DNA of 64,000 nt, taken from Halopseudomonas xiamenensis. Lineage in GTDB: Bacteria; Pseudomonadota; Gammaproteobacteria; Pseudomonadales; Pseudomonadaceae. Both the position numbers and the translations under genes were made by a program. Below, in pieces: positions 1-64,000 of this stretch. Within the stretch, counting starts at the first letter, position 1; each line of letters starts with the position of its first letter. Location: NCBI RefSeq assembly GCF_014219065.1, contig NZ_JACLGO010000023.1, forward strand, positions 1-64,000, written 5' to 3'. The notes under the pieces were generated by a model. The model was not told where the DNA came from, searched no databases, and saw nothing but the letters and a program-made list of their open reading frames with translations.

Positions 1-147
1 GGGCAATAGTAGATAACAGCCTCCTATCCCGCCTTTTGGGTTCGCGAGCGAAGGCGAGGAAATACTTTCACGGTCTCAGGCGCGCTACACCCCAGCACCG
101 CTACAGGAGGAGGAATCCTCCTCCCCCATTTGCATTGCCCGTAGCGG

Positions 148-810
148 TTACTTGCGCTGCCCGGCCATGGCGGCGATGAACGCAGCCATCTCGGCATTCT
201 TGTCCGCCTCGATACGCTGCACATTGGGGTTCTGGCTGAGCAGTTCCAGCAGCGCCGCGGCCTCGGGCCAGTCTTCCAGCAGGTCGATGCCGAACAGTTT
301 GCGGCCAACGGCACGGGCCAGGTCGATACTGAACAGGAACATGATATCGGCGATGGTCATCTCGCTACCGGCCACATAGGGCGCGAAGCTGGCATGCCGG
401 CGCAGTGCGGCGACGCCGGCCAGCAGCTCGGCCTGGGCCTTGTCCTTGGTGGCCTGGTCCACCTTGCCGCCGAAGAACACCTCCGGATAGCAGCTGCGCG
501 CCGGCAGCTCGATATACAGTTCGATCTCCTTGGTCAGCGCGCGGACCCGGGCCCGGGCAAAGGGATCGCTGGGCAGCAGCGCCTTGCCACCCTGGGTCTC
601 TTCGATATATTCCAGGATCACGTTGGTCTCGTTGATGAAGCCCTGCTCGGTTTCCAGGCACGGCACCTTGCCGCGCGGGCTCATCGCCAGGAATTCGGGG
701 GTCTGGCTGGCGTGAATGGTGTTGATCTCGAAATCCACACCTTTTTCCAGCAGGGCCAGCTTGGCCATGTTGAAATAGTTGCTGACGGCAAAGCCATGAA
801 GTCGCAGCAT
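148..810 (-). CDS. glutathione S-transferase family protein
   Basis: The 220-aa product has the two-domain cytosolic GST layout. The N-terminal thioredoxin-like half begins MLRLHGFAVSNYFNMAKLAL and carries the cis-proline region GKVPCLE and the glutathione-contact segment NETNVILEYIEE. The C-terminal half is helical, with the TIADIMFLFSIDLARAVG segment typical of GST domain 2. It probably conjugates or reduces small electrophiles with glutathione in the cytoplasm; the substrate cannot be read from the sequence. It stands alone, with a GC-rich hairpin just downstream at about 106-124 that may end its transcript. Confidence 0.85.
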   Translation of the reverse strand: MLRLHGFAVSNYFNMAKLALLEKGVDFEINTIHASQTPEFLAMSPRGKVPCLETEQGFINETNVILEYIEETQGGKALLPSDPFARARVRALTKEIELYIELPARSCYPEVFFGGKVDQATKDKAQAELLAGVAALRRHASFAPYVAGSEMTIADIMFLFSIDLARAVGRKLFGIDLLEDWPEAAALLELLSQNPNVQRIEADKNAEMAAFIAAMAGQRK

Positions 811-982
811 GGGGTCCTTCCTGTATCTTGTTGTAAGTGGGGATCAGTTGTACTCGCGCCGGCGACGAATTTCCAGCCCATCAAGACGATGAATACGACG
901 CCAGTATGCAGTTCACCACCGGCCTGCGTTTTGCGGCTAGACTGCGGGAGTAGATTACCGACCATTGGAAAAGGTACTGCCC

Positions 983-1219
983 ATGTCTCTGACAACCGAC
1001 GAAGTTGACGACATCAACCTGCTGGCCCAATTCAATCTGGACAATACCCTGGAGGGATTGAAGGTTCATCAGCACGAGGCCTCACCCAACACCATCGCCG
1101 CCGCTGCACGCCTGTATCAGCGCGGCCTGATCACCATGGATGACGGCGGCTACCTGACCAGCCTGGGGCTGAAGGCCGCGGAGCAGGCGCAGCGTCTGCT
1201 GACCATCCTGCGGGCCTGA
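983..1219 (+). CDS. TIGR02647 family small protein
   Basis: This 78-aa protein starts MSLTTDEVDDINLLAQFNLD and matches what I recall of the TIGR02647 family, a short conserved protein of Pseudomonas and relatives with no established function. The C-terminal part (ARLYQRGLITMDDGGYLT) resembles a small winged-helix fold. I chose the ATG at 983 over an upstream TTG at 965 because the family begins MSLT and the TTG adds only six unconserved residues. It lies between the GST gene and cyaY, both on the other strand, and appears monocistronic. Confidence 0.75.
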   Translation: MSLTTDEVDDINLLAQFNLDNTLEGLKVHQHEASPNTIAAAARLYQRGLITMDDGGYLTSLGLKAAEQAQRLLTILRA

Positions 1220-1272
1220 ACGGCCGGCTGCTCCGGGCATGGGGACATCTGCCTCATGCCCCTTGTTCATCA

Positions 1273-1608
1273 TTACTCATCCAGCTCCAGTTCCAGGTCA
1301 TCCCCAGTCAGTTCGGCGATGACCTGGGCCAGCACACTGGCCAGCGCTTCATCATCGCTGTCATGCACCCAGCCCTGCCCCTGCTGGTAGCCGAAATGCA
1401 GGGTCGCGTCAGGTGTGGCCAGCCACAGCTCGCGCGAGGCCGGCTGCCGGCCGATGACCAGCCGTGGGCCGCTGGCCAGCATCAGCACCAGTGAGCCCTC
1501 GGTCTGCTCCATGTCCAGGTCCAGCTCGGCGGCGTCCAGCGCCTGCTCGATGCGATCCTGAATCAGGTCAACCTGACGGTGGAACTCGCTTTCAGTCAAA
1601 TCACTCAT
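1273..1608 (-). CDS. cyaY: iron-sulfur cluster protein CyaY (frataxin)
   Basis: The product is 111 aa, the usual CyaY length. It shows the frataxin layout: an acidic first helix (about residues 5-35, rich in Asp and Glu), then beta strands including LWLATPDATLHFGYQQG, then a second helix. CyaY binds iron through the acidic ridge and modulates IscS in Fe-S cluster assembly in the cytoplasm. It is divergent from lptM-lysA, the same neighbourhood seen for cyaY in other gammaproteobacteria. Confidence 0.93.
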   Translation of the reverse strand: MSDLTESEFHRQVDLIQDRIEQALDAAELDLDMEQTEGSLVLMLASGPRLVIGRQPASRELWLATPDATLHFGYQQGQGWVHDSDDEALASVLAQVIAELTGDDLELELDE

Positions 1609-1703
1609 TTACCTTCCTTAATCCGGTTTTCGCGGCGGGTGCGCCAGGCTCCCAGGCTCGGTATACTGCCGCATATTGTCCGTTTATCAACCAGGGTTCC
1701 ATC

Positions 1704-1850
1704 ATGAAACGATCCATCGCGGCGTTCGTTGTACTCCTGTCACTCGCGGGCTGTGGCCAGAAAGGCCCTCTGTACATGCCCGAAGAGACAGCCGGCCAGC
1801 CGGTTGATCCGGCCCGGGAAGCACTGATCCAGCAACCTACGGAAAACTGA
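1704..1850 (+). CDS. lptM: LPS translocon maturation chaperone LptM (YifL-type lipoprotein)
   Basis: A 48-aa lipoprotein precursor. A lipobox LAGC at residues 14-17 places the acylated Cys at 17, followed by the family signature GQKGPLYMPEE. LptM is an outer-membrane lipoprotein that assists assembly of the LptD/LptE lipopolysaccharide translocon. It lies 8 bp upstream of lysA, as in most Pseudomonas genomes. The open frame extends upstream, but the ATG at 1704 is followed directly by a good lipoprotein signal peptide. Confidence 0.9.
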   Translation: MKRSIAAFVVLLSLAGCGQKGPLYMPEETAGQPVDPAREALIQQPTEN

Positions 1851-1858
1851 AACATTTC

Positions 1859-3112
1859 ATGAGTGAATTTCAATACCACAACGGCGAGCTGCATGCCGAA
1901 AGTGTCGCCCTGTCCGCCATCGCCGCGCAGTATGGTACACCCTGCTACGTCTATTCGCGCCGTGCTATCGAGCAGGCATTCGTCGCCTGGGACAGCGCGC
2001 TGAGTGGCGTGTCCCATCTGGTCTGCTTTGCCGTCAAGGCCAACTCCAACCTGGCGGTGCTGGGCGTGCTGGCACGCCTGGGCGCCGGCTTCGATATCGT
2101 TTCCGGTGGCGAGCTGGAGCGCGTACTGGCCGCCGGCGGCGACCCGGCACGGGTGGTATTCTCCGGCCTGGGCAAGACCGAAGAGGAAATGCGCCGCGCG
2201 CTCGAGGTCGGCATCAAGTGCTTCAACATCGAGTCGGCCGCCGAACTGGAGCGTCTGCAGCGGGTCGCTGCCGAGCTGGGCGTCAAGGCCCCGGTATCGC
2301 TGCGGGTCAATCCCGATGTGGACGCCATGACCCACCCGTACATCTCCACCGGGCTCAAGGAAAACAAGTTTGGCATCGATATCGCCCAGGCGCTGGCAAT
2401 CTATCGCCGTGCGGCCGAGCTGCCGAACCTGGAGGTGCAGGGTGCGGATTGCCATATCGGCTCGCAGCTGACCGACGATACGCCGCTGCTCGATGCGCTG
2501 GATCGCATGCTGGTGCTGGTCGATCAACTGGCTGCCGAAGGCATCCACATCCGTCACCTGGACCTGGGTGGCGGCCTGGGCGTGACCTACCGCGACGAAA
2601 CTCCACCGACACCGGGCCAGTACCTGGCCAAGGTCAAGGACAAGGTCGCCGGGCGTGACCTGACCCTGCTGTTCGAGCCGGGCCGCTCGATCGCTGCCAA
2701 TGCCGGCGTGCTGCTGACCCAGGTCAACCTGCTCAAGCCCACCGAGCACAAGAACTTCGCGATCATCGATGCAGCAATGAACGACCTGATCCGTCCGGCA
2801 CTGTACAGCGCCTGGATGGGCATCGATGCGGTACGCCCGCGCAGCGACATCGAAGCCAAGGCCTGGGACATGGTCGGCCCGGTCTGCGAGACCGGCGACT
2901 TCCTCGGCAAGGACCGCGAGCTGGCACTGGCCGAGGGTGACCTGCTGGCGGTGCGCTCGGCGGGTGCCTATGGCTTCGTCATGAGCTCGAACTACAACAC
3001 TCGCCCCCGTGCAGCCGAGGTGATGGTGGATGGCGCAGCCAGCCACCTGGTACGCCGCCGCGAAACCGTCAGCGAGCTGTTCGCCGGCGAGTCGCTGCTG
3101 CCCGGGGCCTGA
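1859..3112 (+). CDS. lysA: diaminopimelate decarboxylase LysA
   Basis: The 417-aa, PLP-dependent fold-type III decarboxylase converts meso-diaminopimelate to L-lysine, the last step of lysine synthesis. The N-terminal barrel carries the PLP lysine (K60 in CFAVKANSN), the HIGSQ segment and the glycine loop LDLGGGLGV. The C-terminal domain has [13 protein letters not shown], containing the active-site Cys. It begins 8 bp after lptM and is followed one base later by dapF, so the two DAP enzymes are co-transcribed. Confidence 0.97.
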
Positions 3113-3113
3113 T

Positions 3114-3944
3114 ATGCTGCTGCGCTTCACCAAGATGCATGGCCTGGGCAATGACTTCATGGTCATCGACCTGGTGACCCAGCATGCCCAGCTGTCGCCG
3201 AAGCTGATCCGCCAGTGGAGCGATCGCCACTTCGGTATCGGCTTCGACCAGCTGCTGGTGGTCGAGCCGCCGGGCAGTCCGGACGTGGACTTCCGCTACC
3301 GCATCTTCAACGCCGATGGCAGCGAAGTCGAGCAGTGCGGCAACGGCGCCCGCTGCTTCGCCCGTTTCGTGCAGGACAAGCGGCTGACCGCCAAGTCGGA
3401 GATCCAGGTGGAAACAGCCGGCGGCCGGATCACCCTCCAGGTCCGCCGTGACGGCCAGGTGACGGTGAACATGGGTGCACCGCGCTTCGATCCGCAACAG
3501 ATCCCCTTCCAGGCCGAGGCCGAAGCCCACAGCTACCCGTTGCAGGTCAATGGCCTGACACTGGAAGTGTCGGCGGTGTCCATGGGCAACCCCCACTGCG
3601 TGACCCTGGTCGAGGACCTGGACAGTTATCCGGTGGCCGAGCTTGGCCCGCTGATCGAACGGCATCCACGCTTCCCACAGCGGGTCAATGCCGGTTTCAT
3701 GCAGGTGCTCGATGCGCATCATGCCCAGTTGCGCGTGCATGAGCGTGGTGCCGGTGAAACCCTGGCCTGTGGCACCGGCGCCTGCGCTGCCGCCGTCGCC
3801 GGTATCCGCCGTGGTCTGTTGCAGTCCCCGGTGACCATCCGCCTGCCCGGCGGCAACCTGAAAATCGAATGGGCCGGCCCTGGCCAGCCGGTGATGATGA
3901 CCGGCCCGGCCAGCCGGGTCTACGAAGGACAGATACGCGTATGA
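3114..3944 (+). CDS. dapF: diaminopimelate epimerase DapF
   Basis: The 276-aa epimerase interconverts LL- and meso-diaminopimelate for lysine and peptidoglycan synthesis. Both catalytic cysteines are present in their signatures: Cys75 in [14 protein letters not shown] and Cys219 in [14 protein letters not shown]. The start [15 protein letters not shown] is the family N-terminus, so the longer open frame from 3030, inside lysA, is not used. The stop overlaps the start of the next gene (ATGA), which indicates translational coupling. Confidence 0.97.
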
Positions 3945-4639
3945 GCGAAACCAGCCAGCCATCTCAGGAGCTGGACGCCGCCCAGGTAGCGGATTACCTG
4001 CGTCGGCATCCGGCATTCTTTGTCGAATATGACGAACTGCTGCCCGAGCTGTTCATTCCGCACCAGGCCGGCCAGGCGGTATCGCTGGTGGAGCGCCAGG
4101 TCAAGCTGTTGCGCGAGCGCAACATCGACGTGCGCCACCGCCTGGGCCAGTTGATGGAGGTCGCCCGGGAAAACGACCGGCTGTTCGAGAAAAGCCGGCG
4201 GCTGATCCTCAACCTGCTGGAATCCCAGGATGTGGAACAGGTCATCGCCAGCATCGAGGATAGCCTGCGCGATGACTTCCAGGTGCCCTTCGTCAGCCTG
4301 ATCCTGTTCAGCGAGACCCAGCGCTTCTGCAATACCCGCTGCGTCAGCCACGCCGAGGCACGGGAAGCCATCGGCCACCTGCTGGACAGCGGCAAGACCC
4401 TGAGCGGCGTGCTGCGCAGTCATGAACTGCGCTTCCTGTTCGGCGAGCAGGGCAGCGAAGTGGCCTCCACCGCCCTGGCCCCCATCCAGCACCAGGGCCT
4501 GCACGGCGTGCTGGCCCTGGGCAGCCGCGATCCGCAGCAATACCGCAGCGCCACCGGCACCCTGTTCCTCAGCTACGTCGCCGATGCCCTGGCCCGGGTA
4601 CTGCTGCGCCCGCCGGCCGGCGAGCCGCGGAGCCAGTAG
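3941..4639 (+). CDS. DUF484 family protein (GAF-like)
   Basis: A 232-aa protein beginning with a helix typical of DUF484 ([20 protein letters not shown]) and continuing into a coiled segment and a GAF-like half (about residues 85-225). This family sits between dapF and xerC in many gammaproteobacteria; its biochemical role is not established. It overlaps dapF by 4 bp and shares its final G with the GTG start of xerC, so it is part of the operon. Confidence 0.9.
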
Positions 4640-5547
4640 TGTCCAGCGCCCCGCTGCTGCCGGCCCTGGACGACTTCATCGGCCACCTGCGCAGCGAGCG
4701 GCAACTGTCGGCGCGCACGCTGGAGGCCTACAGCCGCGACCTGCACAGCTGCTGCCGGTTTCTCGAGGAGCAGCGGATCGACGACTGGAACGCCCTGGAT
4801 ACCGCCCTGCTGCGCCGCTACGTGGCCAGCCGGCACCAGGCAGGTCTGTCCGGGCGCAGCTTGCAGCGCGAACTCAGCGCGGTGCGCAGCCTGTATCACT
4901 ACCTGATCCGCGAACGCCGCTGCCGGCACAACCCGGCACTCGACCTGCGCGCGCCGAAAGCAGCGCGCAAGCTGCCACGCCTGCTGGATGCCGACCTCAC
5001 CACGCAACTGCTCAACGACGACGGCGACGACGACTGGCTGGCGGTGCGCGACCACGCCATGCTCGAGCTGTTCTATTCCTCCGGCCTGCGCCTGTCGGAG
5101 CTGGCCGGGCTGAATATTGACCAGCTCGACCTCACCGAGGGTGAGGTGCGGGTGCTCGGCAAGGGCAACAAGACCCGGCTGTTGCCGGTCGGACGCATGG
5201 CCCGCGAGGCGCTGCGCCGCTGGCTCAAGGTGCGCCCGACGGTGCCGGATGCCAGCCAGCCGGTATTCGTTGGCATGCAGGGGCGTCGGTTGACGCCGCG
5301 GGCGATCCAGCAGCGGGTACGGCGCTATGGTATCGAGCACATCGGCCAGCATCTGCATCCGCACATGCTGCGCCACTCCTTCGCCAGCCACCTGCTGGAA
5401 TCCTCGGGCGACCTGCGCGCGGTGCAGGAGTTGCTCGGGCATGCCGATATCAGCACCACCCAGGTGTACACTCACCTCAACTTCCAGCATCTGGCCGAGG
5501 TGTACGACCGCGCGCACCCCCGTGCCAGACGCAAGTCCGACGACTGA
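4639..5547 (+). CDS. xerC: tyrosine recombinase XerC
   Basis: At 302 aa this is a standard-length XerC. It has an N-terminal SAM-like core-binding domain and a C-terminal catalytic domain with [10 protein letters not shown] (Arg I), [13 protein letters not shown] (His/Arg II) and [15 protein letters not shown] (His and nucleophilic Tyr). With XerD it resolves chromosome dimers at dif. The start is GTG overlapping the TAG stop of the DUF484 gene. The dapF-DUF484-xerC-HAD order is the standard chromosomal arrangement, so this is a housekeeping gene and not part of the island. Confidence 0.97.
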
Positions 5548-5561
5548 CCCGCGAGCCCGAG

Positions 5562-6260
5562 ATGATTCAACTGCTGACCTTCGATCTGGACAACACCCTG
5601 TGGGAAACCGAGACGGTAGTCGTCGCGGCCGAGCAGACCCTGCTGCAATGGCTGGACCGCCACGCCCCGCGCTTCACCCAGCAGCTCGATGGCGACGCCC
5701 GGCGCGCGCTGCGCAAGGAGGTGCTGGCGGCAGACCCCGCGCTGCGTCACCGGGTCACCGCACTGCGTATCACGGTGCTGGAGCACGGCCTGCGCAAGGC
5801 CGGCTACAGCGCCGAGCAGGCCGCCGAACTGGCGCAGGCGGGATTCGAGGTATTTCTCGAGGCACGCCATGCGCTGACCTTCTTCCCGCACTGCGAGCCG
5901 CTGCTGGAGGAGCTGTCACGCCACTACCAGTTGGCGACCATCTCCAACGGCAATGCCGATGTGCGCCGCCTGGGACTGGAAAAGTATTTCAGGATCATCA
6001 TCTCCGCCGATGAGATCGGCCTGAGCAAACCTGATCCGGCACCGTTTCTCGCCGCCCTGGAACGGGCCGGCGTGGAGCCACAGCAGGCGCTGCACATCGG
6101 CGATCATCCGGTGGATGATATCCAGGGCGCGCGCGGTGTCGGCCTGCATACCCTGTGGTTCAATCGGCTGGGGCTGGAATGGTCGGGCGCCGAGCGCCCA
6201 CATGGCGAGGTGCGCTGCCTGAGCGAGATTCCCGACTGGCTGAAGAACTACCGGGGCTAA
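5562..6260 (+). CDS. HAD-IA family hydrolase (YigB-like phosphatase)
   Basis: A 232-aa HAD phosphatase. Motif I is TFDLDNTLWE with the nucleophile D8 and acid D10, motif II is TISNGNADV, the motif III Lys is in GLSKPDP, and motif IV is HIGDHPVDDIQGA. The equivalent E. coli gene after xerC is yigB, a flavin-pathway phosphatase; position and motifs suggest the same family, but substrate specificity is inferred only. It is the last gene of the lptM-to-HAD run and is followed by a strong hairpin. Confidence 0.88.
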   Translation: MIQLLTFDLDNTLWETETVVVAAEQTLLQWLDRHAPRFTQQLDGDARRALRKEVLAADPALRHRVTALRITVLEHGLRKAGYSAEQAAELAQAGFEVFLEARHALTFFPHCEPLLEELSRHYQLATISNGNADVRRLGLEKYFRIIISADEIGLSKPDPAPFLAALERAGVEPQQALHIGDHPVDDIQGARGVGLHTLWFNRLGLEWSGAERPHGEVRCLSEIPDWLKNYRG

Positions 6261-6261
6261 C

Positions 6262-6293
6262 GCAAAGGGCCCGCCCGAAGGCAGGCCCTTTGC
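6262..6293. terminator. bidirectional hairpin terminator
   Basis: A 14-bp near-perfect stem (one mismatch) with a CGAA tetraloop; the arms start GCAAAGGGCC and end GGCCCTTTGC. It lies between the convergent HAD hydrolase and sutA genes. Confidence 0.75.
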
Positions 6294-6306
6294 CTACAGC
6301 GATACC

Positions 6307-6612
6307 TCAGATGGGTCGACTGCCGTACTTGCCTTCCGGCTTCTTCGGCGGGTCTCCCAGGGCGTTGTTGTCGACCTCCTGGACCTTGCCACCACGGGCC
6401 AGGAACTCCTCCATCTGCCGCGCCAGCATTTCCCGCTCACGCGCCTTGGCCTCGATGGACGCACCTTCCAGGGCATCATCCTGGGCCGCCGCCTTCTTAC
6501 GCGGCTTTACCGCCGGCTCGTCATCGACTTCCATTTCATCGGCTTCGTCAACGACGCTGTTGTCTACTTCTTCGTCCTGCAAGTCATCATCTTCGATATC
6601 GTCTGCGCTCAT
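6307..6612 (-). CDS. sutA: RNA polymerase-binding transcription factor SutA
   Basis: A 101-aa, highly acidic, largely disordered protein. Its N-terminal 40 residues are dominated by Asp and Glu; a conserved helical middle (EAKAREREMLARQMEEFL) and the C-terminal tail DPPKKPEGKYGSRPI follow. This is the SutA pattern known from Pseudomonas aeruginosa, where the protein binds the RNA polymerase beta subunit and supports transcription in slow growth. It is close to glnK-amtB, as in other pseudomonads, and supports assignment of the host to that lineage. Confidence 0.9.
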   Translation of the reverse strand: MSADDIEDDDLQDEEVDNSVVDEADEMEVDDEPAVKPRKKAAAQDDALEGASIEAKAREREMLARQMEEFLARGGKVQEVDNNALGDPPKKPEGKYGSRPI

Positions 6613-6734
6613 GGCGTTCCTCCGCGTGAAAACTTGGCTATATATAGCGCAACAGAGCGATTTGAAAAGGGGGAAGGGAAAATTTTACTGGATGTCGCCC
6701 GCCCTCCGCGGGCGGGGCGCGGGCATGGCGGCGC

Positions 6735-7190
6735 TCAGAGGTCGTACAGACGGCCGCATTGCTCGGCCAGGCGGCGCGTTTCGCCCTCCTCCATGGCCAG
6801 CACATTACGCATCAGCTCGGCCGCTGCAGGGATAGCGGCACGACCGGTCATTGAGGTATAGACCTCGATCAGCTGGCCATGCAGCTCGAACACCTGCTCG
6901 CTGATCTCATCGAAGGATTTGCCGGCGAAGGTGAGCTCCCAGCGCGCCCGGGGCGGTACGTTTTCACCGATATGCTCGTACAGCCAGGTCCTGCTTTCGG
7001 CCTTGCCGGCCCGGGCGCGGAACTGGTCCACGGTTCTGGCCATGTCGCGCTCATGGCCGGCAATGTACTCCATCAGCCAGCGGCTGCGCTGGTCAGTGGC
7101 GGCAGTGATCGCCTGCTCCAGGCGATCGGCAATGACCGCATGCGCTTCGCTGGTCCATTGCAACAGGTAGTCATAGGTCTCAGCCTGCAT
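6735..7190 (-). CDS. conserved hypothetical all-helical protein
   Basis: A 151-aa protein I cannot name. Its sequence is predicted almost entirely helical, with residues arranged like a four-helix bundle: ETYDYLLQWTSEAHAVIADR, WLMEYIAGHERDMARTVDQF and two further amphipathic helices. The E/H-x-x-E spacing (HAVIADRLE, GHERDM) recalls ferritin-like or stress-response helical bundles, but no complete metal site is clear. There are no signal peptide or membrane segments. It lies downstream of the amtB hairpin and is probably its own unit. It is common in Pseudomonas next to amtB. Confidence 0.6.
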   Translation of the reverse strand: MQAETYDYLLQWTSEAHAVIADRLEQAITAATDQRSRWLMEYIAGHERDMARTVDQFRARAGKAESRTWLYEHIGENVPPRARWELTFAGKSFDEISEQVFELHGQLIEVYTSMTGRAAIPAAAELMRNVLAMEEGETRRLAEQCGRLYDL

Positions 7191-7293
7191 GAGTATCTCC
7201 CTGGTGATTGGCTCGGGTCCTGCTTTGGACTACAGGCAGCACCGCAAGTTTGCAGTTTCTCGCCAGACAGCAATAGCGGAACCCGGAAATGCA

Positions 7294-7317
7294 AACAGGG
7301 CGCCGAAGCGCCCTGTT
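7294..7317. terminator. hairpin terminator after amtB
   Basis: A perfect 10-bp stem (AACAGGGCGC arms) with a four-base loop sits 18 bp past the amtB stop. Confidence 0.75.
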
Positions 7318-7334
7318 ACAACCCGAATGAAGGG

Positions 7335-8585
7335 TTATTTCTTGCCGGCGGTGAACTCGGGATAGGCTTCCATCCCGCACTCAACCAGATCGACCCCGAC
7401 GTACTCTTCCTCCGCGGAGATACGGATGCCCATCACTGCCTTGAGGATGCTCCAGACCACCAGGCTGGCGATGAAGATCCAGCCGAAGATCGCGATCACA
7501 CCCAGCAGTTGACTGCCGAAGCTGGCATCAGCGTTGGTCAGCGGTACCGCCAACACACCCCAGATACCTGCGGAACCGTGGGCGGAGATGGCACCCGCCG
7601 GGTCATCCAGCTTCAGGCGATCCAGCGCCAGCACACTCAGCACCACGATCACCCCACCGACAGCACCGATCAGCACGGCAGACAGCGCCGACGGCGACAG
7701 CGGGTCAGCGGTGATCGATACCAGGCCGGCCAGGGCACCGTTGAGCACCATGGTCAGGTCGGTCTTGCCGAACATGATCCGCGAAGTGATCAACGCCGCG
7801 ATCAGGCCACCAGCCGCTGCCAGGTTGGTGTTGACCATCACCTGCGCCACGTTGTTGGCCGAATCGATGTCGGAGATCTTCAGCTCGGAGCCGCCATTGA
7901 AGCCGAACCAGCCCATCCACAGGATGAAGATACCCAGGGTGGACAGCGCCAGGTTGCTGCCGGGAATGGCATTGATCTGCCCGTTGGGACCATACTTGCC
8001 CTTACGCGCACCCAGCAGGATCACCCCGGCCAATGCCGCAGCGGCACCCGCCATGTGGACGATACCGGAACCGGCGTAGTCGGAGTAACCGATGCCGTCC
8101 AGCCAGCCGCCACCCCAGCTCCAGGCGCCCTGGATCGGGTAGATGAAGCCGGTCATGACCACTGCGAAGGCGAGGAAGGCCCACAGGCGCATACGCTCGG
8201 CAACGGCCCCCGACACAATCGACATGCAAGCTCCAGCAAACACGATCTGGAAGAAGAAGTCGGCACGATTGGAGTAGTAGGGTGCGTCATCTGCGCCGGT
8301 CATGGCGTCGGCGACACTGTTTTCACCACCGATCAGAAACCCCAGGCTCGGGAACACCGCACCGTCGGACGAATACATGATGTAGTAGCCGACCAGCAGG
8401 TACATCACCGAAGCGATGGCGAACAGCGAGATGTTCTTGGCAAGGATTTCAGCGGTGCTCTTGGTGCGTACCAAACCGGCTTCCAGCATGGCGAAACCAC
8501 AAGCCATCCACATTACCAGTACGGCACACACCAGAAAGTAGAACGTATCAAGTGCGTACTTGATCTGTACGATATCTTCCATCAC
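7335..8585 (-). CDS. amtB: ammonium transporter AmtB
   Basis: The 416-aa integral membrane protein has about eleven transmembrane helices and no cleavable signal peptide. Both pore histidines are visible, in SGIVHMAGAAAALAG and AISAHGSAGIWG, together with the Amt signature around NAIPGSNLALSTLGIFILW. It transports ammonium across the inner membrane and is gated by GlnK. It lies 51 bp downstream of glnK on the same strand, the classic glnK-amtB operon, and would share the nitrogen-regulated promoter upstream of glnK. Confidence 0.96.
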   Translation of the reverse strand: MMEDIVQIKYALDTFYFLVCAVLVMWMACGFAMLEAGLVRTKSTAEILAKNISLFAIASVMYLLVGYYIMYSSDGAVFPSLGFLIGGENSVADAMTGADDAPYYSNRADFFFQIVFAGACMSIVSGAVAERMRLWAFLAFAVVMTGFIYPIQGAWSWGGGWLDGIGYSDYAGSGIVHMAGAAAALAGVILLGARKGKYGPNGQINAIPGSNLALSTLGIFILWMGWFGFNGGSELKISDIDSANNVAQVMVNTNLAAAGGLIAALITSRIMFGKTDLTMVLNGALAGLVSITADPLSPSALSAVLIGAVGGVIVVLSVLALDRLKLDDPAGAISAHGSAGIWGVLAVPLTNADASFGSQLLGVIAIFGWIFIASLVVWSILKAVMGIRISAEEEYVGVDLVECGMEAYPEFTAGKK

Positions 8586-8636
8586 TAAGCCCCCCAGATA
8601 GGCTTTTGGATTTACTGCATTATTTGAAACGAAGCG

Positions 8637-9041
<405 letters not shown>

Positions 9042-9213
9042 TTAAAATCGGACTTTGCTCCTATCGCTCTGATAAACCAGATATATATCGCTCTGGTGGT
9101 TGCCATCAGCGATCACCACTGGCCCTGTCGCTGCTTCCGAATGAGCACCCGATCACAGTTCTGGCACGGCGCGGCGGCGACCCGAACCAACTGGCCAGCG
9201 CTAGCCAGTGCAT

Positions 9214-9229
9214 TGCAGAAAGCCTGCCA
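9214..9229 (-). promoter_or_regulatory. sigma-54 type promoter for glnK-amtB
   Basis: On the minus strand the site reads TGGCAGGCTTTCTGCA, with the invariant GG and GC elements exactly 10 bp apart. It faces glnK, which is a known NtrC/sigma-54 target in proteobacteria. The rest of the 8976-9460 gap shows no convincing gene. Confidence 0.6.
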
Positions 9230-9306
9230 CTTTTAGCTTTTTTGTTTTATTTCAATTGATTACAGAAACGCAGGCGTTTTTTCTGCACACCTGTCAGCGA
9301 CAGCGC

Positions 9307-9322
9307 GCACCATCGCAGTGCA
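9307..9322. promoter_or_regulatory. possible NtrC binding site
   Basis: The sequence GCACCATCGCAGTGCA is an imperfect dyad similar to the NtrC consensus (GCACC and GGTGC half sites). It lies about 85 bp upstream of the sigma-54 element, a normal enhancer distance. Confidence 0.4.
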
Positions 9323-9460
9323 ATCGTGATGCGCTTGTGTGCCAGCACGGGGCGCCACAGCCGGTTTTGCGGTTGGGGCCATGGCGCTGCGGATGCTAGA
9401 CTCGCCACAGCAAAACCGGCCCAGGCCGGTTTCTCAGCCATCGGGAACGGAAGTACAGGC

Positions 9461-9703
9461 ATGCTGCACAAAGTCTTGATTGATACCCTAGGCAACCAGG
9501 CCGCGCGCCTGCTCAACAATGATCACGGCCTGCCCGCCGCGGACATCGAGAAGCAGTTGAAGGCCCTGATCAACAGTGCCCTGGCCAAGCTGGACGTGGT
9601 CAGCCGGGAGGAGTTCGAGACCCAGCAGGCGGTCCTGCTGCGCACCCGCGAACGCCTGGAAGCGCTGGAGAAACGGGTAGCGGAGCTGGAAAGCAAACCC
9701 TGA
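9461..9703 (+). CDS. ubiK: ubiquinone biosynthesis accessory factor UbiK
   Basis: An 80-aa protein of the BMFP/YqiC family. It has an N-terminal amphipathic region (MLHKVLIDTLGNQAARLL) and a C-terminal coiled coil (LRTRERLEALEKRVAELESK). UbiK, with UbiJ, supports the soluble ubiquinone-synthesis complex. I placed the start at ATG 9461 because the family begins there; the open frame extends upstream without conservation. It is followed 38 bp later by the ComM-type gene, its usual neighbour. Confidence 0.85.
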   Translation: MLHKVLIDTLGNQAARLLNNDHGLPAADIEKQLKALINSALAKLDVVSREEFETQQAVLLRTRERLEALEKRVAELESKP

Positions 9704-9741
9704 ACCGCGCCTGCAGCAGACAGGCGATCAAGGAGTGATCG

Positions 9742-11250
9742 ATGTCCCTGGCGATTGTCCACAGTCGCGCCAAACTGGGTATCCAGGCGCCGCCCGTTAC
9801 CGTTGAAGTGCACCTGGCCAATGGTATGCCCAGCCTGACCCTGGTCGGCCTGCCGGAAACCGCCGTACGGGAAAGCAAGGACCGGGTACGCAGCGCCCTG
9901 CAGAATGCCCGCCTGGACTTTCCCAGCCTCAAGCGCATCACCATCAACCTGGCGCCCGCCGACCTGCCCAAGGAAGGCGGGCGCTTCGATCTGGCCATCG
10001 CCCTCGGGCTGCTGGCGGCCAGCGGGCAGATCCCCGCCGGCAGCCTGCAGGACTGCGAAGTGCTGGGCGAACTGGCGCTATCCGGCGAGTTGCGCCCGGT
10101 ACAGGGCGTGCTGCCGGCAGCCCTGGCCTGTCGTGACCAGCAACGCACCCTGCTGCTGCCCCAGGCCAACGCCGCCGAGGCGGCGCTGGTACCCGGGGTG
10201 AACATCATTGCCGCCACGCACCTGCTGCAGTTGTGCGAGCACCTGCGCGGTGAGCAACCTTTGCCGCCAGTCGAGTCCGGAGTGCGCCCGCCGCCAGCCG
10301 CGCCAGTCGCCGACCTGGCCGAGGTGCAGGGCCAGGCCCAGGCCAAGCGCGCGCTGATCGTCGCCGCCGCCGGCTCGCACAATTTGCTGCTGTTCGGCCC
10401 GCCGGGCACCGGCAAGACCCTGTTGGCCAGCCGTCTGCCCGGTATCCTGCCGGCACTGGCGGAAGATGAGGCGCTGGAAGTGGCGGCGATTCAATCGGTA
10501 TGCGGTCGCGACCAGTTGGATAGCTGGCCGGTACGGCCATTTCGTGCGCCCCATCATGGTGCATCGGCGGCAGCGCTGGTCGGCGGTGGCAGCCAGCCAC
10601 GACCCGGCGAGATCAGTCAGGCGCACCATGGCGTGCTGTTTCTCGACGAATTGCCCGAATTCGATCGCAAGGTGCTGGAAATGCTTCGCGAACCACTGGA
10701 GTCGGGCATCATCCATATCGCCCGCGCCCGCGAGCAGCTGACCTTTCCCGCCCGATTCCAGCTGATCGCCGCGATGAACCCCTGCCCCTGCGGTTACCAG
10801 GGCGATCCCTCGGGGCGCTGCCATTGTACAGCGGAGCAGATACAGCGCTACCGCGGCAAGCTCTCCGGCCCGTTGCTGGACCGCATCGACCTGCACCTGG
10901 CCATGCACAACGAAGCCTTCAGCCTCACAGGTCACAGCCACGACAAGCCCGACAGCCACGAGGCCGCCGCCCTGGTGGCCCGCGCCCGCGATCATCAACT
11001 GCAGCGCCAGGGTTGCCTGAATGCACACCTGGATCTGGCCGCGGTGCGCCAGCACTGCGCCTTGCAGCAGGACGATGCGGCCTGGCTGGAACAGGCAGTG
11101 GAGCGGTTGGGCTTATCGCGCCGGGCAGCCCACCGGGCGTTGAAGGTAGCGCGGACCCTGGCCGATCTGGAAGACGCTGCCACTATCGGGCGCGGGCATC
11201 TGGCCGAAGCGCTGCAGTACCGGCAACTGGACAGGCAACCACTCAGTTGA
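9742..11250 (+). CDS. comM: YifB/ComM family Mg chelatase-like AAA+ ATPase
   Basis: The 502-aa protein has an N-terminal ChlI-like domain (MSLAIVHSRAKLGIQAPPV), a central AAA+ module with Walker A GPPGTGKTLLASRLPG and Walker B GVLFLDELPEFD, and a C-terminal Mg-chelatase segment containing LSRRAAHRALKVARTLADLE. A Cys cluster, NPCPCGYQGDPSGRCHC, sits in the AAA domain. ComM is a hexameric helicase that promotes branch migration during natural transformation. The gene stop overlaps the convergent GGDEF/EAL gene by 8 bp. Confidence 0.9.
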   Translation: MSLAIVHSRAKLGIQAPPVTVEVHLANGMPSLTLVGLPETAVRESKDRVRSALQNARLDFPSLKRITINLAPADLPKEGGRFDLAIALGLLAASGQIPAGSLQDCEVLGELALSGELRPVQGVLPAALACRDQQRTLLLPQANAAEAALVPGVNIIAATHLLQLCEHLRGEQPLPPVESGVRPPPAAPVADLAEVQGQAQAKRALIVAAAGSHNLLLFGPPGTGKTLLASRLPGILPALAEDEALEVAAIQSVCGRDQLDSWPVRPFRAPHHGASAAALVGGGSQPRPGEISQAHHGVLFLDELPEFDRKVLEMLREPLESGIIHIARAREQLTFPARFQLIAAMNPCPCGYQGDPSGRCHCTAEQIQRYRGKLSGPLLDRIDLHLAMHNEAFSLTGHSHDKPDSHEAAALVARARDHQLQRQGCLNAHLDLAAVRQHCALQQDDAAWLEQAVERLGLSRRAAHRALKVARTLADLEDAATIGRGHLAEALQYRQLDRQPLS

Positions 11251-12937
11251 GGCTGACCACCTTGGCACTGCTGCTGAGTACGTCATCACGGCCCATGCTG
11301 TAGGCATCGGCGAAATAGCACAGCTCGGCGAACGGCAGCGCCGGGCTGATGAAGAAGCCCTGGATCTGGTCACAACCGAGCCCGCGGAGGGTTTCCATCT
11401 GCGCCCGCAGCTCGACGCCCTCGGCCACCACCTCCAGCCCCAGGCTGTGCCCCATGTCGATCATGGCAGCCACCAGACGCCGGTCCGCCGGGCAATCGAC
11501 GATACCGCGCACGAAGCTGCGGTCGAGCTTGAGCAGGTTGATCGGCAGGCTGTGCAGGTGCACGAACGAGGAAAAGCCGGTGCCGAAGTCATCCAGCGAG
11601 AAGCGTACGCCAAGGCCGGTCATGCCTGCCATGGCCATCTGCACCTGTTCGGGGCGCTGCATGACCGCGGTCTCGGTCAGTTCGAACTCGAGCATTCGCG
11701 GGTCGATGCCGGTCTTCTGTATCAGGCGCTCGACCGTCGCCAACAGGCGGCTGTCGAGGAACTGGCGAAAGGACATGTTCACCGCCACGTTCAGATGCAG
11801 GCCTCGGCGCTGCAGGATACGCAGGTCGTGACAGGCACGGGCGATCACCCAGTAGCCCATCGGCACGATCAGGCCGGTCTCCTCGGCCAGCGGAATGAAC
11901 TCGTTGGGCGCCAGCAGGCCACGCTCGGGATGACGCCAACGAATCAACCCCTCGACCCCCACGATCTTGCCACTGCGCAGCTCCACGCGCGGCTGGTAGT
12001 GCAGTTCCAGCTCGTTGTGCCGCAGCGCCCGGCGTAGTTGCATCTCGAACTCGATCTGGTTGTGCGCCTGCAGGTTGATACGCTCGTCGTAGAAATGGTA
12101 GCTGCAACCGGACTGGCTCTTGGCTTGCTGCATCGCCAGGTTGGCATGCAGCAGCAGGCTGTCGACCGTCTGTCCGCCCTCGGGGAAGGTGGCGATCCCA
12201 ATGCTCGAGCCCAGCAACAGGCTGTCGTCGCCGGCCTCGAACGGCTCGGTCAGCTCGCCGACGACCTTCTTCACCACGTGCATCAGGTTACCGGCGTTGG
12301 CGTAGTCCTCGACGATCACGGTGAATTCGTCGCTGCCCATCCGTCCCACCGTATCGGTGGTACGCAGTACCGCGCGCAGACGGTCGGCGACCTGGCGGAT
12401 GATCGCATCCCCGGCGCTGTGGCCGAGGCTGTCATTGACATGGCTGAAGTTGTCCAGATCCAGGGACAGCACTGCCAGCGGCTGGTTGCCGCGCACAGCG
12501 CGCTGCATGCTGTGCTTGAGGCGATCCTGCAGCATCTGCCGGTTGCAGCAGCCGGTCAGGGGGTCATCGCTGGAGGCGCGGGCCAAGGCATCGTGCAATT
12601 GCCTGCGCTCGCTGGCATAGCGCAGGCAGCGCAGCAGTTCCGCTGTCTCTGCCTGGCGATCGATGCTGTCCACCACGCCGGGCGGCAGCTCGGCGGCGGC
12701 CGCGCCCGATGTCAGGCACACCACCGGTGCCGAGCAATGCGCGGGCACCGGCAGGAACGCCTGCCCAGCCAATACCACCGCGCCGGGCTCGACGCTCAAC
12801 AGGGCATCCACCTGCGGCCAGCCCGGCACGCTTTCCACCGCCACTGCTCCGCCTGCCAGCAGACGGGCGGCCAACTGCGCGGCCGCCGCATCGTCATCCA
12901 GCAATACAATCCGTTGCAATGACCTGTCAACGTACAA
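11243..12937 (-). CDS. GGDEF/EAL domain cyclic-di-GMP protein
   Basis: The 564-aa product has an N-terminal receiver-like domain (about residues 8-115), a GGDEF domain with the site altered to GSDEF, and a C-terminal EAL domain with EGL in place of EAL. The other EAL residues are present: the DDFGTG loop, KLDRSFV and EVVAEGVE. It probably degrades cyclic-di-GMP, with the GGDEF half regulatory or weakly active. The receiver region lacks an obvious complete phosphorylation pocket. It is divergent from rep, with about 140 bp between them. Confidence 0.85.
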   Translation of the reverse strand: MYVDRSLQRIVLLDDDAAAAQLAARLLAGGAVAVESVPGWPQVDALLSVEPGAVVLAGQAFLPVPAHCSAPVVCLTSGAAAAELPPGVVDSIDRQAETAELLRCLRYASERRQLHDALARASSDDPLTGCCNRQMLQDRLKHSMQRAVRGNQPLAVLSLDLDNFSHVNDSLGHSAGDAIIRQVADRLRAVLRTTDTVGRMGSDEFTVIVEDYANAGNLMHVVKKVVGELTEPFEAGDDSLLLGSSIGIATFPEGGQTVDSLLLHANLAMQQAKSQSGCSYHFYDERINLQAHNQIEFEMQLRRALRHNELELHYQPRVELRSGKIVGVEGLIRWRHPERGLLAPNEFIPLAEETGLIVPMGYWVIARACHDLRILQRRGLHLNVAVNMSFRQFLDSRLLATVERLIQKTGIDPRMLEFELTETAVMQRPEQVQMAMAGMTGLGVRFSLDDFGTGFSSFVHLHSLPINLLKLDRSFVRGIVDCPADRRLVAAMIDMGHSLGLEVVAEGVELRAQMETLRGLGCDQIQGFFISPALPFAELCYFADAYSMGRDDVLSSSAKVVSLN

Positions 12938-13075
12938 TTCTTGTCCTCGCCTCAGGCATGATATTAAATCGCATTATGTGCAGCGTAGTCCTGGGCCGTG
13001 ATGGTGTCGAGTTTCAGCGTAGGGGTCAGCATACCCTATGCTAGAATCGCACGCCCAGTCTTGCGTGAGGTCAAT

Positions 13076-15082
13076 GTGTCGCAACTCAATCCCCGTCAAC
13101 AGGAAGCAGTCCACTATATCAGCGGACCCCTGCTTGTATTGGCTGGTGCCGGTAGCGGCAAGACCAGTGTGATCACCCGCAAGATCGCCTATCTGGTCAA
13201 GGAATGCGGTATCCGCGCGCAGAATATCGTCGCCGTCACCTTCACCAACAAGGCCGCACGGGAAATGAAGGAGCGCGTCAGCTCCCTGCTGCGCGGCGCC
13301 GAAGGCCGCGGCCTGACCGTGTCCACCTTCCACAACCTGGGATTGAACATCATCCGCAAGGAGCACCAGCGCCTGGGCTACAAACCCGGCTTCTCGATCT
13401 TCGACCAGAATGACGCCCAGGCCCTGATCAACGACCTGATGCACAAGGACTACGGTGCCGACGATGGCGCCGACGGCATACAGGCGCAGATCTCGGCATG
13501 GAAGAACGACCTGATCACCCCCGAGGAAGCGCTGGCCCAGGCCAAGACGCCTCAGCAGCAGACCGCCGCCAGCGTCTACATGCATTACAACCGCACGCTC
13601 AAGGCCTACAACGCAGTCGACTTCGACGACTTGATCCTGATCCCGGTACTGCTGTTCCGCGACCATCCCGACGTGCTGGAAAAATGGCAATTCCGTATCC
13701 GCTACATGCTGGTCGACGAGTACCAGGACACCAACGCCAGCCAGTACCTGCTGGTCAAGATGCTGGTCGGCAACCAGGCCCGCTTTACCGTGGTCGGCGA
13801 TGACGACCAGTCGATCTACGCCTGGCGCGGCGCCCGCCCGGAAAACCTTGCCCAGCTGAAAGAGGATTTCCCCTCACTGAAGGTGGTCATGCTGGAGCAG
13901 AACTACCGCTCCACCAGCCGCATCCTCAAGGCGGCCAATACCCTGATCGCCAACAACCCCCATGTGTTCGAGAAGCAGCTGTGGAGCGAACTGGGCTATG
14001 GCGACCCGATCCGGGTGATCCGCTGCCGCAACGAGGATGCCGAGGCCGAACGGGTGGCCACCGATATCCAGAACCTGCATCTCAAGCAGCGCATTCCGTG
14101 GAAGGACATTGCCATCCTCTACCGCGGCAACCATCAGTCCCGGCTGATCGAACTCAAACTGCAGCATCATCAGATTCCCTATCACCTGTCGGGCGGCACC
14201 AGTTTCTTCAGCCGCCAGGAGGTCAAGGACGTGATGTCCTACTTCCGCCTGCTGGTCAATCCGGATGACGACAATGCGCTGCTGCGGGTGATCAACGTAC
14301 CGCGCCGGGAAATCGGCCCGGCAACTCTGGAAAAGCTCGGCACCTACGCCAACCAGCGCGAGATCAGCCTGTTCGCCGCCTGCACCGAGGTAGGCCTGAC
14401 CGAGCACATGGAACCGCGTTACTGCGAACGCCTGCAGCGCTTCGGCCACTGGCTGGAGAAGGTCCGCCAGCAATGCGCCCAGAACGAGCCCATCGCCGCC
14501 CTGCGCAGCATGGTGATGGATCTGGACTACGAGAACTGGATACGGCAGAACTGCTCCAGCGACGAGATCGCCGCCAAGCGCATGGGCAACGTCTGGTTCC
14601 TGCTCGATTCGCTGAAAACCACCATGGACCGCGATGAGACCGGCGAAACCACCTTCGAGGACGCCATCGCCAAGCTCGTGCTGCGTGACATGCTCGAGCG
14701 CCAGGAAGAAGAAGAGGACGCCGACCGCGTGCAGCTCATGACCATGCACGCCTCCAAGGGTCTGGAATACCCGCACGTCTATGTGCTCGGCATGGAAGAA
14801 GAAATTCTCCCGCACCGCTCCAGCATCGAAGCCGACAGCGTGGATGAGGAGCGCCGGCTGGCCTATGTGGCCATCACCCGGGCCAAGCGCAACCTGACCT
14901 TCACCTTCGCCGCCCGCCGCCGTCAGTTCGGCGAAATCATCGACTGCCTGCCCAGCCGCTTTCTCGACGAGCTGCCGCCAGATGATCTGGAATGGGAAGG
15001 CACCGAAGATGTCCCGGTGGAGAAGAAACAGGCCCGCGGCAACACCGCTCTGGCGGATATCCGCAGCATGCTTGGGCGCTAA
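13076..15082 (+). CDS. rep: ATP-dependent DNA helicase Rep
   Basis: A 668-aa superfamily 1A helicase, close to the E. coli Rep length. Motifs in order are Q motif LNPRQQEAV, Walker A AGAGSGKT (Lys29), motif II VDEYQDTN, motif III GDDDQSIYAWRGA, motif IV EQNYRST, motif V TMHASKGLEYPHV and motif VI RLAYVAITRAKRNL. It unwinds DNA 3'-5' at blocked forks. The start is GTG at 13076, matching the family N-terminus; the open frame extends 78 nt upstream without conserved residues. Confidence 0.95.
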   Translation: MSQLNPRQQEAVHYISGPLLVLAGAGSGKTSVITRKIAYLVKECGIRAQNIVAVTFTNKAAREMKERVSSLLRGAEGRGLTVSTFHNLGLNIIRKEHQRLGYKPGFSIFDQNDAQALINDLMHKDYGADDGADGIQAQISAWKNDLITPEEALAQAKTPQQQTAASVYMHYNRTLKAYNAVDFDDLILIPVLLFRDHPDVLEKWQFRIRYMLVDEYQDTNASQYLLVKMLVGNQARFTVVGDDDQSIYAWRGARPENLAQLKEDFPSLKVVMLEQNYRSTSRILKAANTLIANNPHVFEKQLWSELGYGDPIRVIRCRNEDAEAERVATDIQNLHLKQRIPWKDIAILYRGNHQSRLIELKLQHHQIPYHLSGGTSFFSRQEVKDVMSYFRLLVNPDDDNALLRVINVPRREIGPATLEKLGTYANQREISLFAACTEVGLTEHMEPRYCERLQRFGHWLEKVRQQCAQNEPIAALRSMVMDLDYENWIRQNCSSDEIAAKRMGNVWFLLDSLKTTMDRDETGETTFEDAIAKLVLRDMLERQEEEEDADRVQLMTMHASKGLEYPHVYVLGMEEEILPHRSSIEADSVDEERRLAYVAITRAKRNLTFTFAARRRQFGEIIDCLPSRFLDELPPDDLEWEGTEDVPVEKKQARGNTALADIRSMLGR

Positions 15083-15156
15083 ATTGTTTTAGCGAGACCC
15101 ATCGCAGGCAAGCCCGCCCCACAGCGCCTGCCCCATAATCCAGCCGCCAGAAACAG

Positions 15157-15182
15157 AAAAACCACCGCGACAGGTGGTTTTT
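15157..15182. terminator. bidirectional terminator between rep and cytochrome c5 gene
   Basis: A perfect 10-bp stem, AAAAACCACC / GGTGGTTTTT, with a six-base loop and flanking A and T runs that serve both convergent genes. Confidence 0.85.
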
Positions 15183-15200
15183 CTCAAAGCACAGCTCAAC

Positions 15201-15641
15201 TCAGTTGAGGGACAGAATCCACTCAGCCAGCGCAGCGGCTTCTTCATCGTTGACCGCGTTCGGCGGCATCGGGATCGGCCCCCAGTTACCGCTGGAACCA
15301 TTCTTGATGCTGGCAGCGATATGATCAGCATCACCCGCGTACTTGGCAGCCACCTCTTTCATGGCCGGGCCCACCACCTTGTTGTCCACGCTGTGGCAGG
15401 CAACACAGGCCTTGGCACTGAACAAGGCCTCACCCTCGGAGCCACCACCTGCGGCAGCATCGCCACCCGCAGCAGCAGGCGCCGCAGCGACTTCGTTCGC
15501 GCACTCATCACCCGCCACGCACACAGTACCGTAAGGCTTGATACGCTCAGCGATAGCCTCGTCGGTCGCGGCAAAAGAGTTGCCGGCAACCAGGGCAAGC
15601 ATGGCGGCGGACGCAGCCAGATATTTTTTCAAGATCGTCAC
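15201..15641 (-). CDS. cytochrome c5 family protein
   Basis: The 146-aa precursor has a signal peptide ending about NSFA-AT, an Ala/Gly-rich linker and a C-terminal class I haem domain with CVACH and the axial Met region [10 protein letters not shown] second Cys pair occurs before the linker (CVAGDEC), which is unusual for a minimal c5 domain but seen in pseudomonad homologues. It is a periplasmic electron carrier. The rep/cytochrome c5 pairing is common in Pseudomonas. Confidence 0.88.
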
Positions 15642-15848
15642 TTATACATCCTCATCATGGCTATAGGTATGAGCCCAAGTACAGTGCCCGGACAATTGCG
15701 CGAGTATACCGGTAAACCCATAGGCAGCAAAACAGCAACCGTGCGCAGCGACAAGCCGTCGCACCTGGGCGGGGTTCGACGACACGGCCGGTATTGTACC
15801 GAAACCATGGACGGATGGCTTATCTATGCGTATCATGGCCGCGCTTAC
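15642..15848. other. intergenic region before tRNA copies
   Basis: No gene is seen between the cytochrome c5 start and the first tRNA-like sequence. The stretch should contain the promoters for the cytochrome gene (leftward) and the tRNA (rightward). Confidence 0.5.
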
Positions 15849-15919
15849 GCACCCGTAGCTCAGCTGGATAGAGTACTGCCCTCCGAAGGCAATACTCATC
15901 GACTTGAACCCCGGTGCGG
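15849..15919 (+). pseudogene. decayed partial tRNA-Arg copy
   Basis: The first 45 or so bases are almost identical to the intact tRNA-Arg(CCG) 104 bp downstream, including the D arm and the anticodon loop CTCCGAA. The 3' half diverges: the T arm lacks GGTTCGAATCC and the acceptor strand reads CCGGTGC where CGGGTGC is needed. It is unlikely to fold into a working tRNA. It looks like the leftover of duplication or of an integration and excision event at this tRNA. Confidence 0.7.
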
Positions 15920-15952
15920 CTAAGTGTCAGAATGCAGCGTTTCTTCTATAAC

Positions 15953-16029
15953 GCACCCGTAGCTCAGCTGGATAGAGTACCGCCCTCCGAAGGCGGGGGT
16001 CACAGGTTCGAATCCTGTCGGGTGCGCCA
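15953..16029 (+). tRNA. tRNA-Arg (CCG anticodon)
   Basis: A complete 77-nt cloverleaf with encoded CCA. The acceptor GCACCCG pairs with CGGGTGC, the anticodon stem CCGCC/GGCGG carries the loop CTCCGAA (anticodon CCG), and the T arm reads ACAGGTTCGAATCCTGT. It lies at the junction between core sequence and mobile-element genes, so its 3' end is a likely integration site. Confidence 0.95.
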
Positions 16030-16402
16030 TTCCCCTTTAAAATCAACAACTTACATCCTGACCACCCTGTTTTCATGGGTCCAAAATCTCTGATCACATA
16101 AAATAAGTACTCATTTTCTTCTTTCAACCAGAACACTCCCCGTGACACCTGCCCCAAACTGATAAAAATCAGCTGAAAATGCCCTGTGTCCAAAATGTGT
16201 CCATTCTGTGGCCGCGTATTTTTTTGCCCTGTCGTCGTCTTGGCGGTTTTGAGTATTGCCCTCAAAACCCACCGCGATACAAATGGCCACCGAGTATTGA
16301 CCGCTTCACAGCAAAACCTACGCACAGTCACCCGTAAACTTATTTTACACCCCCAGTCTCCTGTCTCACGCCGGCATGATGCCATAACTGTTTACTACTA
16401 AG
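16030..16402. other. non-coding stretch at the island edge
   Basis: No convincing gene is seen. The composition drops well below that of the core genes and T- and A-rich runs are frequent. Open frames here are antisense to the tRNA or short and unconserved. It probably holds the left attachment site next to the tRNA and the promoter of the deleted BREX locus. Confidence 0.45.
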
Positions 16403-16555
16403 ATGGACACCGACTGGATGGCGACCCTCAAACCCGATGTCACACAGCGTTTAAAAGCCTTAGAGCTGATTGCTCTCTGGCAAGGGCGCCTGGTCACCAA
16501 TAGACTCAGTGACTGGTACGGCATCAGTCGCCAGCAGGCCCCAGGTCGCCTTTGA
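16403..16555 (+). pseudogene. N-terminal fragment of a WYL-type (BrxR-like) regulator
   Basis: A 50-codon frame begins MDTDWMATLKPDVTQRLKAL and continues through LVTNRLSDWYGISRQQA. This is the winged-helix N-terminus of WYL-domain regulators such as BrxR, which open many BREX loci. The frame breaks after SRQQA, where the continuing helix of the family should follow, and runs into brxL-derived sequence. The rest of the regulator is missing. Confidence 0.65.
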
Positions 16556-16673
16556 TGCAGGAGCCAAGCGCGTGGTCCTGCCCAATATCCCGGCGGAGCT
16601 GTTCACCAAGTTTCAGACGCCCTTCTATGCCGATCCGGTGGATGCGGTGATGGAGGTGCTTGGGGCAGACTGA
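16541..16673 (+). pseudogene. brxL: C-terminal fragment of BREX protein BrxL
   Basis: The frame ends QVAFDAGAKRVVLPN then IPAELFTKFQTPFYADPVDA and VMEVLGAD. This matches the C-terminus of Lon-type BrxL, where a Lys-dyad region AFDSGAKRVLLP is followed by PAELFTKFQ and SDPVDAVYKALG. About eight residues are lost between VLP and IPAELF compared with the family. Only the last 40 or so residues of a roughly 680-aa protein remain, directly joined to the regulator fragment. Confidence 0.75.
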
Positions 16674-16828
16674 GCGGACGGGCTACTGCGACGGCTGGTT
16701 TTGTAGAGCCTGGTATGGATTGAGGTATGGGCTATCAAGCTCATACCCCTTATAAGAAGTAGGTAACCGACGAGTCTCCTCACAGCGCGGGGCTTACACT
16801 TACCAATAGAACTTAGCTGTACAGCTGC

Positions 16829-17044
16829 CTACTGTTCCTGCGGTTCATCCTGAAGCTCGAACAAATCCCCTACCTCGCACTCCAGATACCTGCATAGCGC
16901 CTCGATCACATCGAGGTCCACACGTGTCGCCGTCTCGTGATAGAGCCGCGTAATCGTCCCGCGATTGATGCCGGTATCCCTGGCAACGTCAACAAGTTTC
17001 AGCTTTCTAGCGCCCATCAATGTGGACAGGTGGCACTTGATCAT
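16829..17044 (-). CDS. small XRE/Cro-type transcriptional regulator
   Basis: A 71-aa helix-turn-helix protein of the short Cro/CI-like type. The recognition region is LVDVARDTGINRGTITRLYHE, followed by LDVIEALCRYLECEVGDLFEL, which is the hallmark C-terminal helix of these one-domain repressors. It is divergent from the excisionase-like gene and the integrase, which is the usual arrangement for the regulator of an integration module. In the shared upstream region a TCTG(T/C)AGGAG motif occurs twice (about 17069 and 17116), a possible operator. Confidence 0.8.
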   Translation of the reverse strand: MIKCHLSTLMGARKLKLVDVARDTGINRGTITRLYHETATRVDLDVIEALCRYLECEVGDLFELQDEPQEQ

Positions 17045-17192
17045 GTCCCGAATAAACCCATTTTGATCTGTAGGAGAACAAAAAAGCTTGCAAAAGATCT
17101 TTTAATGCTCATAATGGTCTGCAGGAGGGCATTTTGACCATCAAAGCATCGTTATGCCCTTCAACAGAAAACCATAGCAAAGGACACAGTCT

Positions 17193-17429
17193 ATGTCACA
17201 GCTTTATCTCACTACAGAAGAACTGGCCGCCCGTATCAAATATGACGCCCGGACCATTCGTGAACGTCTGAAGGACTCAGTATTGCTGGAAGGCAAGCAT
17301 TACTTCCGCCCTTTTGGTGGCCGGAAGATTTTGTACATCTGGGAGACGATAGAGCAGGACATGCTCTGTTACTCGAACCAACAAGCTATTGGCATTCCAA
17401 TGGCTAGTGGAGGTGTCTGCCATGGGTAA
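17193..17429 (+). CDS. excisionase/AlpA-like small DNA-binding protein
   Basis: A 78-aa protein with a MerR/AlpA-type winged helix near its start (LTTEELAARIKYDARTIRERL) followed by a wing-like stretch HYFRPFGGRKILYIWETIE. Such proteins act as recombination directionality factors or regulators for adjacent integrases. It overlaps the integrase start by 8 bp and is preceded by an AGGA ribosome-binding site. The C-terminal 20 residues are unconserved in appearance and encode the overlap. Confidence 0.7.
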   Translation: MSQLYLTTEELAARIKYDARTIRERLKDSVLLEGKHYFRPFGGRKILYIWETIEQDMLCYSNQQAIGIPMASGGVCHG

Positions 17430-18606
17430 GATCGTTGCACGGCCGGAAAACAATAAGCTGTTCTTCGATTTCCGCTACAAGGGCAAACGCTGCCGCGAGC
17501 AGACCTTGCTCAGCGATACACCTGCCAACCGGCGCAAGCTTGAAGGCATCCTGAAGAAGCTCGAGGCTGAAATTACACTCGGGACGTTCGAGTACGCCAA
17601 CTATTTTCCGGACAGCCCGAATGCTGAAAAACTGGCAGTGAGCTCAGGGCATCAGCCAGCAAAGACGGTAACGCCACTCTTCAGCGAGTTCAGCGATATC
17701 TGGTTTGCGGAGATGGATATTCAGTGGCGCCGGTCCCACAGCGACACTATCGCTGGGACCCTGCGTAATTACATTCTCCCCGAGTTTGGGGAAAAAGAGG
17801 TCGGCTGCATCACAAAGGCAGAGATTCTGACATTTCGGTCCTCACTCGCCAAAGTTACGAACCGAAGTGGCAAAACTCTATCAGCGACGCGAATCAACCA
17901 TATCATGACGCCATTGCGCATGATCCTGAATGAGGCAGCCAACCGATACAATTTTAGCTCACCCTACGTGGGAATAAAATCGCTGAAAGTTCCGCGGGTA
18001 GACGTGGAGCCTTTTACTCTGGAGGAGGTCGGTAGAATCATTGCTGCAGTACGATCGGACTTCAAAAACTACTACACCGTTCGTTTTTTCACCGGCATGC
18101 GTACCTCTGAGATCGACGGTCTGCAGTGGAAATACGTCGATTTTGAACGACGCCAGATCTTGGTCCGCGAGGCGTGGGTAAAGGACGAGCTGGTGTACAC
18201 AAAAAATGACGGCTCGTTCAGAACGATCGACATGTCCGGCCCCGTGTATGAGGCACTGCTCGACCAGCGAAAAGCGACCAAACAGCACGCGTTTGTATTC
18301 TGTACCAGCAACGGCAGACCGCTATCCCACCGTAATGTGACTCAACGGATCTGGCACCCCCTGCTGCGACACCTGGGCCTGAATGTCCGTCGCCCCTATC
18401 AGACTCGCCACACTGCGGCGACGCTATGGCTGGCTGCTGGCGAGGCTCCTGAATGGATTGCCAGGCAGATGGGGCACACCACCACTGAAATGCTGTTTCG
18501 CGTGTATTCGCGCTACGTGCCGAACCTCACTCGGCGCGACGGTAGTGCGTTCGAGAATCTGTTGCTGGCTCATATGAAAACGGAGGTGCTGGATGAAACT
18601 TGTTAA
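17422..18606 (+). CDS. tyrosine recombinase integrase (Arm-binding DUF3596 type)
   Basis: A 394-aa phage-type integrase. An N-terminal arm-binding domain (ENNKLFFDFRYKGKRCREQT) precedes a SAM-like core-binding domain and the catalytic domain. The catalytic elements are TGMRTSEIDGLQW (Arg I), PYQTRHTAATLWLAAGE (Arg II, with Tyr in place of the first His, as is common in this subgroup) and ARQMGHTTTEMLFRVYSRY (His and Tyr). I chose ATG 17422 because GGAGG precedes it. It probably integrates its element at the adjacent tRNA-Arg. Confidence 0.88.
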   Translation: MGKIVARPENNKLFFDFRYKGKRCREQTLLSDTPANRRKLEGILKKLEAEITLGTFEYANYFPDSPNAEKLAVSSGHQPAKTVTPLFSEFSDIWFAEMDIQWRRSHSDTIAGTLRNYILPEFGEKEVGCITKAEILTFRSSLAKVTNRSGKTLSATRINHIMTPLRMILNEAANRYNFSSPYVGIKSLKVPRVDVEPFTLEEVGRIIAAVRSDFKNYYTVRFFTGMRTSEIDGLQWKYVDFERRQILVREAWVKDELVYTKNDGSFRTIDMSGPVYEALLDQRKATKQHAFVFCTSNGRPLSHRNVTQRIWHPLLRHLGLNVRRPYQTRHTAATLWLAAGEAPEWIARQMGHTTTEMLFRVYSRYVPNLTRRDGSAFENLLLAHMKTEVLDETC

Positions 18607-18895
18607 CTCAGGCAGTAATGTCACCACGCTGGATACCACTCTATCCCAACGCCAAGACCAGTTCCTGCACAACCTGACTTTGTCTTTGACAGCAGGTTTG
18701 GAAAACCCCTTCGGGGCCGAGCTGGTTGCCCTGATCGGTAGTGGTCATGAACGAACCAACCGAGAGGCTGTAGCCACCTGGGTCAGGTTCAGGCGTCATG
18801 AAATTTTCACTATGCGATTGGAGGGGATCAACCCGCTGGAGAGTCTCCGGGCGCAGCTCCTGACGCGGATTGAATTGGACCAGGTCTGGCAATAA
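18593..18895 (+). CDS. hypothetical protein coupled to the integrase
   Basis: A 100-aa protein without a recognised domain. It starts inside the end of the integrase gene (14-bp overlap), which indicates coupled translation. It is predicted mostly helical, with no signal peptide or membrane segment; the stretch NREAVATWVRFRRHEIFTMR is basic and could contact DNA. Position suggests an accessory factor for integration or excision, but that is inference. Confidence 0.6.
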   Translation: MKLVNSGSNVTTLDTTLSQRQDQFLHNLTLSLTAGLENPFGAELVALIGSGHERTNREAVATWVRFRRHEIFTMRLEGINPLESLRAQLLTRIELDQVWQ

Positions 18896-18923
18896 ACCTG
18901 AAGCGGAGCGCCCAGCTCTACAT

Positions 18924-18957
18924 AAGGCTGAATCCGCGCATGCGCGGATTCAGCCTT
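18924..18957. repeat. 34-bp perfect palindrome with the island repeat core (copy 1); probable terminator
   Basis: The 20-bp core AATCCGCGCATGCGCGGATT is extended on both sides by GGCTG/CAGCC and A/T ends into a 34-bp perfect palindrome. It sits exactly between the convergent 100-aa gene and the tandem-HTH gene, where it could terminate both transcripts. The same core recurs at three more places up to 26.8 kb. Confidence 0.85.
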
Positions 18958-18962
18958 TCGTC

Positions 18963-19514
18963 CTAGCGATTCTGAAACTTGAGTCTCTTGGTTCGAATAA
19001 AGTTTGCTGACACCCCCAGGCTTGCCGCGATCTTCGCATCTGAAACCTTACCAAACAGGTCCTCGATCTCTGGCGTGATCTCTGGCATCGGTGCTTTGTA
19101 GGCTGGGATACCCAGGGCATATCGTTTTTTTCTGACCGGGAACTGGGTTGTACCCAGCACAGCCGCCACATCGGTATCAGGCATAGTACCGAGAAGGGCC
19201 AACGTCTCCTCGGTCCAAACTACTGCCAGCTCCTTAAAATTCCCGCCCCGCTCCCCCACAGGTTCTCGGATTCGTTTACTCTCCCGAACCTGTTTTATGT
19301 GTTTTTTGGGGTAATTTAGCAGCCTAGATAACCTATGGTCGGTGTGCACCCCTAATAGGGGCTCCAGCTCCGCAGGCGCGGGCTTAACTGGCGCCTTCCA
19401 AGCTGCAATGCCCAGACTTTTCCGATACCTCCTGACCGTGGTCGCCCCTACACCAAACTGGCGAGCAATTTCGCGGTCACTGATTTTTCCTACCTGTTTT
19501 TTCCAATCACACAT
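18963..19514 (-). CDS. protein of four tandem helix-turn-helix modules
   Basis: A 183-aa protein built of repeated HTH-like units of about 45 residues. The clearest units are KISDREIARQFGVGATTVRR, TMPDTDVAAVLGTTQFPVRK and KVSDAKIAASLGVSANFIRT, with a degenerate one between (HTDHRLSRLLNYPKKHIKQV). Two units end in the same GI(A/P)A(W/Y)KAP spacer, showing internal duplication. It is the last gene of the leftward recombinase operon, 125 bp after the 1040-aa gene, with a GGAGGG ribosome site. It probably binds several repeats of a DNA site. Confidence 0.7.
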   Translation of the reverse strand: MCDWKKQVGKISDREIARQFGVGATTVRRYRKSLGIAAWKAPVKPAPAELEPLLGVHTDHRLSRLLNYPKKHIKQVRESKRIREPVGERGGNFKELAVVWTEETLALLGTMPDTDVAAVLGTTQFPVRKKRYALGIPAYKAPMPEITPEIEDLFGKVSDAKIAASLGVSANFIRTKRLKFQNR

Positions 19515-19639
19515 ATAGAGAGCCCTCCTCAGGGGTTACGGCGGTTTCACCGCCACTCTCTAGATAATGGAATTCCGAAATCCCCAAATTCGGGGGTTAG
19601 GGCGCGGCTGCTGATATTCCAGGCCAGCCGCTATGAGGT

Positions 19640-22600
19640 TCAGATTCTGAAATGCCAATCGATTGAGGCCGCCAGTAGGAGATACCGCAGTCCAGATCCC
19701 GAGTGGTACGCCGCATCACCCTCCTCTGTATGCAGCGTGACCCTGATGCCCAGGCGATGATTCGTGACTGATTTGCTCTCTGGCGCCTGCTGCAAAAAGC
19801 TGGCTCTGATACCGAGCACCTTCCGCCAGTATCGCTGTGTCCGTACAGGCGTATCCTGATCGTAGGTAATCAACTCGATCTGTGAACGCTGGAAGCCAAT
19901 TGACTGCAACAGCCACAAGTAATCCTGCGCATAGACCTCATCCTGATCTCTGTAAAACCTCAGCGTCGTATCCGTCGACCAAACTCGCTCGACAAAAAAA
20001 TCTATGACCCGGTTTGCCCGCTCTCCCTCCTCGCTCTCGAGCAGTTCATATAGCCGCTGAGCGTGATCCGCCAGCATCTCTCGACCACCCGTTTTGGGAG
20101 GGCTGGGCATAAGTTGCCTATCCTGCCCGTCAGCGTGTGGGGATTTTCTCACTCGGTGGCGCTTGCCCTTTTCTCCGAGGTCTCGTATATGACGAGCCCG
20201 CTCAATCATCTGCTCTCGATCAGCCGCTGAAAACTCGAAACCGTCCAGATTGACGCTGCGACCGGTAGCCTCTGCATAGGAAACGTATGACAGCAGGGCC
20301 TCAATCCGCATGATGCGCTGTATGGCCCAGTTTCCATCAGGACGGACCTGCGCCCGCGCATTTTGGCGCTTTATCTGCCGATGCTCTTTCCTCAGCTGCC
20401 TGAGCAGTGGCACACGGCCGATAATATTCAGCATGTAATCGCGTTGAGCCGTCGCATCAGCCAAACTGCCGGTTTTTTTAGGCACAGTTACCCGACCGAG
20501 AATAGCCACATTGTGCGCCGTGAACCGCCACGCCTCAGGATTCCATTGCCAACTGGCGGCCGCCAGCATCGGCATGCTGTGGATATAATGCAGGAGAGTT
20601 GTTTTAGGGCTGACGTGCCCCAGGACCTCGCTGACATGGTGCAAAATCTTTCGGGTCGGACTACCTACAGCAGCCAGTTCGAGCCTGGGTTGGCCAGGGT
20701 TTCCGCATAGCCAGGCGCGGGTCTGCTCGAGATCGTCAAAAAACATGTCAACGGGCATCCCATATACCTGTCGCATCGTCCTCAGCAGCAGCCAGGTTGC
20801 ACAGGAGTGGCGCAAATGGTGGTAGCTCACCTCCTCGTTCCCCGTGACTGCACGCATGGCCTGATGTATTGCCGGGAGAATTGCCTCTTCACTGATCCAC
20901 TGCGTTCTGAACTCCGGTATGCAGAACAGGTACTCAGAAAATTTTTGTCTCTTCTCCTCCTCCATCCTCTCGCGATACCACGCCTTCAGGATCTCCAGCT
21001 CGTCTGGGCTCAGCAGTATGTGTACGGGCAGACGCCGCGTGGCTTTTCGAGTTTTCAGGCCGCGCTGGGCGTGAGGCCTGACGAGCAGATCCACATCCAG
21101 TTGGAGGTCATTGATTTCCTGCCCTGACAATTGTCGCTTGCCCTTATGACGGCGCCGGACCCGCTCTGCGATCTGCTCCGGTAACAGGGACACATGCAAA
21201 TCCTGTAGGCGCAGTTTCAGGGCTTCATTGCGGCGCAGCCCCAATCGGAACCCCAAAATTATAAAAACCTGCACGGCTGTGACGAGCCGGGGCGAGCGAA
21301 AGGCCAGCTTTGAGGTGGTCAGCGACTGCAGCACCTGCTGGTACTGCTCTTCGCTTAGAATTCTGGCATCAACTCGCGTGAGGCCCTTCGAAATACCCAG
21401 CTGGGAATAGGCACTGATGGGCGGCAGGCCGTGATTGCGGTGCAGGTAGTGATGAAACTCGTAGAGACCCCTAGCCGTTTTTTGGCGCCTGCTGTCAGTC
21501 GGCTGAATCTCCAGAATACCCTCGTAAATAGCCTCGAGAGCGTCGTATTCGAGTTCGAAGACTTCAAAACTATCCAACTGTGAGACCAGTCCAAGCCCCA
21601 CGAGCCTCACGTAGTTGGCGATGCTGGCACGGCCTTGGGCTTCTCCATAGGCGGAGGACCCATTAACCATATAGGCGGCCCATGCGCGCACCAGACTAAT
21701 CAGAGAATCTTGGTCGTCAGGGCCTTGAAGAGGGCTCACACTCCCGCTACGCACCTCTGTGCACAATGTCTGGACCCACTCCGGGACGTCTTCCTTAACC
21801 TTTCTACCCTTTTGGGGGTCGTCATAGGTCCCTTTCGGATCAATCTGATCAAAGCGGCCGAAGATGCTCCCCCATGAAGTCGGTCGCAGCGAGTGAGACA
21901 CAACCCCTCGGCTGGCATACTGGATCTGTAACTGGGGCAGATTAAAGTTCAACTCAAGACGGATCAGGCCCAACATATCATTAAGGCTGCGCGGCTGATC
22001 AGCCTTGGTGACATCCACATAATCCAACAGGCGGTTCACACAGTAGATGAGCGCGCCTTTGTGGTGGGAGTCGACTGCCCAGTCTTGGATTTCCTCGAGG
22101 TTCGCCGTCAGGAGCGCCATCGTTGCCGGATCAGGAAACCATTGACGGTATTCACTCTTGGTCTCTGTAACAGGCAGTGTCAGACGCACCTCAGGCACGC
22201 CTGCCATGTAGTTGATGTCTTGAGGTTTTACCTTGATCAGGGCATTGAGCTGCTCCATATCCAGCAGCCCCCCGCCGTAAGCCGCACTCAGCAGCAGAAG
22301 GCCGATTCGAGCACGTGTATCCAGACCAAAATTCAGTCGGGTGGGGTAGATCTCATGCTCCGGCAACCTCAACCCGCGTTGCAGCCCAGTAATGACTGCA
22401 TGGCTACGCCTGACCTGGTCGGGCGAATAATCAACCGGGTTGATCGGATTAGGCTGACGCTCGACTCTCAGAGCAACACGCGCCAGCGGACACTGCGGAA
22501 CATTCTGCTGGACACGAGTTGTAATCTCTCGCAGTGCGTTTCGCAGCAGGTGAGTAGACAGGCCTGCCTCAAGCGCGCGGACCTGCTCTACTGTCACACT

Positions 22601-22762
22601 TGCCAGTGGAGCCCTCCCCAAAAGCCAGTGCCCGAGATCTGATTCTGCCTCGCTGATGTGCTGTCTCAGCTCTCCGCGGGCCTTACTCCACTCCTCCTTT
22701 TCGCCAGAACGGCTGGACCACAACCACTCCACCTGCTCTTCGTTCAGTTGTGGGTACATCAT
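19640..22762 (-). CDS. very large tyrosine recombinase (1040 aa)
   Basis: The catalytic core lies in the middle third: FRLGLRRNEALKLRLQDL (Arg I), YHHLRHSCATWLLL (His-x-x-Arg) and VSEVLGHVSPKTTLLHYIHS (His and Tyr). All residues expected of an active tyrosine recombinase are therefore present. About 480 residues precede the core and about 300 follow it, which is two to three times normal integrase length. The C-terminal extension has a basic stretch KGKRHRVRKSPHADG. The start ATG overlaps the stop of the 824-aa gene. The size and gene grouping recall the large recombinases of multi-gene mobile modules (Tn554 TnpB or the gamma-mobile-trio islands), but I cannot confirm the family. Confidence 0.8.
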   Translation of the reverse strand: MMYPQLNEEQVEWLWSSRSGEKEEWSKARGELRQHISEAESDLGHWLLGRAPLASVTVEQVRALEAGLSTHLLRNALREITTRVQQNVPQCPLARVALRVERQPNPINPVDYSPDQVRRSHAVITGLQRGLRLPEHEIYPTRLNFGLDTRARIGLLLLSAAYGGGLLDMEQLNALIKVKPQDINYMAGVPEVRLTLPVTETKSEYRQWFPDPATMALLTANLEEIQDWAVDSHHKGALIYCVNRLLDYVDVTKADQPRSLNDMLGLIRLELNFNLPQLQIQYASRGVVSHSLRPTSWGSIFGRFDQIDPKGTYDDPQKGRKVKEDVPEWVQTLCTEVRSGSVSPLQGPDDQDSLISLVRAWAAYMVNGSSAYGEAQGRASIANYVRLVGLGLVSQLDSFEVFELEYDALEAIYEGILEIQPTDSRRQKTARGLYEFHHYLHRNHGLPPISAYSQLGISKGLTRVDARILSEEQYQQVLQSLTTSKLAFRSPRLVTAVQVFIILGFRLGLRRNEALKLRLQDLHVSLLPEQIAERVRRRHKGKRQLSGQEINDLQLDVDLLVRPHAQRGLKTRKATRRLPVHILLSPDELEILKAWYRERMEEEKRQKFSEYLFCIPEFRTQWISEEAILPAIHQAMRAVTGNEEVSYHHLRHSCATWLLLRTMRQVYGMPVDMFFDDLEQTRAWLCGNPGQPRLELAAVGSPTRKILHHVSEVLGHVSPKTTLLHYIHSMPMLAAASWQWNPEAWRFTAHNVAILGRVTVPKKTGSLADATAQRDYMLNIIGRVPLLRQLRKEHRQIKRQNARAQVRPDGNWAIQRIMRIEALLSYVSYAEATGRSVNLDGFEFSAADREQMIERARHIRDLGEKGKRHRVRKSPHADGQDRQLMPSPPKTGGREMLADHAQRLYELLESEEGERANRVIDFFVERVWSTDTTLRFYRDQDEVYAQDYLWLLQSIGFQRSQIELITYDQDTPVRTQRYWRKVLGIRASFLQQAPESKSVTNHRLGIRVTLHTEEGDAAYHSGSGLRYLLLAASIDWHFRI

Positions 22763-25233
22763 GCATCCCCCCAGCGTTTAGCCATCACCGACCAACCCAG
22801 TTCGCTCATGAAGGGCACGAGGTACTGGTCCAGCGTTCGCATGTACGTGGCAGGACAAAAAGTGGCAAAAGCGTCTTGCGGTTCCTCCCCCCTAAGCCAG
22901 TGCCCCATATAGGCGGACAACACTTCACCGGGACAGCCACGCTCAAATAGTTCAGTCCTTACCAACTTGCGGAAAGCGTTGACCCTGTGCGGCGTATAGC
23001 CCTCAACGAGCTGCATATGATCAAAAATGACACCTGGTCTGATTGGCTCCCGGAGAATACGATCTGCATCCAGCGACAGGAAAAACCCGTGCGTCCAGCG
23101 TTCATCCGGGTCGGACGCTAGGTACCCGGTCAGCTGACGCTCAGTTTCACGACAATGCTCCTCATAACGTCTGACCTGTTCGCGCACTATATGCGGCAGC
23201 TGAATCAGGCGACTCATATGCATATCTTCGGAACCCTTATCGGACAGGGCTCCTGCAACTAGCTGGGGGTAGAACTCATCCACCCACCGCAACGGGTTGC
23301 GAATGGCACGACAACTCGAGGCCATTAGGAACATCTGCACGGTCCACAGCGTAAAGTGGTTATGCCATCTGACCATGTCTGACAGCGAGCCCCGGGGGGA
23401 CTTGGCAATCACCTGTTTAAGTGCCTGCACATTGTTGGACACCGTTTCCGGTAACAAGCAATGGGTGGCGCCCACAGCGCCGGGCTGATCCAGAGAAACC
23501 TTTTCCGGCTCGTATGCCAGGCCTACACACGCGTAGATCTGAACCAGCAACTGCTCCAACGCTTGGACGTAGCAGGTACACAGGTGCTCTGCCGAGGGCT
23601 GTAGATAAAAACGTGGGGTATCGGCGGTGGGCGGGCAGACACCCGATAGCATTGAAGCCGCGGCAATATCTCCAGAGGTAGTCTGATAAATACGCTGGAG
23701 CAGAAAATTCCGGATTTTATGCAGGGTGTAACGGCTATCGTCCTCGCCTAATTCCCGGAGCAATTTCCGGGCCTCAGCCTCCAGAACGGAGGTCTGATAA
23801 CTGAACACTCTGTTCGATGTCCGCGGAAAGACCTTGTCCATTCCAGCGACTAAACTGCCACTACCTGCCAGATCTGGAAGCAAAACATGCTGAACAGCCT
23901 CACGGACCCCGGTCTCAACCTGCCATCGCGGGTCACCTGCCAGAGGCGGTTTGGGCACTACAACCTGAAAATACGGTTGGCCTCCAGTCACCAGCGTAAG
24001 CGGGCTATCGAACTCCTCTTCCGCCTCCGACACGGTCATTTGCGCAATGCTGATAGGCGGTTGCCCCAGCCACAGACTGATGTGGATGAAAAGAATAGCT
24101 TCCATCCTGAGCCGCACGCACAAAACATCCGGGGCTGATCTCAGGCTACGGATGCACTCCTCAAAAATATCGGAGGCCCCGAATAGCAGCCTTGCCAGCT
24201 CTGTCAGGGTGAGCTGTCCGTACGAGTACGGCAGCATCTGTCTACTGCGGACGACGTGCTCTACCACAGCCTGCTGAGAGAGAATATCGGCCACATAAGG
24301 GCGGTCAACGTCGTGATCGTCGAGCAACCAGGTTTCTATGGCGGGCACCATTTCTCCTGGAGCCAGCTCACCTAGTTCCTCACCCTCATCCCGCGTATCA
24401 GTGCGGACAATTTCATAATACCCTGGCAGTAGAAAAGGGTCCTCAGGATCGTCTACCGTATGCATTTGAGCGACATCAGGGACCGTGTGCGTAATTACCT
24501 CGGGCTGGTCAACCGTACGCCCTCCACCCCCACCACCTTTCGACCGTTTTATTGGCTCCTCACCAGCGCAGTACCTAACCAGCAGGCACAGCGTGGCAAA
24601 GTGCTTTGCTTGGATGGAGCGTGACTTTCCACGCTTAAACCGTCTGCACGCACTGACAAAACGCTGGTGACTCTCCCATATTGGTAATTCGGCGGGAATA
24701 TCCAGATAGTCTGCTGCACTGAGAAACTCTAGCGCGCGGTAGGCCTGATAACGGTGATCGGTCGAAACTGAATTCTCAGCGTTGTTCAGCGCCAGCAGCA
24801 GCTGGGCTACCAAGCGCCAATAATCTGATGCTCGTTCTTGGTCCCTGGGTTTAAGCCAGAAAGCTGCGTAGGGGAAACCAAAATCTTTAACTCCCCCACC
24901 CTTGTACTTCACTGGATTAACAGTCTCCGCCTCATCGTTTTCCACACGCTCTAAAGGCAAAAACTTAACGCCCAGAATATCCGTTACACCTGGCAAGTTT
25001 TTCAAACCAATGATCCAGCTACATGCCTCCCTTATGGCACGAGCATCGAGAGGAATGGGTAATATTTCAGGGTGCTTTTCAGCTGCATCAAAAACATTTT
25101 TAAGACCAACAACCATTCTAGGCAGTTCGATGAGATCCGGATGTGGTTCCATAATTTCAAGAACTGCCTTAACCGTATCAACAGACACTCCCAGATCGCG
25201 TGCCAGCTCAATTACCTTATGTTCCTTAGACAT
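22759..25233 (-). CDS. large recombinase-like partner protein (824 aa)
   Basis: I do not recognise a named family. Near residue 540 it has SRYTLHKIRNFLLQRIYQTT and GDIAAASMLSG, then FYLQ, which mimics the His-x-x-Arg and distal Tyr pattern of a tyrosine recombinase. A second similar stretch is near the end (YTPHRVNAFRKLVRTELFER, then AYMGHWLRG). A convincing first Arg motif is missing, so it may be a degenerate, structural partner. A run of six glycines follows residue 240. I chose ATG 25233 (AGGA upstream) over a TTG at 25272. It is the middle gene of a tightly coupled set. Confidence 0.65.
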   Translation of the reverse strand: MSKEHKVIELARDLGVSVDTVKAVLEIMEPHPDLIELPRMVVGLKNVFDAAEKHPEILPIPLDARAIREACSWIIGLKNLPGVTDILGVKFLPLERVENDEAETVNPVKYKGGGVKDFGFPYAAFWLKPRDQERASDYWRLVAQLLLALNNAENSVSTDHRYQAYRALEFLSAADYLDIPAELPIWESHQRFVSACRRFKRGKSRSIQAKHFATLCLLVRYCAGEEPIKRSKGGGGGGRTVDQPEVITHTVPDVAQMHTVDDPEDPFLLPGYYEIVRTDTRDEGEELGELAPGEMVPAIETWLLDDHDVDRPYVADILSQQAVVEHVVRSRQMLPYSYGQLTLTELARLLFGASDIFEECIRSLRSAPDVLCVRLRMEAILFIHISLWLGQPPISIAQMTVSEAEEEFDSPLTLVTGGQPYFQVVVPKPPLAGDPRWQVETGVREAVQHVLLPDLAGSGSLVAGMDKVFPRTSNRVFSYQTSVLEAEARKLLRELGEDDSRYTLHKIRNFLLQRIYQTTSGDIAAASMLSGVCPPTADTPRFYLQPSAEHLCTCYVQALEQLLVQIYACVGLAYEPEKVSLDQPGAVGATHCLLPETVSNNVQALKQVIAKSPRGSLSDMVRWHNHFTLWTVQMFLMASSCRAIRNPLRWVDEFYPQLVAGALSDKGSEDMHMSRLIQLPHIVREQVRRYEEHCRETERQLTGYLASDPDERWTHGFFLSLDADRILREPIRPGVIFDHMQLVEGYTPHRVNAFRKLVRTELFERGCPGEVLSAYMGHWLRGEEPQDAFATFCPATYMRTLDQYLVPFMSELGWSVMAKRWGDA

Positions 25234-25237
25234 TGTT

Positions 25238-25714
25238 TCAGTCCTTTTTTCCCTTTTCAGGCTTAACCCCAAGTAGCCGGCAAAAACGAGAATAGCTCTT
25301 GTATTCGTTAGGCCAATTATCAGAATTAATTTTCAAATAATCAAAAAGCAATCTCGCCACAAGCGATCCCGATTTATACAAACCCGGGCAAAAGCATCGT
25401 TCTCCAAAAAACAACTCCCGACCCAAATTTATACTTGCTGGTGAATCCTCAACCAAACACCAAACCTTTGTATCGCCTCTCAAATGCGTCTTCATCCAGC
25501 GATACAAGCCAATCTGGAAAGTGCAGACATAATCTCCCCCAGCCTTTTTCATAACACTTATGGGGATCCTCTCGCTGAACATGCTTATTCGGCTGAGCGA
25601 GATCAGCTCCTTCTCCGGAAGATGCACGGGCTCTAGGTCCAGTTCGTATTCCACCTGCTTAAACGCCTCATGAATCCCAACAATTTTCTGCAATTCTATT
25701 TTCTGATACTGCAC
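25238..25714 (-). CDS. hypothetical 158-aa protein, first gene of the recombinase operon
   Basis: The gene starts with GTG behind a good AGGAG site and ends 4 bp before the ATG of the 824-aa gene, so the three genes form one transcript. The protein has no recognised domain, no signal peptide and no membrane helix. Its middle holds an aromatic and basic stretch (TFQIGLYRWMKTHLRGDTKV) and it contains several Cys (CFCPGLYKSG). Small first genes of this kind accompany recombinase sets and may act as DNA-binding adaptors; this is inference from position. Confidence 0.65.
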   Translation of the reverse strand: MQYQKIELQKIVGIHEAFKQVEYELDLEPVHLPEKELISLSRISMFSERIPISVMKKAGGDYVCTFQIGLYRWMKTHLRGDTKVWCLVEDSPASINLGRELFFGERCFCPGLYKSGSLVARLLFDYLKINSDNWPNEYKSYSRFCRLLGVKPEKGKKD

Positions 25715-25940
25715 GGATTAGCTCCTCTTTTTGCCCATACCTATACAGTGGAATGGCCGAGCCCCCTTTTCGGGCGGTATGCAGAAAGCAGAGGTGCAGG
25801 CGACGGTCAGAACCAAAATTTGCATTGAATAAAATCCTCTGTGAAACAATGAGGAGGCGAGCATAAGGGGGGCCGTAGGTGTGTCAGCAGGAGGGATGGT
25901 GATTTTTTTCAGGCTTTGATGTGTACAGTTGAATGATGCT

Positions 25941-25962
25941 AAATCCGCGCATGCGCGGATTT
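25941..25962. repeat. island palindrome copy 2 (22 bp)
   Basis: The core AATCCGCGCATGCGCGGATT with one extra A/T pair on each side gives a perfect 22-bp palindrome. Confidence 0.85.
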
Positions 25963-26085
25963 TCAACGCCAGTTGCGCGCCCACGTAACACGAAAATCAG
26001 CGTGTCAGAACTGTGGCCAGAAAGAAATTCCGGATGCGCAATGCGCTGGCGGGGTCAGCTGGAAGCCAATCACAACGGGATGCAA

Positions 26086-26121
26086 CAACACTAAATCCGC
26101 GCATGCGCGGATTTAGTGTTG
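26086..26121. repeat. island palindrome copy 3 (36 bp)
   Basis: The same core is extended by CAACACTA / TAGTGTTG arms into a perfect 36-bp palindrome. A degenerate half copy (CTCATGCGCGGATT) follows at about 26165-26178. Confidence 0.85.
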
Positions 26122-26184
26122 GAGGGTCAGGACGAGCTCGGTGACGAGCCGGCCGTAAAACCCGCTCATGCGCGGATTGTGGGG

Positions 26185-26448
26185 CTAACGCCAGTTACCG
26201 CCCCCGTCACTGAACACCGGACAATGCACGCCCATAATCAGATTCTGCGTCTGTGGGTCCTCCATCAGCCCACAACACGCATCCTCCAGCCGGATAATAG
26301 ACTCAAGATTATGTTCCTCAGGAAAATGCCTGAGAAGTGCTTTTGCCTGATATCTGACAGACTCAGGCAGCGCGACATCCAGCGACAGCTCTCGCAGGAA
26401 ATCCCTCGTTTTCAGTACGCTGCGAGTGCGCTCAGCGGGTGTAGTCAT
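26185..26448 (-). CDS. BPSL0761 family protein
   Basis: An 87-aa protein beginning MTTPAERTRSVLKTRDFLRE, the characteristic start of the BPSL0761 family found in Pseudomonas and Burkholderia accessory regions. The family has no known function. The remainder is helical (VRYQAKALLRHFPEEHNLE) with a Cys pair ACCG. It is flanked by copies of the island palindrome and is probably its own unit. Confidence 0.75.
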   Translation of the reverse strand: MTTPAERTRSVLKTRDFLRELSLDVALPESVRYQAKALLRHFPEEHNLESIIRLEDACCGLMEDPQTQNLIMGVHCPVFSDGGGNWR

Positions 26449-26516
26449 ATTAAGCTCTCAAATTTCGGTCAAACGGTTGAAGAACATGTAAAAAACACAA
26501 AGTTAATAGTGGTAAG

Positions 26517-26684
26517 TTAGCGCCCGTTCGCATTGCGCATGTCGCGCCATGCGGCCCAGCCCCATAGAGCCGCTGCACTGAACAGAAGAAACCAAAGTGC
26601 AGCTGCCGGCAACTGAAGTCCATACAGACTTAATACAAAACCAAACCCTGTGAACAGTAACATTATCAAAACTGCTTTTTTCAT
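26517..26684 (-). CDS. small membrane protein (55 aa)
   Basis: The short frame begins MKKAVLIMLLFTGFGFVLSL and has a second hydrophobic stretch PAAALWFLLFSAAALWGW before the basic tail RDMRNANGR. This gives two transmembrane helices with a tiny loop. An AGGGA ribosome site precedes the ATG. No family is recognised. It is 68 bp upstream of the BPSL0761 gene on the same strand and may be co-transcribed with it. Confidence 0.55.
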   Translation of the reverse strand: MKKAVLIMLLFTGFGFVLSLYGLQLPAAALWFLLFSAAALWGWAAWRDMRNANGR

Positions 26685-26757
26685 GGTACATCCCTAATCG
26701 CTAATGAGAGGATAACCATAACGGCAATTTGGCTATGTCATCAGCCCTATTCAAACA

Positions 26758-26777
26758 AATCCGCGCATTCGCGGATT
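26758..26777. repeat. island palindrome copy 4 (imperfect)
   Basis: The sequence AATCCGCGCATTCGCGGATT differs by one base from the perfect core. It lies 64 bp past the end of the truncated umuC gene and could terminate it. Confidence 0.75.
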
Positions 26778-26840
26778 GTTTCTTCACAGCCTCTATATCT
26801 CCGAAGGTCCTACCCCCTTATAGAGTGTGGAGTTGCATCA

Positions 26841-28004
26841 CTAACCGCAGTTCACTTTCCACAGCCCTTTCCAGTCTGTGGTGTATCGCGGGCTCAATAA
26901 CTCCCTACGCATGCCCCATTCAGGCTCTGCTGGCACTCGCGCCAGTCGCAATGTTCCCCTTCCCCACCGTGAATTGATCTGGTCCAGCACCCCCATCACC
27001 CGCCCGGTTGTTTCCGGCTGTACCGGAGCAAATAGGTCACCTGTGAACTCCCCGCGTTGCCGCAGATCCATCAGCAGGATTTCGGCTTTGGCGTAGGCGT
27101 AGCCGGTGCGGTAAATCGCATCCAGTCCCTCGCTGGCAGCCTTGATGACCAACCGGGTATCGTCAGTAGGAAACGGCAGCGCACAGACAACCCCCTTGGC
27201 ATATTTAGCTTCATCCGGGTTGAACATGCCGGTGCGAATCCCCACCCTGACCTGCCCGCACAGAGAGCCTTGGGCACGCAGCTTCTCACAAGCCCGGGTG
27301 GCATAGGTGGCCAGTGCCTCACGGATCGAGTCCTTATCATGCAGGCGCTGGCCGAAGGCACGACTGCAGCATATTTCCTGCTTTGTTACGAATTCATCCT
27401 CTAGCTCCAGACACGGTACTCCCCGGAGCTCGCGAGCTGTCCTCTCAATCACAACGCTATGTTTTTTGCGCAGCGTCCAAGCGTCCGCATGAGCCAGATC
27501 CCACGCTGTCTTGATCCCCATAAGACCGAGGTGCTCCTTCATACGCCGGCCTACACCCCAAACCTCATCCACCGGCATCCGTTTCAGCAACCAGGCGCGC
27601 TTGTGTTGGGAATCCAGATTCACAACCCCGCCGGTATGTTGCTGCCACTTTTTTGCAGCCGCATTGGCCAGCTTGGCCAAGGTTTTGGTGGGCGCGATTC
27701 CAATGCCGGTGGGTATACCGGTCTGTTTCAGAACCTGAGCGCGGATCTCCCGTGCCAGCGTCTCGGGCGCGGCAATGCCCGTCAGATCAGAGAATGCCTC
27801 GTCGATGCTGTATACCTCAAGCGCCGGCACCAGGCTTTCTATCACCGTCATCACGCGCTGGCTTATGTCTCCGTACAGGGCATAGTTGGAGCTGAACGCG
27901 ACAATACCGTTGCGCCGCAGTACCTCACGGACCTTGTGATAGGGCTCGCCCATTTTCACGAAGGGCTTTGCATCGGCACTGCGCGCAATGACACAACCAT
28001 CGTT
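26841..28004 (-). pseudogene. umuC: umuC/rulB DNA polymerase V subunit, N-terminally truncated
   Basis: The protein reads through NDGCVIARSADAK, the palm residues YSIDEAFSDLTG, the helix-hairpin-helix region VWGVGRRMKEHLGLMGI and the little-finger domain to a normal UmuC C-terminus (WGMRRELLSPRYTTDW). About 40 N-terminal residues, including the first catalytic Asp of the DCNxFY motif, are missing. Homology stops near 28004 and an in-frame TAA follows at 28026-28028. No umuD/rulA partner is present upstream. Translation could start at the internal GTG 27959, but the product would lack the catalytic N-terminus. Confidence 0.85.
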
Positions 28005-28363
28005 ATATCTGAATGACGCTAACAGTTAGTAGTGCATAACATATTGATATTTAACGATATTGTTACGCTAACAATTTTTCGTCCTTCGCAGCCTAAATCA
28101 GGGCTTTTCAGTCCGACCCACCCCCATGCGGCCAACTAGCTGCCCGCCTCGAATGTCGTGTCCCTGGGGCCGCGAGGCCCCAAAAAACTTTGAATGAACT
28201 TCATGAGCGTGCACATCTGTTGTCGGCTGGAGTCGTTCGGTTGTTCGGAAGAGCAGGCGAAACCGAAAAGCACACGGAGTCCTCGCATAACGTCCTTGGC
28301 TCGCAGCACTATTACGGAGACCGAAGCGTTCCCGGCCAATCAGGGCTGCTGAGAGGGCCTACA
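28005..28363. other. junction region between umuC fragment and mer module
   Basis: No supported gene is seen. The sequence changes from AT-rich next to the umuC break to GC-rich near the mer genes. A hairpin GGGGCC-GCGA-GGCCCC occurs at about 28157-28173 but has no clear T run on either side. I did not find recognisable Tn3-family terminal repeats. Confidence 0.45.
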
Positions 28364-28780
28364 TCACCGACACTCCCGGCCTTCTCCGCACCCTGGAGCG
28401 CCAAGGTACTTTCGGCCGGCCAGGCGCTCGGGCAGCCAGATGAGCAAGGGTGCCGCCCCCAGTGCCAGCAATAGCCACAGTCTGGAGAACTGCTCGCCAT
28501 GCGGGTCGAAGCCATAAGCCAGCAGCCCGCCGAGCGCGAGCAACAGGAAGTACGGCGCCGTGAGGTAGCAGTGAAGTCGGCGGCAGCGTGCGGCATTGAC
28601 CAGGCAGGCGCCACCCATCACCGCCAGCGCGGCGCTTGCGGCCAGGAATAGCGTGGGGTGTCGATCTGCCAGAAGAATGGTTAGCGTCGCGACAACGGCA
28701 GGCAGCCCCCAGAAGCTGATCACCTGCCATGTCTGGCGCAGGCTGTCACCCCTGCCGAGTTCATTAGTCTTAATGTTCAT
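28364..28780 (-). CDS. mer-associated inner membrane protein
   Basis: A 138-aa protein with about four transmembrane helices (for example FWGLPAVVATLTILLADRH and FLAASAALAVMGGACLVNAA). Proteins of this look follow merA in several Pseudomonas mer operons, but their function is not established. The Cys residues (ACLVNAARCRRLHC) could bind a metal; that is speculation. It lies 18 bp after merA on the same strand and is the last gene of the operon. I preferred the ATG at 28780 to one at 28795. Confidence 0.65.
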   Translation of the reverse strand: MNIKTNELGRGDSLRQTWQVISFWGLPAVVATLTILLADRHPTLFLAASAALAVMGGACLVNAARCRRLHCYLTAPYFLLLALGGLLAYGFDPHGEQFSRLWLLLALGAAPLLIWLPERLAGRKYLGAPGCGEGRECR

Positions 28781-28798
28781 GTTTGCACCTCGCATTCT

Positions 28799-30948
<2,150 letters not shown>

Positions 30949-30960
30949 CGGAATGCCCGC

Positions 30961-31236
30961 CTATTGCTTGACGCTGGACGGGTAGCCGGCGTCCTCTGTC
31001 GCCTTGGTCAGCGCCTGCGCACTGGTCTTGGCATCGTCGAAGGTGACGATGGCTTCGCGCTTCTCATAACTCACCTCGGCCTTGGTCACGCCCTCGACCT
31101 TGGTCAGCGCTTTCTTCACCGTGATTGGGCAAGCGGCGCAGGTCATGCCCGGCACCGACAGGGTGATGATTTGGGAGGCGGCCCACACTGGGGAAACCAC
31201 GGCAATGAGGGCGAGAGCGGCAAGCAGCTTTTTCAT
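30961..31236 (-). CDS. merP: periplasmic mercury-binding protein MerP
   Basis: A 91-aa precursor with a signal peptide (MKKLLAALALIAVVSPVWAA) and a ferredoxin-like heavy-metal domain carrying GMTCAACPITVKKAL. MerP captures Hg(II) in the periplasm and passes it to MerT. AGGAG stands 6 bp before the ATG at 31236. It follows merT by 13 bp. Confidence 0.95.
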   Translation of the reverse strand: MKKLLAALALIAVVSPVWAASQIITLSVPGMTCAACPITVKKALTKVEGVTKAEVSYEKREAIVTFDDAKTSAQALTKATEDAGYPSSVKQ

Positions 31237-31249
31237 GACCAACTCCTGA

Positions 31250-31600
31250 TTAGTAGAACAAGGGGAGGATGTAGGGGAAAGCGAGCGCGACCAGCACCAA
31301 GGCCGTCACGACCCAAAAAACGAGCTTGTAGATGGTGCTTACCTGGGGATCAGCGCAGACCTCACCGGGTATGCAGACTTGAGCCGGGCGGAAAATGCGC
31401 CGGTAAGCGAAGAACAGCGCAACCAGTGCCGCGCCAATGAAGAACGGGCGGTAAGGTTCCAGAACGGTGAGGCTGCCGATCCAGGCACCGCTGAAGCCCA
31501 AGGCGATCAGCACCAGCGGCCCCAGGCAGCACGTGGACGCGAGGATTGCCGCCAGACCTCCAGTGAGGAGTGCACCGCGCCCATTTCGCGATTCAGACAT
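31250..31600 (-). CDS. merT: mercury transport protein MerT
   Basis: The 116-aa inner-membrane protein has three helices with the Cys pair in the first (ASTCCLGPLVLIALG) and a second pair in the cytoplasmic loop (AQVCIPGEVCAD), which is the MerT pattern. It moves Hg(II) inward for reduction. The start at 31600 fits the family length; the open frame extends into the operator without conservation. It is the first gene of the operon, divergent from merR. Confidence 0.95.
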   Translation of the reverse strand: MSESRNGRGALLTGGLAAILASTCCLGPLVLIALGFSGAWIGSLTVLEPYRPFFIGAALVALFFAYRRIFRPAQVCIPGEVCADPQVSTIYKLVFWVVTALVLVALAFPYILPLFY

Positions 31601-31635
31601 ACGTTCATCCTTCCGAGTGGTTGATCGATGGGTTA

Positions 31636-31666
31636 AGGTTATTTCCGTAGTTAGGTACGGGGTCAA
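31636..31666 (-). promoter_or_regulatory. mer operator-promoter (MerR-controlled)
   Basis: On the minus strand a TTGACC -35 and a TAACCT -10 are separated by 19 bp, the overlong spacer that MerR family activators correct by DNA distortion. The spacer holds the dyad CCGTAC-N4-TACGG. It drives merT and overlaps the merR start region, so MerR would also repress itself. Confidence 0.85.
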
Positions 31667-31671
31667 GCGGC

Positions 31672-32082
31672 ATGCACAACGCGGTGGAAAGCCTGACCAT
31701 CGGCGCCTTTGCCAAGGCAGCCGGGGTTAACGTGGAAACCATTCGGTTCTATCAACGCAAGGGGCTGTTACCCGAACCGGACAAGCCCTACGGCAGCATT
31801 CGCCGCTATGGCGAGGCGGATGTCGCACGGGTGAGATTCGTGAAGTCCGCGCAACGGCTGGGCTTTAGCCTTGATGAAGTGGCCGGACTGTTGCGACTGG
31901 ACGACGGCGCGCACTGCGACGAAGCGCGTGTGCTCGCCGAGCAGAAGCTTGAGGATGTGCGTGAGAAACTCGCGGATCTTCAGCGGATCGAGTCGGTCTT
32001 GGCGCAGCTGGTTGATGACTGTTGCGCGAGCCAAGGGACAGTGAGCTGTCCGCTGATCGTTTCGCTGCAAGCGAGCAAGTGA
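31672..32082 (+). CDS. merR: mercury-responsive regulator MerR
   Basis: A 136-aa MerR with N-terminal winged helix ([20 protein letters not shown]), dimer helix and the three Hg-binding cysteines: one in AHCDEA, one in DDCCAS and one in VSCPLI. It represses and, with Hg(II), activates the mer operon. The ATG at 31672 lies immediately after the operator, as in Tn501 and Tn5041. Confidence 0.96.
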
Positions 32083-32447
32083 CCGCCCGCACTTCGCGCG
32101 TTAGCCCACGATTTCCCGTTTGTCAGGGCTCTCTGTTTGTCGGTCTGAAGGTGGAAAGAGCGGCGCTCATTGAGCGCCGCTGACTGGGCAAAGGAGCACT
32201 TGCAAAGGCCCTAGGTTGGTACTGCTATTTGCCCTTGTGCATCAGTGGGGCGGGCCCACGTTGCATCTGGTCGAGTAGCACATATCTACCTTGCAGGCGG
32301 ACAGCCGGGCTGCGCTTCGCTTCGCCACGGCCTGCCGCCGTGGCGCCCAGTTGTTCAATCTTCTTGACGGTTTCCGCCACTAGGATTGCGTCAGCCTTGT
32401 CGCGCATGGAGACAATCTGCTCGGTCGCTCTCGTGACATCGTGATCG
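32083..32447. other. junction region after merR with an unassigned gene fragment
   Basis: A GC-rich hairpin at 32159-32181 (AGCGGCGC / GCGCCGCT) may end merR transcription. From about 32441 down to 32229 the minus strand encodes an open stretch (SMRDKADAILVAETVKKIEQ, ending in a stop) that looks protein-like but begins inside other remnants. It could be the tail of a plasmid or element gene. I could not identify it. Confidence 0.4.
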
Positions 32448-32628
32448 CCGCCGTACAGCCCGTCGCCTCTGAGAAGGTCATGCAGGTGATGGATCGGATC
32501 AATTCCAAGTGGGGTCGAGGCACGCTCCGCCTGGGCGGGGTGCCGGTGACTCCTGACTGGGGATGTGTCGGGAAATGCTCGGCCCAAGCTATACCACACG
32601 GTTAGATCAGCTCTGGACAGTGAGGTGA
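32448..32628 (+). pseudogene. umuC: umuC/rulB 3' fragment, frameshifted
   Basis: The plus strand encodes VQPVASEKVMQVMDRINSKW then GRGTLRLGGVPVTPDWG, and after a one-base loss MCREMLGPSYTTRLDQLWTV and a stop. This is the conserved C-terminus of UmuC/RulB. Only the last 55-60 residues survive. The orientation is opposite to that of the larger umuC fragment at 26841-28004, so it comes from a different copy. Confidence 0.8.
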
Positions 32629-32645
32629 GGCACACCCCAGCGCTG

Positions 32646-33074
32646 CTAGGAAGCCGGCTTACTGCTCAGAAGAACCACCTTACCAGTGGCTACGCCCTTC
32701 AGTTGAGCTAGTTCGAGAATCAGGGTCTGATTCACTGAGGCCAGTCGAGCCAGATCCTGGCTTAGCTGTGCGTTCTCCGCGCGCAATGCTCTGTTCAGCT
32801 CCCTCTCCTTCAACAATGCTTGGTGCTTCGAATCGCGCTGTGCTCGGACTGATTTCCCCATCAGACCACGAATGCGTTCAGCCACGGCTGGGTAGGTGTT
32901 GTGGATGAGACCTGGAGTGACCCCTGCCGCTTTCGCTACGCCAGAAATGGACAGCTTTCCGTTTGTTGAAAGGATGCCGTCGATGACCTTATCGAGCATC
33001 TCCGAGGTCTTCTGTCTGGAGCGTCCGGAGGATCGTTGCGCAGTTGGCTTATTGGTCAAAGTCGGCACCTTCAA
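32646..33074 (-). CDS. HTH and coiled-coil accessory protein of a recombinase module (TnpC/DUF6262-like)
   Basis: A 142-aa protein with a basic N-terminus (RSSGRSRQKT), a TetR-like helix-turn-helix (SISGVAKAAGVTPGLIHNTY) and a long heptad coiled coil (LNRALRAENAQLSQDLARLA). This layout is that of small accessory proteins that follow tyrosine recombinases in Tn554-like modules. The start is TTG overlapping the stop of the next gene, a coupling signal. It looks complete, but its recombinase partner is reduced to a tail. Confidence 0.6.
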   Translation of the reverse strand: MKVPTLTNKPTAQRSSGRSRQKTSEMLDKVIDGILSTNGKLSISGVAKAAGVTPGLIHNTYPAVAERIRGLMGKSVRAQRDSKHQALLKERELNRALRAENAQLSQDLARLASVNQTLILELAQLKGVATGKVVLLSSKPAS

Positions 33075-33508
33075 GTTCGCGTTGGGTCACTGTCGCGAGC
33101 GTCCAAAGGAGACAGGCCAAGGCTGCTGATTACGTCGAATGCGACCTGCATATCACGTTTTGCCCGTTGCCTTACAGCCGGCCCGGCATCGTCGATTTCC
33201 ATCAGCTCCAGCTGATGCGAGTAGATCCCCTGCCACGTGGTGGCAAAGGTCTCGTCAATCACAGAGTGTTTGCAGCCAGGACAACGGGTTGCCTCATACA
33301 AACCAGCCCCACCACAGCCCCGTTCTGTCGCGATGCACCAGCCATGACCAGTCGCTCGAATGTTTGCATGGGGGGCTGTCTGGGCCAGCAAGGCACTCCG
33401 ATCTTTGATCGGAATGGCACGTAGCTCCATGATCCTCTCACCCGCCCCTCCAGCAAGTGGCTGATCATCCAACCACGACTCGATGAGATCGATCTTGAAT
33501 TCCGTCAT
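33071..33508 (-). pseudogene. C-terminal remnant of a tyrosine recombinase with zinc-finger-like tail
   Basis: The 145-residue frame contains CIATERGCGGAGLYEATRCP and then GCKHSVIDE, a CxxxxxxC...CxxC cluster like the zinc-ribbon tail seen after the catalytic domain of TnpA/TnpB-type recombinases. The frame stays open upstream to 33583 (VIVYLDKAEDAIGLRDEILQ), but the catalytic domain is absent. It is translationally coupled to the HTH/coiled-coil gene. I infer a truncated transposition module. Confidence 0.5.
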
Positions 33509-33583
33509 CTGTTGGAGGATTTCATCCCGTAAACCGATAGCGTCTTCTGCTTTATCTAGGTAAACGATGACACTGGCTCGCTG

Positions 33584-34399
33584 TCAACTCAGAACCGCAA
33601 TATGCGTGCTCATGTCGAAAACCAAAACTCCTCCTTCCGCAAACCCCTGCACGGCCGCAAGCGTATCGCTAGTCACCTTCTCTATGAGGGCAAGACGGCT
33701 TGTAGCATCCATGTTTGCAAATGATGGAATCGAAGTAGCAGCCCCTAATATTGAAATTTGTACAAATTTTTCAGGTTCAGGAATTCGGACAGGTAAAGTT
33801 ATAGCGGCGACCTGCACATCTTTGAATTGGGTGCTGAATAATTGATGCAGCGTTTCTTCATTACCCAAAGAAAACGCGATATCCAAATCAGCAACTGGCA
33901 CATCAAGATGCTTTGAAATTGTAGAAAACAGAATCTGGTACAGGGGTTGTTGGCTCAACGACTGCCATACGCTGACAACTGCTTTACCGCCCGGTCGCAA
34001 CACTCGTCGCATTTCGAGCACTGCTGCAGGCTGGTCCGGGAAGAATTGAAACCCTTGTTGGCAGAAAATAATATCGAAAGCGTTGTCAGAAAAGTCGAGC
34101 TGCGTTGCATCCCCCGGATGCCATGTAATGGCAGCCCCATCTGGAAGCAGTTGTTTGCTGCCAACCTTCAGCATGTCGGGATTTATATCGACCGCAATGA
34201 CGCAACCATCCTTCCCTACCAGCGGCGCCACCTGCCGCGCCACACTACCCGTGCCGCATGCCAGATCCAGGACATGATCCCCAAACTGGGGGGAGACCAG
34301 TTCAAGCAGAACCCGCGTCCACGGATCTGCAATATTCCGGCTGAGATAGCGTTCGTATACCTCTGCGGGCTCCAGGCTTGGTTGAAATTGTGTGTCCAT
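33584..34399 (-). CDS. class I SAM-dependent methyltransferase
   Basis: A 271-aa protein with the class I motif I VLDLACGTGSVARQ, an acidic motif II (VIAVDINPDML), the segment GDATQLDFSDNAFD and motif IV IIFCQQGFQFF. It belongs to the UbiE/Methyltransf_11 type; the substrate is unknown. It is an odd neighbour in a metal island. The motif set does not suggest arsenic methylation because the Cys triplet of ArsM is absent. Confidence 0.82.
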   Translation of the reverse strand: MDTQFQPSLEPAEVYERYLSRNIADPWTRVLLELVSPQFGDHVLDLACGTGSVARQVAPLVGKDGCVIAVDINPDMLKVGSKQLLPDGAAITWHPGDATQLDFSDNAFDIIFCQQGFQFFPDQPAAVLEMRRVLRPGGKAVVSVWQSLSQQPLYQILFSTISKHLDVPVADLDIAFSLGNEETLHQLFSTQFKDVQVAAITLPVRIPEPEKFVQISILGAATSIPSFANMDATSRLALIEKVTSDTLAAVQGFAEGGVLVFDMSTHIAVLS

Positions 34400-34427
34400 G
34401 GCGTGACTCCGCTGTTGAATATTTCGA

Positions 34428-34455
34428 CCGGGCTTCTGGCTAGACTGAAGCCCGG
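34428..34455. terminator. hairpin downstream of the beta-propeller gene
   Basis: A perfect 9-bp stem CCGGGCTTC / GAAGCCCGG with a 10-base loop, between the propeller gene stop and the methyltransferase start. Confidence 0.55.
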
Positions 34456-34490
34456 GCTATTTTGGCTTCATCGAAGCTGGTAGAACCTTA

Positions 34491-35525
34491 CTAACGAACG
34501 TTACGGTAGGTGATTCCATTCGGATTTGGACCAACCGAAAATGTGGCGATTACCTTTTCTTTCCTTACATCAATGGCGCTTACCGTATTATCCACGTTAT
34601 TGGTGACGAACATAAAATCTCCGTCATCACTGGCCACCAGACCGTGCGCCCCTTTCCCCGTTACTATCGTACTCACAACTGTCCTGTTGTTTGTATCAAT
34701 TACAGTAACACTATCATCTGGGTCGGCCGCATCGCCCTGGTTCGCGACATACATTTTAGCGTCTGATGCGGCGAATAGCTGGATAGGGTTGCGTCCTACG
34801 CTAACACGATCGACCACTTTTCTCGTCTCGGCATCTATGATCGCCACCTTATTTTCATCCCGCAATGACACATAAACGTATTTACCATCCGGCGTGTATG
34901 CTACTTGAACGGGAGCTTGGCCCACATGGATTCGTGCCGCTTCCTTGAGATTTTCTGTATCTATAACTGACACGCTATTATCAGTGACGTTAGCGATATA
35001 AAGCTCATCACCATCCGGGCTCAGGCGTAAGCCATGGGGGTAACTTCCAGTCTCAACTTCTGCAACAACGGTTTTCCTCTGCGTATCAACGACCGTCAAA
35101 ATATCATTATCCGCATTTGTGATGTAGGCATAGCGCCCGTCCTGACTGGTTACGACGTGGGCAGGATGACTGCCTGAAGGAAGAGCCTCCAGTACATTTT
35201 CCGGCTGCTCAGGATCCATCAGCAGTAACCCCTTTGCACCACCTTCCGCTTGGCCATGGCCACCATGACCGCCTTGCTCTTTCGATCCCGATTTCGGGCT
35301 ACCTACAGCGAGTAATATCTGCCCATCAGGGGATATCTGAACATTATGAGGCACGATGGAAATAGCTGTAGTGCTCACAGCCCCTGTTCGCAGCTCAATT
35401 GCACTGATTGAGCCGTCACCCTCATTGGCACTATAGACAACGGCATTGGGCATGGATGCCGCATGACCCGTACCGATGGAGAGGGCTAATGAAACCGCTA
35501 CGAGGGTAGGACGAAGCCTAAGCAT
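34491..35525 (-). CDS. secreted YVTN-type beta-propeller protein
   Basis: A 344-aa precursor with a signal peptide (LVAVSLALSIGTGHAA) and about seven YVTN/YncE repeats, such as YAYITNADNDILTVVDTQ, LYIANVTDNSVSVIDTE and YVYVSLRDENKVAIIDAE. A His/Gly insertion (GGHGGHGQAEGG) interrupts an early blade and could bind metal. Propellers of this class are often found with copper resistance genes, but the role is unknown. It is divergent from the DUF2933/dsbD side, sharing a region that holds a CopR-like box. Confidence 0.8.
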   Translation of the reverse strand: MLRLRPTLVAVSLALSIGTGHAASMPNAVVYSANEGDGSISAIELRTGAVSTTAISIVPHNVQISPDGQILLAVGSPKSGSKEQGGHGGHGQAEGGAKGLLLMDPEQPENVLEALPSGSHPAHVVTSQDGRYAYITNADNDILTVVDTQRKTVVAEVETGSYPHGLRLSPDGDELYIANVTDNSVSVIDTENLKEAARIHVGQAPVQVAYTPDGKYVYVSLRDENKVAIIDAETRKVVDRVSVGRNPIQLFAASDAKMYVANQGDAADPDDSVTVIDTNNRTVVSTIVTGKGAHGLVASDDGDFMFVTNNVDNTVSAIDVRKEKVIATFSVGPNPNGITYRNVR

Positions 35526-35664
35526 AGTATAAATCTCCAGGACAAAATGGGATTAGGTATGTTCTATGCAAACAATAGTTGGCAATTTCTGTCTGGAGTA
35601 TGACTTCTTAATTACCGTTCTGTCATATAGCCGCGGCGTAGTGAGGTAGCAGAAGCCGCCCTGG

Positions 35665-35680
35665 GTTACAAAGTTGTAAT
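35665..35680. promoter_or_regulatory. CopR/CusR-like box
   Basis: The site GTTACAAAGTTGTAAT is a TTACA-N4-TGTAA dyad. It lies between the divergent beta-propeller and DUF2933 genes. Confidence 0.6.
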
Positions 35681-35762
35681 AGAAGGGCAATCATCCTGAC
35701 AGGCGCTACAGGATAAAGTTGACACTGCCACGCCATGCCAGCCCCCTGTCAGGAGAGAAAAT

Positions 35763-35999
35763 ATGAAATGCGATATTAAAACGATGTTGAAGGCTGGTAT
35801 TTGGCTAGCAGCCCTTGTTACTGGTGCCTATTTGGTATTTCCTGGCGCCCGCGAATGGCTTATAGGAATGAGTCCTTTCCTACTCTTACTTCTGTGCCCA
35901 TTGATGATTATTTTCATAATAATGGGCATACGATCGTGCCATGCGGACACACACAACAAGGATGAAAAGCGAAGCGCTAGCGGTGATAAAACATTTTGA
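35763..35999 (+). CDS. DUF2933 family small membrane protein
   Basis: A 78-aa protein with two transmembrane helices (MLKAGIWLAALVTGAYLVF and MSPFLLLLLCPLMIIFIIMG) and a C-terminal Cys/His tail (GIRSCHADTHN). This is the DUF2933 pattern, recurrent in copper and heavy-metal islands. Function is unknown. An AGGAG ribosome site precedes the ATG. It is 81 bp upstream of dsbD and probably co-transcribed with it. Confidence 0.75.
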   Translation: MKCDIKTMLKAGIWLAALVTGAYLVFPGAREWLIGMSPFLLLLLCPLMIIFIIMGIRSCHADTHNKDEKRSASGDKTF

Positions 36000-36080
36000 A
36001 GAATAACGAGCCAACTCAATTACAGAGCTGATTTAACGCCGCTCATCACGCTAGCAGGTTTTTATTGTCGAGTTTGTGAA

Positions 36081-38003
36081 GTGAAACTTACACGCATTAT
36101 TTTATCGTTCCTGGCACTGATGCTGGTGTCCATACCCAGCATCAGCTCAGCGCAAGAACGCAGCTCCCCGCTTACCTTTTCTGACACTACATCGTCATAT
36201 TCTATTTCAGGCAACAGCGGCCTTTTCGGTTCGATTCAAGGCTGGCTTGGCGGCGCTGATGCTGCCCCTGCCCTGCTGCCACCAGACGAGGCCTTTAAGG
36301 TATCTTTGACTGCCAGCAGTCCTGACTCGTTGATAGCCACGTTAATCGCAGCAGACGGCTACTATCTGTATCGCGATAAGCTGGCGTTCAGTGTTCAGTC
36401 TGCCGATGCTGTCATTGATCATGTCGAGCTTCCACCGAGTGAGCTGATAGATGACCCTCTTTTCGGTCGTGTGCCGGTTTACTTTGGCGCCATACAGGTG
36501 CCTATCACGCTCGGCATTCCTCCTGGGTCGAATCCCGATATGCTGACCCTGGATATCGCCTACCAGGGATGTAACGATCCGGTAGGCGTGTGCTATCCGC
36601 CTGAGCAAAAATCCTTGTCCGTTTCACTCGATGTGCCAACTCAAGCACATCTTGAAGCCGGCAGGAATAACAGTACTCCAAAGTCCACAAGCGCTGGAAC
36701 ATCAGAAAGCTCGCTTGTCCGAGAGTTGTTCGGTCAAGGTAACACCTGGGCATTGATCGCTGCGTTTTTTGGATTTGGTTTGGTTCTAGCGTTTACACCC
36801 TGCATGCTGCCCATGATCCCGATACTTTCGGGGCTGATCGCAGGACAGAGCCCTGCGTTAAGTCGTAGACATGCTTTCGGTCTGTCGCTGGTTTATGTTC
36901 TGGCCATGGCATTGACATACGCCCTGGCTGGGGTCGCTGCTGGTCTAGCTGGAACGATGCTGACGGCGTACCTGCAGAATCCATGGGTCCTGGGCAGCTT
37001 TGCAGGAGTTTTTGTACTTCTTGCCTTCTCCATGTTCGGGTTTTACCAGCTTCAGATGCCGTCTTTCATTCAGAGCAAACTCTCCGGGTTGGCGAACCGA
37101 ACAGCGGGCGGCAAGACAGTCAGCGTGGGCCTGATGGGAGCATTATCAGCGATCATTGTGGGCCCCTGCGTCGCTGCCCCGCTGGCTGGTGCCTTGTTGT
37201 ATATAGGCCAGACAGGCGATGTGGCTCTGGGCGGGGTGGCGCTTTTCTCCATGGCCATAGGCATGGGGATCCCCTTGTTGGTCTTTGGTACTACAGCAGG
37301 TGCGTTGCTACCAAAAGCCGGGCCGTGGATGTTATCGGTCCAGCGTTTTTTTGGCGTAACTCTGCTCGCCGTTGCTATTTATATGATCTCTCCGATCATA
37401 CCTTCGGTGATTCACATGGGACTATGGGCTGCTCTGCTCATCGTCTCCGCAATGTATTTGAAAGCACTGGACCCTCTTCCTGACAACGCCTCTGGTTTAA
37501 GACGCTTCGGCAAGGGAGTTGGCCTCATAACCTTGGTATACGGCCTGGCTCTGTTGATCGGCGTTCTCTCGGGTGGGCGAGACATCTTGCAGCCGCTGGA
37601 TGGCTTTGGAGGTAAATACGCCTCGGAGGCGAGCTCCTCGACCGAACTGCAATTTGAACGGGTTACCAGTCTCACTGAGCTTGAATCTCAAATCCAGGCG
37701 GCTGACGGGCGCTACGTAATGCTCGATTTCTGGGCGGACTGGTGTGTCTCCTGCCATGAAATGGAGCGATTTACTTTCGCCGATGAGCGGGTCAAAACAC
37801 GTCTCAAGGATGTGGTGCTACTGAAAGCTGATGTGACCGCCAATAATTTAGATGATAAAGCCTTGCTTCGACGTTTTGGGCTTTTTGGGCCGCCTGGCAT
37901 CATCTTCTTTGATCAGGAAGGCTTAGAAATCGACTTTCAGGTGATTGGATTTCAATCTGCTAAAAAATTCATTCGTTCGCTCGACAGCGCTATCCCTCTC
38001 TGA
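36081..38003 (+). CDS. dsbD: thiol:disulfide interchange protein DsbD
   Basis: The 640-aa protein has a signal peptide (to about residue 24), an N-terminal periplasmic DsbD-alpha domain with the Cys pair GCNDPVGVC, eight central membrane helices including FGLVLAFTPCMLPMIPILSG and AIIVGPCVAAPLAGALL, and a C-terminal thioredoxin domain with WADWCVSCHEME. It carries electrons from cytoplasmic thioredoxin to the periplasm. Here it probably keeps Cys-rich copper proteins and c-type cytochromes reduced under copper stress. It starts with GTG. Confidence 0.93.
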   Translation: MKLTRIILSFLALMLVSIPSISSAQERSSPLTFSDTTSSYSISGNSGLFGSIQGWLGGADAAPALLPPDEAFKVSLTASSPDSLIATLIAADGYYLYRDKLAFSVQSADAVIDHVELPPSELIDDPLFGRVPVYFGAIQVPITLGIPPGSNPDMLTLDIAYQGCNDPVGVCYPPEQKSLSVSLDVPTQAHLEAGRNNSTPKSTSAGTSESSLVRELFGQGNTWALIAAFFGFGLVLAFTPCMLPMIPILSGLIAGQSPALSRRHAFGLSLVYVLAMALTYALAGVAAGLAGTMLTAYLQNPWVLGSFAGVFVLLAFSMFGFYQLQMPSFIQSKLSGLANRTAGGKTVSVGLMGALSAIIVGPCVAAPLAGALLYIGQTGDVALGGVALFSMAIGMGIPLLVFGTTAGALLPKAGPWMLSVQRFFGVTLLAVAIYMISPIIPSVIHMGLWAALLIVSAMYLKALDPLPDNASGLRRFGKGVGLITLVYGLALLIGVLSGGRDILQPLDGFGGKYASEASSSTELQFERVTSLTELESQIQAADGRYVMLDFWADWCVSCHEMERFTFADERVKTRLKDVVLLKADVTANNLDDKALLRRFGLFGPPGIIFFDQEGLEIDFQVIGFQSAKKFIRSLDSAIPL

Positions 38004-38029
38004 GTGCGCCGCGTACTCCTGACGCTTGG

Positions 38030-38045
38030 ATTACAAAAAAGTAAT
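38030..38045. promoter_or_regulatory. CopR/CusR-like box upstream of copA
   Basis: The site ATTACAAAAAAGTAAT lies 118 bp upstream of the copA start. A TTGACT-AG-AGTCAA dyad follows at about 38074 and may be part of the promoter. Confidence 0.65.
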
Positions 38046-38162
38046 GCAGGCGTCACTCGTGTGACAGCTCGATTTGACTAGAGTCAAGTAACCGCTGCCG
38101 ATGGTCCAGTCCCAGCGTATCTCATTGAGCCATCGAACTACCTGATAAAGGATTCTCATTGC

Positions 38163-39959
38163 GTGAAACACTTAACTGAACTCCCCATTCTTAACCCAGG
38201 TTTGTCTCGACGCCGTTTTGTTCAAGGTTTGGCAGCCGGTGGTGTATTGCTGAGTCTGTCTCCTTTGGCGCGCGCGACTGGCCTGTTGTCAGGCGCGGGC
38301 ACGAAAACGGGCACCGCTAATATTCTAAGCGGTACCCAGTTCGATCTGGAGATAGGTGAGTCCGCCGTCAACTTTACAGGCAACCCCCGCATAGCCACGA
38401 CCATTAACGGCTCACTGCCCGCACCAACGTTACGCTGGCGTGAGGGAGATACGGTCACCATTCGCGTGACGAATCGGTTGAAGGAAACCACATCGATTCA
38501 TTGGCACGGCATCATCCTGCCATTTGAGATGGATGGCGTGCCGGGCATCAGCTTTAGAGGGATCCAGCCTGGCGAAACCTTCACCTACCAGTTCAAAGTG
38601 CAGCAAAACGGCACCTACTGGTACCACTCGCACTCTGGAATGCAGGAGGCGACCGGGGTCTACGGGGCGATCATTATTGATCCCGCTCAAGACGACCCAA
38701 TTCGTGCAGACCGCGAATATGTCGTTCAGCTGTCTGACTGGACTGACGAAGACCCGATGCGGGTGCTGGCGAAGCTCAAAATGCAGGGTGATTACTACAA
38801 CTACAACCAGCCTACCGCAGTAGATTTCTTTCAGGACGCCTCCCGCATTGGGCTGAAGGCAGCCATTGATAAACGCAAGATGTGGAATGAGATGCGGATG
38901 AGTCCGACGGATCTGGCCGATTTGTCAGCTGACGTACTCACCTATCTGATGAACGGCACCACTCCCGCAGGCAACTGGACAGGGCTGTTTCGGCCCGGGG
39001 AGCGCATCCGCCTGCGCTTCATTAACGGTGCCGCCAATACCTTCTACGATGTCCGTATCCCAGGTCTTCAGTTAACCGTTGTTCAAGCCGACGGCATCAA
39101 CGTCGAACCCGTTACCGTAGATGAGTTCCGGTTCGGGCCAGGGGAAACCTACGATGTTCTGGTGCAGCCAAAAGATGATGCTCACACCATCTTTGCCCAA
39201 GCCATGGATCGTACAGGTTACGCGCGCGGCACACTGGCTACCCATGCCGGTCTTGAAGCGCCCGTCCCAGCGATTGATCCAGTCGAATGGCTTTCCATGG
39301 GAGACATGATGGGCGCTATGGGGGGCGGCATGGCCGGGATGAGCCACGGCGATATATCGGGAATGGATCACGGCAACATGAAGGGCATGAATCATGCCGG
39401 CATGGGCCATGGCGCAATGACTGCAGCTGGTGCCAGTACTGAAGTACGCCACGCCAGGACTGAATACGGGGCGAGTATTGATATGCGAGTCGATACACCG
39501 CGTACCAACCTGGACGACCCTGGTATCGGTCTGCGCAATAACGGACGGCGCGTGCTCACGCTGGCCGACTTGCACACCATCGGCGGCCCGATGGATCCGC
39601 GCGGTGCAGAGCGTGAGATCGAGCTCCACCTGACCGGCAATATGGAGCGCTATACCTGGTCATTTGACGGCGTGGAGTATGGCAAATCGACGCCGGTGCG
39701 TTTTCATTACGGCGAGCGGGTCAGGATCATATTGCACAACGACACCATGATGACGCACCCCATGCACTTGCACGGCATGTGGAGTGAACTGGAAACGCCT
39801 GACGGACAATTTCTGGCACGACGCCACACAATTCCTGTGCAACCTGCTCAACGCATCAGCTTTCTCGTGACGGCTGACGCTCTGGGGCGATGGGCATGGC
39901 ACTGTCATTTGATGCTGCACATGGACACGGGGATGTTTCGTGAAGTGGTGGTGGCATGA
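38163..39959 (+). CDS. copA: periplasmic multicopper oxidase CopA
   Basis: The 598-aa copper-resistance oxidase is exported by Tat (LSRRRFVQGLAAGG at residues 14-27). The copper-ligand motifs are HWHGIILPFE, YWYHSHSGMQ, HPMHLHGMW and HCHLMLHMDTGM. A Met/His-rich loop near residues 380-420 (GMDHGNMKGMNHAGMGHGAM) binds copper ions. It oxidises Cu(I) in the periplasm. The start is GTG. The stop overlaps copB, and the copA-copB-copI-cytochrome genes form one operon. Confidence 0.95.
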   Translation: MKHLTELPILNPGLSRRRFVQGLAAGGVLLSLSPLARATGLLSGAGTKTGTANILSGTQFDLEIGESAVNFTGNPRIATTINGSLPAPTLRWREGDTVTIRVTNRLKETTSIHWHGIILPFEMDGVPGISFRGIQPGETFTYQFKVQQNGTYWYHSHSGMQEATGVYGAIIIDPAQDDPIRADREYVVQLSDWTDEDPMRVLAKLKMQGDYYNYNQPTAVDFFQDASRIGLKAAIDKRKMWNEMRMSPTDLADLSADVLTYLMNGTTPAGNWTGLFRPGERIRLRFINGAANTFYDVRIPGLQLTVVQADGINVEPVTVDEFRFGPGETYDVLVQPKDDAHTIFAQAMDRTGYARGTLATHAGLEAPVPAIDPVEWLSMGDMMGAMGGGMAGMSHGDISGMDHGNMKGMNHAGMGHGAMTAAGASTEVRHARTEYGASIDMRVDTPRTNLDDPGIGLRNNGRRVLTLADLHTIGGPMDPRGAEREIELHLTGNMERYTWSFDGVEYGKSTPVRFHYGERVRIILHNDTMMTHPMHLHGMWSELETPDGQFLARRHTIPVQPAQRISFLVTADALGRWAWHCHLMLHMDTGMFREVVVA

Positions 39960-41020
39960 AAACAACACTCAACAGCTCAGGCATCCGGATCATGAATAGC
40001 CTCTTTAAAAAGAAACTGCTTACTGCGGCGATGGTTACAGGAGTTGTGCTGCCGTTGTTCGCCCATGGGCAAACCCAACATGCAGGGCACGCGGAACATA
40101 TGCCTGCCGCACCAAAGTCCAGCGTACCCGCGGAGGCCACTGGCATGAATCATGGAACCATGGACATGTCGGATATGGACCATAGCTCCATGGACATGAC
40201 AGGTATGGACCATGGCTCAATGTCAGGTATGGATCATGGCAGTGGCGAAATGGATCACGGCGATATGCAGATGCAAGGCGGCTCGGCACCACCTGACGCC
40301 CGCGACCCCGATGCCTACTCTGATGGGTTTGAGCGCAATGCAGGTAAATTTGCGCTCCCCCCATCAGATGCACTCATCATGTCGGATATGCATAAGTTCG
40401 GTTCCGTTTATTTCGATCAACTGGAGTACGTCAAGGCGCGAGGTGAGGAGTGGGCTGCATATGAGGGCGAGGCCTGGTACGGCAGCACCTACAATCGTGC
40501 GGTCATCAAGGCTGAAGGCGAAGTGGCCAGCGGCAAGCTCCGGGAGTCCGAAACGGAACTGCTATGGCGCCATGCAGTTTCTACCTTTTGGAATACCGAG
40601 CTTGGTTTTCGGTTTGACCATGCAGACGGCGCGCCGAATCGAGAGTGGCTTGCATTCGGCTTCAAAGGACTGGCGCCCTATTGGTTTGAAGTAGATGCAA
40701 CCGCTTACGTCGGCCCGAGCGGACGTACTGCCCTGGCCTTGGAAGCGGAATACGACATCAGACTAACCCAGAAGCTCTACTTGCAACCGCGGATGGAAGT
40801 GAACTTTCATGGCAAAGACGATGAGCGCTGGGGAATCGGCAGTGGTTTGACCGATGGCACTGCTGGATTACGCGTTAAATACGAAATAACTCGACAGCTG
40901 GTCCCTTATGTTGGTGTGGAATGGGCTAGCAAATTCAGTAAAACAGCGGATTACGCCCGGGCAGCGGGAGAGTCCAGACAGGAAACCCGCTTTGTGACTG
41001 GCCTGAGCTTCCGCTTCTAA
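39956..41020 (+). CDS. copB: outer membrane copper-resistance protein CopB
   Basis: A 354-aa protein with a signal peptide ending near FAHGQTQ, a Met/His-rich segment of repeated MDHxxM units (about residues 60-105) and a C-terminal beta-barrel ending in the aromatic LSFRF, as expected for an outer-membrane protein. It sequesters or exports copper at the outer membrane together with CopA. A second in-frame start (MNSLFKKKLL, residue 13) gives a better signal peptide and may be the real one. Confidence 0.92.
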   Translation: MKTTLNSSGIRIMNSLFKKKLLTAAMVTGVVLPLFAHGQTQHAGHAEHMPAAPKSSVPAEATGMNHGTMDMSDMDHSSMDMTGMDHGSMSGMDHGSGEMDHGDMQMQGGSAPPDARDPDAYSDGFERNAGKFALPPSDALIMSDMHKFGSVYFDQLEYVKARGEEWAAYEGEAWYGSTYNRAVIKAEGEVASGKLRESETELLWRHAVSTFWNTELGFRFDHADGAPNREWLAFGFKGLAPYWFEVDATAYVGPSGRTALALEAEYDIRLTQKLYLQPRMEVNFHGKDDERWGIGSGLTDGTAGLRVKYEITRQLVPYVGVEWASKFSKTADYARAAGESRQETRFVTGLSFRF

Positions 41021-41086
41021 CAACGGCTTTTTAACTGGGTAGTTCTATCAGCTACCCCACTAATCGACTCTTGGAGAGCATTCACT

Positions 41087-41587
41087 ATGAAAAAGACTTT
41101 TACCATTCTCGCGTTCAGTCTGCTGCCAGCCTTTGCTATCGCAGCAGTTGACCACTCCGGGCACGACATGCACGGAATGCACGGACATGACATGTCGACC
41201 ATGTCGCACGCTACTTCTACAGTGGGTCAGCCCGGCGATCCGGCAAACGTCTCCCGGACGATTGAAATCATCATGGATGACAACATGCGCTTCACTCCCA
41301 GCGATATTCAGGTGGAAGCTGGTGAAACAGTTCGTTTTTTTATCAAGAACGTAGGACAGGTGCCGCATGAAATGGTGATTGGCTCAATAGAAGAGCTCAA
41401 GGCGCATGCAGCTGAAATGCTGGCAGCACCTGGCATGGAACACGAAGAGCCGAACATGATTACTCTACAACCAGGCAAGGTAGGCGGTCTGGTGTGGCAG
41501 TTTGATCAGCCAGGCAAGGTTGATTTTGCATGCCTTATTCCAGGCCATACCGAGGCGGGGATGGTAGGCAAGGTTGAAGTCATCTGA
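41087..41587 (+). CDS. copI: cupredoxin-family copper tolerance protein (CopI-like)
   Basis: The 166-aa precursor has a signal peptide, a His/Met-rich leader (HSGHDMHGMHGHDM) and a single cupredoxin domain. The copper ligands are in VPHEMVIG and FACLIPGHTEAGM (Cys, His, Met). CopI-type proteins are periplasmic or exported blue-copper proteins needed for copper tolerance under low oxygen. It is 66 bp downstream of copB, with GGAGAG upstream of the start. Confidence 0.85.
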   Translation: MKKTFTILAFSLLPAFAIAAVDHSGHDMHGMHGHDMSTMSHATSTVGQPGDPANVSRTIEIIMDDNMRFTPSDIQVEAGETVRFFIKNVGQVPHEMVIGSIEELKAHAAEMLAAPGMEHEEPNMITLQPGKVGGLVWQFDQPGKVDFACLIPGHTEAGMVGKVEVI

Positions 41588-41596
41588 GCCACATAA

Positions 41597-42067
41597 ATGT
41601 CTGGAAGAAATAAAATATTAGGAGCGATCGGCGTTGCGATAGTTGGCGCCGTCGCCTTCCTTTATACGGCCACACGTGAGCCTGGCCCGGAATTCATAGA
41701 TCCTGCCGATCAGAATCTGGTCATGCTTGGTCAGTCCATCTACGTAACGCATTGCGCGGTCTGTCATGGGGAGTCGCTGCAGGGGCAGGAAAACTGGCGC
41801 CAGCGTCTCCCCAATGGGAGATTACCCGCGCCGCCCCATGACCCAACCGGACATACGTGGCACCACTCGGACGCCATGCTGGTGGATATGGTAAGAAATG
41901 GCCTGGTTCCCGGCAGAACGGCGCCGCCCGGCTACGAAAGCGATATGCCTGCATACCGGAATATTCTGGTTGATGAGGATATTGTTGCAGTGCTGGCTTA
42001 CATTAAAAGTACCTGGCCACCTGAGGTTCTACACGCGCAGAAACAAACCACCCTGCGTCAGCAATGA
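41597..42067 (+). CDS. membrane-anchored c-type cytochrome
   Basis: A 156-aa protein with an N-terminal anchor (ILGAIGVAIVGAVAFLYTAT) and one haem site CAVCHGE; a likely distal Met is in ESDMPAYRNILVDED. Single-haem cytochromes of this type end many cop operons and may take electrons from CopA or CopI. It follows copI by 9 bp and is followed by a strong terminator. Confidence 0.85.
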   Translation: MSGRNKILGAIGVAIVGAVAFLYTATREPGPEFIDPADQNLVMLGQSIYVTHCAVCHGESLQGQENWRQRLPNGRLPAPPHDPTGHTWHHSDAMLVDMVRNGLVPGRTAPPGYESDMPAYRNILVDEDIVAVLAYIKSTWPPEVLHAQKQTTLRQQ

Positions 42068-42115
42068 CGCAGGGTGTGCGATACGGGGTACTTTCTTATA
42101 GCTAGAAAACCGAAG

Positions 42116-42145
42116 AAAAATGGCGAGTAGAGACTCGCCATTTTT
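42116..42145. terminator. strong bidirectional terminator
   Basis: A perfect 13-bp stem (arms AAAAATGGCGAGT / ACTCGCCATTTTT) with an AGAG loop, between the cop operon and the convergent ATPase gene. Confidence 0.9.
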
Positions 42146-42169
42146 CGTTATGTCTTCGACGTATCCAGC

Positions 42170-44494
42170 TTAAACCGAACCGCGAAGCCGCAGTGAGTTG
42201 AATACAACGGACGCTGAACTCAGACTCATCGCCAGGGCTGCAAACATCGGTGACAGAAGCAGCCCGGCAAACGGGTACAGAACGCCAGCGGCCAGCGGAA
42301 CGCCTAGCGCATTATAAATAAACGCAAAACCCAGGTTCTGCTTCATATTAAGAACAGTCTTGTTTGACAGATCCCGGGCAATCGAGATACCCCGCAGGTC
42401 TCCTTTTACCAAGGTGACTTGCGCACTGTTCATCGCTACGTCCGTCCCGGTTCCCATAGCGATACCGACATTCGCCTTGGCCAGTGCCGGGGCATCGTTG
42501 ATGCCGTCGCCCGCCATCGCAACGATGCAACCTTCGGACTGCAGCTTGTCCACCAGCTCCAGTTTATCGGCCGGCTTCACTTCACCATGTATTTCATCAA
42601 TGCCTAACTGGGCGGCGACCGCTTTGGCCGTTGAGATACCGTCACCGGTGGCCATGATGACCCTGATTCCTGCGGCCTTGAGCGCCTGTACCGCTTCTGG
42701 GGTGCTCTTCTTGATGGGGTCGGAAACGGCGAGTAGGCCGACCAGTGTGCCGTCAACCGCCAGGTACATCACACTCGCACCCTTTGTCCTCCATCCCTCA
42801 GCGGTGGCAGCCAGGCCATCAACATTGACGTTATCCTGCTGCATGAACGCAGTGTTGCCCAACAGCAGTGTTTTGCCTTCAACCTTGCCCCGTACGCCTA
42901 TGCCGCTACCCGAGTCAAAGTCGTCCACTGGGCTGAGCACCAAATTACGTTCGCGCGCAGCGCTGACAATAGCGTCAGCCAACGGATGCTCGCTGCCTTG
43001 ATCGAGGCTGGCAGCCAGGCGCAAGATTTCATCGGCGTCCAACTCGCCAGCGGAAACAGCCTGATCGAATGCGGGTCGGCCTTCTGTCAAGGTGCCGGTC
43101 TTGTCTACGATGAGCGTATCGACTTTGCGCAGATTTTCTATTGCTGCTGCATCACGAAACAGAACACCCTGGGTTGCGCCTCGTCCGGTAGCAACCATGA
43201 CTGACATGGGCGTTGCGAGCCCCAGCGCACAAGGGCAAGCGATGATCAGAACAGCGACCGCATTGATCAGGCCATAGACCCAGCTTGGCTGCGGGCCGAA
43301 CATGCCCCACACGACCAAGGTGAGGATGGCGATGGCTACCACCGCCATGACAAAGTAACCCGCCACCAAATCAGCCATCCGTTGCATCGGCGCCCGAGAG
43401 CGTTGGGCCTGAGCCACCAACTGGACAATTTGTGACAACACAGTGGCCGAGCCGACTTTCTCCGCCCGGATCACAAGTGCACCAGAGGTGTTCATCGTTG
43501 CCCCTATGACCTTGTCACCCGGGCGCTTGCTGATGGGTAACGATTCACCAGTCAACATGGATTCATCGAGAGAACTTGCACCCTCTTCAACAATGCCATC
43601 GACAGGAACTTTCTCACCGGGACGTACGCGTAAACGATCACCTTCATGCACATGCGTCAGCGGTACATCTTCTTCTGTTCCGTCTGCATTGATACGGCGG
43701 GCCGTCTTGGGCGCCAGACCGAGCAATGACCGGACGGCAGCGGATGTCTGGGAACGCGCGCGAAGCTCCAGCACCTGACCAAACAGCGTAAGGGAAATGA
43801 TCACCACTGCGGCTTCGAAATAAACCGCCACACGCCCCATGGACATGAATGTTTCCGGAAATATACCGGGAGCTACGGTTGCCAGCGTGCTGTAGACGAA
43901 GGCGGCACCGGTACCCAAGCCGATGAGCGTCCACATGTTGGGACTGCGGTTGACCACTGATTGCCAACCCCGTACGAAGAACGGCTGTCCGGCCCACAGC
44001 ACCACGGGAAGCGACAGTACAAGCTCTATCCACGTTTGCGTCGCCATCTCGAACCAGCCAAGCTGTGGCCCAAACATGGCAAGCACCGTGACAATGACGG
44101 TAAAAGGCAATGTCCACCAGAATCGCCTGGAAAAATCGTCCAGCTCGGGATTGTCATCTTCCAGACTGGGCATCAGGGGTTCAAGTGCCATGCCGCATTT
44201 TGGGCAGATGCCGGCATGATCCTGCCGTATTTCCGGATGCATCGGGCAGGTATAGATTGTGCCTTTGGCCGCTTCCGGAGGTGGCTCTGAGGCTGGCGAT
44301 AGAAACTTCTCAGGATCATGCTCGAATCTATCCATGCACTTGGTGCTGCAGAAATAGTGAGTTTTACCCGCATGCTCAACATGGTGGGTAGAGTCTGCCG
44401 TTACACGCATGCCGCAGACCGGGTCTGTAAGCTCTAAACCCGTGCTCGGGGGTGTATGGTGATGACAGTGAGACTCAGAATTAATGTGCGCCAT
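42170..44494 (-). CDS. copper-translocating P-type ATPase with YHS and metal-binding N-terminus
   Basis: A 774-aa P1B ATPase. The N-terminus lacks the usual GMTCxxC domain; it carries a His run (HCHHH), a YHS/TRASH domain (DPVCGMRV to [11 protein letters not shown], about 24-62) and a second metal-binding motif YTCPMHPEI to [11 protein letters not shown] (about 81-107). The membrane motif CPCALG, the phosphorylation site DKTGTLTEG, the HP motif SEHPLADA and [11 protein letters not shown] are intact. It exports Cu(I) from the cytoplasm. It is divergent from copRS, with two CopR-like boxes between. Confidence 0.93.
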
Positions 44495-44624
44495 GGATTA
44501 GCACCTTTTTCAAATAGGCAGGCAATGTGCGCCGCGTTTAATCGGCTTCTTATAGGTAGGGGATTACATGAATCATGATGCCATAAGTTTATTAGCTAAA
44601 GATGACCAGGTTGCTCTCGAATAC

Positions 44625-44640
44625 ATTACATTTTTGTCAT
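44625..44640. promoter_or_regulatory. CopR/CusR-like box (ATPase side)
   Basis: The site ATTACATTTTTGTCAT has one mismatch in its right half. It lies 131 bp upstream of the P-type ATPase. Confidence 0.6.
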
Positions 44641-44692
44641 GCGGTGAAAAAAATATTTTCTCATCGAAATAGTTTGGTTTCACTCCGTCAAC

Positions 44693-44708
44693 ATTACATA
44701 TTTGTAAT
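44693..44708. promoter_or_regulatory. CopR/CusR-like box (copR side)
   Basis: ATTACATATTTGTAAT is the best copy of the motif in the window, a complete dyad. It lies 93 bp upstream of copR, consistent with autoregulation. Confidence 0.75.
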
Positions 44709-44800
44709 GTCCAGGTCATGTTGCGGGAAGATTCAGTTTTTAAAATAGATAATGACATGAGCTGGCTTTCGTGAGCTGAACTGTAAAATGGAGTGAAACG

Positions 44801-45484
44801 ATGAAGATTCTCATCGTAGAAGATGAAGTAAAAACTGGGGATTATATCCGGCAGGGCCTCATGGAATCCGGCTTTGTGGTAGATCTCGCCCGTACTGGGC
44901 TCGATGGTCACCATCTAGCGCTTACCGGCTCGTATGACTTGATTGTCCTTGATGTGATGCTACCTGATGTGGATGGTTGGCGAATCGTGCAGTCATTGAG
45001 AGAGGCCAGATCTACCACGCCTGTATTATTTCTCACCGCAAGGGACAGTGTAGAAGACCGGGTCAAGGGTCTGGAATTGGGAGCGGACGACTATCTGGTC
45101 AAGCCTTTTGCTTTTTCGGAGCTGCTGGCACGAGTACGTACATTGTTACGGCGCGGTGCTGCGCCGGTTTTTCAGGATCAACTCCAGGTGGCTGACCTGG
45201 TGCTGGATATACCTCGCCGTCGCGCACAGCGACATGGCGTGAGGATCAACTTGACCAACAAGGAGTTCGCCCTGCTTGAACTCCTTGTGCGGCGCCAAGG
45301 GGAAGTGTTACCACGCTCATTGATCGCTTCCCAGGTGTGGGACATGAATTTTGACAGTGACACCAATGTCATCGATGTTGCTATCCGGCGGCTGCGCGCG
45401 AAGATCGATGATGATTTTGAACCAAAGCTGATTCATACCGTACGCGGCATGGGTTATATGCTTGACGTGACACAGCCAGGTTAG
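44801..45484 (+). CDS. copR: copper response regulator CopR
   Basis: A 227-aa OmpR-family regulator. The receiver has the acidic pair near EDE, the phosphorylated Asp51 in [14 protein letters not shown] and the switch Lys in DDYLVKPF. The winged-helix output domain ends [20 protein letters not shown]. It activates cop and cus genes in response to periplasmic copper sensed by CopS. The copS start lies 4 bp after its stop. Confidence 0.94.
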
Positions 45485-45487
45485 CCC

Positions 45488-46894
45488 ATGAAAAGACGCC
45501 CGCTATCTCTGGTCGTTAGACTCACCGTCTCCATTGGCGCTGTGATAACCGCTGTTCTCCTCACCTTTGGCTGGATGATGGAGCGCTCTATCAATAATCA
45601 TTTCGTCCAGCAGGATGTGGATGAGCTCAACTCAGTAGTTCAGGCGTTGCAATACCTCCTCGCGACCGTACCGGCCGATATACCCGCCGACGAGCTGCAT
45701 CAGCGTCTCGCTAGCGTGGTAACAGGCCATCGTAACGCCCAATACCAGATCAGGACCGAGAGTGGGTCATTGATCTACTCGACACCGGGTTTCAATCTGG
45801 ACACCTTCGCCCGAACTGCCCGGCCCGTAGAAAACATCACTATCGATACGGTTGAGAGCTGGAATGATCACCAGGAAGCGTTCCGTGGTGCGGTCTTGTG
45901 GCTCGAATCAGGCCGGCTTGAAGACGCCTCCAGGCTCAGGCTCGCGGTAGCCACGGGTATCGACTTTCATCTGCATTATCTGGACAGTTTTCGAAGCTAC
46001 CTCCGGATTGTCACCCTTTTTGCGTGCTTGATAGCCCTGCTGGCAACCTGGTTCGCCGTTTATCAGGGGCACGCTCCTATTCGACGTATCAGTAGGGAGA
46101 TGAGACGCATCAGATCTGATCAGCTGCATATTCGTCTTGAACCGCAATCCGTGCCTGCCGAGCTGGTAGAGCTGACGGTGTCCTTCAACGACATGATTGG
46201 CCGACTTGAGGATGTATTTCGACGCCTCTCGGACTTTTCCGGAGACATCGCCCACGAGCTACGGACTCCTATTACCAATCTGCGCACCCAGACTGAGGTA
46301 GCGCTGACCCAGGCTCGCAGCGTGGAGCAGTACCGGGAAGTGCTGTATTCCAACCTCGAAGAATATGACCGCATGGCCAAGATGGTCGGTGACATGCTTT
46401 TCCTGGCTCAGGCTGATAATCAGTTGCTTAAGCCGGAATTGGTCGATATCGATCTCCAATCAGAGCTGAGAAACCTTTTCGATTACTTCAGCGCTTGGGC
46501 AGAAGAGCGGCAGGTTCTGCTGGAGAATGCCGGAGAGCCGGTTCATGTGCTTGGCGATCAACTGATGATCCGTCGTGCATTGAGTAATCTGCTGTCCAAT
46601 GCAATCCGGCATACTCCGGAGGGTGAGAGCGTGATGACCACCCTTAAAGCGCACTCCGATAGCGTAAGAATCCGCATAAAGAACCCCGGCCCACCTATAC
46701 CTGAAGAGCATTTGAATCATATTTTTGAACGATTCTACCGGCTTGATGCATCCCGCCAACGAAGCAGCGAAGGTGCGGGGCTTGGCCTGGCCATCACTAA
46801 ATCGATTATCGAAGCGCACGGCGGGAAGATCAGAGCGTTCTCCACAACGGAGGCAACCACGTTTGAGGTTCAATTACCTCTAAAAATGGAGTAG
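45488..46894 (+). CDS. copS: copper sensor histidine kinase CopS
   Basis: A 468-aa kinase of the heavy-metal sensor type. Two membrane helices (about 12-30 and 172-192) flank a periplasmic sensor of about 140 residues, followed by HAMP, the H-box GDIAHELRTPITNL with His256, an N-box LSNLLSNAIRHTPEG and the ATP-lid motif EGAGLGLAITKSI. The periplasmic part includes His residues (DFHLHYLDSF) that could bind copper. It pairs with CopR. Confidence 0.94.
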   Translation: MKRRPLSLVVRLTVSIGAVITAVLLTFGWMMERSINNHFVQQDVDELNSVVQALQYLLATVPADIPADELHQRLASVVTGHRNAQYQIRTESGSLIYSTPGFNLDTFARTARPVENITIDTVESWNDHQEAFRGAVLWLESGRLEDASRLRLAVATGIDFHLHYLDSFRSYLRIVTLFACLIALLATWFAVYQGHAPIRRISREMRRIRSDQLHIRLEPQSVPAELVELTVSFNDMIGRLEDVFRRLSDFSGDIAHELRTPITNLRTQTEVALTQARSVEQYREVLYSNLEEYDRMAKMVGDMLFLAQADNQLLKPELVDIDLQSELRNLFDYFSAWAEERQVLLENAGEPVHVLGDQLMIRRALSNLLSNAIRHTPEGESVMTTLKAHSDSVRIRIKNPGPPIPEEHLNHIFERFYRLDASRQRSSEGAGLGLAITKSIIEAHGGKIRAFSTTEATTFEVQLPLKME

Positions 46895-46946
46895 ATGACG
46901 ACATTGCTGCCCTGGAGCTCGGCAACCACAGGGCAGCGGCCAGGAA

Positions 46947-47276
46947 TTACGCTGCCATCCGCTCGCATTCTTCTGCACATTTTCTGCAAGCTTCGGCGCA
47001 CCGCTGACAGTGCTCCATCTGATGTTTCCCGCATTCCTCTGCACAGGCCCGGCACACCTTCGCACACAGCGCACAAAACTCCTTGGCCAGCTCACTATCA
47101 CGGCTCATTAATACGGCCGCCAGCGAACAAATATCTGCGCAGTCCCGATCAAGCTCAATGCAACGAGCCATCGCTTTCACGTCTTCCTCACGCAAGCATG
47201 CGGAAGCGCACATTTCACATGCCTGAGCACATGCCCAACATGCCTGGATACAAGACTGGTACATGGAATTAGTCAT
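46947..47276 (-). CDS. Cys-rich four-helix-bundle copper-binding protein (Csp-like)
   Basis: A 109-aa protein with 19 cysteines in CxxxC and CxxC spacing along four helices (SCIQACWACAQACEMCASAC and CALCAKVCRACAEECGKH are examples). This is the Csp/DUF326 type, in which the bundle core fills with many Cu(I) ions. There is no signal peptide, so it should store copper in the cytoplasm (Csp3-like). I chose the start at 47276 with GGAG upstream. It is convergent with copS. Confidence 0.88.
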   Translation of the reverse strand: MTNSMYQSCIQACWACAQACEMCASACLREEDVKAMARCIELDRDCADICSLAAVLMSRDSELAKEFCALCAKVCRACAEECGKHQMEHCQRCAEACRKCAEECERMAA

Positions 47277-47389
47277 TGCGTTCTCCGGAATCGTTGTTTC
47301 ATCGTTAAACATAGTTGCTTGAGAGCTCCTTCAAGAGTCGCCCACATGAAATACGACCGACATGAACTGACCCCGTTCAGGCGATCTTC

Positions 47390-47405
47390 ATTACAATTCT
47401 GTAAG
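47390..47405. promoter_or_regulatory. CopR/CusR-like box between csp and cus genes
   Basis: ATTACAATTCTGTAAG lies in the divergent region and could serve both the Cys-rich protein (leftward) and the cus operon (rightward). A TGACAT-AA-ATGTCA dyad follows at about 47481. Confidence 0.65.
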
Positions 47406-47598
47406 GAACATAACCCTTCGCTTTTATTTCAGAAGTATCTCGGTGCGTTTTGTAGTGACGGATGGCCCAACCCCGATCTCTGACATAAATGTCATTTTCA
47501 GGTCAGGCTCAAGTCAGGTTATTTTCCATATACTCTGTGTAAATACGGCAAGAACCATAGGAAGGTTACATCGTGGTTTAGCTGCTTATGGATTAGCT

Positions 47599-47928
47599 AT
47601 GAAGGCGATTATGCGACTCTTGCTCCTGCTATTAGCGCTTACGTTTCCCATTAATGGGATCGCGCAACTGTATATGTCAACATGGCCGTCAATGCATCAC
47701 GCCACGCTTGATGGTGAATCTGAATGTCATGGCGCGCAGGCGCAGCAGGACAAGCCCCCCGTCTGCAAAGCAGAACACCAATGCAACCTAGCTAGCCTTC
47801 TTCAAGTCCTTGCGGGAAAAGCACAGGCGATCCCCTTGGCAAAGCCCATACCTATTCCATACGTCCGCTCACTCCTCGCTCGAAGCCCAGACAGCGTCTG
47901 GCATCCACCCCGTACACAACTGATCTGA
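47599..47928 (+). CDS. small secreted Cys/His protein before cusC
   Basis: A 109-aa protein with a signal peptide (MKAIMRLLLLLLALTFPING) and a mature part carrying scattered metal-type ligands (SMHHATLDGESECHG, VCKAEHQC). It resembles small DUF2946-like proteins of copper loci, but the family is not certain. The start at 47599 gives a clean signal peptide; the upstream extension to 47443 does not look conserved. It is 79 bp upstream of cusC and likely in the same transcript. Confidence 0.6.
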   Translation: MKAIMRLLLLLLALTFPINGIAQLYMSTWPSMHHATLDGESECHGAQAQQDKPPVCKAEHQCNLASLLQVLAGKAQAIPLAKPIPIPYVRSLLARSPDSVWHPPRTQLI

Positions 47929-48007
47929 TTCAAGTCTCAGCCTGGATTTAATACCCCGGGCTGGTTACTGCGCGCCTTTGGCTCGCATGGATGATCAGGA
48001 ATTTAAC

Positions 48008-49261
48008 ATGAGATCTAATAAACCTAGGGCTCCGCTCTGCGCGGTAACCTTGATCGCGGGTGTGCTGTTATACCCAACATTCGCGGCGGCATTAACGCTG
48101 GAACAAGCTTTGCAGTTAGCCGAACAGACGGCTCCTTCGCTGGAGGCCAGGGCAGCAGATGTGCAAGCTGCGCAAAGCTCGGCGGTCTTTGCTGGCGAAC
48201 TCCCCGACCCGAAACTGACGCTCGGGTTGCAAAGTGTGCCTATCGAAGGCGAGTCACGCTGGCGGGCAGACAGGGACGCCATGACCATGCAGATGATCGG
48301 AGTGATGCAAGAGGTTCCAAACCGTGCCAAAAGACGGGCGCGAACTGAAGCAGCACAAGCCGGCATCGAGGCCCGTGGTGTCCAGCAGTTTGCGGAGCTT
48401 TTAAATATCCGCCAGGAAACTGCCGAAGCATGGCTTGCCGCCTTCGCAATCGAGCAAAAGCTGACTCTTTTCAAGGGTTTTTACCATGAGAATCAGCTTT
48501 TCTCGCAAGCTATCAAAGCGCGTATTGCCGGAGGGGCAGGCCAGACAGCAGATAGCGTCCTGCCTCAGCAAGAGGCCGCCTTGCTCGCCGAAAAAGAGGA
48601 TGAGCTGTTAACCATGCGGACAATTGCGCGAGCCGAGCTCCGGCGTTGGATAGGTGATGCTGCAAGCCAGAGTCTTACCGGCGACTGGCCCGAATGGCGA
48701 GCTGATCCGGCGTCGTATCAGCAGAACCTGCAACGCCGCCCTGCCTTACTTGCCTACGAACCTATGACACGCGAAGCAGAGGCCAAGGTGCGCCAGGCTA
48801 TCGCCGAGAAAACGCCGGATTGGAGCTGGGGCGTCGATTATCTTCGCCGCGGCAATGAGTTCAGCGACATGGTGAATATCAGCGTCAGCTTTGACCTGCC
48901 TATTTTCACCGGCTCCCGTCAGACCCCCAAAATTGCGGCCGAGCGCGCAAAACTCAGCCAGTTAGAGGCGGAACGTGAAGTAGCCCTCCGTATACACACC
49001 CAGCAACTTGCCGCCGATCTGGCTGAGTACCAGCGCCTCGACCGCGCTCTGGCGCGCCTTGATCAGACGTTATTACCTTTGGCCGAGGAGAAGGTTCGCC
49101 TTTCTCTGGCTGACTACAGCGCCGGTACCGGTGAGCTTACCTCGGTGATCGATGCACGACGCCAACTGGTCGACACACGTCTGCGCCGCGTGGATACAGC
49201 GCGCGACAGATCGCTCAGCAACGCTCGTCTGCACTTCGCCTCTGGAGATACCCAACCATGA
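48008..49261 (+). CDS. cusC: TolC-family outer membrane factor CusC
   Basis: A 417-aa precursor with a signal peptide (ending near FAAA-LTLEQA) and the two outer-membrane-efflux repeats typical of CusC/CzcC: long coiled-coil helices such as LTLEQALQLAEQTAPSLEAR and the second repeat near SISVSF-type barrel strands (DMVNISVSFDLPIFTGSRQT). It forms the outer-membrane exit duct of the Cus pump. The ATG at 48008 has AGGA 7 bp upstream. The stop overlaps cusB. Confidence 0.88.
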   Translation: MRSNKPRAPLCAVTLIAGVLLYPTFAAALTLEQALQLAEQTAPSLEARAADVQAAQSSAVFAGELPDPKLTLGLQSVPIEGESRWRADRDAMTMQMIGVMQEVPNRAKRRARTEAAQAGIEARGVQQFAELLNIRQETAEAWLAAFAIEQKLTLFKGFYHENQLFSQAIKARIAGGAGQTADSVLPQQEAALLAEKEDELLTMRTIARAELRRWIGDAASQSLTGDWPEWRADPASYQQNLQRRPALLAYEPMTREAEAKVRQAIAEKTPDWSWGVDYLRRGNEFSDMVNISVSFDLPIFTGSRQTPKIAAERAKLSQLEAEREVALRIHTQQLAADLAEYQRLDRALARLDQTLLPLAEEKVRLSLADYSAGTGELTSVIDARRQLVDTRLRRVDTARDRSLSNARLHFASGDTQP

Positions 49262-50703
49262 CCACCCCATTTAAGCGCATTGCTTTCAGTCTCAGCTCTT
49301 CCCTGATCATCCTGGTCGCAACTATGGCCGGCCTGCCTGCAGCAGGCTTTGCTTCTGAAATGGCAGACAAGGAGGTGCTGTACTGGTACGACCCGATGAT
49401 GCCGCAACACAAGTTCGATAAGCCCGGCAAATCCCCTTTTATGGACATGGATCTCGTGCCTCGATATGCAGACGAAGCCGGTAATGGTGCAACCATGAGC
49501 ATTGATCCAGGTATCACGCAGAACCTCGGTATGCGACTGGCCACTGTACAGCGTGAGTCGATGAACCAGTCATTCAGGGCAGCAGCCACATTGGCGTTCA
49601 ATGACAGGGATGTGGCGATAGTGCAGGCACGCAGCAGTGGCTTTGTCGAGCGCGTTTACGACCTTGCCCCAGAGGATGTCATCGCCAAAGGCGCCCCCCT
49701 GGTGGATATCTTCGTGCCTGCCTGGGCAGCGGCTCAGGAAGAGTACCTGGCTATCAGTAAGGTAGGCGATGCACAGCTGCTCGCAGCCGCGAAACAAAGG
49801 TTACGGCTTACGGGCATGCCGACAGAAACAATCGGCCAACTGGAAAGAAGTCATAAAGCACACCCGGTCTGGACAGTAACAAGCCCAATAGGCGGGACAG
49901 TGAAGACACTGGATGTGCGCCAGGGGATGACCGTGCAAGCGGGTGACTCTTTGGCCAGCGTCAATGGGCTGGACACCGTCTGGCTGGAAATTGCGGTACC
50001 CGAGGCGCAGGTTACAAACCTGGCTCCGGGACAAAGCATCACCGTGCACCTGCCCGCCTTTGCAGGCGAACCGCTTGAGGCAACCATTCAGGCGCTGTTG
50101 TCGCAGGCCAATCTGGACAGCAGAACGGTGCGCGTTCGTGCTGAGCTGCCCAATCCCGAGCAACGACTTCGCCCGGGCATGACCGCCGAAGTGACACTGA
50201 ACCGGAGCATAGAGCATGCGCTGGTCGTTCCTGCGGAAGCGGTTATTCGCACCGGTCGGCGTGCCTTGGTCATGCTGGCGGAAGCAGAGGGACGTTACCG
50301 CCCCATCGAGGTGCGTACCGGGCGCGAGTTCGGCGACAAGACCGAGATACTCGACGGCCTGGAGGCTGGCCAGACAATCGTCGCCTCTGGCCAGTTTCTG
50401 CTGGACTCCGAGGCAAGCCTGCGCGGTTTGACAGCGCAAACTCTGGAAGATGTTGATCATGCTCATGGGCCAGTCCTGCATGAGGCCGAAGGCACAATCG
50501 TCGGCCTGGAAGATGGCATGGTGGGCCTGTCGCATGGGCCGTTCAAAACACTGCATATGCCCGGGATGACTATGGCTTTTCCGGTCGCGGACCCATCCCT
50601 GCTTGCAGGCGTGCAAGTGGGCAGTCGGGTTCGTGTTGCCGTACGCGAGAGCGACGAGGGACTGATCATTGAACACATCGAAACACTGGAGGCCCCAGAA
50701 TGA
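49258..50703 (+). CDS. cusB: RND periplasmic adaptor CusB with extra metal-binding domains
   Basis: The 481-aa protein has a signal peptide, then an N-terminal heavy-metal-binding motif ([20 protein letters not shown], about 42-70), then the lipoyl, barrel and membrane-proximal domains of an RND adaptor ([20 protein letters not shown]). It ends in a CusF-like domain (about 405-478) with [18 protein letters not shown]. The Met residues near the N-terminus match the Cu(I) site of CusB. It links CusA to CusC and hands over copper. Start and stop overlap its neighbours. Confidence 0.92.
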
Positions 50704-53700
50704 TTGCTGTCATTATCCGGTGGTCGGTAGCCAACCGTTTCTTGATTCTGCTGGCCACCTTGTTTGCAGTGGCCTGGGGCGTGTGGTCGGTCAAGAATAC
50801 TGCAATGGATGCGCTGCCTGACCTGTCCGATGTTCAGGTCATCATCCGTACGCCCTTTCCGGGGCAGGCGCCACAAATTGTCGAAAATCAGGTGACCTAC
50901 CCGCTGACGACAACCATGTTGTCCGTGCCGGGGGCCAAGACTGTTCGTGGCTACTCGTTCTTCGGCGATAGCTTCGTTTACGTCCTGTTCGAGGACGGCA
51001 CTGATCTCTATTGGGCTCGCTCACGGGTGCTGGAGTATCTGAGTCAGGTGCAAAGCCGCCTGCCTGCTACCGCCAAGCCCGCTCTGGGGCCTGACGCTAC
51101 CGGGGTGGGCTGGATTTACCAGTATGCGCTGGTAGACCGCACGGGAAATCATGATCTCGCCCAGTTGCGATCGCTGCAGGACTGGTTTCTGCGCTACGAG
51201 CTCAAAACGTTACCCAATGTGGCGGAAGTGGCTCCCATAGGCGGAATGGTCAAACAGTACCAGGTGGTGCTGGATCCGGTGCGCATGGCCAGCAGAGGGG
51301 TGACTCAGCAGCAGATCGCCCAGGCGATTGATGAGGCCAACCGGGAGACAGGCGGCAGTGTGCTTGAACTGGCGGAAACCGAGTTCATGGTGCGTGCGAC
51401 GGGATATCTGCAAACCCTGGATGACTTTCGCGCCATCCCCCTGCGTCTCGACAGCGGCGTCCCGGTAACCCTGGGGGACGTAGCACATATCCAGCTCGGC
51501 CCGGAGATGCGTCGTGGTATAGCCGAGCTCGATGGTGAAGGTGAGGTGGTGGGAGGGGTGGTTATCCTGCGTAGCGGCAAGAACGCACGGGAAACCATCG
51601 CCGCAGTCCAGAACAAACTGGATGAGCTTAAGGCCAGCCTCCCTGAGGGGGTCGAAATCGTCACGACCTATGACCGCAGTAAGCTGATTGATAGTGCGGT
51701 CAAAAACCTCAGCTCCAAACTCATTCTAGAATTCATCATCGTGGCACTGGTATGTGCGCTTTTCTTGTGGCATTTGCGATCATCCCTGGTGGCGATTGTT
51801 TCCTTGCCCATCGGCATCCTGATTGCTTTTATCATCATGCAGCGCCAGGGCATCAACGCCAACATCATGTCCTTGGGCGGCATCGCCATTGCGATTGGCG
51901 CCATGGTGGATGCGGCCATCGTAATGGTTGAGAACGCACACAAACATATCGAAAGCTGGCACCGAAAACATCCTGACGCCACCTTGAAAGGCGAGGCGCA
52001 CTGGAAGGTGATCACCGAGGCGGCCGTCGAGGTTGGGCCAGCGCTGTTTTTCTGTCTGCTGATCATTACGCTTTCGTTCATCCCGGTGTTTACCCTCGAA
52101 GCTCAGGAAGGTCGGTTATTTGGCCCGCTGGCTTTCACCAAGACCTATGCCATGGCAGCGGCGGCGGGCCTATCGGTCACCCTGGTGCCGGTGCTGATGG
52201 GCTACTGGATTCGCGGGAAAATCCCCGACGAACACCGTAACCCGCTTAATCGCGGCCTCATCAAGGTATATGAGCCCGTGCTCGACGCAGTGCTACGCTG
52301 GCCAAAAACAACCCTGGGGGTCGCCGTTCTGGTCTTTCTGACTGGTTTATGGCCTGCGTCTCAGCTGGGCGGCGAGTTCCTGCCACGCATGGACGAAGGC
52401 GACCTGCTGTACATGCCTACGGCGCTTCCCGGATTATCCGCAGCCAAAGCATCGGAGCTATTGCAGCAGACGAACCGGCTGATCAAAACAGTCCCGGAAG
52501 TGGCGCGGGTATTCGGCAAAGCCGGCCGCGCCGACTCAGCCACCGACCCGGCGCCGCTGGAAATGTTTGAAACAACTATCCAGTTCAAGCCCAGGGACGA
52601 ATGGCGGCCAGGCATGACCTCTGAAAAGCTGGTGGAGGAGCTGGATCAGGCAGTACAGGTACCCGGCCTGGCTAACCTCTGGATACCACCGATACGTAAC
52701 CGCATCGACATGCTCGCAACGGGTATCAAAAGCCCGATAGGCGTAAAAGTGTATGGCACTGATCTGGCGCAGATTGAAAAAACCACCCAGGCAATTGAGG
52801 ACATAGCCAAAACGATACCGGGTGTCACCCTGTCGTTGGCGGAAAGACTGACCGGTGGACGCTACATCGATGTGGATATTGATCGGCAGGCGGCTGCACG
52901 TTACGGCCTGAATATCGCTGACGTGCAGGCCATAGTCGCAGGCGCTATCGGTGGGGAAACTATTAGTCAAACCGTCGAAGGGCTCGCCAGATACCCCATC
53001 AACCTCCGTTACGGGCGCGAATGGCGCGACTCAATCAGCACCTTGCGTGAGCTCCCGATATTCACGCCCCAAGGCGCGCAGATCACCCTGGGCACCGTTG
53101 CCAACATCCAGGTGGTTGATGGGCCGCCGATGCTCAACAGTGAAAACGCCAGATTATCAGGTGTGGTTTACATTGACGCGCGCGGTCGGGACATGGCTGC
53201 AGTGGTCAGCGACCTGAAAGACAGGATCAACGAGAGTGTCGAGCTCGGAGCCGGCATGAGTATCAACTACTCGGGCCAATTTGAATTCATGGAGCGGGCC
53301 AATGCCAAGCTGAAGCTGGTGGTACCCGCCACGATGCTGATCATCTTTGTACTGCTCTACCTGATATTTTCACGTATTGGCGAAGCAATGCTGATCATGG
53401 TGACCTTGCCTTTCGCTCTCACCGGTGGCGTCTGGTTCCTGTACCTTCTGGATTATCACTTTTCCATTTCCGCTGGCGTCGGCTTTATCGCCCTGGCGGG
53501 CGTGTCAGCAGAATTCGGCGTGATCATGCTCCTTTATCTGAAGAACGCCTGGGTTGAAAGACAGGAAAAAGGCGCACAGGGCGAAGCCGATCTACTGGAT
53601 GCCATTCATGAAGGGGCCGTACAACGGGTACGCCCGAAGGCCATGACAGTTGCGGTCATTATCGCGGGATTATTGCCCATCCTGCTGGGCAGCGGCACCG

Positions 53701-53858
53701 GTAGCGAAATCATGAGCCGTATTGCCGCCCCGATGGTAGGAGGGATGATCACCGCGCCCCTGCTGTCCCTGTTTGTACTGCCGGCGGCTTATTTGTTAAT
53801 GCACCGCAAGCGCTCACGACGCTTAACAACACAACCGACTAAAATTGGAGAAAATTGA
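50700..53858 (+). CDS. cusA: RND copper/silver efflux pump CusA
   Basis: The 1052-aa inner-membrane protein has 12 transmembrane helices and two large periplasmic loops. The helix-4 proton-relay region reads [20 protein letters not shown], the CusA/HME-RND pattern with the single conserved Asp, distinct from the DFG..D type of CzcA. Met-rich porter sites fit Cu(I) or Ag(I). It drives export from periplasm and cytoplasm through CusC. It overlaps cusB and cusF. Confidence 0.95.
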
Positions 53859-54202
53859 TGAGACTCATATCTGCAAGTATCGCGATGCTATTGTTAACGC
53901 CTGTTGCTGCCACAGCTGCGGAGCAACCAGGACATAACAATCACATGAATCATAACGCGATGAGTCAAAGAGCACCCGCAGAAACCGCAATTGCCACCGG
54001 CACGGTTAAAAAGATTAATCTGGAAAGCGGAATGATGGTGATCGCCCATGATCCCGTTGAATCCTTGGGCTGGCCGTCGATGACCATGAGCTTCAAAGCT
54101 TCGCCTGATCTAATGCAAGACCTGAAGGAAGGCGATGTGATCGAGTTCGAATTCACATCCAGCGGCATGCATTCGACCATAATCAGTAAAGATAAAATGT
54201 AA
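53858..54202 (+). CDS. cusF: periplasmic copper chaperone CusF
   Basis: A 114-aa precursor with a signal peptide, a short Met/His stretch (HNNHMNHNAM) and a small beta-barrel with the CusF ligands W and M in LGWPSMTMSFKA. It ferries Cu(I) to CusB. I chose the ATG at 53858, which overlaps the cusA stop; a TTG one codon earlier is less likely. A second CusF-like domain is fused to CusB upstream. Confidence 0.92.
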   Translation: MRLISASIAMLLLTPVAATAAEQPGHNNHMNHNAMSQRAPAETAIATGTVKKINLESGMMVIAHDPVESLGWPSMTMSFKASPDLMQDLKEGDVIEFEFTSSGMHSTIISKDKM

Positions 54203-54212
54203 GCGAGAAAAA

Positions 54213-54236
54213 GCGGCCGTCATTGATGGCGGCCGC
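54213..54236. terminator. terminator after cusF
   Basis: GCGGCCG / CGGCCGC form a stable hairpin just past the cusF stop, between convergent genes. Confidence 0.7.
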
Positions 54237-54266
54237 GATTTCAACCGCCTCGTTGTGACGAATCAG

Positions 54267-54740
54267 TTATTCCTGGTGAAAAGCAGGGAAACGCTTGGCG
54301 GCGTGGTCGGTATGGCATGCAACACACGCGTTTAACATCTGCGAAAATATCTCGCGTTGCTCGGCTTTGTTCCCCACACGTGCCGCTTCGGCCAGCGTCG
54401 CGCTCATTTTATGAAGTGCTTCATCCTTTCTTAAAAACTCGTCTGACGCAGTGCTGATCAACGCTTGCTGCTGCTCTTCTGTCAGCTCTTGCGCAAGAAT
54501 AAAGCTGTCGTGAATTTGCTGGGCCTCCCGAGCGACAACCTCATCTTCTCCCCTCACCATGGCGTCGGTAATGGTTTGCGTAGAACCTAGAATGGCTATC
54601 ATTTCCTGTATCAAAAGTACGCGCACATCTATAGGGAGTTCAGAGCCTATATCTTCCTGTGCGCTAACAGTTGTGCTCAGAGAGCTTACGCAAAAAAAAA
54701 TGAAGAACATTGATTTCTTCAGGCGTGATCGATTTATCAT
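54267..54740 (-). CDS. cytochrome c'-like haem protein
   Basis: A 157-aa precursor with a signal peptide (MFFIFFCVSSLSTTVSAQED) and a four-helix bundle ending with the haem site NACVACHTDHA near the C-terminus, as in class II cytochromes c. The role in a copper region is unknown; such proteins bind NO or carry electrons. I preferred ATG 54740 over 54761 because it gives a compact signal peptide. It is convergent with cusF. Confidence 0.75.
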   Translation of the reverse strand: MINRSRLKKSMFFIFFCVSSLSTTVSAQEDIGSELPIDVRVLLIQEMIAILGSTQTITDAMVRGEDEVVAREAQQIHDSFILAQELTEEQQQALISTASDEFLRKDEALHKMSATLAEAARVGNKAEQREIFSQMLNACVACHTDHAAKRFPAFHQE

Positions 54741-54889
54741 TATGTTAGGTCTCTTTGACATGGAACGGAGGATCAGATATTACTGCAATCACACCTTAGT
54801 CCCTGCTATCAGGCTCATCAAGCAGTCCTTTGTAGTGTCAGACCGCTTATTACTTAAATTAATCAGCACCCAAACAAAGAACCAAGCCC

Positions 54890-55216
54890 TCAATTATTGC
54901 CTGGACATAACGTACCAGAGGTACGATACTCCAGAATGCGCAACTCGCCACTAGAATCTTTATATGCCATCTGCGCTGGCATCACACCACAACCTATATT
55001 TCTCGAGGTGAGGTGTAGCACCTTCTCTACGTCAAGCTTCATTCCGTATTGGTAATGCTCTGTTACCGGTGGATTTTTACCAATTGACAAGGCATATTCG
55101 CGCCATTTCATCTCATTTTTTCTTATCATTTCACCATAAACAGGATCAATAATCCCCTCCGCCATCACTAGAGAAGAAAAAAACATAATAGAAATAGCGG
55201 CAATCTTATTTTTCAT
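54890..55216 (-). CDS. DUF2790 family secreted protein
   Basis: A 108-aa precursor with a signal peptide (MKNKIAAISIMFFSSLVMA) and the DUF2790 core YQYGMKLDVEKVLHL then GCGVMPAQMAYKDSSGELRI. These small periplasmic proteins are typical of Pseudomonas and several are copper-induced. I chose ATG 55216, which has the signal peptide, over a longer frame to 55348. Two CopR-like boxes lie upstream. Confidence 0.75.
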   Translation of the reverse strand: MKNKIAAISIMFFSSLVMAEGIIDPVYGEMIRKNEMKWREYALSIGKNPPVTEHYQYGMKLDVEKVLHLTSRNIGCGVMPAQMAYKDSSGELRILEYRTSGTLCPGNN

Positions 55217-55291
55217 TCCTATGACCCCGTCACGTTTAAATTTAGTGGGATAAATGATGCCATACGAACCTGTCATTAGAATGAAAGACAC

Positions 55292-55307
55292 ATTACAAAA
55301 TTGCAAT
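55292..55307. promoter_or_regulatory. CopR/CusR-like box
   Basis: ATTACAAAATTGCAAT has one mismatch. It is 76 bp upstream of the DUF2790 gene, on the side of its promoter. Confidence 0.6.
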
Positions 55308-55350
55308 CTTCCATATGCTTTGAATGTGCCAGCATCAATAAGTCGCAATT

Positions 55351-55366
55351 ATTACATAATTGTAAT
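55351..55366. promoter_or_regulatory. CopR/CusR-like box
   Basis: ATTACATAATTGTAAT is a perfect dyad, 77 bp upstream of the EQ-repeat protein gene. With the previous box it makes a symmetric divergent control region. Confidence 0.7.
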
Positions 55367-55442
55367 TTAGCCGTCATCTTGCGTTCAGGTTTCTCAATTT
55401 ATGATTAGTATGCCCGCCTGACCTATAGCCTAAGGTATATCT

Positions 55443-55676
55443 ATGAAAACTATCGTCACTATTTTTACTCTCATTTTCGCTCTCAACTTCGCCGCTACGG
55501 TACATGCAGAGGATGGAAGCATGCGCTATAGGGAGATGGTGGAGAAACTGCGTGAACAAAATAAAGAGCGAAGAGAAGCAGAACAAGAACAAGAACAAGA
55601 ACAAGAACAAGAGAATGAAAAACAGGTAAATCAGACTAAAAAACAAGAACCAGTCTCAACAAATGATAAAAAGTGA
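55443..55676 (+). CDS. small secreted protein with Glu-Gln repeats
   Basis: A 77-aa precursor with a signal peptide (MKTIVTIFTLIFALNFAATV) and a charged mature part. Five tandem copies of the hexamer GAACAA (55581-55610) encode a run of Glu-Gln pairs flanked by REAEQ and ENEKQ, so the mature protein is a soluble coil or disordered acidic chain. I know no family. The perfect CopR-like box upstream suggests copper induction. Confidence 0.6.
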   Translation: MKTIVTIFTLIFALNFAATVHAEDGSMRYREMVEKLREQNKERREAEQEQEQEQEQENEKQVNQTKKQEPVSTNDKK

Positions 55677-55708
55677 CAAATACGCGCTGTACCACCCCGA
55701 GGATCTCA

Positions 55709-55741
55709 GCCCAGCCAGTGTTTTGTATTCACTAGCTGGGC
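55709..55741 (+). terminator. terminator after the EQ-repeat gene
   Basis: The arms GCCCAGCCAGTG / CACTAGCTGGGC (one mismatch) enclose a 9-base loop and are followed by GATTTTA. Confidence 0.75.
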
Positions 55742-55931
55742 GATTTTACGCTCAAACCCAGCCCCGTAACACGCCGATGCCTGGCTTGATCGCCTTTACG
55801 CTGATGGAAAAGCACATCATTACCCTCTTGGACAAATAAGCATTCCCATCAACTAATTCCCTGTCGGCGCCGAGATCCCGCACCGCTCCGCCACCTCTCG
55901 TGCGAGCACTGATGCTGCTGCCCGCCCAAAA

Positions 55932-55947
55932 ATGACAAAATCGTAAT
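55932..55947. promoter_or_regulatory. weak CopR/CzcR-like box
   Basis: ATGACAAAATCGTAAT fits the same dyad with two mismatches, about 190 bp upstream of the czcR-type regulator. Confidence 0.4.
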
Positions 55948-56134
55948 TTAACGTTAACTTTACCGTCAGCCCTCGCGTGCATAATGGGTAATTACTGCGA
56001 AGCTCAGTGTGCCTACCCATAGCCGAGATGTAGCGAAGAATAAATGCGAGAAGCTATAGAAAACATGGAAATCAAAAGAAAACTCAAACTGTTAGATTGC
56101 GCGGCATGACTGAAACCATAACCAAGGTATACTG

Positions 56135-56809
56135 ATGAGAGTCCTGATTATTGAAGACGAGGTTAAAACAGCGGAATATCTCTACCAAGGGCTAAGCGAA
56201 AGTGGCTACACCGTTGAAGTGGCCTTGAATGGTATTGACGGCCTTCACATATTTAAAAACCATGATTTCAACCTGGTTATTTTGGATGTCAATTTGCCCG
56301 GTGCAGATGGATGGTCTGTATTAAAAGAAATACGCCGAACAAGCGACGCCCGTGTGATGATGTTAACTGCTAGCGGAAGGCTTACAAGCAAAGTAAAAGG
56401 TCTCGACTTAGGTGCCGATGACTACCTTGTAAAGCCTTTCGAATTTCCAGAGCTACTTGCAAGAATTAGATCCCTCTTAAGAAGAAGTGAAAAAATAATT
56501 GAGAACGATGCTTTAATTGTTGCTGATCTGACGCTTGACCACATCGGCCATCGCGCATATCGAGCCGGTTCACGTATCGACCTGACTGGAAAGGAATTTT
56601 CTCTACTGCAACTGCTGATGCGTAACCCAGGCGTTGTTATGACCCGCACTCAAATAACATCCTTGGTCTGGGACATAAATTTTGATTGTGATACGAATGT
56701 GGTGGATGTATTCATTCGCAGGCTTCGTGCAAAAATTGATGAACCCTTCGATAAGAAGCTTATTCATACTTTACGTGGGGTTGGATATGTTCTTGAGGAC
56801 AGAGGATGA
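56135..56809 (+). CDS. czcR: heavy-metal response regulator (CzcR-like)
   Basis: A 224-aa OmpR-family regulator closely similar in layout to the CopR at 44801: Asp51 in LVILDVNLPGADGW, the switch Lys in [14 protein letters not shown] and a winged helix ending [20 protein letters not shown]. The position before czcS-czcCBA indicates zinc/cadmium/cobalt control. Codon use is far more AT-rich than in the copper genes. Its stop overlaps the kinase start (ATGA). Confidence 0.88.
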   Translation: MRVLIIEDEVKTAEYLYQGLSESGYTVEVALNGIDGLHIFKNHDFNLVILDVNLPGADGWSVLKEIRRTSDARVMMLTASGRLTSKVKGLDLGADDYLVKPFEFPELLARIRSLLRRSEKIIENDALIVADLTLDHIGHRAYRAGSRIDLTGKEFSLLQLLMRNPGVVMTRTQITSLVWDINFDCDTNVVDVFIRRLRAKIDEPFDKKLIHTLRGVGYVLEDRG

Positions 56810-58203
56810 GTAAGCCGCTCAGCCTGTCACTACGTATAGGGCTCTCCGTCAGTATAATGGGATCGGCATTAGTCGTTCTTATTTTCAGCCAGTCTTGGTT
56901 TACTTTACGCACTCAATTAGAAGTAATTGCCGAGTCCAAGCTGGCACAAAAACTTGGACAAATAGAGCACAGTGTATTAGAAGCTGGCCCAGCGTCGATC
57001 GATGAAATCGATCCACACATGGTGGATGACCTGATTTCTGGGCATACAGATATGAGTTTAATGGTCTGTAATGCTGAGCTGTCCGGTAGCCCGATATTTA
57101 CTGTTGGTTTAATACCCGCAGCGATAGAAAACACTATATCATGCAACAAGAACTCAGATTTTTACCAAAAACACTTCGATAAATCCGGAGTAAACTCTTT
57201 AGTTGCACATACCAGCATACGAATTCCTGTAAGCGGAGAAGCAATACGGTTGATTCTAATCAGCGATCGTGCAGAAGATCTTTATTTGCTCGCTGCGTAC
57301 CGAAAATCAACTTTAATAGCTATACCAATTTTCCTAATCATTATCGGGATGGGTGCATGGTGGATCGCGAAGCGCGGACTGGCTCCTCTAAACACATTTA
57401 GAAGCTTAACATCTGCTGTTACTACAAGTGAGCTAAAAGGAAGGATTGAATGCCAGGACCTCCCGTTCGAGCTTAACGAGCTTGCCGATAGCGTGAACCT
57501 CATGCTGGAGCGGCTCGAAGATGGAGTGAAGCAGCTAGCGGACTTTTCCGATAACTTAGCCCATGAGTTGCGTTCACCCATAACAAACCTCATGGGAAAA
57601 GCGCAAGTGGCACTATCGAAAAACAGAACCTCCGATCAGTATAAAGAAACACTAGAGTCTTGTGTTGAAGAGCTTGAACGTGTGTCTCGTATTGTCTCAG
57701 ACATGCTTTATCTTGCACAAACAACTCAAGCAGATAGCGCTGCCTCTGAAAGCCTATCACTAAACAAAGAAGCCAACCACATTGTTAACCTATTCAACGC
57801 TATCGCGGAAGAAAAGAGAGTGAGACTGTCAGTGGTGGGAGACGATTTTATTCTGGGTGATAAGCTCATGATACAGAGAGCCATCTCCAACCTATTATCG
57901 AACGCTATAAGACACGCTCCCGTAGATAGTTCTGTACCTATAGAAATAATAAGCCAGAGCAACCAAGCATTTCTATCTATAAGCAACAGTGGCCCAGGCA
58001 TACCCACTCAACACTTACACAAAATATTCGAACGTTTTTATCGTGTTGATAGCGGTCGCTCCCGTGCTGAAGGCGGAATAGGTCTTGGCTTGGCCATGGT
58101 TCGTACAATTATGGAGTTCCACCACGGGACTGTAACAGTTGAATCAGATATTCAGGGCCCTACAAAGTTTACATTAACGTTTCGGAAAATAAATCATGAC
58201 TGA
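56806..58203 (+). CDS. czcS: heavy-metal sensor histidine kinase (CzcS-like)
   Basis: The 465-aa kinase has two membrane helices (about 10-32 and 168-188), a periplasmic sensor of about 135 residues with two cysteines (MVCNAEL, ISCNKN), a HAMP segment, the H-box DNLAHELRSPITNL with His253, an N-box SNLLSNAIRHAPVD and GGIGLGLAMVRTIM. It probably senses periplasmic divalent metal and phosphorylates the neighbouring regulator. About 200 bp of AT-rich, apparently gene-free sequence separates it from czcC. Confidence 0.88.
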   Translation: MSKPLSLSLRIGLSVSIMGSALVVLIFSQSWFTLRTQLEVIAESKLAQKLGQIEHSVLEAGPASIDEIDPHMVDDLISGHTDMSLMVCNAELSGSPIFTVGLIPAAIENTISCNKNSDFYQKHFDKSGVNSLVAHTSIRIPVSGEAIRLILISDRAEDLYLLAAYRKSTLIAIPIFLIIIGMGAWWIAKRGLAPLNTFRSLTSAVTTSELKGRIECQDLPFELNELADSVNLMLERLEDGVKQLADFSDNLAHELRSPITNLMGKAQVALSKNRTSDQYKETLESCVEELERVSRIVSDMLYLAQTTQADSAASESLSLNKEANHIVNLFNAIAEEKRVRLSVVGDDFILGDKLMIQRAISNLLSNAIRHAPVDSSVPIEIISQSNQAFLSISNSGPGIPTQHLHKIFERFYRVDSGRSRAEGGIGLGLAMVRTIMEFHHGTVTVESDIQGPTKFTLTFRKINHD

Positions 58204-58407
58204 CGCATCTGCCCAAGCTGCAATCTTTATGGATTGTTTTTGTACACTTATCCCGAGAAAGCGTCCGCCGAAATCATTATTATTATTTTGAATTAGAAAA
58301 TTAAAACCTCTGTTTATTAGCTGAAGATATACTTGCATCCATATTTTATTTAATACTCGTTGGCTACACCACGAGCATCCTTCAACTACTAGCCTCGAGA
58401 GGCTCAT

Positions 58408-59655
58408 ATGTCTTTGATATTTAGCCGCCCCTTATTCTTGGTTGGCTTTACCGCAGCTGCGGCGTTTACATTGGCTCCTTCCGCTCTCGCAGAGCCAGCC
58501 CCTACTTATGAGGCCCTGCTTGAAAAACTTGACCAGAACCCTCTGTCAATTGAAAGCATGGCGGCTCATGAGGCTGCCGAGGGGCGGGCGCTTCAGGCAC
58601 ACGCTCGGCCAAATCCAACCATATCTCTGGAGGCCGAGAACGCCTATGGAAGCGGGCCTTTTAACGGGTACGATGCCGCCGACACTACCTTCTCGATCAG
58701 CCAACCATTGGAGCTATGGGGACAGCGGGGTGCTCGCATAGATGCGGCACAAGCCCAAGTTGAGGTGACAGGTATACGCCGAGACCAAATGCGCTGGGTT
58801 CTTTCCGCAAACCTAGCCCAGGCCTACGCAGAAGCTGAAGCTGCTTCGTTGCGTTACGACTTGGCTGCACAAGCTTTATCGTTGACCCAAGCAGATGCTG
58901 AGGCGGTATTAGCACTGATCGATAAAGGCAGAGAAGCCGCGCTACGAGGCGTTCAAGCCGAGAGCGAAGTGGAGGCTGCCCGCGCAAATGTGGACGTGGC
59001 ACGCGCCAACCGTGAAGCGGCCTTCGGGCGCCTTTCGGCACTGTCAATGCTGGCCGAGCCGATCACCTCTATTGGCGACGACCTTTTAAATCGCGTTCCT
59101 CAGTCTATCACTTCGGAGCCCCGGGAGCTCCCCGCCGTAAAGGTTGCGAAAGCGGAGCTTGATGCAGCAGAACGTCAAGTCAATGTGGAGCGGCTTCGAG
59201 CCCGTCCGGACGTAACAGCCGCATTTGGTGTACGACGTTTTGAGGAGTATCGCGCTGAGGCACTCGCATTCGGAGTCAGTGTCACGCTCCCTTTGTTTGA
59301 TAGAAATACTGGCGCTATTAGCGCAGCACGTGCCGAACAAAGGGCTGCGGAAGCAAGATTAACCAGCCAAGAATGGGCCGCCCAAGCCGAGCGCAGGGCG
59401 GCTCAATCTAGTCTGGATGCTTCCATCAGCCGAACCGCCGCTGCAGATGCTGGCGAAGTCGCAGCGGAAGAAGCATATCGACTGGCTCGCATTGGGTTCG
59501 ATGCTGGACGTATATCACAACTGGAACTGAGAAGCTCCCGGGCGGCGCTTATCGCAGCAGGCAATAACGCCGTAGATGCGCGACTAGCGCGCGCGCTTGC
59601 AGAAATAGCTTTGGCACGACTGGTTGGTCGTGCCCCCTTTGTGGAAACATTCTAA
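58408..59655 (+). CDS. czcC: TolC-family outer membrane factor CzcC
   Basis: A 415-aa precursor with a signal peptide (ending ALAEPAP) and two outer-membrane-efflux repeats with long Ala/Glu-rich helices (AEAEAASLRYDLAAQALSLT). It forms the outer-membrane duct of a divalent-metal RND pump. Its sequence differs from the CusC in this window, so it is not a duplicate. Its TAA shares a base with the czcB ATG. Confidence 0.87.
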   Translation: MSLIFSRPLFLVGFTAAAAFTLAPSALAEPAPTYEALLEKLDQNPLSIESMAAHEAAEGRALQAHARPNPTISLEAENAYGSGPFNGYDAADTTFSISQPLELWGQRGARIDAAQAQVEVTGIRRDQMRWVLSANLAQAYAEAEAASLRYDLAAQALSLTQADAEAVLALIDKGREAALRGVQAESEVEAARANVDVARANREAAFGRLSALSMLAEPITSIGDDLLNRVPQSITSEPRELPAVKVAKAELDAAERQVNVERLRARPDVTAAFGVRRFEEYRAEALAFGVSVTLPLFDRNTGAISAARAEQRAAEARLTSQEWAAQAERRAAQSSLDASISRTAAADAGEVAAEEAYRLARIGFDAGRISQLELRSSRAALIAAGNNAVDARLARALAEIALARLVGRAPFVETF

Positions 59656-60857
59656 TGAAGAGTAATAAATTCTTTTTTATGCCCGCCCTCCTTGTTGCAG
59701 TGATAATCGGCTTTGGTCTTGCCCAAGTTTATCCTGGCGTTGATAAACCCTCAGCGTCACTCGCTCATGCAGGCATCGACGATGATGAGCACGGACATGA
59801 CGATGAAGATGGCCATAGTGATAATGAGGATCACGTTGACGAACCCCTTGAAGGTGTTATCACCCTGACGGCAGGACAGATCAAGGCATCCGGTATCAAT
59901 ATCGTCGCGGTTGGCCGCGGTAGCGGTAATGAGATCCGTGTCGCCGGACGGATAGAATCCACCATGGGCGCCCGCACCGAGATCACCACCATGGTAGGCG
60001 GACGAATCGACAGCGTACTGATTGCTCCCGGTGAGAAGGTGCACGCAGGGCAGCCGATCGCTTTCGTAATTAGTGGCGAAGCGGCCCTTATGCGAGCAAA
60101 CGCTGACGCCGCGTCCGCCGAAGCCGATGCGGCTCGCCTTGAATATCAGCGTGACCAGAATCTGGTCGAACAGGGTGTCGTTGCCCGACGAGAACTGGAA
60201 GCGTCTCGCGCTCGCTCGTTAGCCGCCGATGCGGCTTACAGGGCCGCGCGAGCCCAGACCAAGGCAATCGGCTCCCCCGATACCGAAGGACGAATTGCAA
60301 TCAGCAGCCCGATAGCAGGCGTTGTGGGTGCAATCGAGGTAATGCCTGGTGGATTCGTCGCTTCAGGCGCAAGTATTGCTGATGTTTCCGATCCCAAGAA
60401 AACAGAAATTGTCTTTACTGCGCCACCGGCACTGTCTGCTCAAATCGAGCCAGGGAATAGTATTGAGGTGTCGGGGCCAACCGGCAACTTTGAAGCAGTG
60501 GCGATTGGCGTAGCGGCTAATTTCCGGCAGCAAGGTAGCGCCACACTCATTCGCGCACGCCCGGTTTCGGGCACTTTACCGCCCGCTGGTTCCCCCGTGT
60601 CAGGCATTATCGTGACCAATAGCTCCGAGGCTGGCCTGAGAGTTCCCGCTGACGCAGTACAAACAGTGGATGGTCGCTCAGTTGTCTTCGTCGCCATTGA
60701 CGGTGGATTCAAAGCTATACCGGTGCTTGCCGGCCGTCGGACTGGCGGTAACATCGAGATTCTCAGTGGGCTGTCCGGTTCCGAGCGCATCGCCGGAGCC
60801 AACGCCTTTCTTCTTAAAGCAGAACTCGCCAAGGGCGAGGCTGAACACAGCCACTGA
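59655..60857 (+). CDS. czcB: RND periplasmic adaptor CzcB
   Basis: The 400-aa protein has an N-terminal signal anchor (FFMPALLVAVIIGFGLAQVY), a His/Asp/Glu-rich segment (DDDEHGHDDEDGHSDNEDHV, about 43-63) fit for zinc or cobalt, and the usual adaptor domains (GRIDSVLIAPGEKVHAGQPI; lipoyl half SPIAGVVGAIEVMPGGFVAS). It ends in a second His tag, AEHSH. It has no CusF-like or CPMHP motif, in contrast to CusB in this window. Confidence 0.9.
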   Translation: MKSNKFFFMPALLVAVIIGFGLAQVYPGVDKPSASLAHAGIDDDEHGHDDEDGHSDNEDHVDEPLEGVITLTAGQIKASGINIVAVGRGSGNEIRVAGRIESTMGARTEITTMVGGRIDSVLIAPGEKVHAGQPIAFVISGEAALMRANADAASAEADAARLEYQRDQNLVEQGVVARRELEASRARSLAADAAYRAARAQTKAIGSPDTEGRIAISSPIAGVVGAIEVMPGGFVASGASIADVSDPKKTEIVFTAPPALSAQIEPGNSIEVSGPTGNFEAVAIGVAANFRQQGSATLIRARPVSGTLPPAGSPVSGIIVTNSSEAGLRVPADAVQTVDGRSVVFVAIDGGFKAIPVLAGRRTGGNIEILSGLSGSERIAGANAFLLKAELAKGEAEHSH

Positions 60858-60871
60858 GGAAAACTCATCCA

Positions 60872-63800
60872 ATGTTTAAGCTCATTATCGAAGCCTCAGT
60901 ACGCTTCCGTTGGTTCATAGTGCTCGCCGCCACAGCGATGTGCGCTTATGGACTATTTGAATTAAAGCAATTGCCAATCGATGCTGTACCAGATATCACC
61001 AACCGACAGGTACAGATCAACACGGTGGCGCCAGCACTTGTACCTGACCAGATCGAACGTCAGGTAACTTACCCTCTGGAAACATCGTTAGCCGGAATCC
61101 CCGGTTTGACCAATACGCGTTCGATTTCGCGCAACGGCTTTTCGCAAATCACAGCCGTGTTCACTGACCAGACAGATATTTATTTTGCTCGTCAGCAAGT
61201 GGCGGAACGGATGCGCGAAGTGGAGGAAGACCTCCCTGAAGGTGCAGTACCGATGATGTCTCCGGTCACCACAGGGCTTGGTGAGGTTTTGATGTGGACG
61301 GTTGATTACGTTGCTTACGACGACGCTGGCCTCGGTGAACCTGGTCAGCCCGGATGGCAATCCGGTGAGGTTTATCTTACACCTGAAGGAGAATGGTTAA
61401 CCACGCCCCAACAACGTGCGACTTATCTACGTACGGTTCAAGACTGGATCATCGCGCCACAAATGCGCTCCACACCCGGCTTAGCGGGCATCGACACGAC
61501 CGGCGGTTATGTAAAAGAATATGCAGTGCGGCCCGATCCCGCACGTCTTGCTGCTTACGGATTGGGGCTGGGGGATCTGGTTCAAGCGCTGGAACGTACG
61601 AACGTTCAAGCCGGAGCGGGTTTCATAGAGCGTAGCGGGGAAGGCCTGGTCGTACGCGCCGATGCGCTTGCCGAGACAGTAGAGGATTTGGCGCAAGCCC
61701 CGGTGGCCAACCGTGCAGGCTTGGTCGTACGCGTTGCTGACGTGGCGACAGTTGAGATTGGACAGGCACCACGCTTGGGTGCCGCCACGCGCGACGGCCA
61801 CGAAGCCGTGCTTGGCACCGCGTTAATGACCGCCGGAGGTAATAGCCGCACGGCTGCCCAAGCGGCGGCTACGCGCTTAGCTCAGGTCAGCAAGTCTCTG
61901 CCGCCAAGCATTGTCGTCGAGCCGGTGCTCGACCGCAGCGTTTTAGTCAACGCAACGATCGGTACCGTAGCCAGTAATCTAACAGAAGGTGCGTTGCTAG
62001 TGATCGTAGTGCTGTTCCTGTTGCTTGGGAATTTCCGAGCAGCAGCGATTACTGCTCTGGTGATCCCTCTTTCCTTTCTGTTTGCAGTTATCGGCATGAA
62101 CCGGTTCGGTATCAGTGGTAACTTGATGAGCCTTGGTGCCCTTGACTTCGGCATTCTGGTCGATGGTGCAGTCATCGTAATCGAAGCGACCTTGTTGATG
62201 CTCAGTCAGCGACGCAAGGAATTGGGCCGCTCATTGACTGCTGGTGAGCGCTTAGGCGTAGCCGTGCAAGCCGCTCGTCGGATGGTAAAGCCTGCTGCAT
62301 TTGGTCAGGTCATCATCCTACTGGTGTTCGCGCCGATCTTGACTCTGGAAGGCGTTGAAGGAAAAACCTTTCAACCCATGGCCGCCACCTTTATGTTGGC
62401 GCTTGCCGGTGCATTTATTCTTTCTTTCACATTAGTACCTGCTATGGCTGCCCTCTTCGTCCGCGAGCCCAAAATCGCTCTCGAAGCAACGGAAGGCGAG
62501 CATGAAACTCGCTTGATTCGCTACGCACGGCGCTTCATCGAGCCTGCAATATATGCAGCTGTCTCTCGACCCGTGCTTGTGCTTGGGTCGGCACTGCTGG
62601 CCTTAGCCGTCGGGGCAGGAGCATTCCAGTCTCTCGGGCGGGAATTTACACCGACTTTAGACGAAGGGGATATCGCCATGCAGGCTCTGCGGGTTCCATC
62701 CACTTCCTTGGACCAATCATTAACCATGCAGATGGCGCTCGAGCGAGCGATAATTGCCCAGCCTGAAGTGCGCACTATCTTTTCCCGCACCGGCACTGCG
62801 GAGGCGGCAGTAGACCCCATGCCACCCAATATCTCCGACGCTGTAATAATGCTCAAACCGAGAAGTGATTGGCCCGATCCATCACTGAACAAGGAGGATC
62901 TTATTACGCGCCTTGATAACATCGCTGGTGAACAAATCGGCAATGCCTTCGAGTTCAGCCAACCAATCGAGCTACGGTTCAACGAACTTATTTCAGGTGT
63001 GCGTACAGATCTAGCCGTGATGGTCTTTGGCGATAATTTTGACGTTTTGCAGGATGTAGCAGATCAGGTAGCGGGCCGTTTGCGTCAAGTAGATGGAGCA
63101 GCGGACGTACGCGTCGAACAGGTCTCAGGATTACCGAGTCTCACCGTGCAGATTGATCGATCAGCAGCAGCGGCTTATGGCCTTGCTGCCGCTGATATCA
63201 GCGAAGCAGTGGCCGTCGGAATTGGCGGTATGGCCGCAGGGCGCATTTTTGAAGGTGATAGACGCTTCGATGTGGTGGTTCGTCTCGATGAAGATTCCCG
63301 CAACGATCCGGTCAGTTTAGCCGCTTTGCCTATAACAACACCGGCAGGGGGCACCATCCCCCTATCTTCAGTCGCTCGTATCCAGATAAGCGAAGGTCTG
63401 AACCAGATTAGCCGTGAAAATGGCAGTCGCCGAATGGTGGTGCAAGCTAACGTTCGTGGTCGAGATCTAGGTGGTTTTGTAGCTGAAGCACAAACATCGG
63501 TAGCCAACGTCAATCTTCCACCTGGTATCTATCTCGATTGGGGCGGTCAGTTTGAGAATTTGCAGCGTGCCGAACAGCGGCTTATGGTGGTAGTCCCGTT
63601 TGTCTTCCTACTCATTGGCATTCTGCTATTTATGGCGTTGGGCAGTGCCAAGGAAGCGGCCATGGTGTTCGTCTGTGTTCCCTTGGCTTTAGTTGGGGGA
63701 GCGCTGGCATTGTTGGTCCGTGGAATGCCTTTTTCAGTATCCGCAGCGGTCGGTTTCATCGCGGTCTCTGGGGTCGCAACCCTTAACGGCTTGGTGCTAA

Positions 63801-64000
63801 TGCAAGCCATCCGCGAACAACGGAATGCAGGTCAGTCGCCCCTCAAAGCGGCTGCAGCTGGTGCCGCCAGCCGCCTACGTGCCGTCCTGACTACTGCGCT
63901 GGTCGCGATTGTCGGCTTTATTCCGATGGCGATCGCTACCGGTGCTGGCGCAGAGGTGCAAAAGCCTCTTGCTACGGTTGTAATTGGTGGACTTATAACT
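60872..64000 (+). CDS. czcA: RND divalent-metal efflux pump CzcA (partial, runs off window)
   Basis: The frame is open from the ATG at 60872 to the last base (1043 codons), so the 3' end is outside the window. It shows the HME-RND layout, beginning MFKLIIEASVRFRWFIVLAA. The proton-relay helix LGALDFGILVDGAVIVIEAT has the two Asp and one Glu of CzcA-type zinc/cobalt/cadmium pumps. It lies 14 bp after czcB. An insertion of about 35 residues near position 150-185 (AYDDAGLGEPGQPGWQSGEV) is longer than in CusA. Confidence 0.93.
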   Translation, partial: MFKLIIEASVRFRWFIVLAATAMCAYGLFELKQLPIDAVPDITNRQVQINTVAPALVPDQIERQVTYPLETSLAGIPGLTNTRSISRNGFSQITAVFTDQTDIYFARQQVAERMREVEEDLPEGAVPMMSPVTTGLGEVLMWTVDYVAYDDAGLGEPGQPGWQSGEVYLTPEGEWLTTPQQRATYLRTVQDWIIAPQMRSTPGLAGIDTTGGYVKEYAVRPDPARLAAYGLGLGDLVQALERTNVQAGAGFIERSGEGLVVRADALAETVEDLAQAPVANRAGLVVRVADVATVEIGQAPRLGAATRDGHEAVLGTALMTAGGNSRTAAQAAATRLAQVSKSLPPSIVVEPVLDRSVLVNATIGTVASNLTEGALLVIVVLFLLLGNFRAAAITALVIPLSFLFAVIGMNRFGISGNLMSLGALDFGILVDGAVIVIEATLLMLSQRRKELGRSLTAGERLGVAVQAARRMVKPAAFGQVIILLVFAPILTLEGVEGKTFQPMAATFMLALAGAFILSFTLVPAMAALFVREPKIALEATEGEHETRLIRYARRFIEPAIYAAVSRPVLVLGSALLALAVGAGAFQSLGREFTPTLDEGDIAMQALRVPSTSLDQSLTMQMALERAIIAQPEVRTIFSRTGTAEAAVDPMPPNISDAVIMLKPRSDWPDPSLNKEDLITRLDNIAGEQIGNAFEFSQPIELRFNELISGVRTDLAVMVFGDNFDVLQDVADQVAGRLRQVDGAADVRVEQVSGLPSLTVQIDRSAAAAYGLAAADISEAVAVGIGGMAAGRIFEGDRRFDVVVRLDEDSRNDPVSLAALPITTPAGGTIPLSSVARIQISEGLNQISRENGSRRMVVQANVRGRDLGGFVAEAQTSVANVNLPPGIYLDWGGQFENLQRAEQRLMVVVPFVFLLIGILLFMALGSAKEAAMVFVCVPLALVGGALALLVRGMPFSVSAAVGFIAVSGVATLNGLVLMQAIREQRNAGQSPLKAAAAGAASRLRAVLTTALVAIVGFIPMAIATGAGAEVQKPLATVVIGGLIT

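Follow-up and report, generated by a model that had tools for sequence, protein, structure and literature searches.

The gamma-mobile-trio (GMT; GmtX, GmtY and GmtZ) is a three-gene set that contains a tyrosine recombinase (YR) and is carried on islands. Other related systems are strand-biased circularizing integrative elements (SEs), with the genes intA-tfp-intB-srap, Tn554, whose TnpA and TnpB both have the RHRY residues and which lacks a Tfp counterpart, and the archetype RIT, with three YRs of 315–410 aa, every one with its catalytic tyrosine, all as described in PMC10214605; GInt (ginABCD) is described separately (PMC5385486). In the stretch of 64,000 nucleotides analysed here (the window), which probably comes from a Halopseudomonas, three leftward genes encoding proteins of 158, 824 and 1040 aa form a tight operon. 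This trio is an undescribed module and an unnamed family, set apart from SE and GInt by their descriptions, and among the open-licence papers listed on the subject, none reports such a trio in its title or abstract. Our best reading is that it is an integration/excision module of tRNA-targeting islands, SE/GInt-like in action and by description a separate family. It joins the few multi-recombinase integrative systems, makes testable the open question of why several element types have a recombinase-like protein seemingly unable to cut, and bears on how a tRNA gene that is presumably needed by the cell comes to gather large islands in its anticodon loop.

Gene set and catalytic residues

The features of the window to which the analysis refers are as follows.

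15849..15891 (+): tRNA-Arg(CCG), 5' half, severed within the anticodon stem-loop and joined to the element-like arm GGCAATACTCA
15953..16029 (+): second, spare, complete tRNA-Arg(CCG), ~60 bp beyond the half
17193..17429 (+): 78-aa ORF 5' of the integrase, excisionase/AlpA-like by eye alone
17389..18606 (+): 405-aa integrase of the phage type, including an arm-binding domain (Pfam; co-occurrence)
18593..18895 (+): 100-aa ORF 3' of the integrase, with ORFs resembling it in L090, L093, L094 and L101
18924..18957 (no strand): 34-bp perfect palindrome, core CCGCGCATGCGCGG
18963..19514 (-): 183-aa helix-turn-helix (HTH) protein, associated neighbour (Pfam; phrog_323; neighbour comparison)
19640..22762 (-): large YR, 1040 aa (Pfam; fold search; alignment)
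22759..25233 (-): partner, 824 aa, two tandem YR-like folds (predicted model; alignment)
25238..25714 (-): 158-aa small protein, encoded first in the trio and without known family (NCBIfam and Pfam scans; orthologues)
25941..25962 (no strand): palindrome copy upstream of the 158-aa gene
26086..26121 (no strand): 36-bp perfect palindrome copy
26758..26777 (no strand): palindrome copy with one mismatch

A preliminary description had taken four leftward genes (158, 824, 1040 and 183 aa) as a single unit with the first three closely packed. All four reading frames are present where it placed them, and the packing is confirmed, with a 4-bp gap between the 158- and 824-aa genes and a 4-bp overlap between the 824- and 1040-aa genes; an alternative partner start, TTG at 25272, would give 837 aa instead of 824. 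As judged by sequence comparison, chance is excluded as the source of the trio arrangement, because orthologues at 45–50% identity preserve gene order. That the fourth gene belongs to the unit is not confirmed, and the 183-aa HTH protein is a neighbour rather than a core member: its gene lies 125 bp from the trio in the window, in four other loci it sits on the opposite strand and precedes the trio on the upstream side, and L090, L092 and L096 yielded no copy. Residues 7–179 of this protein match the D5-like regulator phrog_323 (E 2e-6), and the HTH matches near its N-terminal start all fall under the Pfam cut-offs. Orthologues of the 158-aa protein occur in L022 (68%) and in L092–L097 (32–35%).

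The 1040-aa protein appears to be an active tyrosine recombinase, having the R-K-H-R-H-Y residues and the catalytic fold of the superfamily. The complete recombinase set previously ascribed to it is borne out by a Pfam Phage_integrase match (E 1.6e-10, residues 469–659) and by R510, K570, R651, H716 and Y726, which are invariant in 40/40 rows with a letter there (46-row alignment). Its core-binding and catalytic region (~373–747) is flanked by long extra ends; a candidate extra N-terminal YR-like fold was unsupported by the fold search, which barely probed that part.

Imitation motifs had been remarked at two places of the 824-aa protein, for which structure prediction was suggested, and in the predicted model (mean pLDDT 68.5) two separate, tandem YR-like folds are seen at ~332–565 and 589–813. 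When the partner domains were set against the recombinase domain profile to profile, no significant match resulted (probability <3%), and the fold claim therefore rests on the predicted model and on the Pfam match of the Vibrio partner, which is under the curated cut-off (E 2e-4, 21.5 vs 27.1 bits). With the partner as query, Foldseek alone returned nothing below E 0.001, its top ten rows being YRs. The phosphate-gripping residues of the second YR domain (R642, K666, R675, R755 and H778) are kept in 35/35 aligned relatives, and the position of the first catalytic His of YRs is occupied by Asn in the window copy (N752) and in 32/35 relatives. At the nucleophile position the window copy has Phe (F789), and the 35 relatives have Tyr (14), Phe (8), other residues (12) or a gap (1). 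The label ‘catalytically dead’ suits the window copy, with Phe for Tyr, but 14 of the 35 relatives retain the tyrosine.

Relatives, tRNA junctions and the phage-type integrase

A class-wide survey of 369 genomes found the partner in 12. Scattering of the 824- and 158-aa proteins without the 1040-aa recombinase had been named beforehand as grounds against a single system. Of the 13 partner places in the survey, 11 have partner and recombinase neighbouring or fused and two are interrupted by contig starts; the partner is adjoining or fused at 9/9 recombinase places. Fusions occur within the survey (L116, L117, L122) and outside it (L030, L031, L101). The mobility-type module proposed earlier is supported: it combines a small protein with a large YR and its degenerate YR-like partner, the last two kept side by side or fused. 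The trio is whole in L093 and L094, has an interrupted partner in L092 and a shortened recombinase in L095–L097, and is represented in L090 by the 824–1040 pair, with the small gene not recognised. Relatives are also found on Acinetobacter and Vibrio plasmids, with a partial copy in Sphingobium, and one scan of viral contigs gave no relative of the window recombinase. Copies at unrelated sites have 6.39 kb (L027, L028 and L029; 89–95%) or 6.36 kb (L024 and L025; 97%) in common. Restriction-modification genes are the cargo close to some copies. A 1702-aa neighbour of a tRNA fragment (G000/G006), considered as a fused trio, proved STAND-like by weak Pfam matches.

The trio side adjoins a tRNA-derived junction in 7/12 Halopseudomonas trio loci (L023–L025, L027–L029, L107) and likewise in L100, with 0.2–0.5 kb between the junction and the first trio gene. 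In the seven loci the junction holds a displaced piece from tRNA-Arg or from tRNA-Asp, whose cut lies in the anticodon stem-loop, and L023 has a joint of two element ends surrounding a 7-bp core. Where tRNA pieces with matching orientation enclose a tract on the same contig, the trio is located at one end (122 kb in G026, 71 kb in G007, 77 kb in G010) or inside (57 kb in G020). Candidate tRNA-Asp 5' halves in three genomes proved to be intact genes, seven in all; therefore, the tRNA-Asp islands seem to be flanked by an intact tRNA on one side and by a displaced 3' part on the opposite side. The window trio lies internally, and the spare tRNA-Arg apparently adjoins the junction; neither the window copy nor its 98% twin L022 showed a recognised tRNA end or its own termini, and the left end common to L090, L093, L094 and L095 was not found in the window. 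The sequence CTCCGAAGG (26799) was rejected as a window element end, with three window matches vs 0.54 expected, two of them tRNA copies. Neither an excised circle nor a before/after pair of one insertion was observed among the data.

A homologue of the phage-type integrase (threshold E 1e-50) is present in 9/11 trio-bearing Halopseudomonas genomes vs 1/26 without the trio (p=4e-6, uncorrected for relatedness; among the 37 genomes, both in 9, trio alone in 2, integrase alone in 1). Because of this distribution the nearby integrase is no outsider, contrary to its initial separation from the trio, and in several distant relatives it lies next to or ≤3.3 kb from the trio. Distances among the integrases match those among the recombinases only in part (Mantel p 0.004 with 13 loci, 0.07 after thinning to 8).

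Proposed role and alternatives

We consider it reasonably probable that the trio operon is the specialised half of a large-island integration/excision system, most likely in cooperation with the phage-type integrase that the island also carries. The 1040-aa protein would be the recombinase that cuts. Its obligate partner would be the 824-aa protein, as a double YR-like subunit probably holding the recombination core and, in this copy, leaving it uncut; the 158-aa protein may be an assembly or regulatory factor. By analogy with SE and GInt, which pair active YRs with a non-catalytic YR-fold protein, the trio would most likely act with the integrase, from one island end and close to the cut tRNA piece as in its relatives. 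This supposes physical interaction, these roles for the two recombinases, actual movement and a window copy resembling its relatives. Counting against it are the position of the window copy and L022 away from any recognised tRNA end, the failure to observe a circle or a before/after pair, G009 (trio but no integrase homologue at E 1e-50), G024 (integrase but no partner), the Acinetobacter plasmid records described below and the incomplete agreement of integrase and recombinase distances.

The integrase could instead move the islands alone, with the trio as a passenger or in an accessory role, such as a second system by which islands sharing a tRNA are stacked, resolved or excluded. This would agree with the distance of 0.5–2.8 kb between integrase and tRNA in the window, L091, L092 and G007, where short direct repeats resembling arm sites flank the tRNA (by eye), with the internal position of the window trio, and with G024, where the integrase occurs although the genome contains no partner and the 19 kb examined show no trio. 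We nevertheless regard it as rather unlikely: in G009 (rated 99% complete) the trio unit adjoins a tRNA piece though an integrase homologue is absent at E 1e-50, and in G026 it does so where the sole homologue has an in-frame stop. A third such genome, G015, has two homologues, on other contigs. Also against a passenger role are the ~6.2-kb Acinetobacter plasmid units, which keep one left end constant across three contexts; of the 9 records examined out of 234 matching ones, eight lack such an integrase in the stretch covered, and the one in the ninth (L133) is only 19% identical. These units, together with Vibrio and Denitrificimonas copies without an integrase in the fetched stretch, would suit a self-contained transposon requiring no other recombinase and linked to the integrase through shared islands only. 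We find this unlikely, and a little more so than a passenger role, given the genome-level co-occurrence of one integrase family with the trio in Halopseudomonas and its proximity in L090–L094, L101, L119 and L121. It is very improbable that the trio serves regulation or defence, with YR folds as DNA-binding repressors; the YR-fold regulators MrpR, YopR and SroF are among the structural matches of the fold search and restriction-modification cargo lies near some copies, but the 1040-aa family retains its R, K, R, H and Y throughout, and defence models gave no match to the three window proteins at E 0.01.

We tentatively raise, as an unlikely further reading, that the partner is a built-in non-cutting synapse half, its second YR domain preserving the phosphate-gripping residues while the nucleophile position is free to vary. 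A complex mixing subunits that cut with ones that do not would swap one strand only, and replication would complete the exchange (copy-out, as proposed for SEs). If true, the non-cutting partner would give SE-like copy-out a defined protein cause.

Comparison with known systems

For the two parallels drawn at the outset, GMT and Tn554, membership is not supported. The trio resembles GMT as a YR-containing trio on islands, but no Gmt model matched in an NCBIfam scan at E up to 1; nothing recognisable as GmtX or GmtZ, whose model accession numbers are uncertain, was among the hits, and NF040693 (GmtY, 441 positions) matched solely at another place of the genome (19.8 bits vs a cut-off of 340). 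Tn554 (TnpA/B/C) is likewise a multi-YR element with a small protein, but has two catalytically complete YRs, whereas the window partner lacks the tyrosine. RIT shares the trio of YR-related genes but not the sizes of 158, 824 and 1040 aa.

SE and GInt were both compared by their descriptions. The trio shares with SEs a large active YR, a YR-fold protein without the catalytic set (the partner, by its predicted model, with Tyr absent in the window copy and N752 in place of His) and a small protein, encoded by tightly linked genes at an end of an integrative element in Gammaproteobacteria (PMC10214605). However, in the SE operon tfp separates two active RHRY recombinases and srap comes last, whereas the trio has one active-looking YR and its small gene first, an ordinary integrase outside the operon and, in relatives, targets in tRNA anticodon stem-loops. 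Strand bias, a 6-bp footprint and the lack of an empty site after recombination are the SE's own marks; in pAQU1 (150 of 204 kb, by annotation) two single recombinases were seen and the four-gene SE set was not. GInt similarly has an operon at one end, cargo directly after the last gene and one YR-like member whose catalytic set is incomplete, but its three YR-type genes are followed by a small gene, in contrast to the order small–partner–recombinase, and the described pseudomonad target is an ABC-transporter gene rather than the tRNA of the trio relatives (PMC5385486). In gene number, order and size, the trio is unlike GInt, SE, Tn554 and RIT.

Gene content and organisation of the trio

All four ORFs of the preliminary description were recovered in the window as described. 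They are listed here with the features around them (L numbers denote loci and G numbers genomes compared).

15849-15891, 5' half of a tRNA-Arg gene
15953-16029, complete tRNA-Arg gene, ~60 bp past the 5' half
17389-18606, + strand, phage-type integrase (405 aa)
18963-19514, - strand, HTH protein (183 aa)
19640-25714, - strand, trio operon of small protein (158 aa), partner (824 aa) and recombinase (1040 aa)

Of the four proteins, only the 1040-aa one passed a curated Pfam cut-off, with a match to Phage_integrase. Neither the 158-aa nor the 824-aa protein had a match in NCBIfam, PHROGs or PADLOC at the thresholds applied, and Pfam gave them a single match (E 0.08) far under its cut-off. A 98%-identical copy of the locus (L022) is present in the same genus, in H. 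formosensis JCM 18415 (G025). The core comprises three genes, usually ordered small protein, partner, recombinase on one strand where complete and unfused (same-genus, plasmid and genome-collection loci), with sizes of ~150–240, ~740–910 and ~730–1140 aa, respectively. In a class-wide sample of 369 genomes, with one genome per species, the partner was detected at 13 places in 12 genomes and the recombinase at 9 places in 8 genomes. The recombinase lies directly 3' of the partner at 8 of the 13 partner places (one seen partly, at a contig edge) and both form a single protein at three (1278, 1762 or 1825 aa), while the remaining two, in G066 and G307, are too close to a contig start (532 and 303 bp) to be judged. 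The partner was present at all nine recombinase places, at G215 with a weaker score only. Rheinheimera L101 also has a fused protein (1763 aa), and in L030 and L031, from two Halopseudomonas genomes, the recombinase is fused to the partner's last domain. The small-gene profile matched many loci but not all, leaving the gene unrecognised in L090 and most class-survey loci.

The 183-aa protein, previously regarded as an operon member, is not part of the core, and its position and strand vary. Its gene is 3' of the trio in the window and L022, and upstream on the opposite strand in L093, L094, L095 and L097; it was not found on reading L090, L092 and L096, and the upstream part of L091 is missing. 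A palindrome with core CCGCGCATGCGCGG sits near this gene or the small gene, with three exact copies of the core in the window and exact copies also in L022, L090, L093, L094 and L095, and none in L091, L092, L096 or L097. Allowing ≤1 mismatch, a 20-bp version occurs at four places in the whole 4.28-Mb genome, all within the trio locus. We guess that it is a putative binding site for the HTH protein or the recombinase.

Several other arrangements were observed. A smaller set in L032 and L033 (164–185, 635–664 and 656–678 aa, small gene first) gave a profile match for the recombinase and none for the partner or small protein. In Acinetobacter plasmid loci (L004, L126–L133) the trio unit is ~6.2 kb, with its left end GTAATAAC constant across three contexts. 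A left boundary with a motif resembling TTTCCCARTCTGGGA is common to L090 (632), L093 (3315), L094 (625) and L095 (3713), and may mark the left terminus of the window-type element.

Catalytic residues and predicted structures

The 1040-aa protein is an active-looking large tyrosine recombinase (YR). Its alignment has 46 rows, close copies included and one sequence entered twice. The 40 rows that show a residue at every catalytic position invariably have R510, K570, R576, R651, H652, H716 and Y726, with position H648 being His in 35, Tyr in 4 and Gly in 1. In the structural model (mean pLDDT only 56), the core-binding and catalytic region spans residues ~373–747, with Z up to 14.7.

The partner model (mean pLDDT 68.5) contains two separate YR-like regions, 332–565, matching a mycobacteriophage integrase (Z 12.2, 159 residues, 3.4 Å), and 589–813, matching an archaeal Xer (Z 13.0, 171 residues, 3.5 Å), values to be read with the comparison tool's warning that Z < ~13 may mean merely a common helical arrangement. 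All 50 structural matches listed for the partner were YRs or type IB topoisomerases. Residues were counted in 35 sequences, including close copies and leaving out L107, L114, L117 and Acinetobacter L126–L132. In the second domain R642, K666, R675, R755 and H778 are present in 35/35, and Asn at 752 in 32/35. The nucleophile position is occupied by Tyr (14), Phe (8), Thr (5), His (4), Lys, Ala, Asn or a gap (1 each), with Phe in the window and L022 and Tyr in the seven window-type orthologues outside Halopseudomonas. Because of these residues, the earlier suggestion of a catalytically dead partner fits the window copy and more than half of the family, and is uncertain for the rest. Some partners have a further tyrosine a few residues past this position (window Y797, by eye), which could serve as an alternative nucleophile.

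tRNA junctions, island tracts and the linked integrase

A tRNA-derived junction lies 0.2–0.5 kb from the first gene in 7 of 12 Halopseudomonas trio loci and in Denitrificimonas L100; none was found for the other five (window, L022, L026, L030, L031), nor were the termini of the window copy. A 6.39-kb stretch is common to L027, L028 and L029, whose flanks at the element ends are unrelated; on the trio side it abuts a displaced 3' part of tRNA-Asp(GTC) from position 29. L024 and L025 share 6.36 kb and abut a displaced 3' part of tRNA-Arg(CCG) from position 25, which in L024 has an internal gap. Trio-side junctions elsewhere are a tRNA-Arg 3' part (L107), a 5' half (L100) and a 17-nt core piece (L023). 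In L023 a 7-bp core joins the end arms of two elements, GAGTATTGCC-TTCGGAG-GGCAGTGTCGCC, as expected for a circle joint or tandem insertion. Pairs of tRNA pieces of matching orientation enclose tracts of 122 kb (G026), 71 kb (G007) and 77 kb (G010), each on a single contig; in G020 such a single-contig tract is ~57 kb, with the trio inside and an additional tRNA-Arg between the pieces. We infer that paired pieces are the two ends of one element, and the tracts may hold several nested elements. G000 and G006 also carry a 1702-aa STAND-like ATPase (weak Pfam matches; L102 4747-9855, L103 11055-16163) close to a displaced 3' part of tRNA-Arg, perhaps another element type at the same anticodon loop.

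The window's layout of half plus complete tRNA-Arg fits an island end bringing a full replacement gene. Reading the sequences showed a similar layout in 11 of the 28 genomes of the genus (G000–G027), G009 having a 17-nt piece instead of the half, as well as in Stutzerimonas L091 and Azotobacter L092. A single intact gene is present in G001, G007 and G011, and the other 14 were judged from match lengths only. The association of this layout with the trio is loose (both in 7 genomes, p = 0.02).

The phage-type integrase had been considered distinct from the trio system, a separation not borne out here. Among 37 Halopseudomonas genomes, 11 carry the partner, 10 an integrase homologue (E 1e-50 or better) and 9 both (hypergeometric p = 4e-6, kinship ignored); in the 33 genomes ≥90% complete the counts are 9, 9 and 8 (p = 6e-6, kinship ignored). 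The exceptions are G009 (99% complete, metagenome assembly) and G019 (79% complete), with the trio and no integrase, and G024 (91% complete), whose integrase has no trio in the 19 kb surrounding it that were read. In two of the ten integrase genomes (G026, G012) the gene is interrupted by an in-frame stop. The integrase is beside the trio in L090–L094, L119 and L121, and 3.3 kb off in L101. In G007 and G010 the trio at tRNA-Asp is accompanied by an integrase type 53–54% identical to that of the window, and in G015 both integrase types occur along with both trios, on separate contigs. Integrase and recombinase are not evolving in step, since the integrase family retains at least 53% identity while adjoining recombinases drop to 19–24%. 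Acinetobacter L133 has a different integrase (19% identity).

Neighbouring genes were also recorded. The UmuC-like gene (window 26841-27959) lacks ~48 N-terminal residues of the model, and only a 99-aa last part is among the ORFs listed for L022. Metal-resistance-like cargo (28364-61000; ORF translations judged by eye only) includes mercuric reductase-like, MerR-like, copper and RND-efflux-like genes. In L090, L093, L094 and L143 the integrase adjoins similar restriction-modification cargo that includes a gene for a sigma-54-type regulator, assigned by Pfam in L093 and by sequence starts and size in the others.

Possible mechanism and relation to known elements

The partner, modelled with two YR-like folds, is an obligate one, and would form one complex with the recombinase. 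The integrase would set the target, with the trio completing or biasing the exchange and the small protein aiding assembly. On a bold reading, the partner contributes subunits that do not cut, limiting the exchange to a single strand, which would explain invariant phosphate-gripping residues alongside a changing nucleophile; this reading is weakened because Tyr is kept in 14 of the 35 copies.

The trio matched no model of the GMT type. As described in PMC10214605 and PMC5385486, SE and GInt elements pair active YRs and a small protein with a YR-fold protein whose catalytic set is incomplete, and all four GInt genes are reported essential. Judged against these descriptions, the trio falls outside both types in gene number, order, size and target, but is alike in its parts list and, with the linked integrase counted, comprises the same four kinds of protein.
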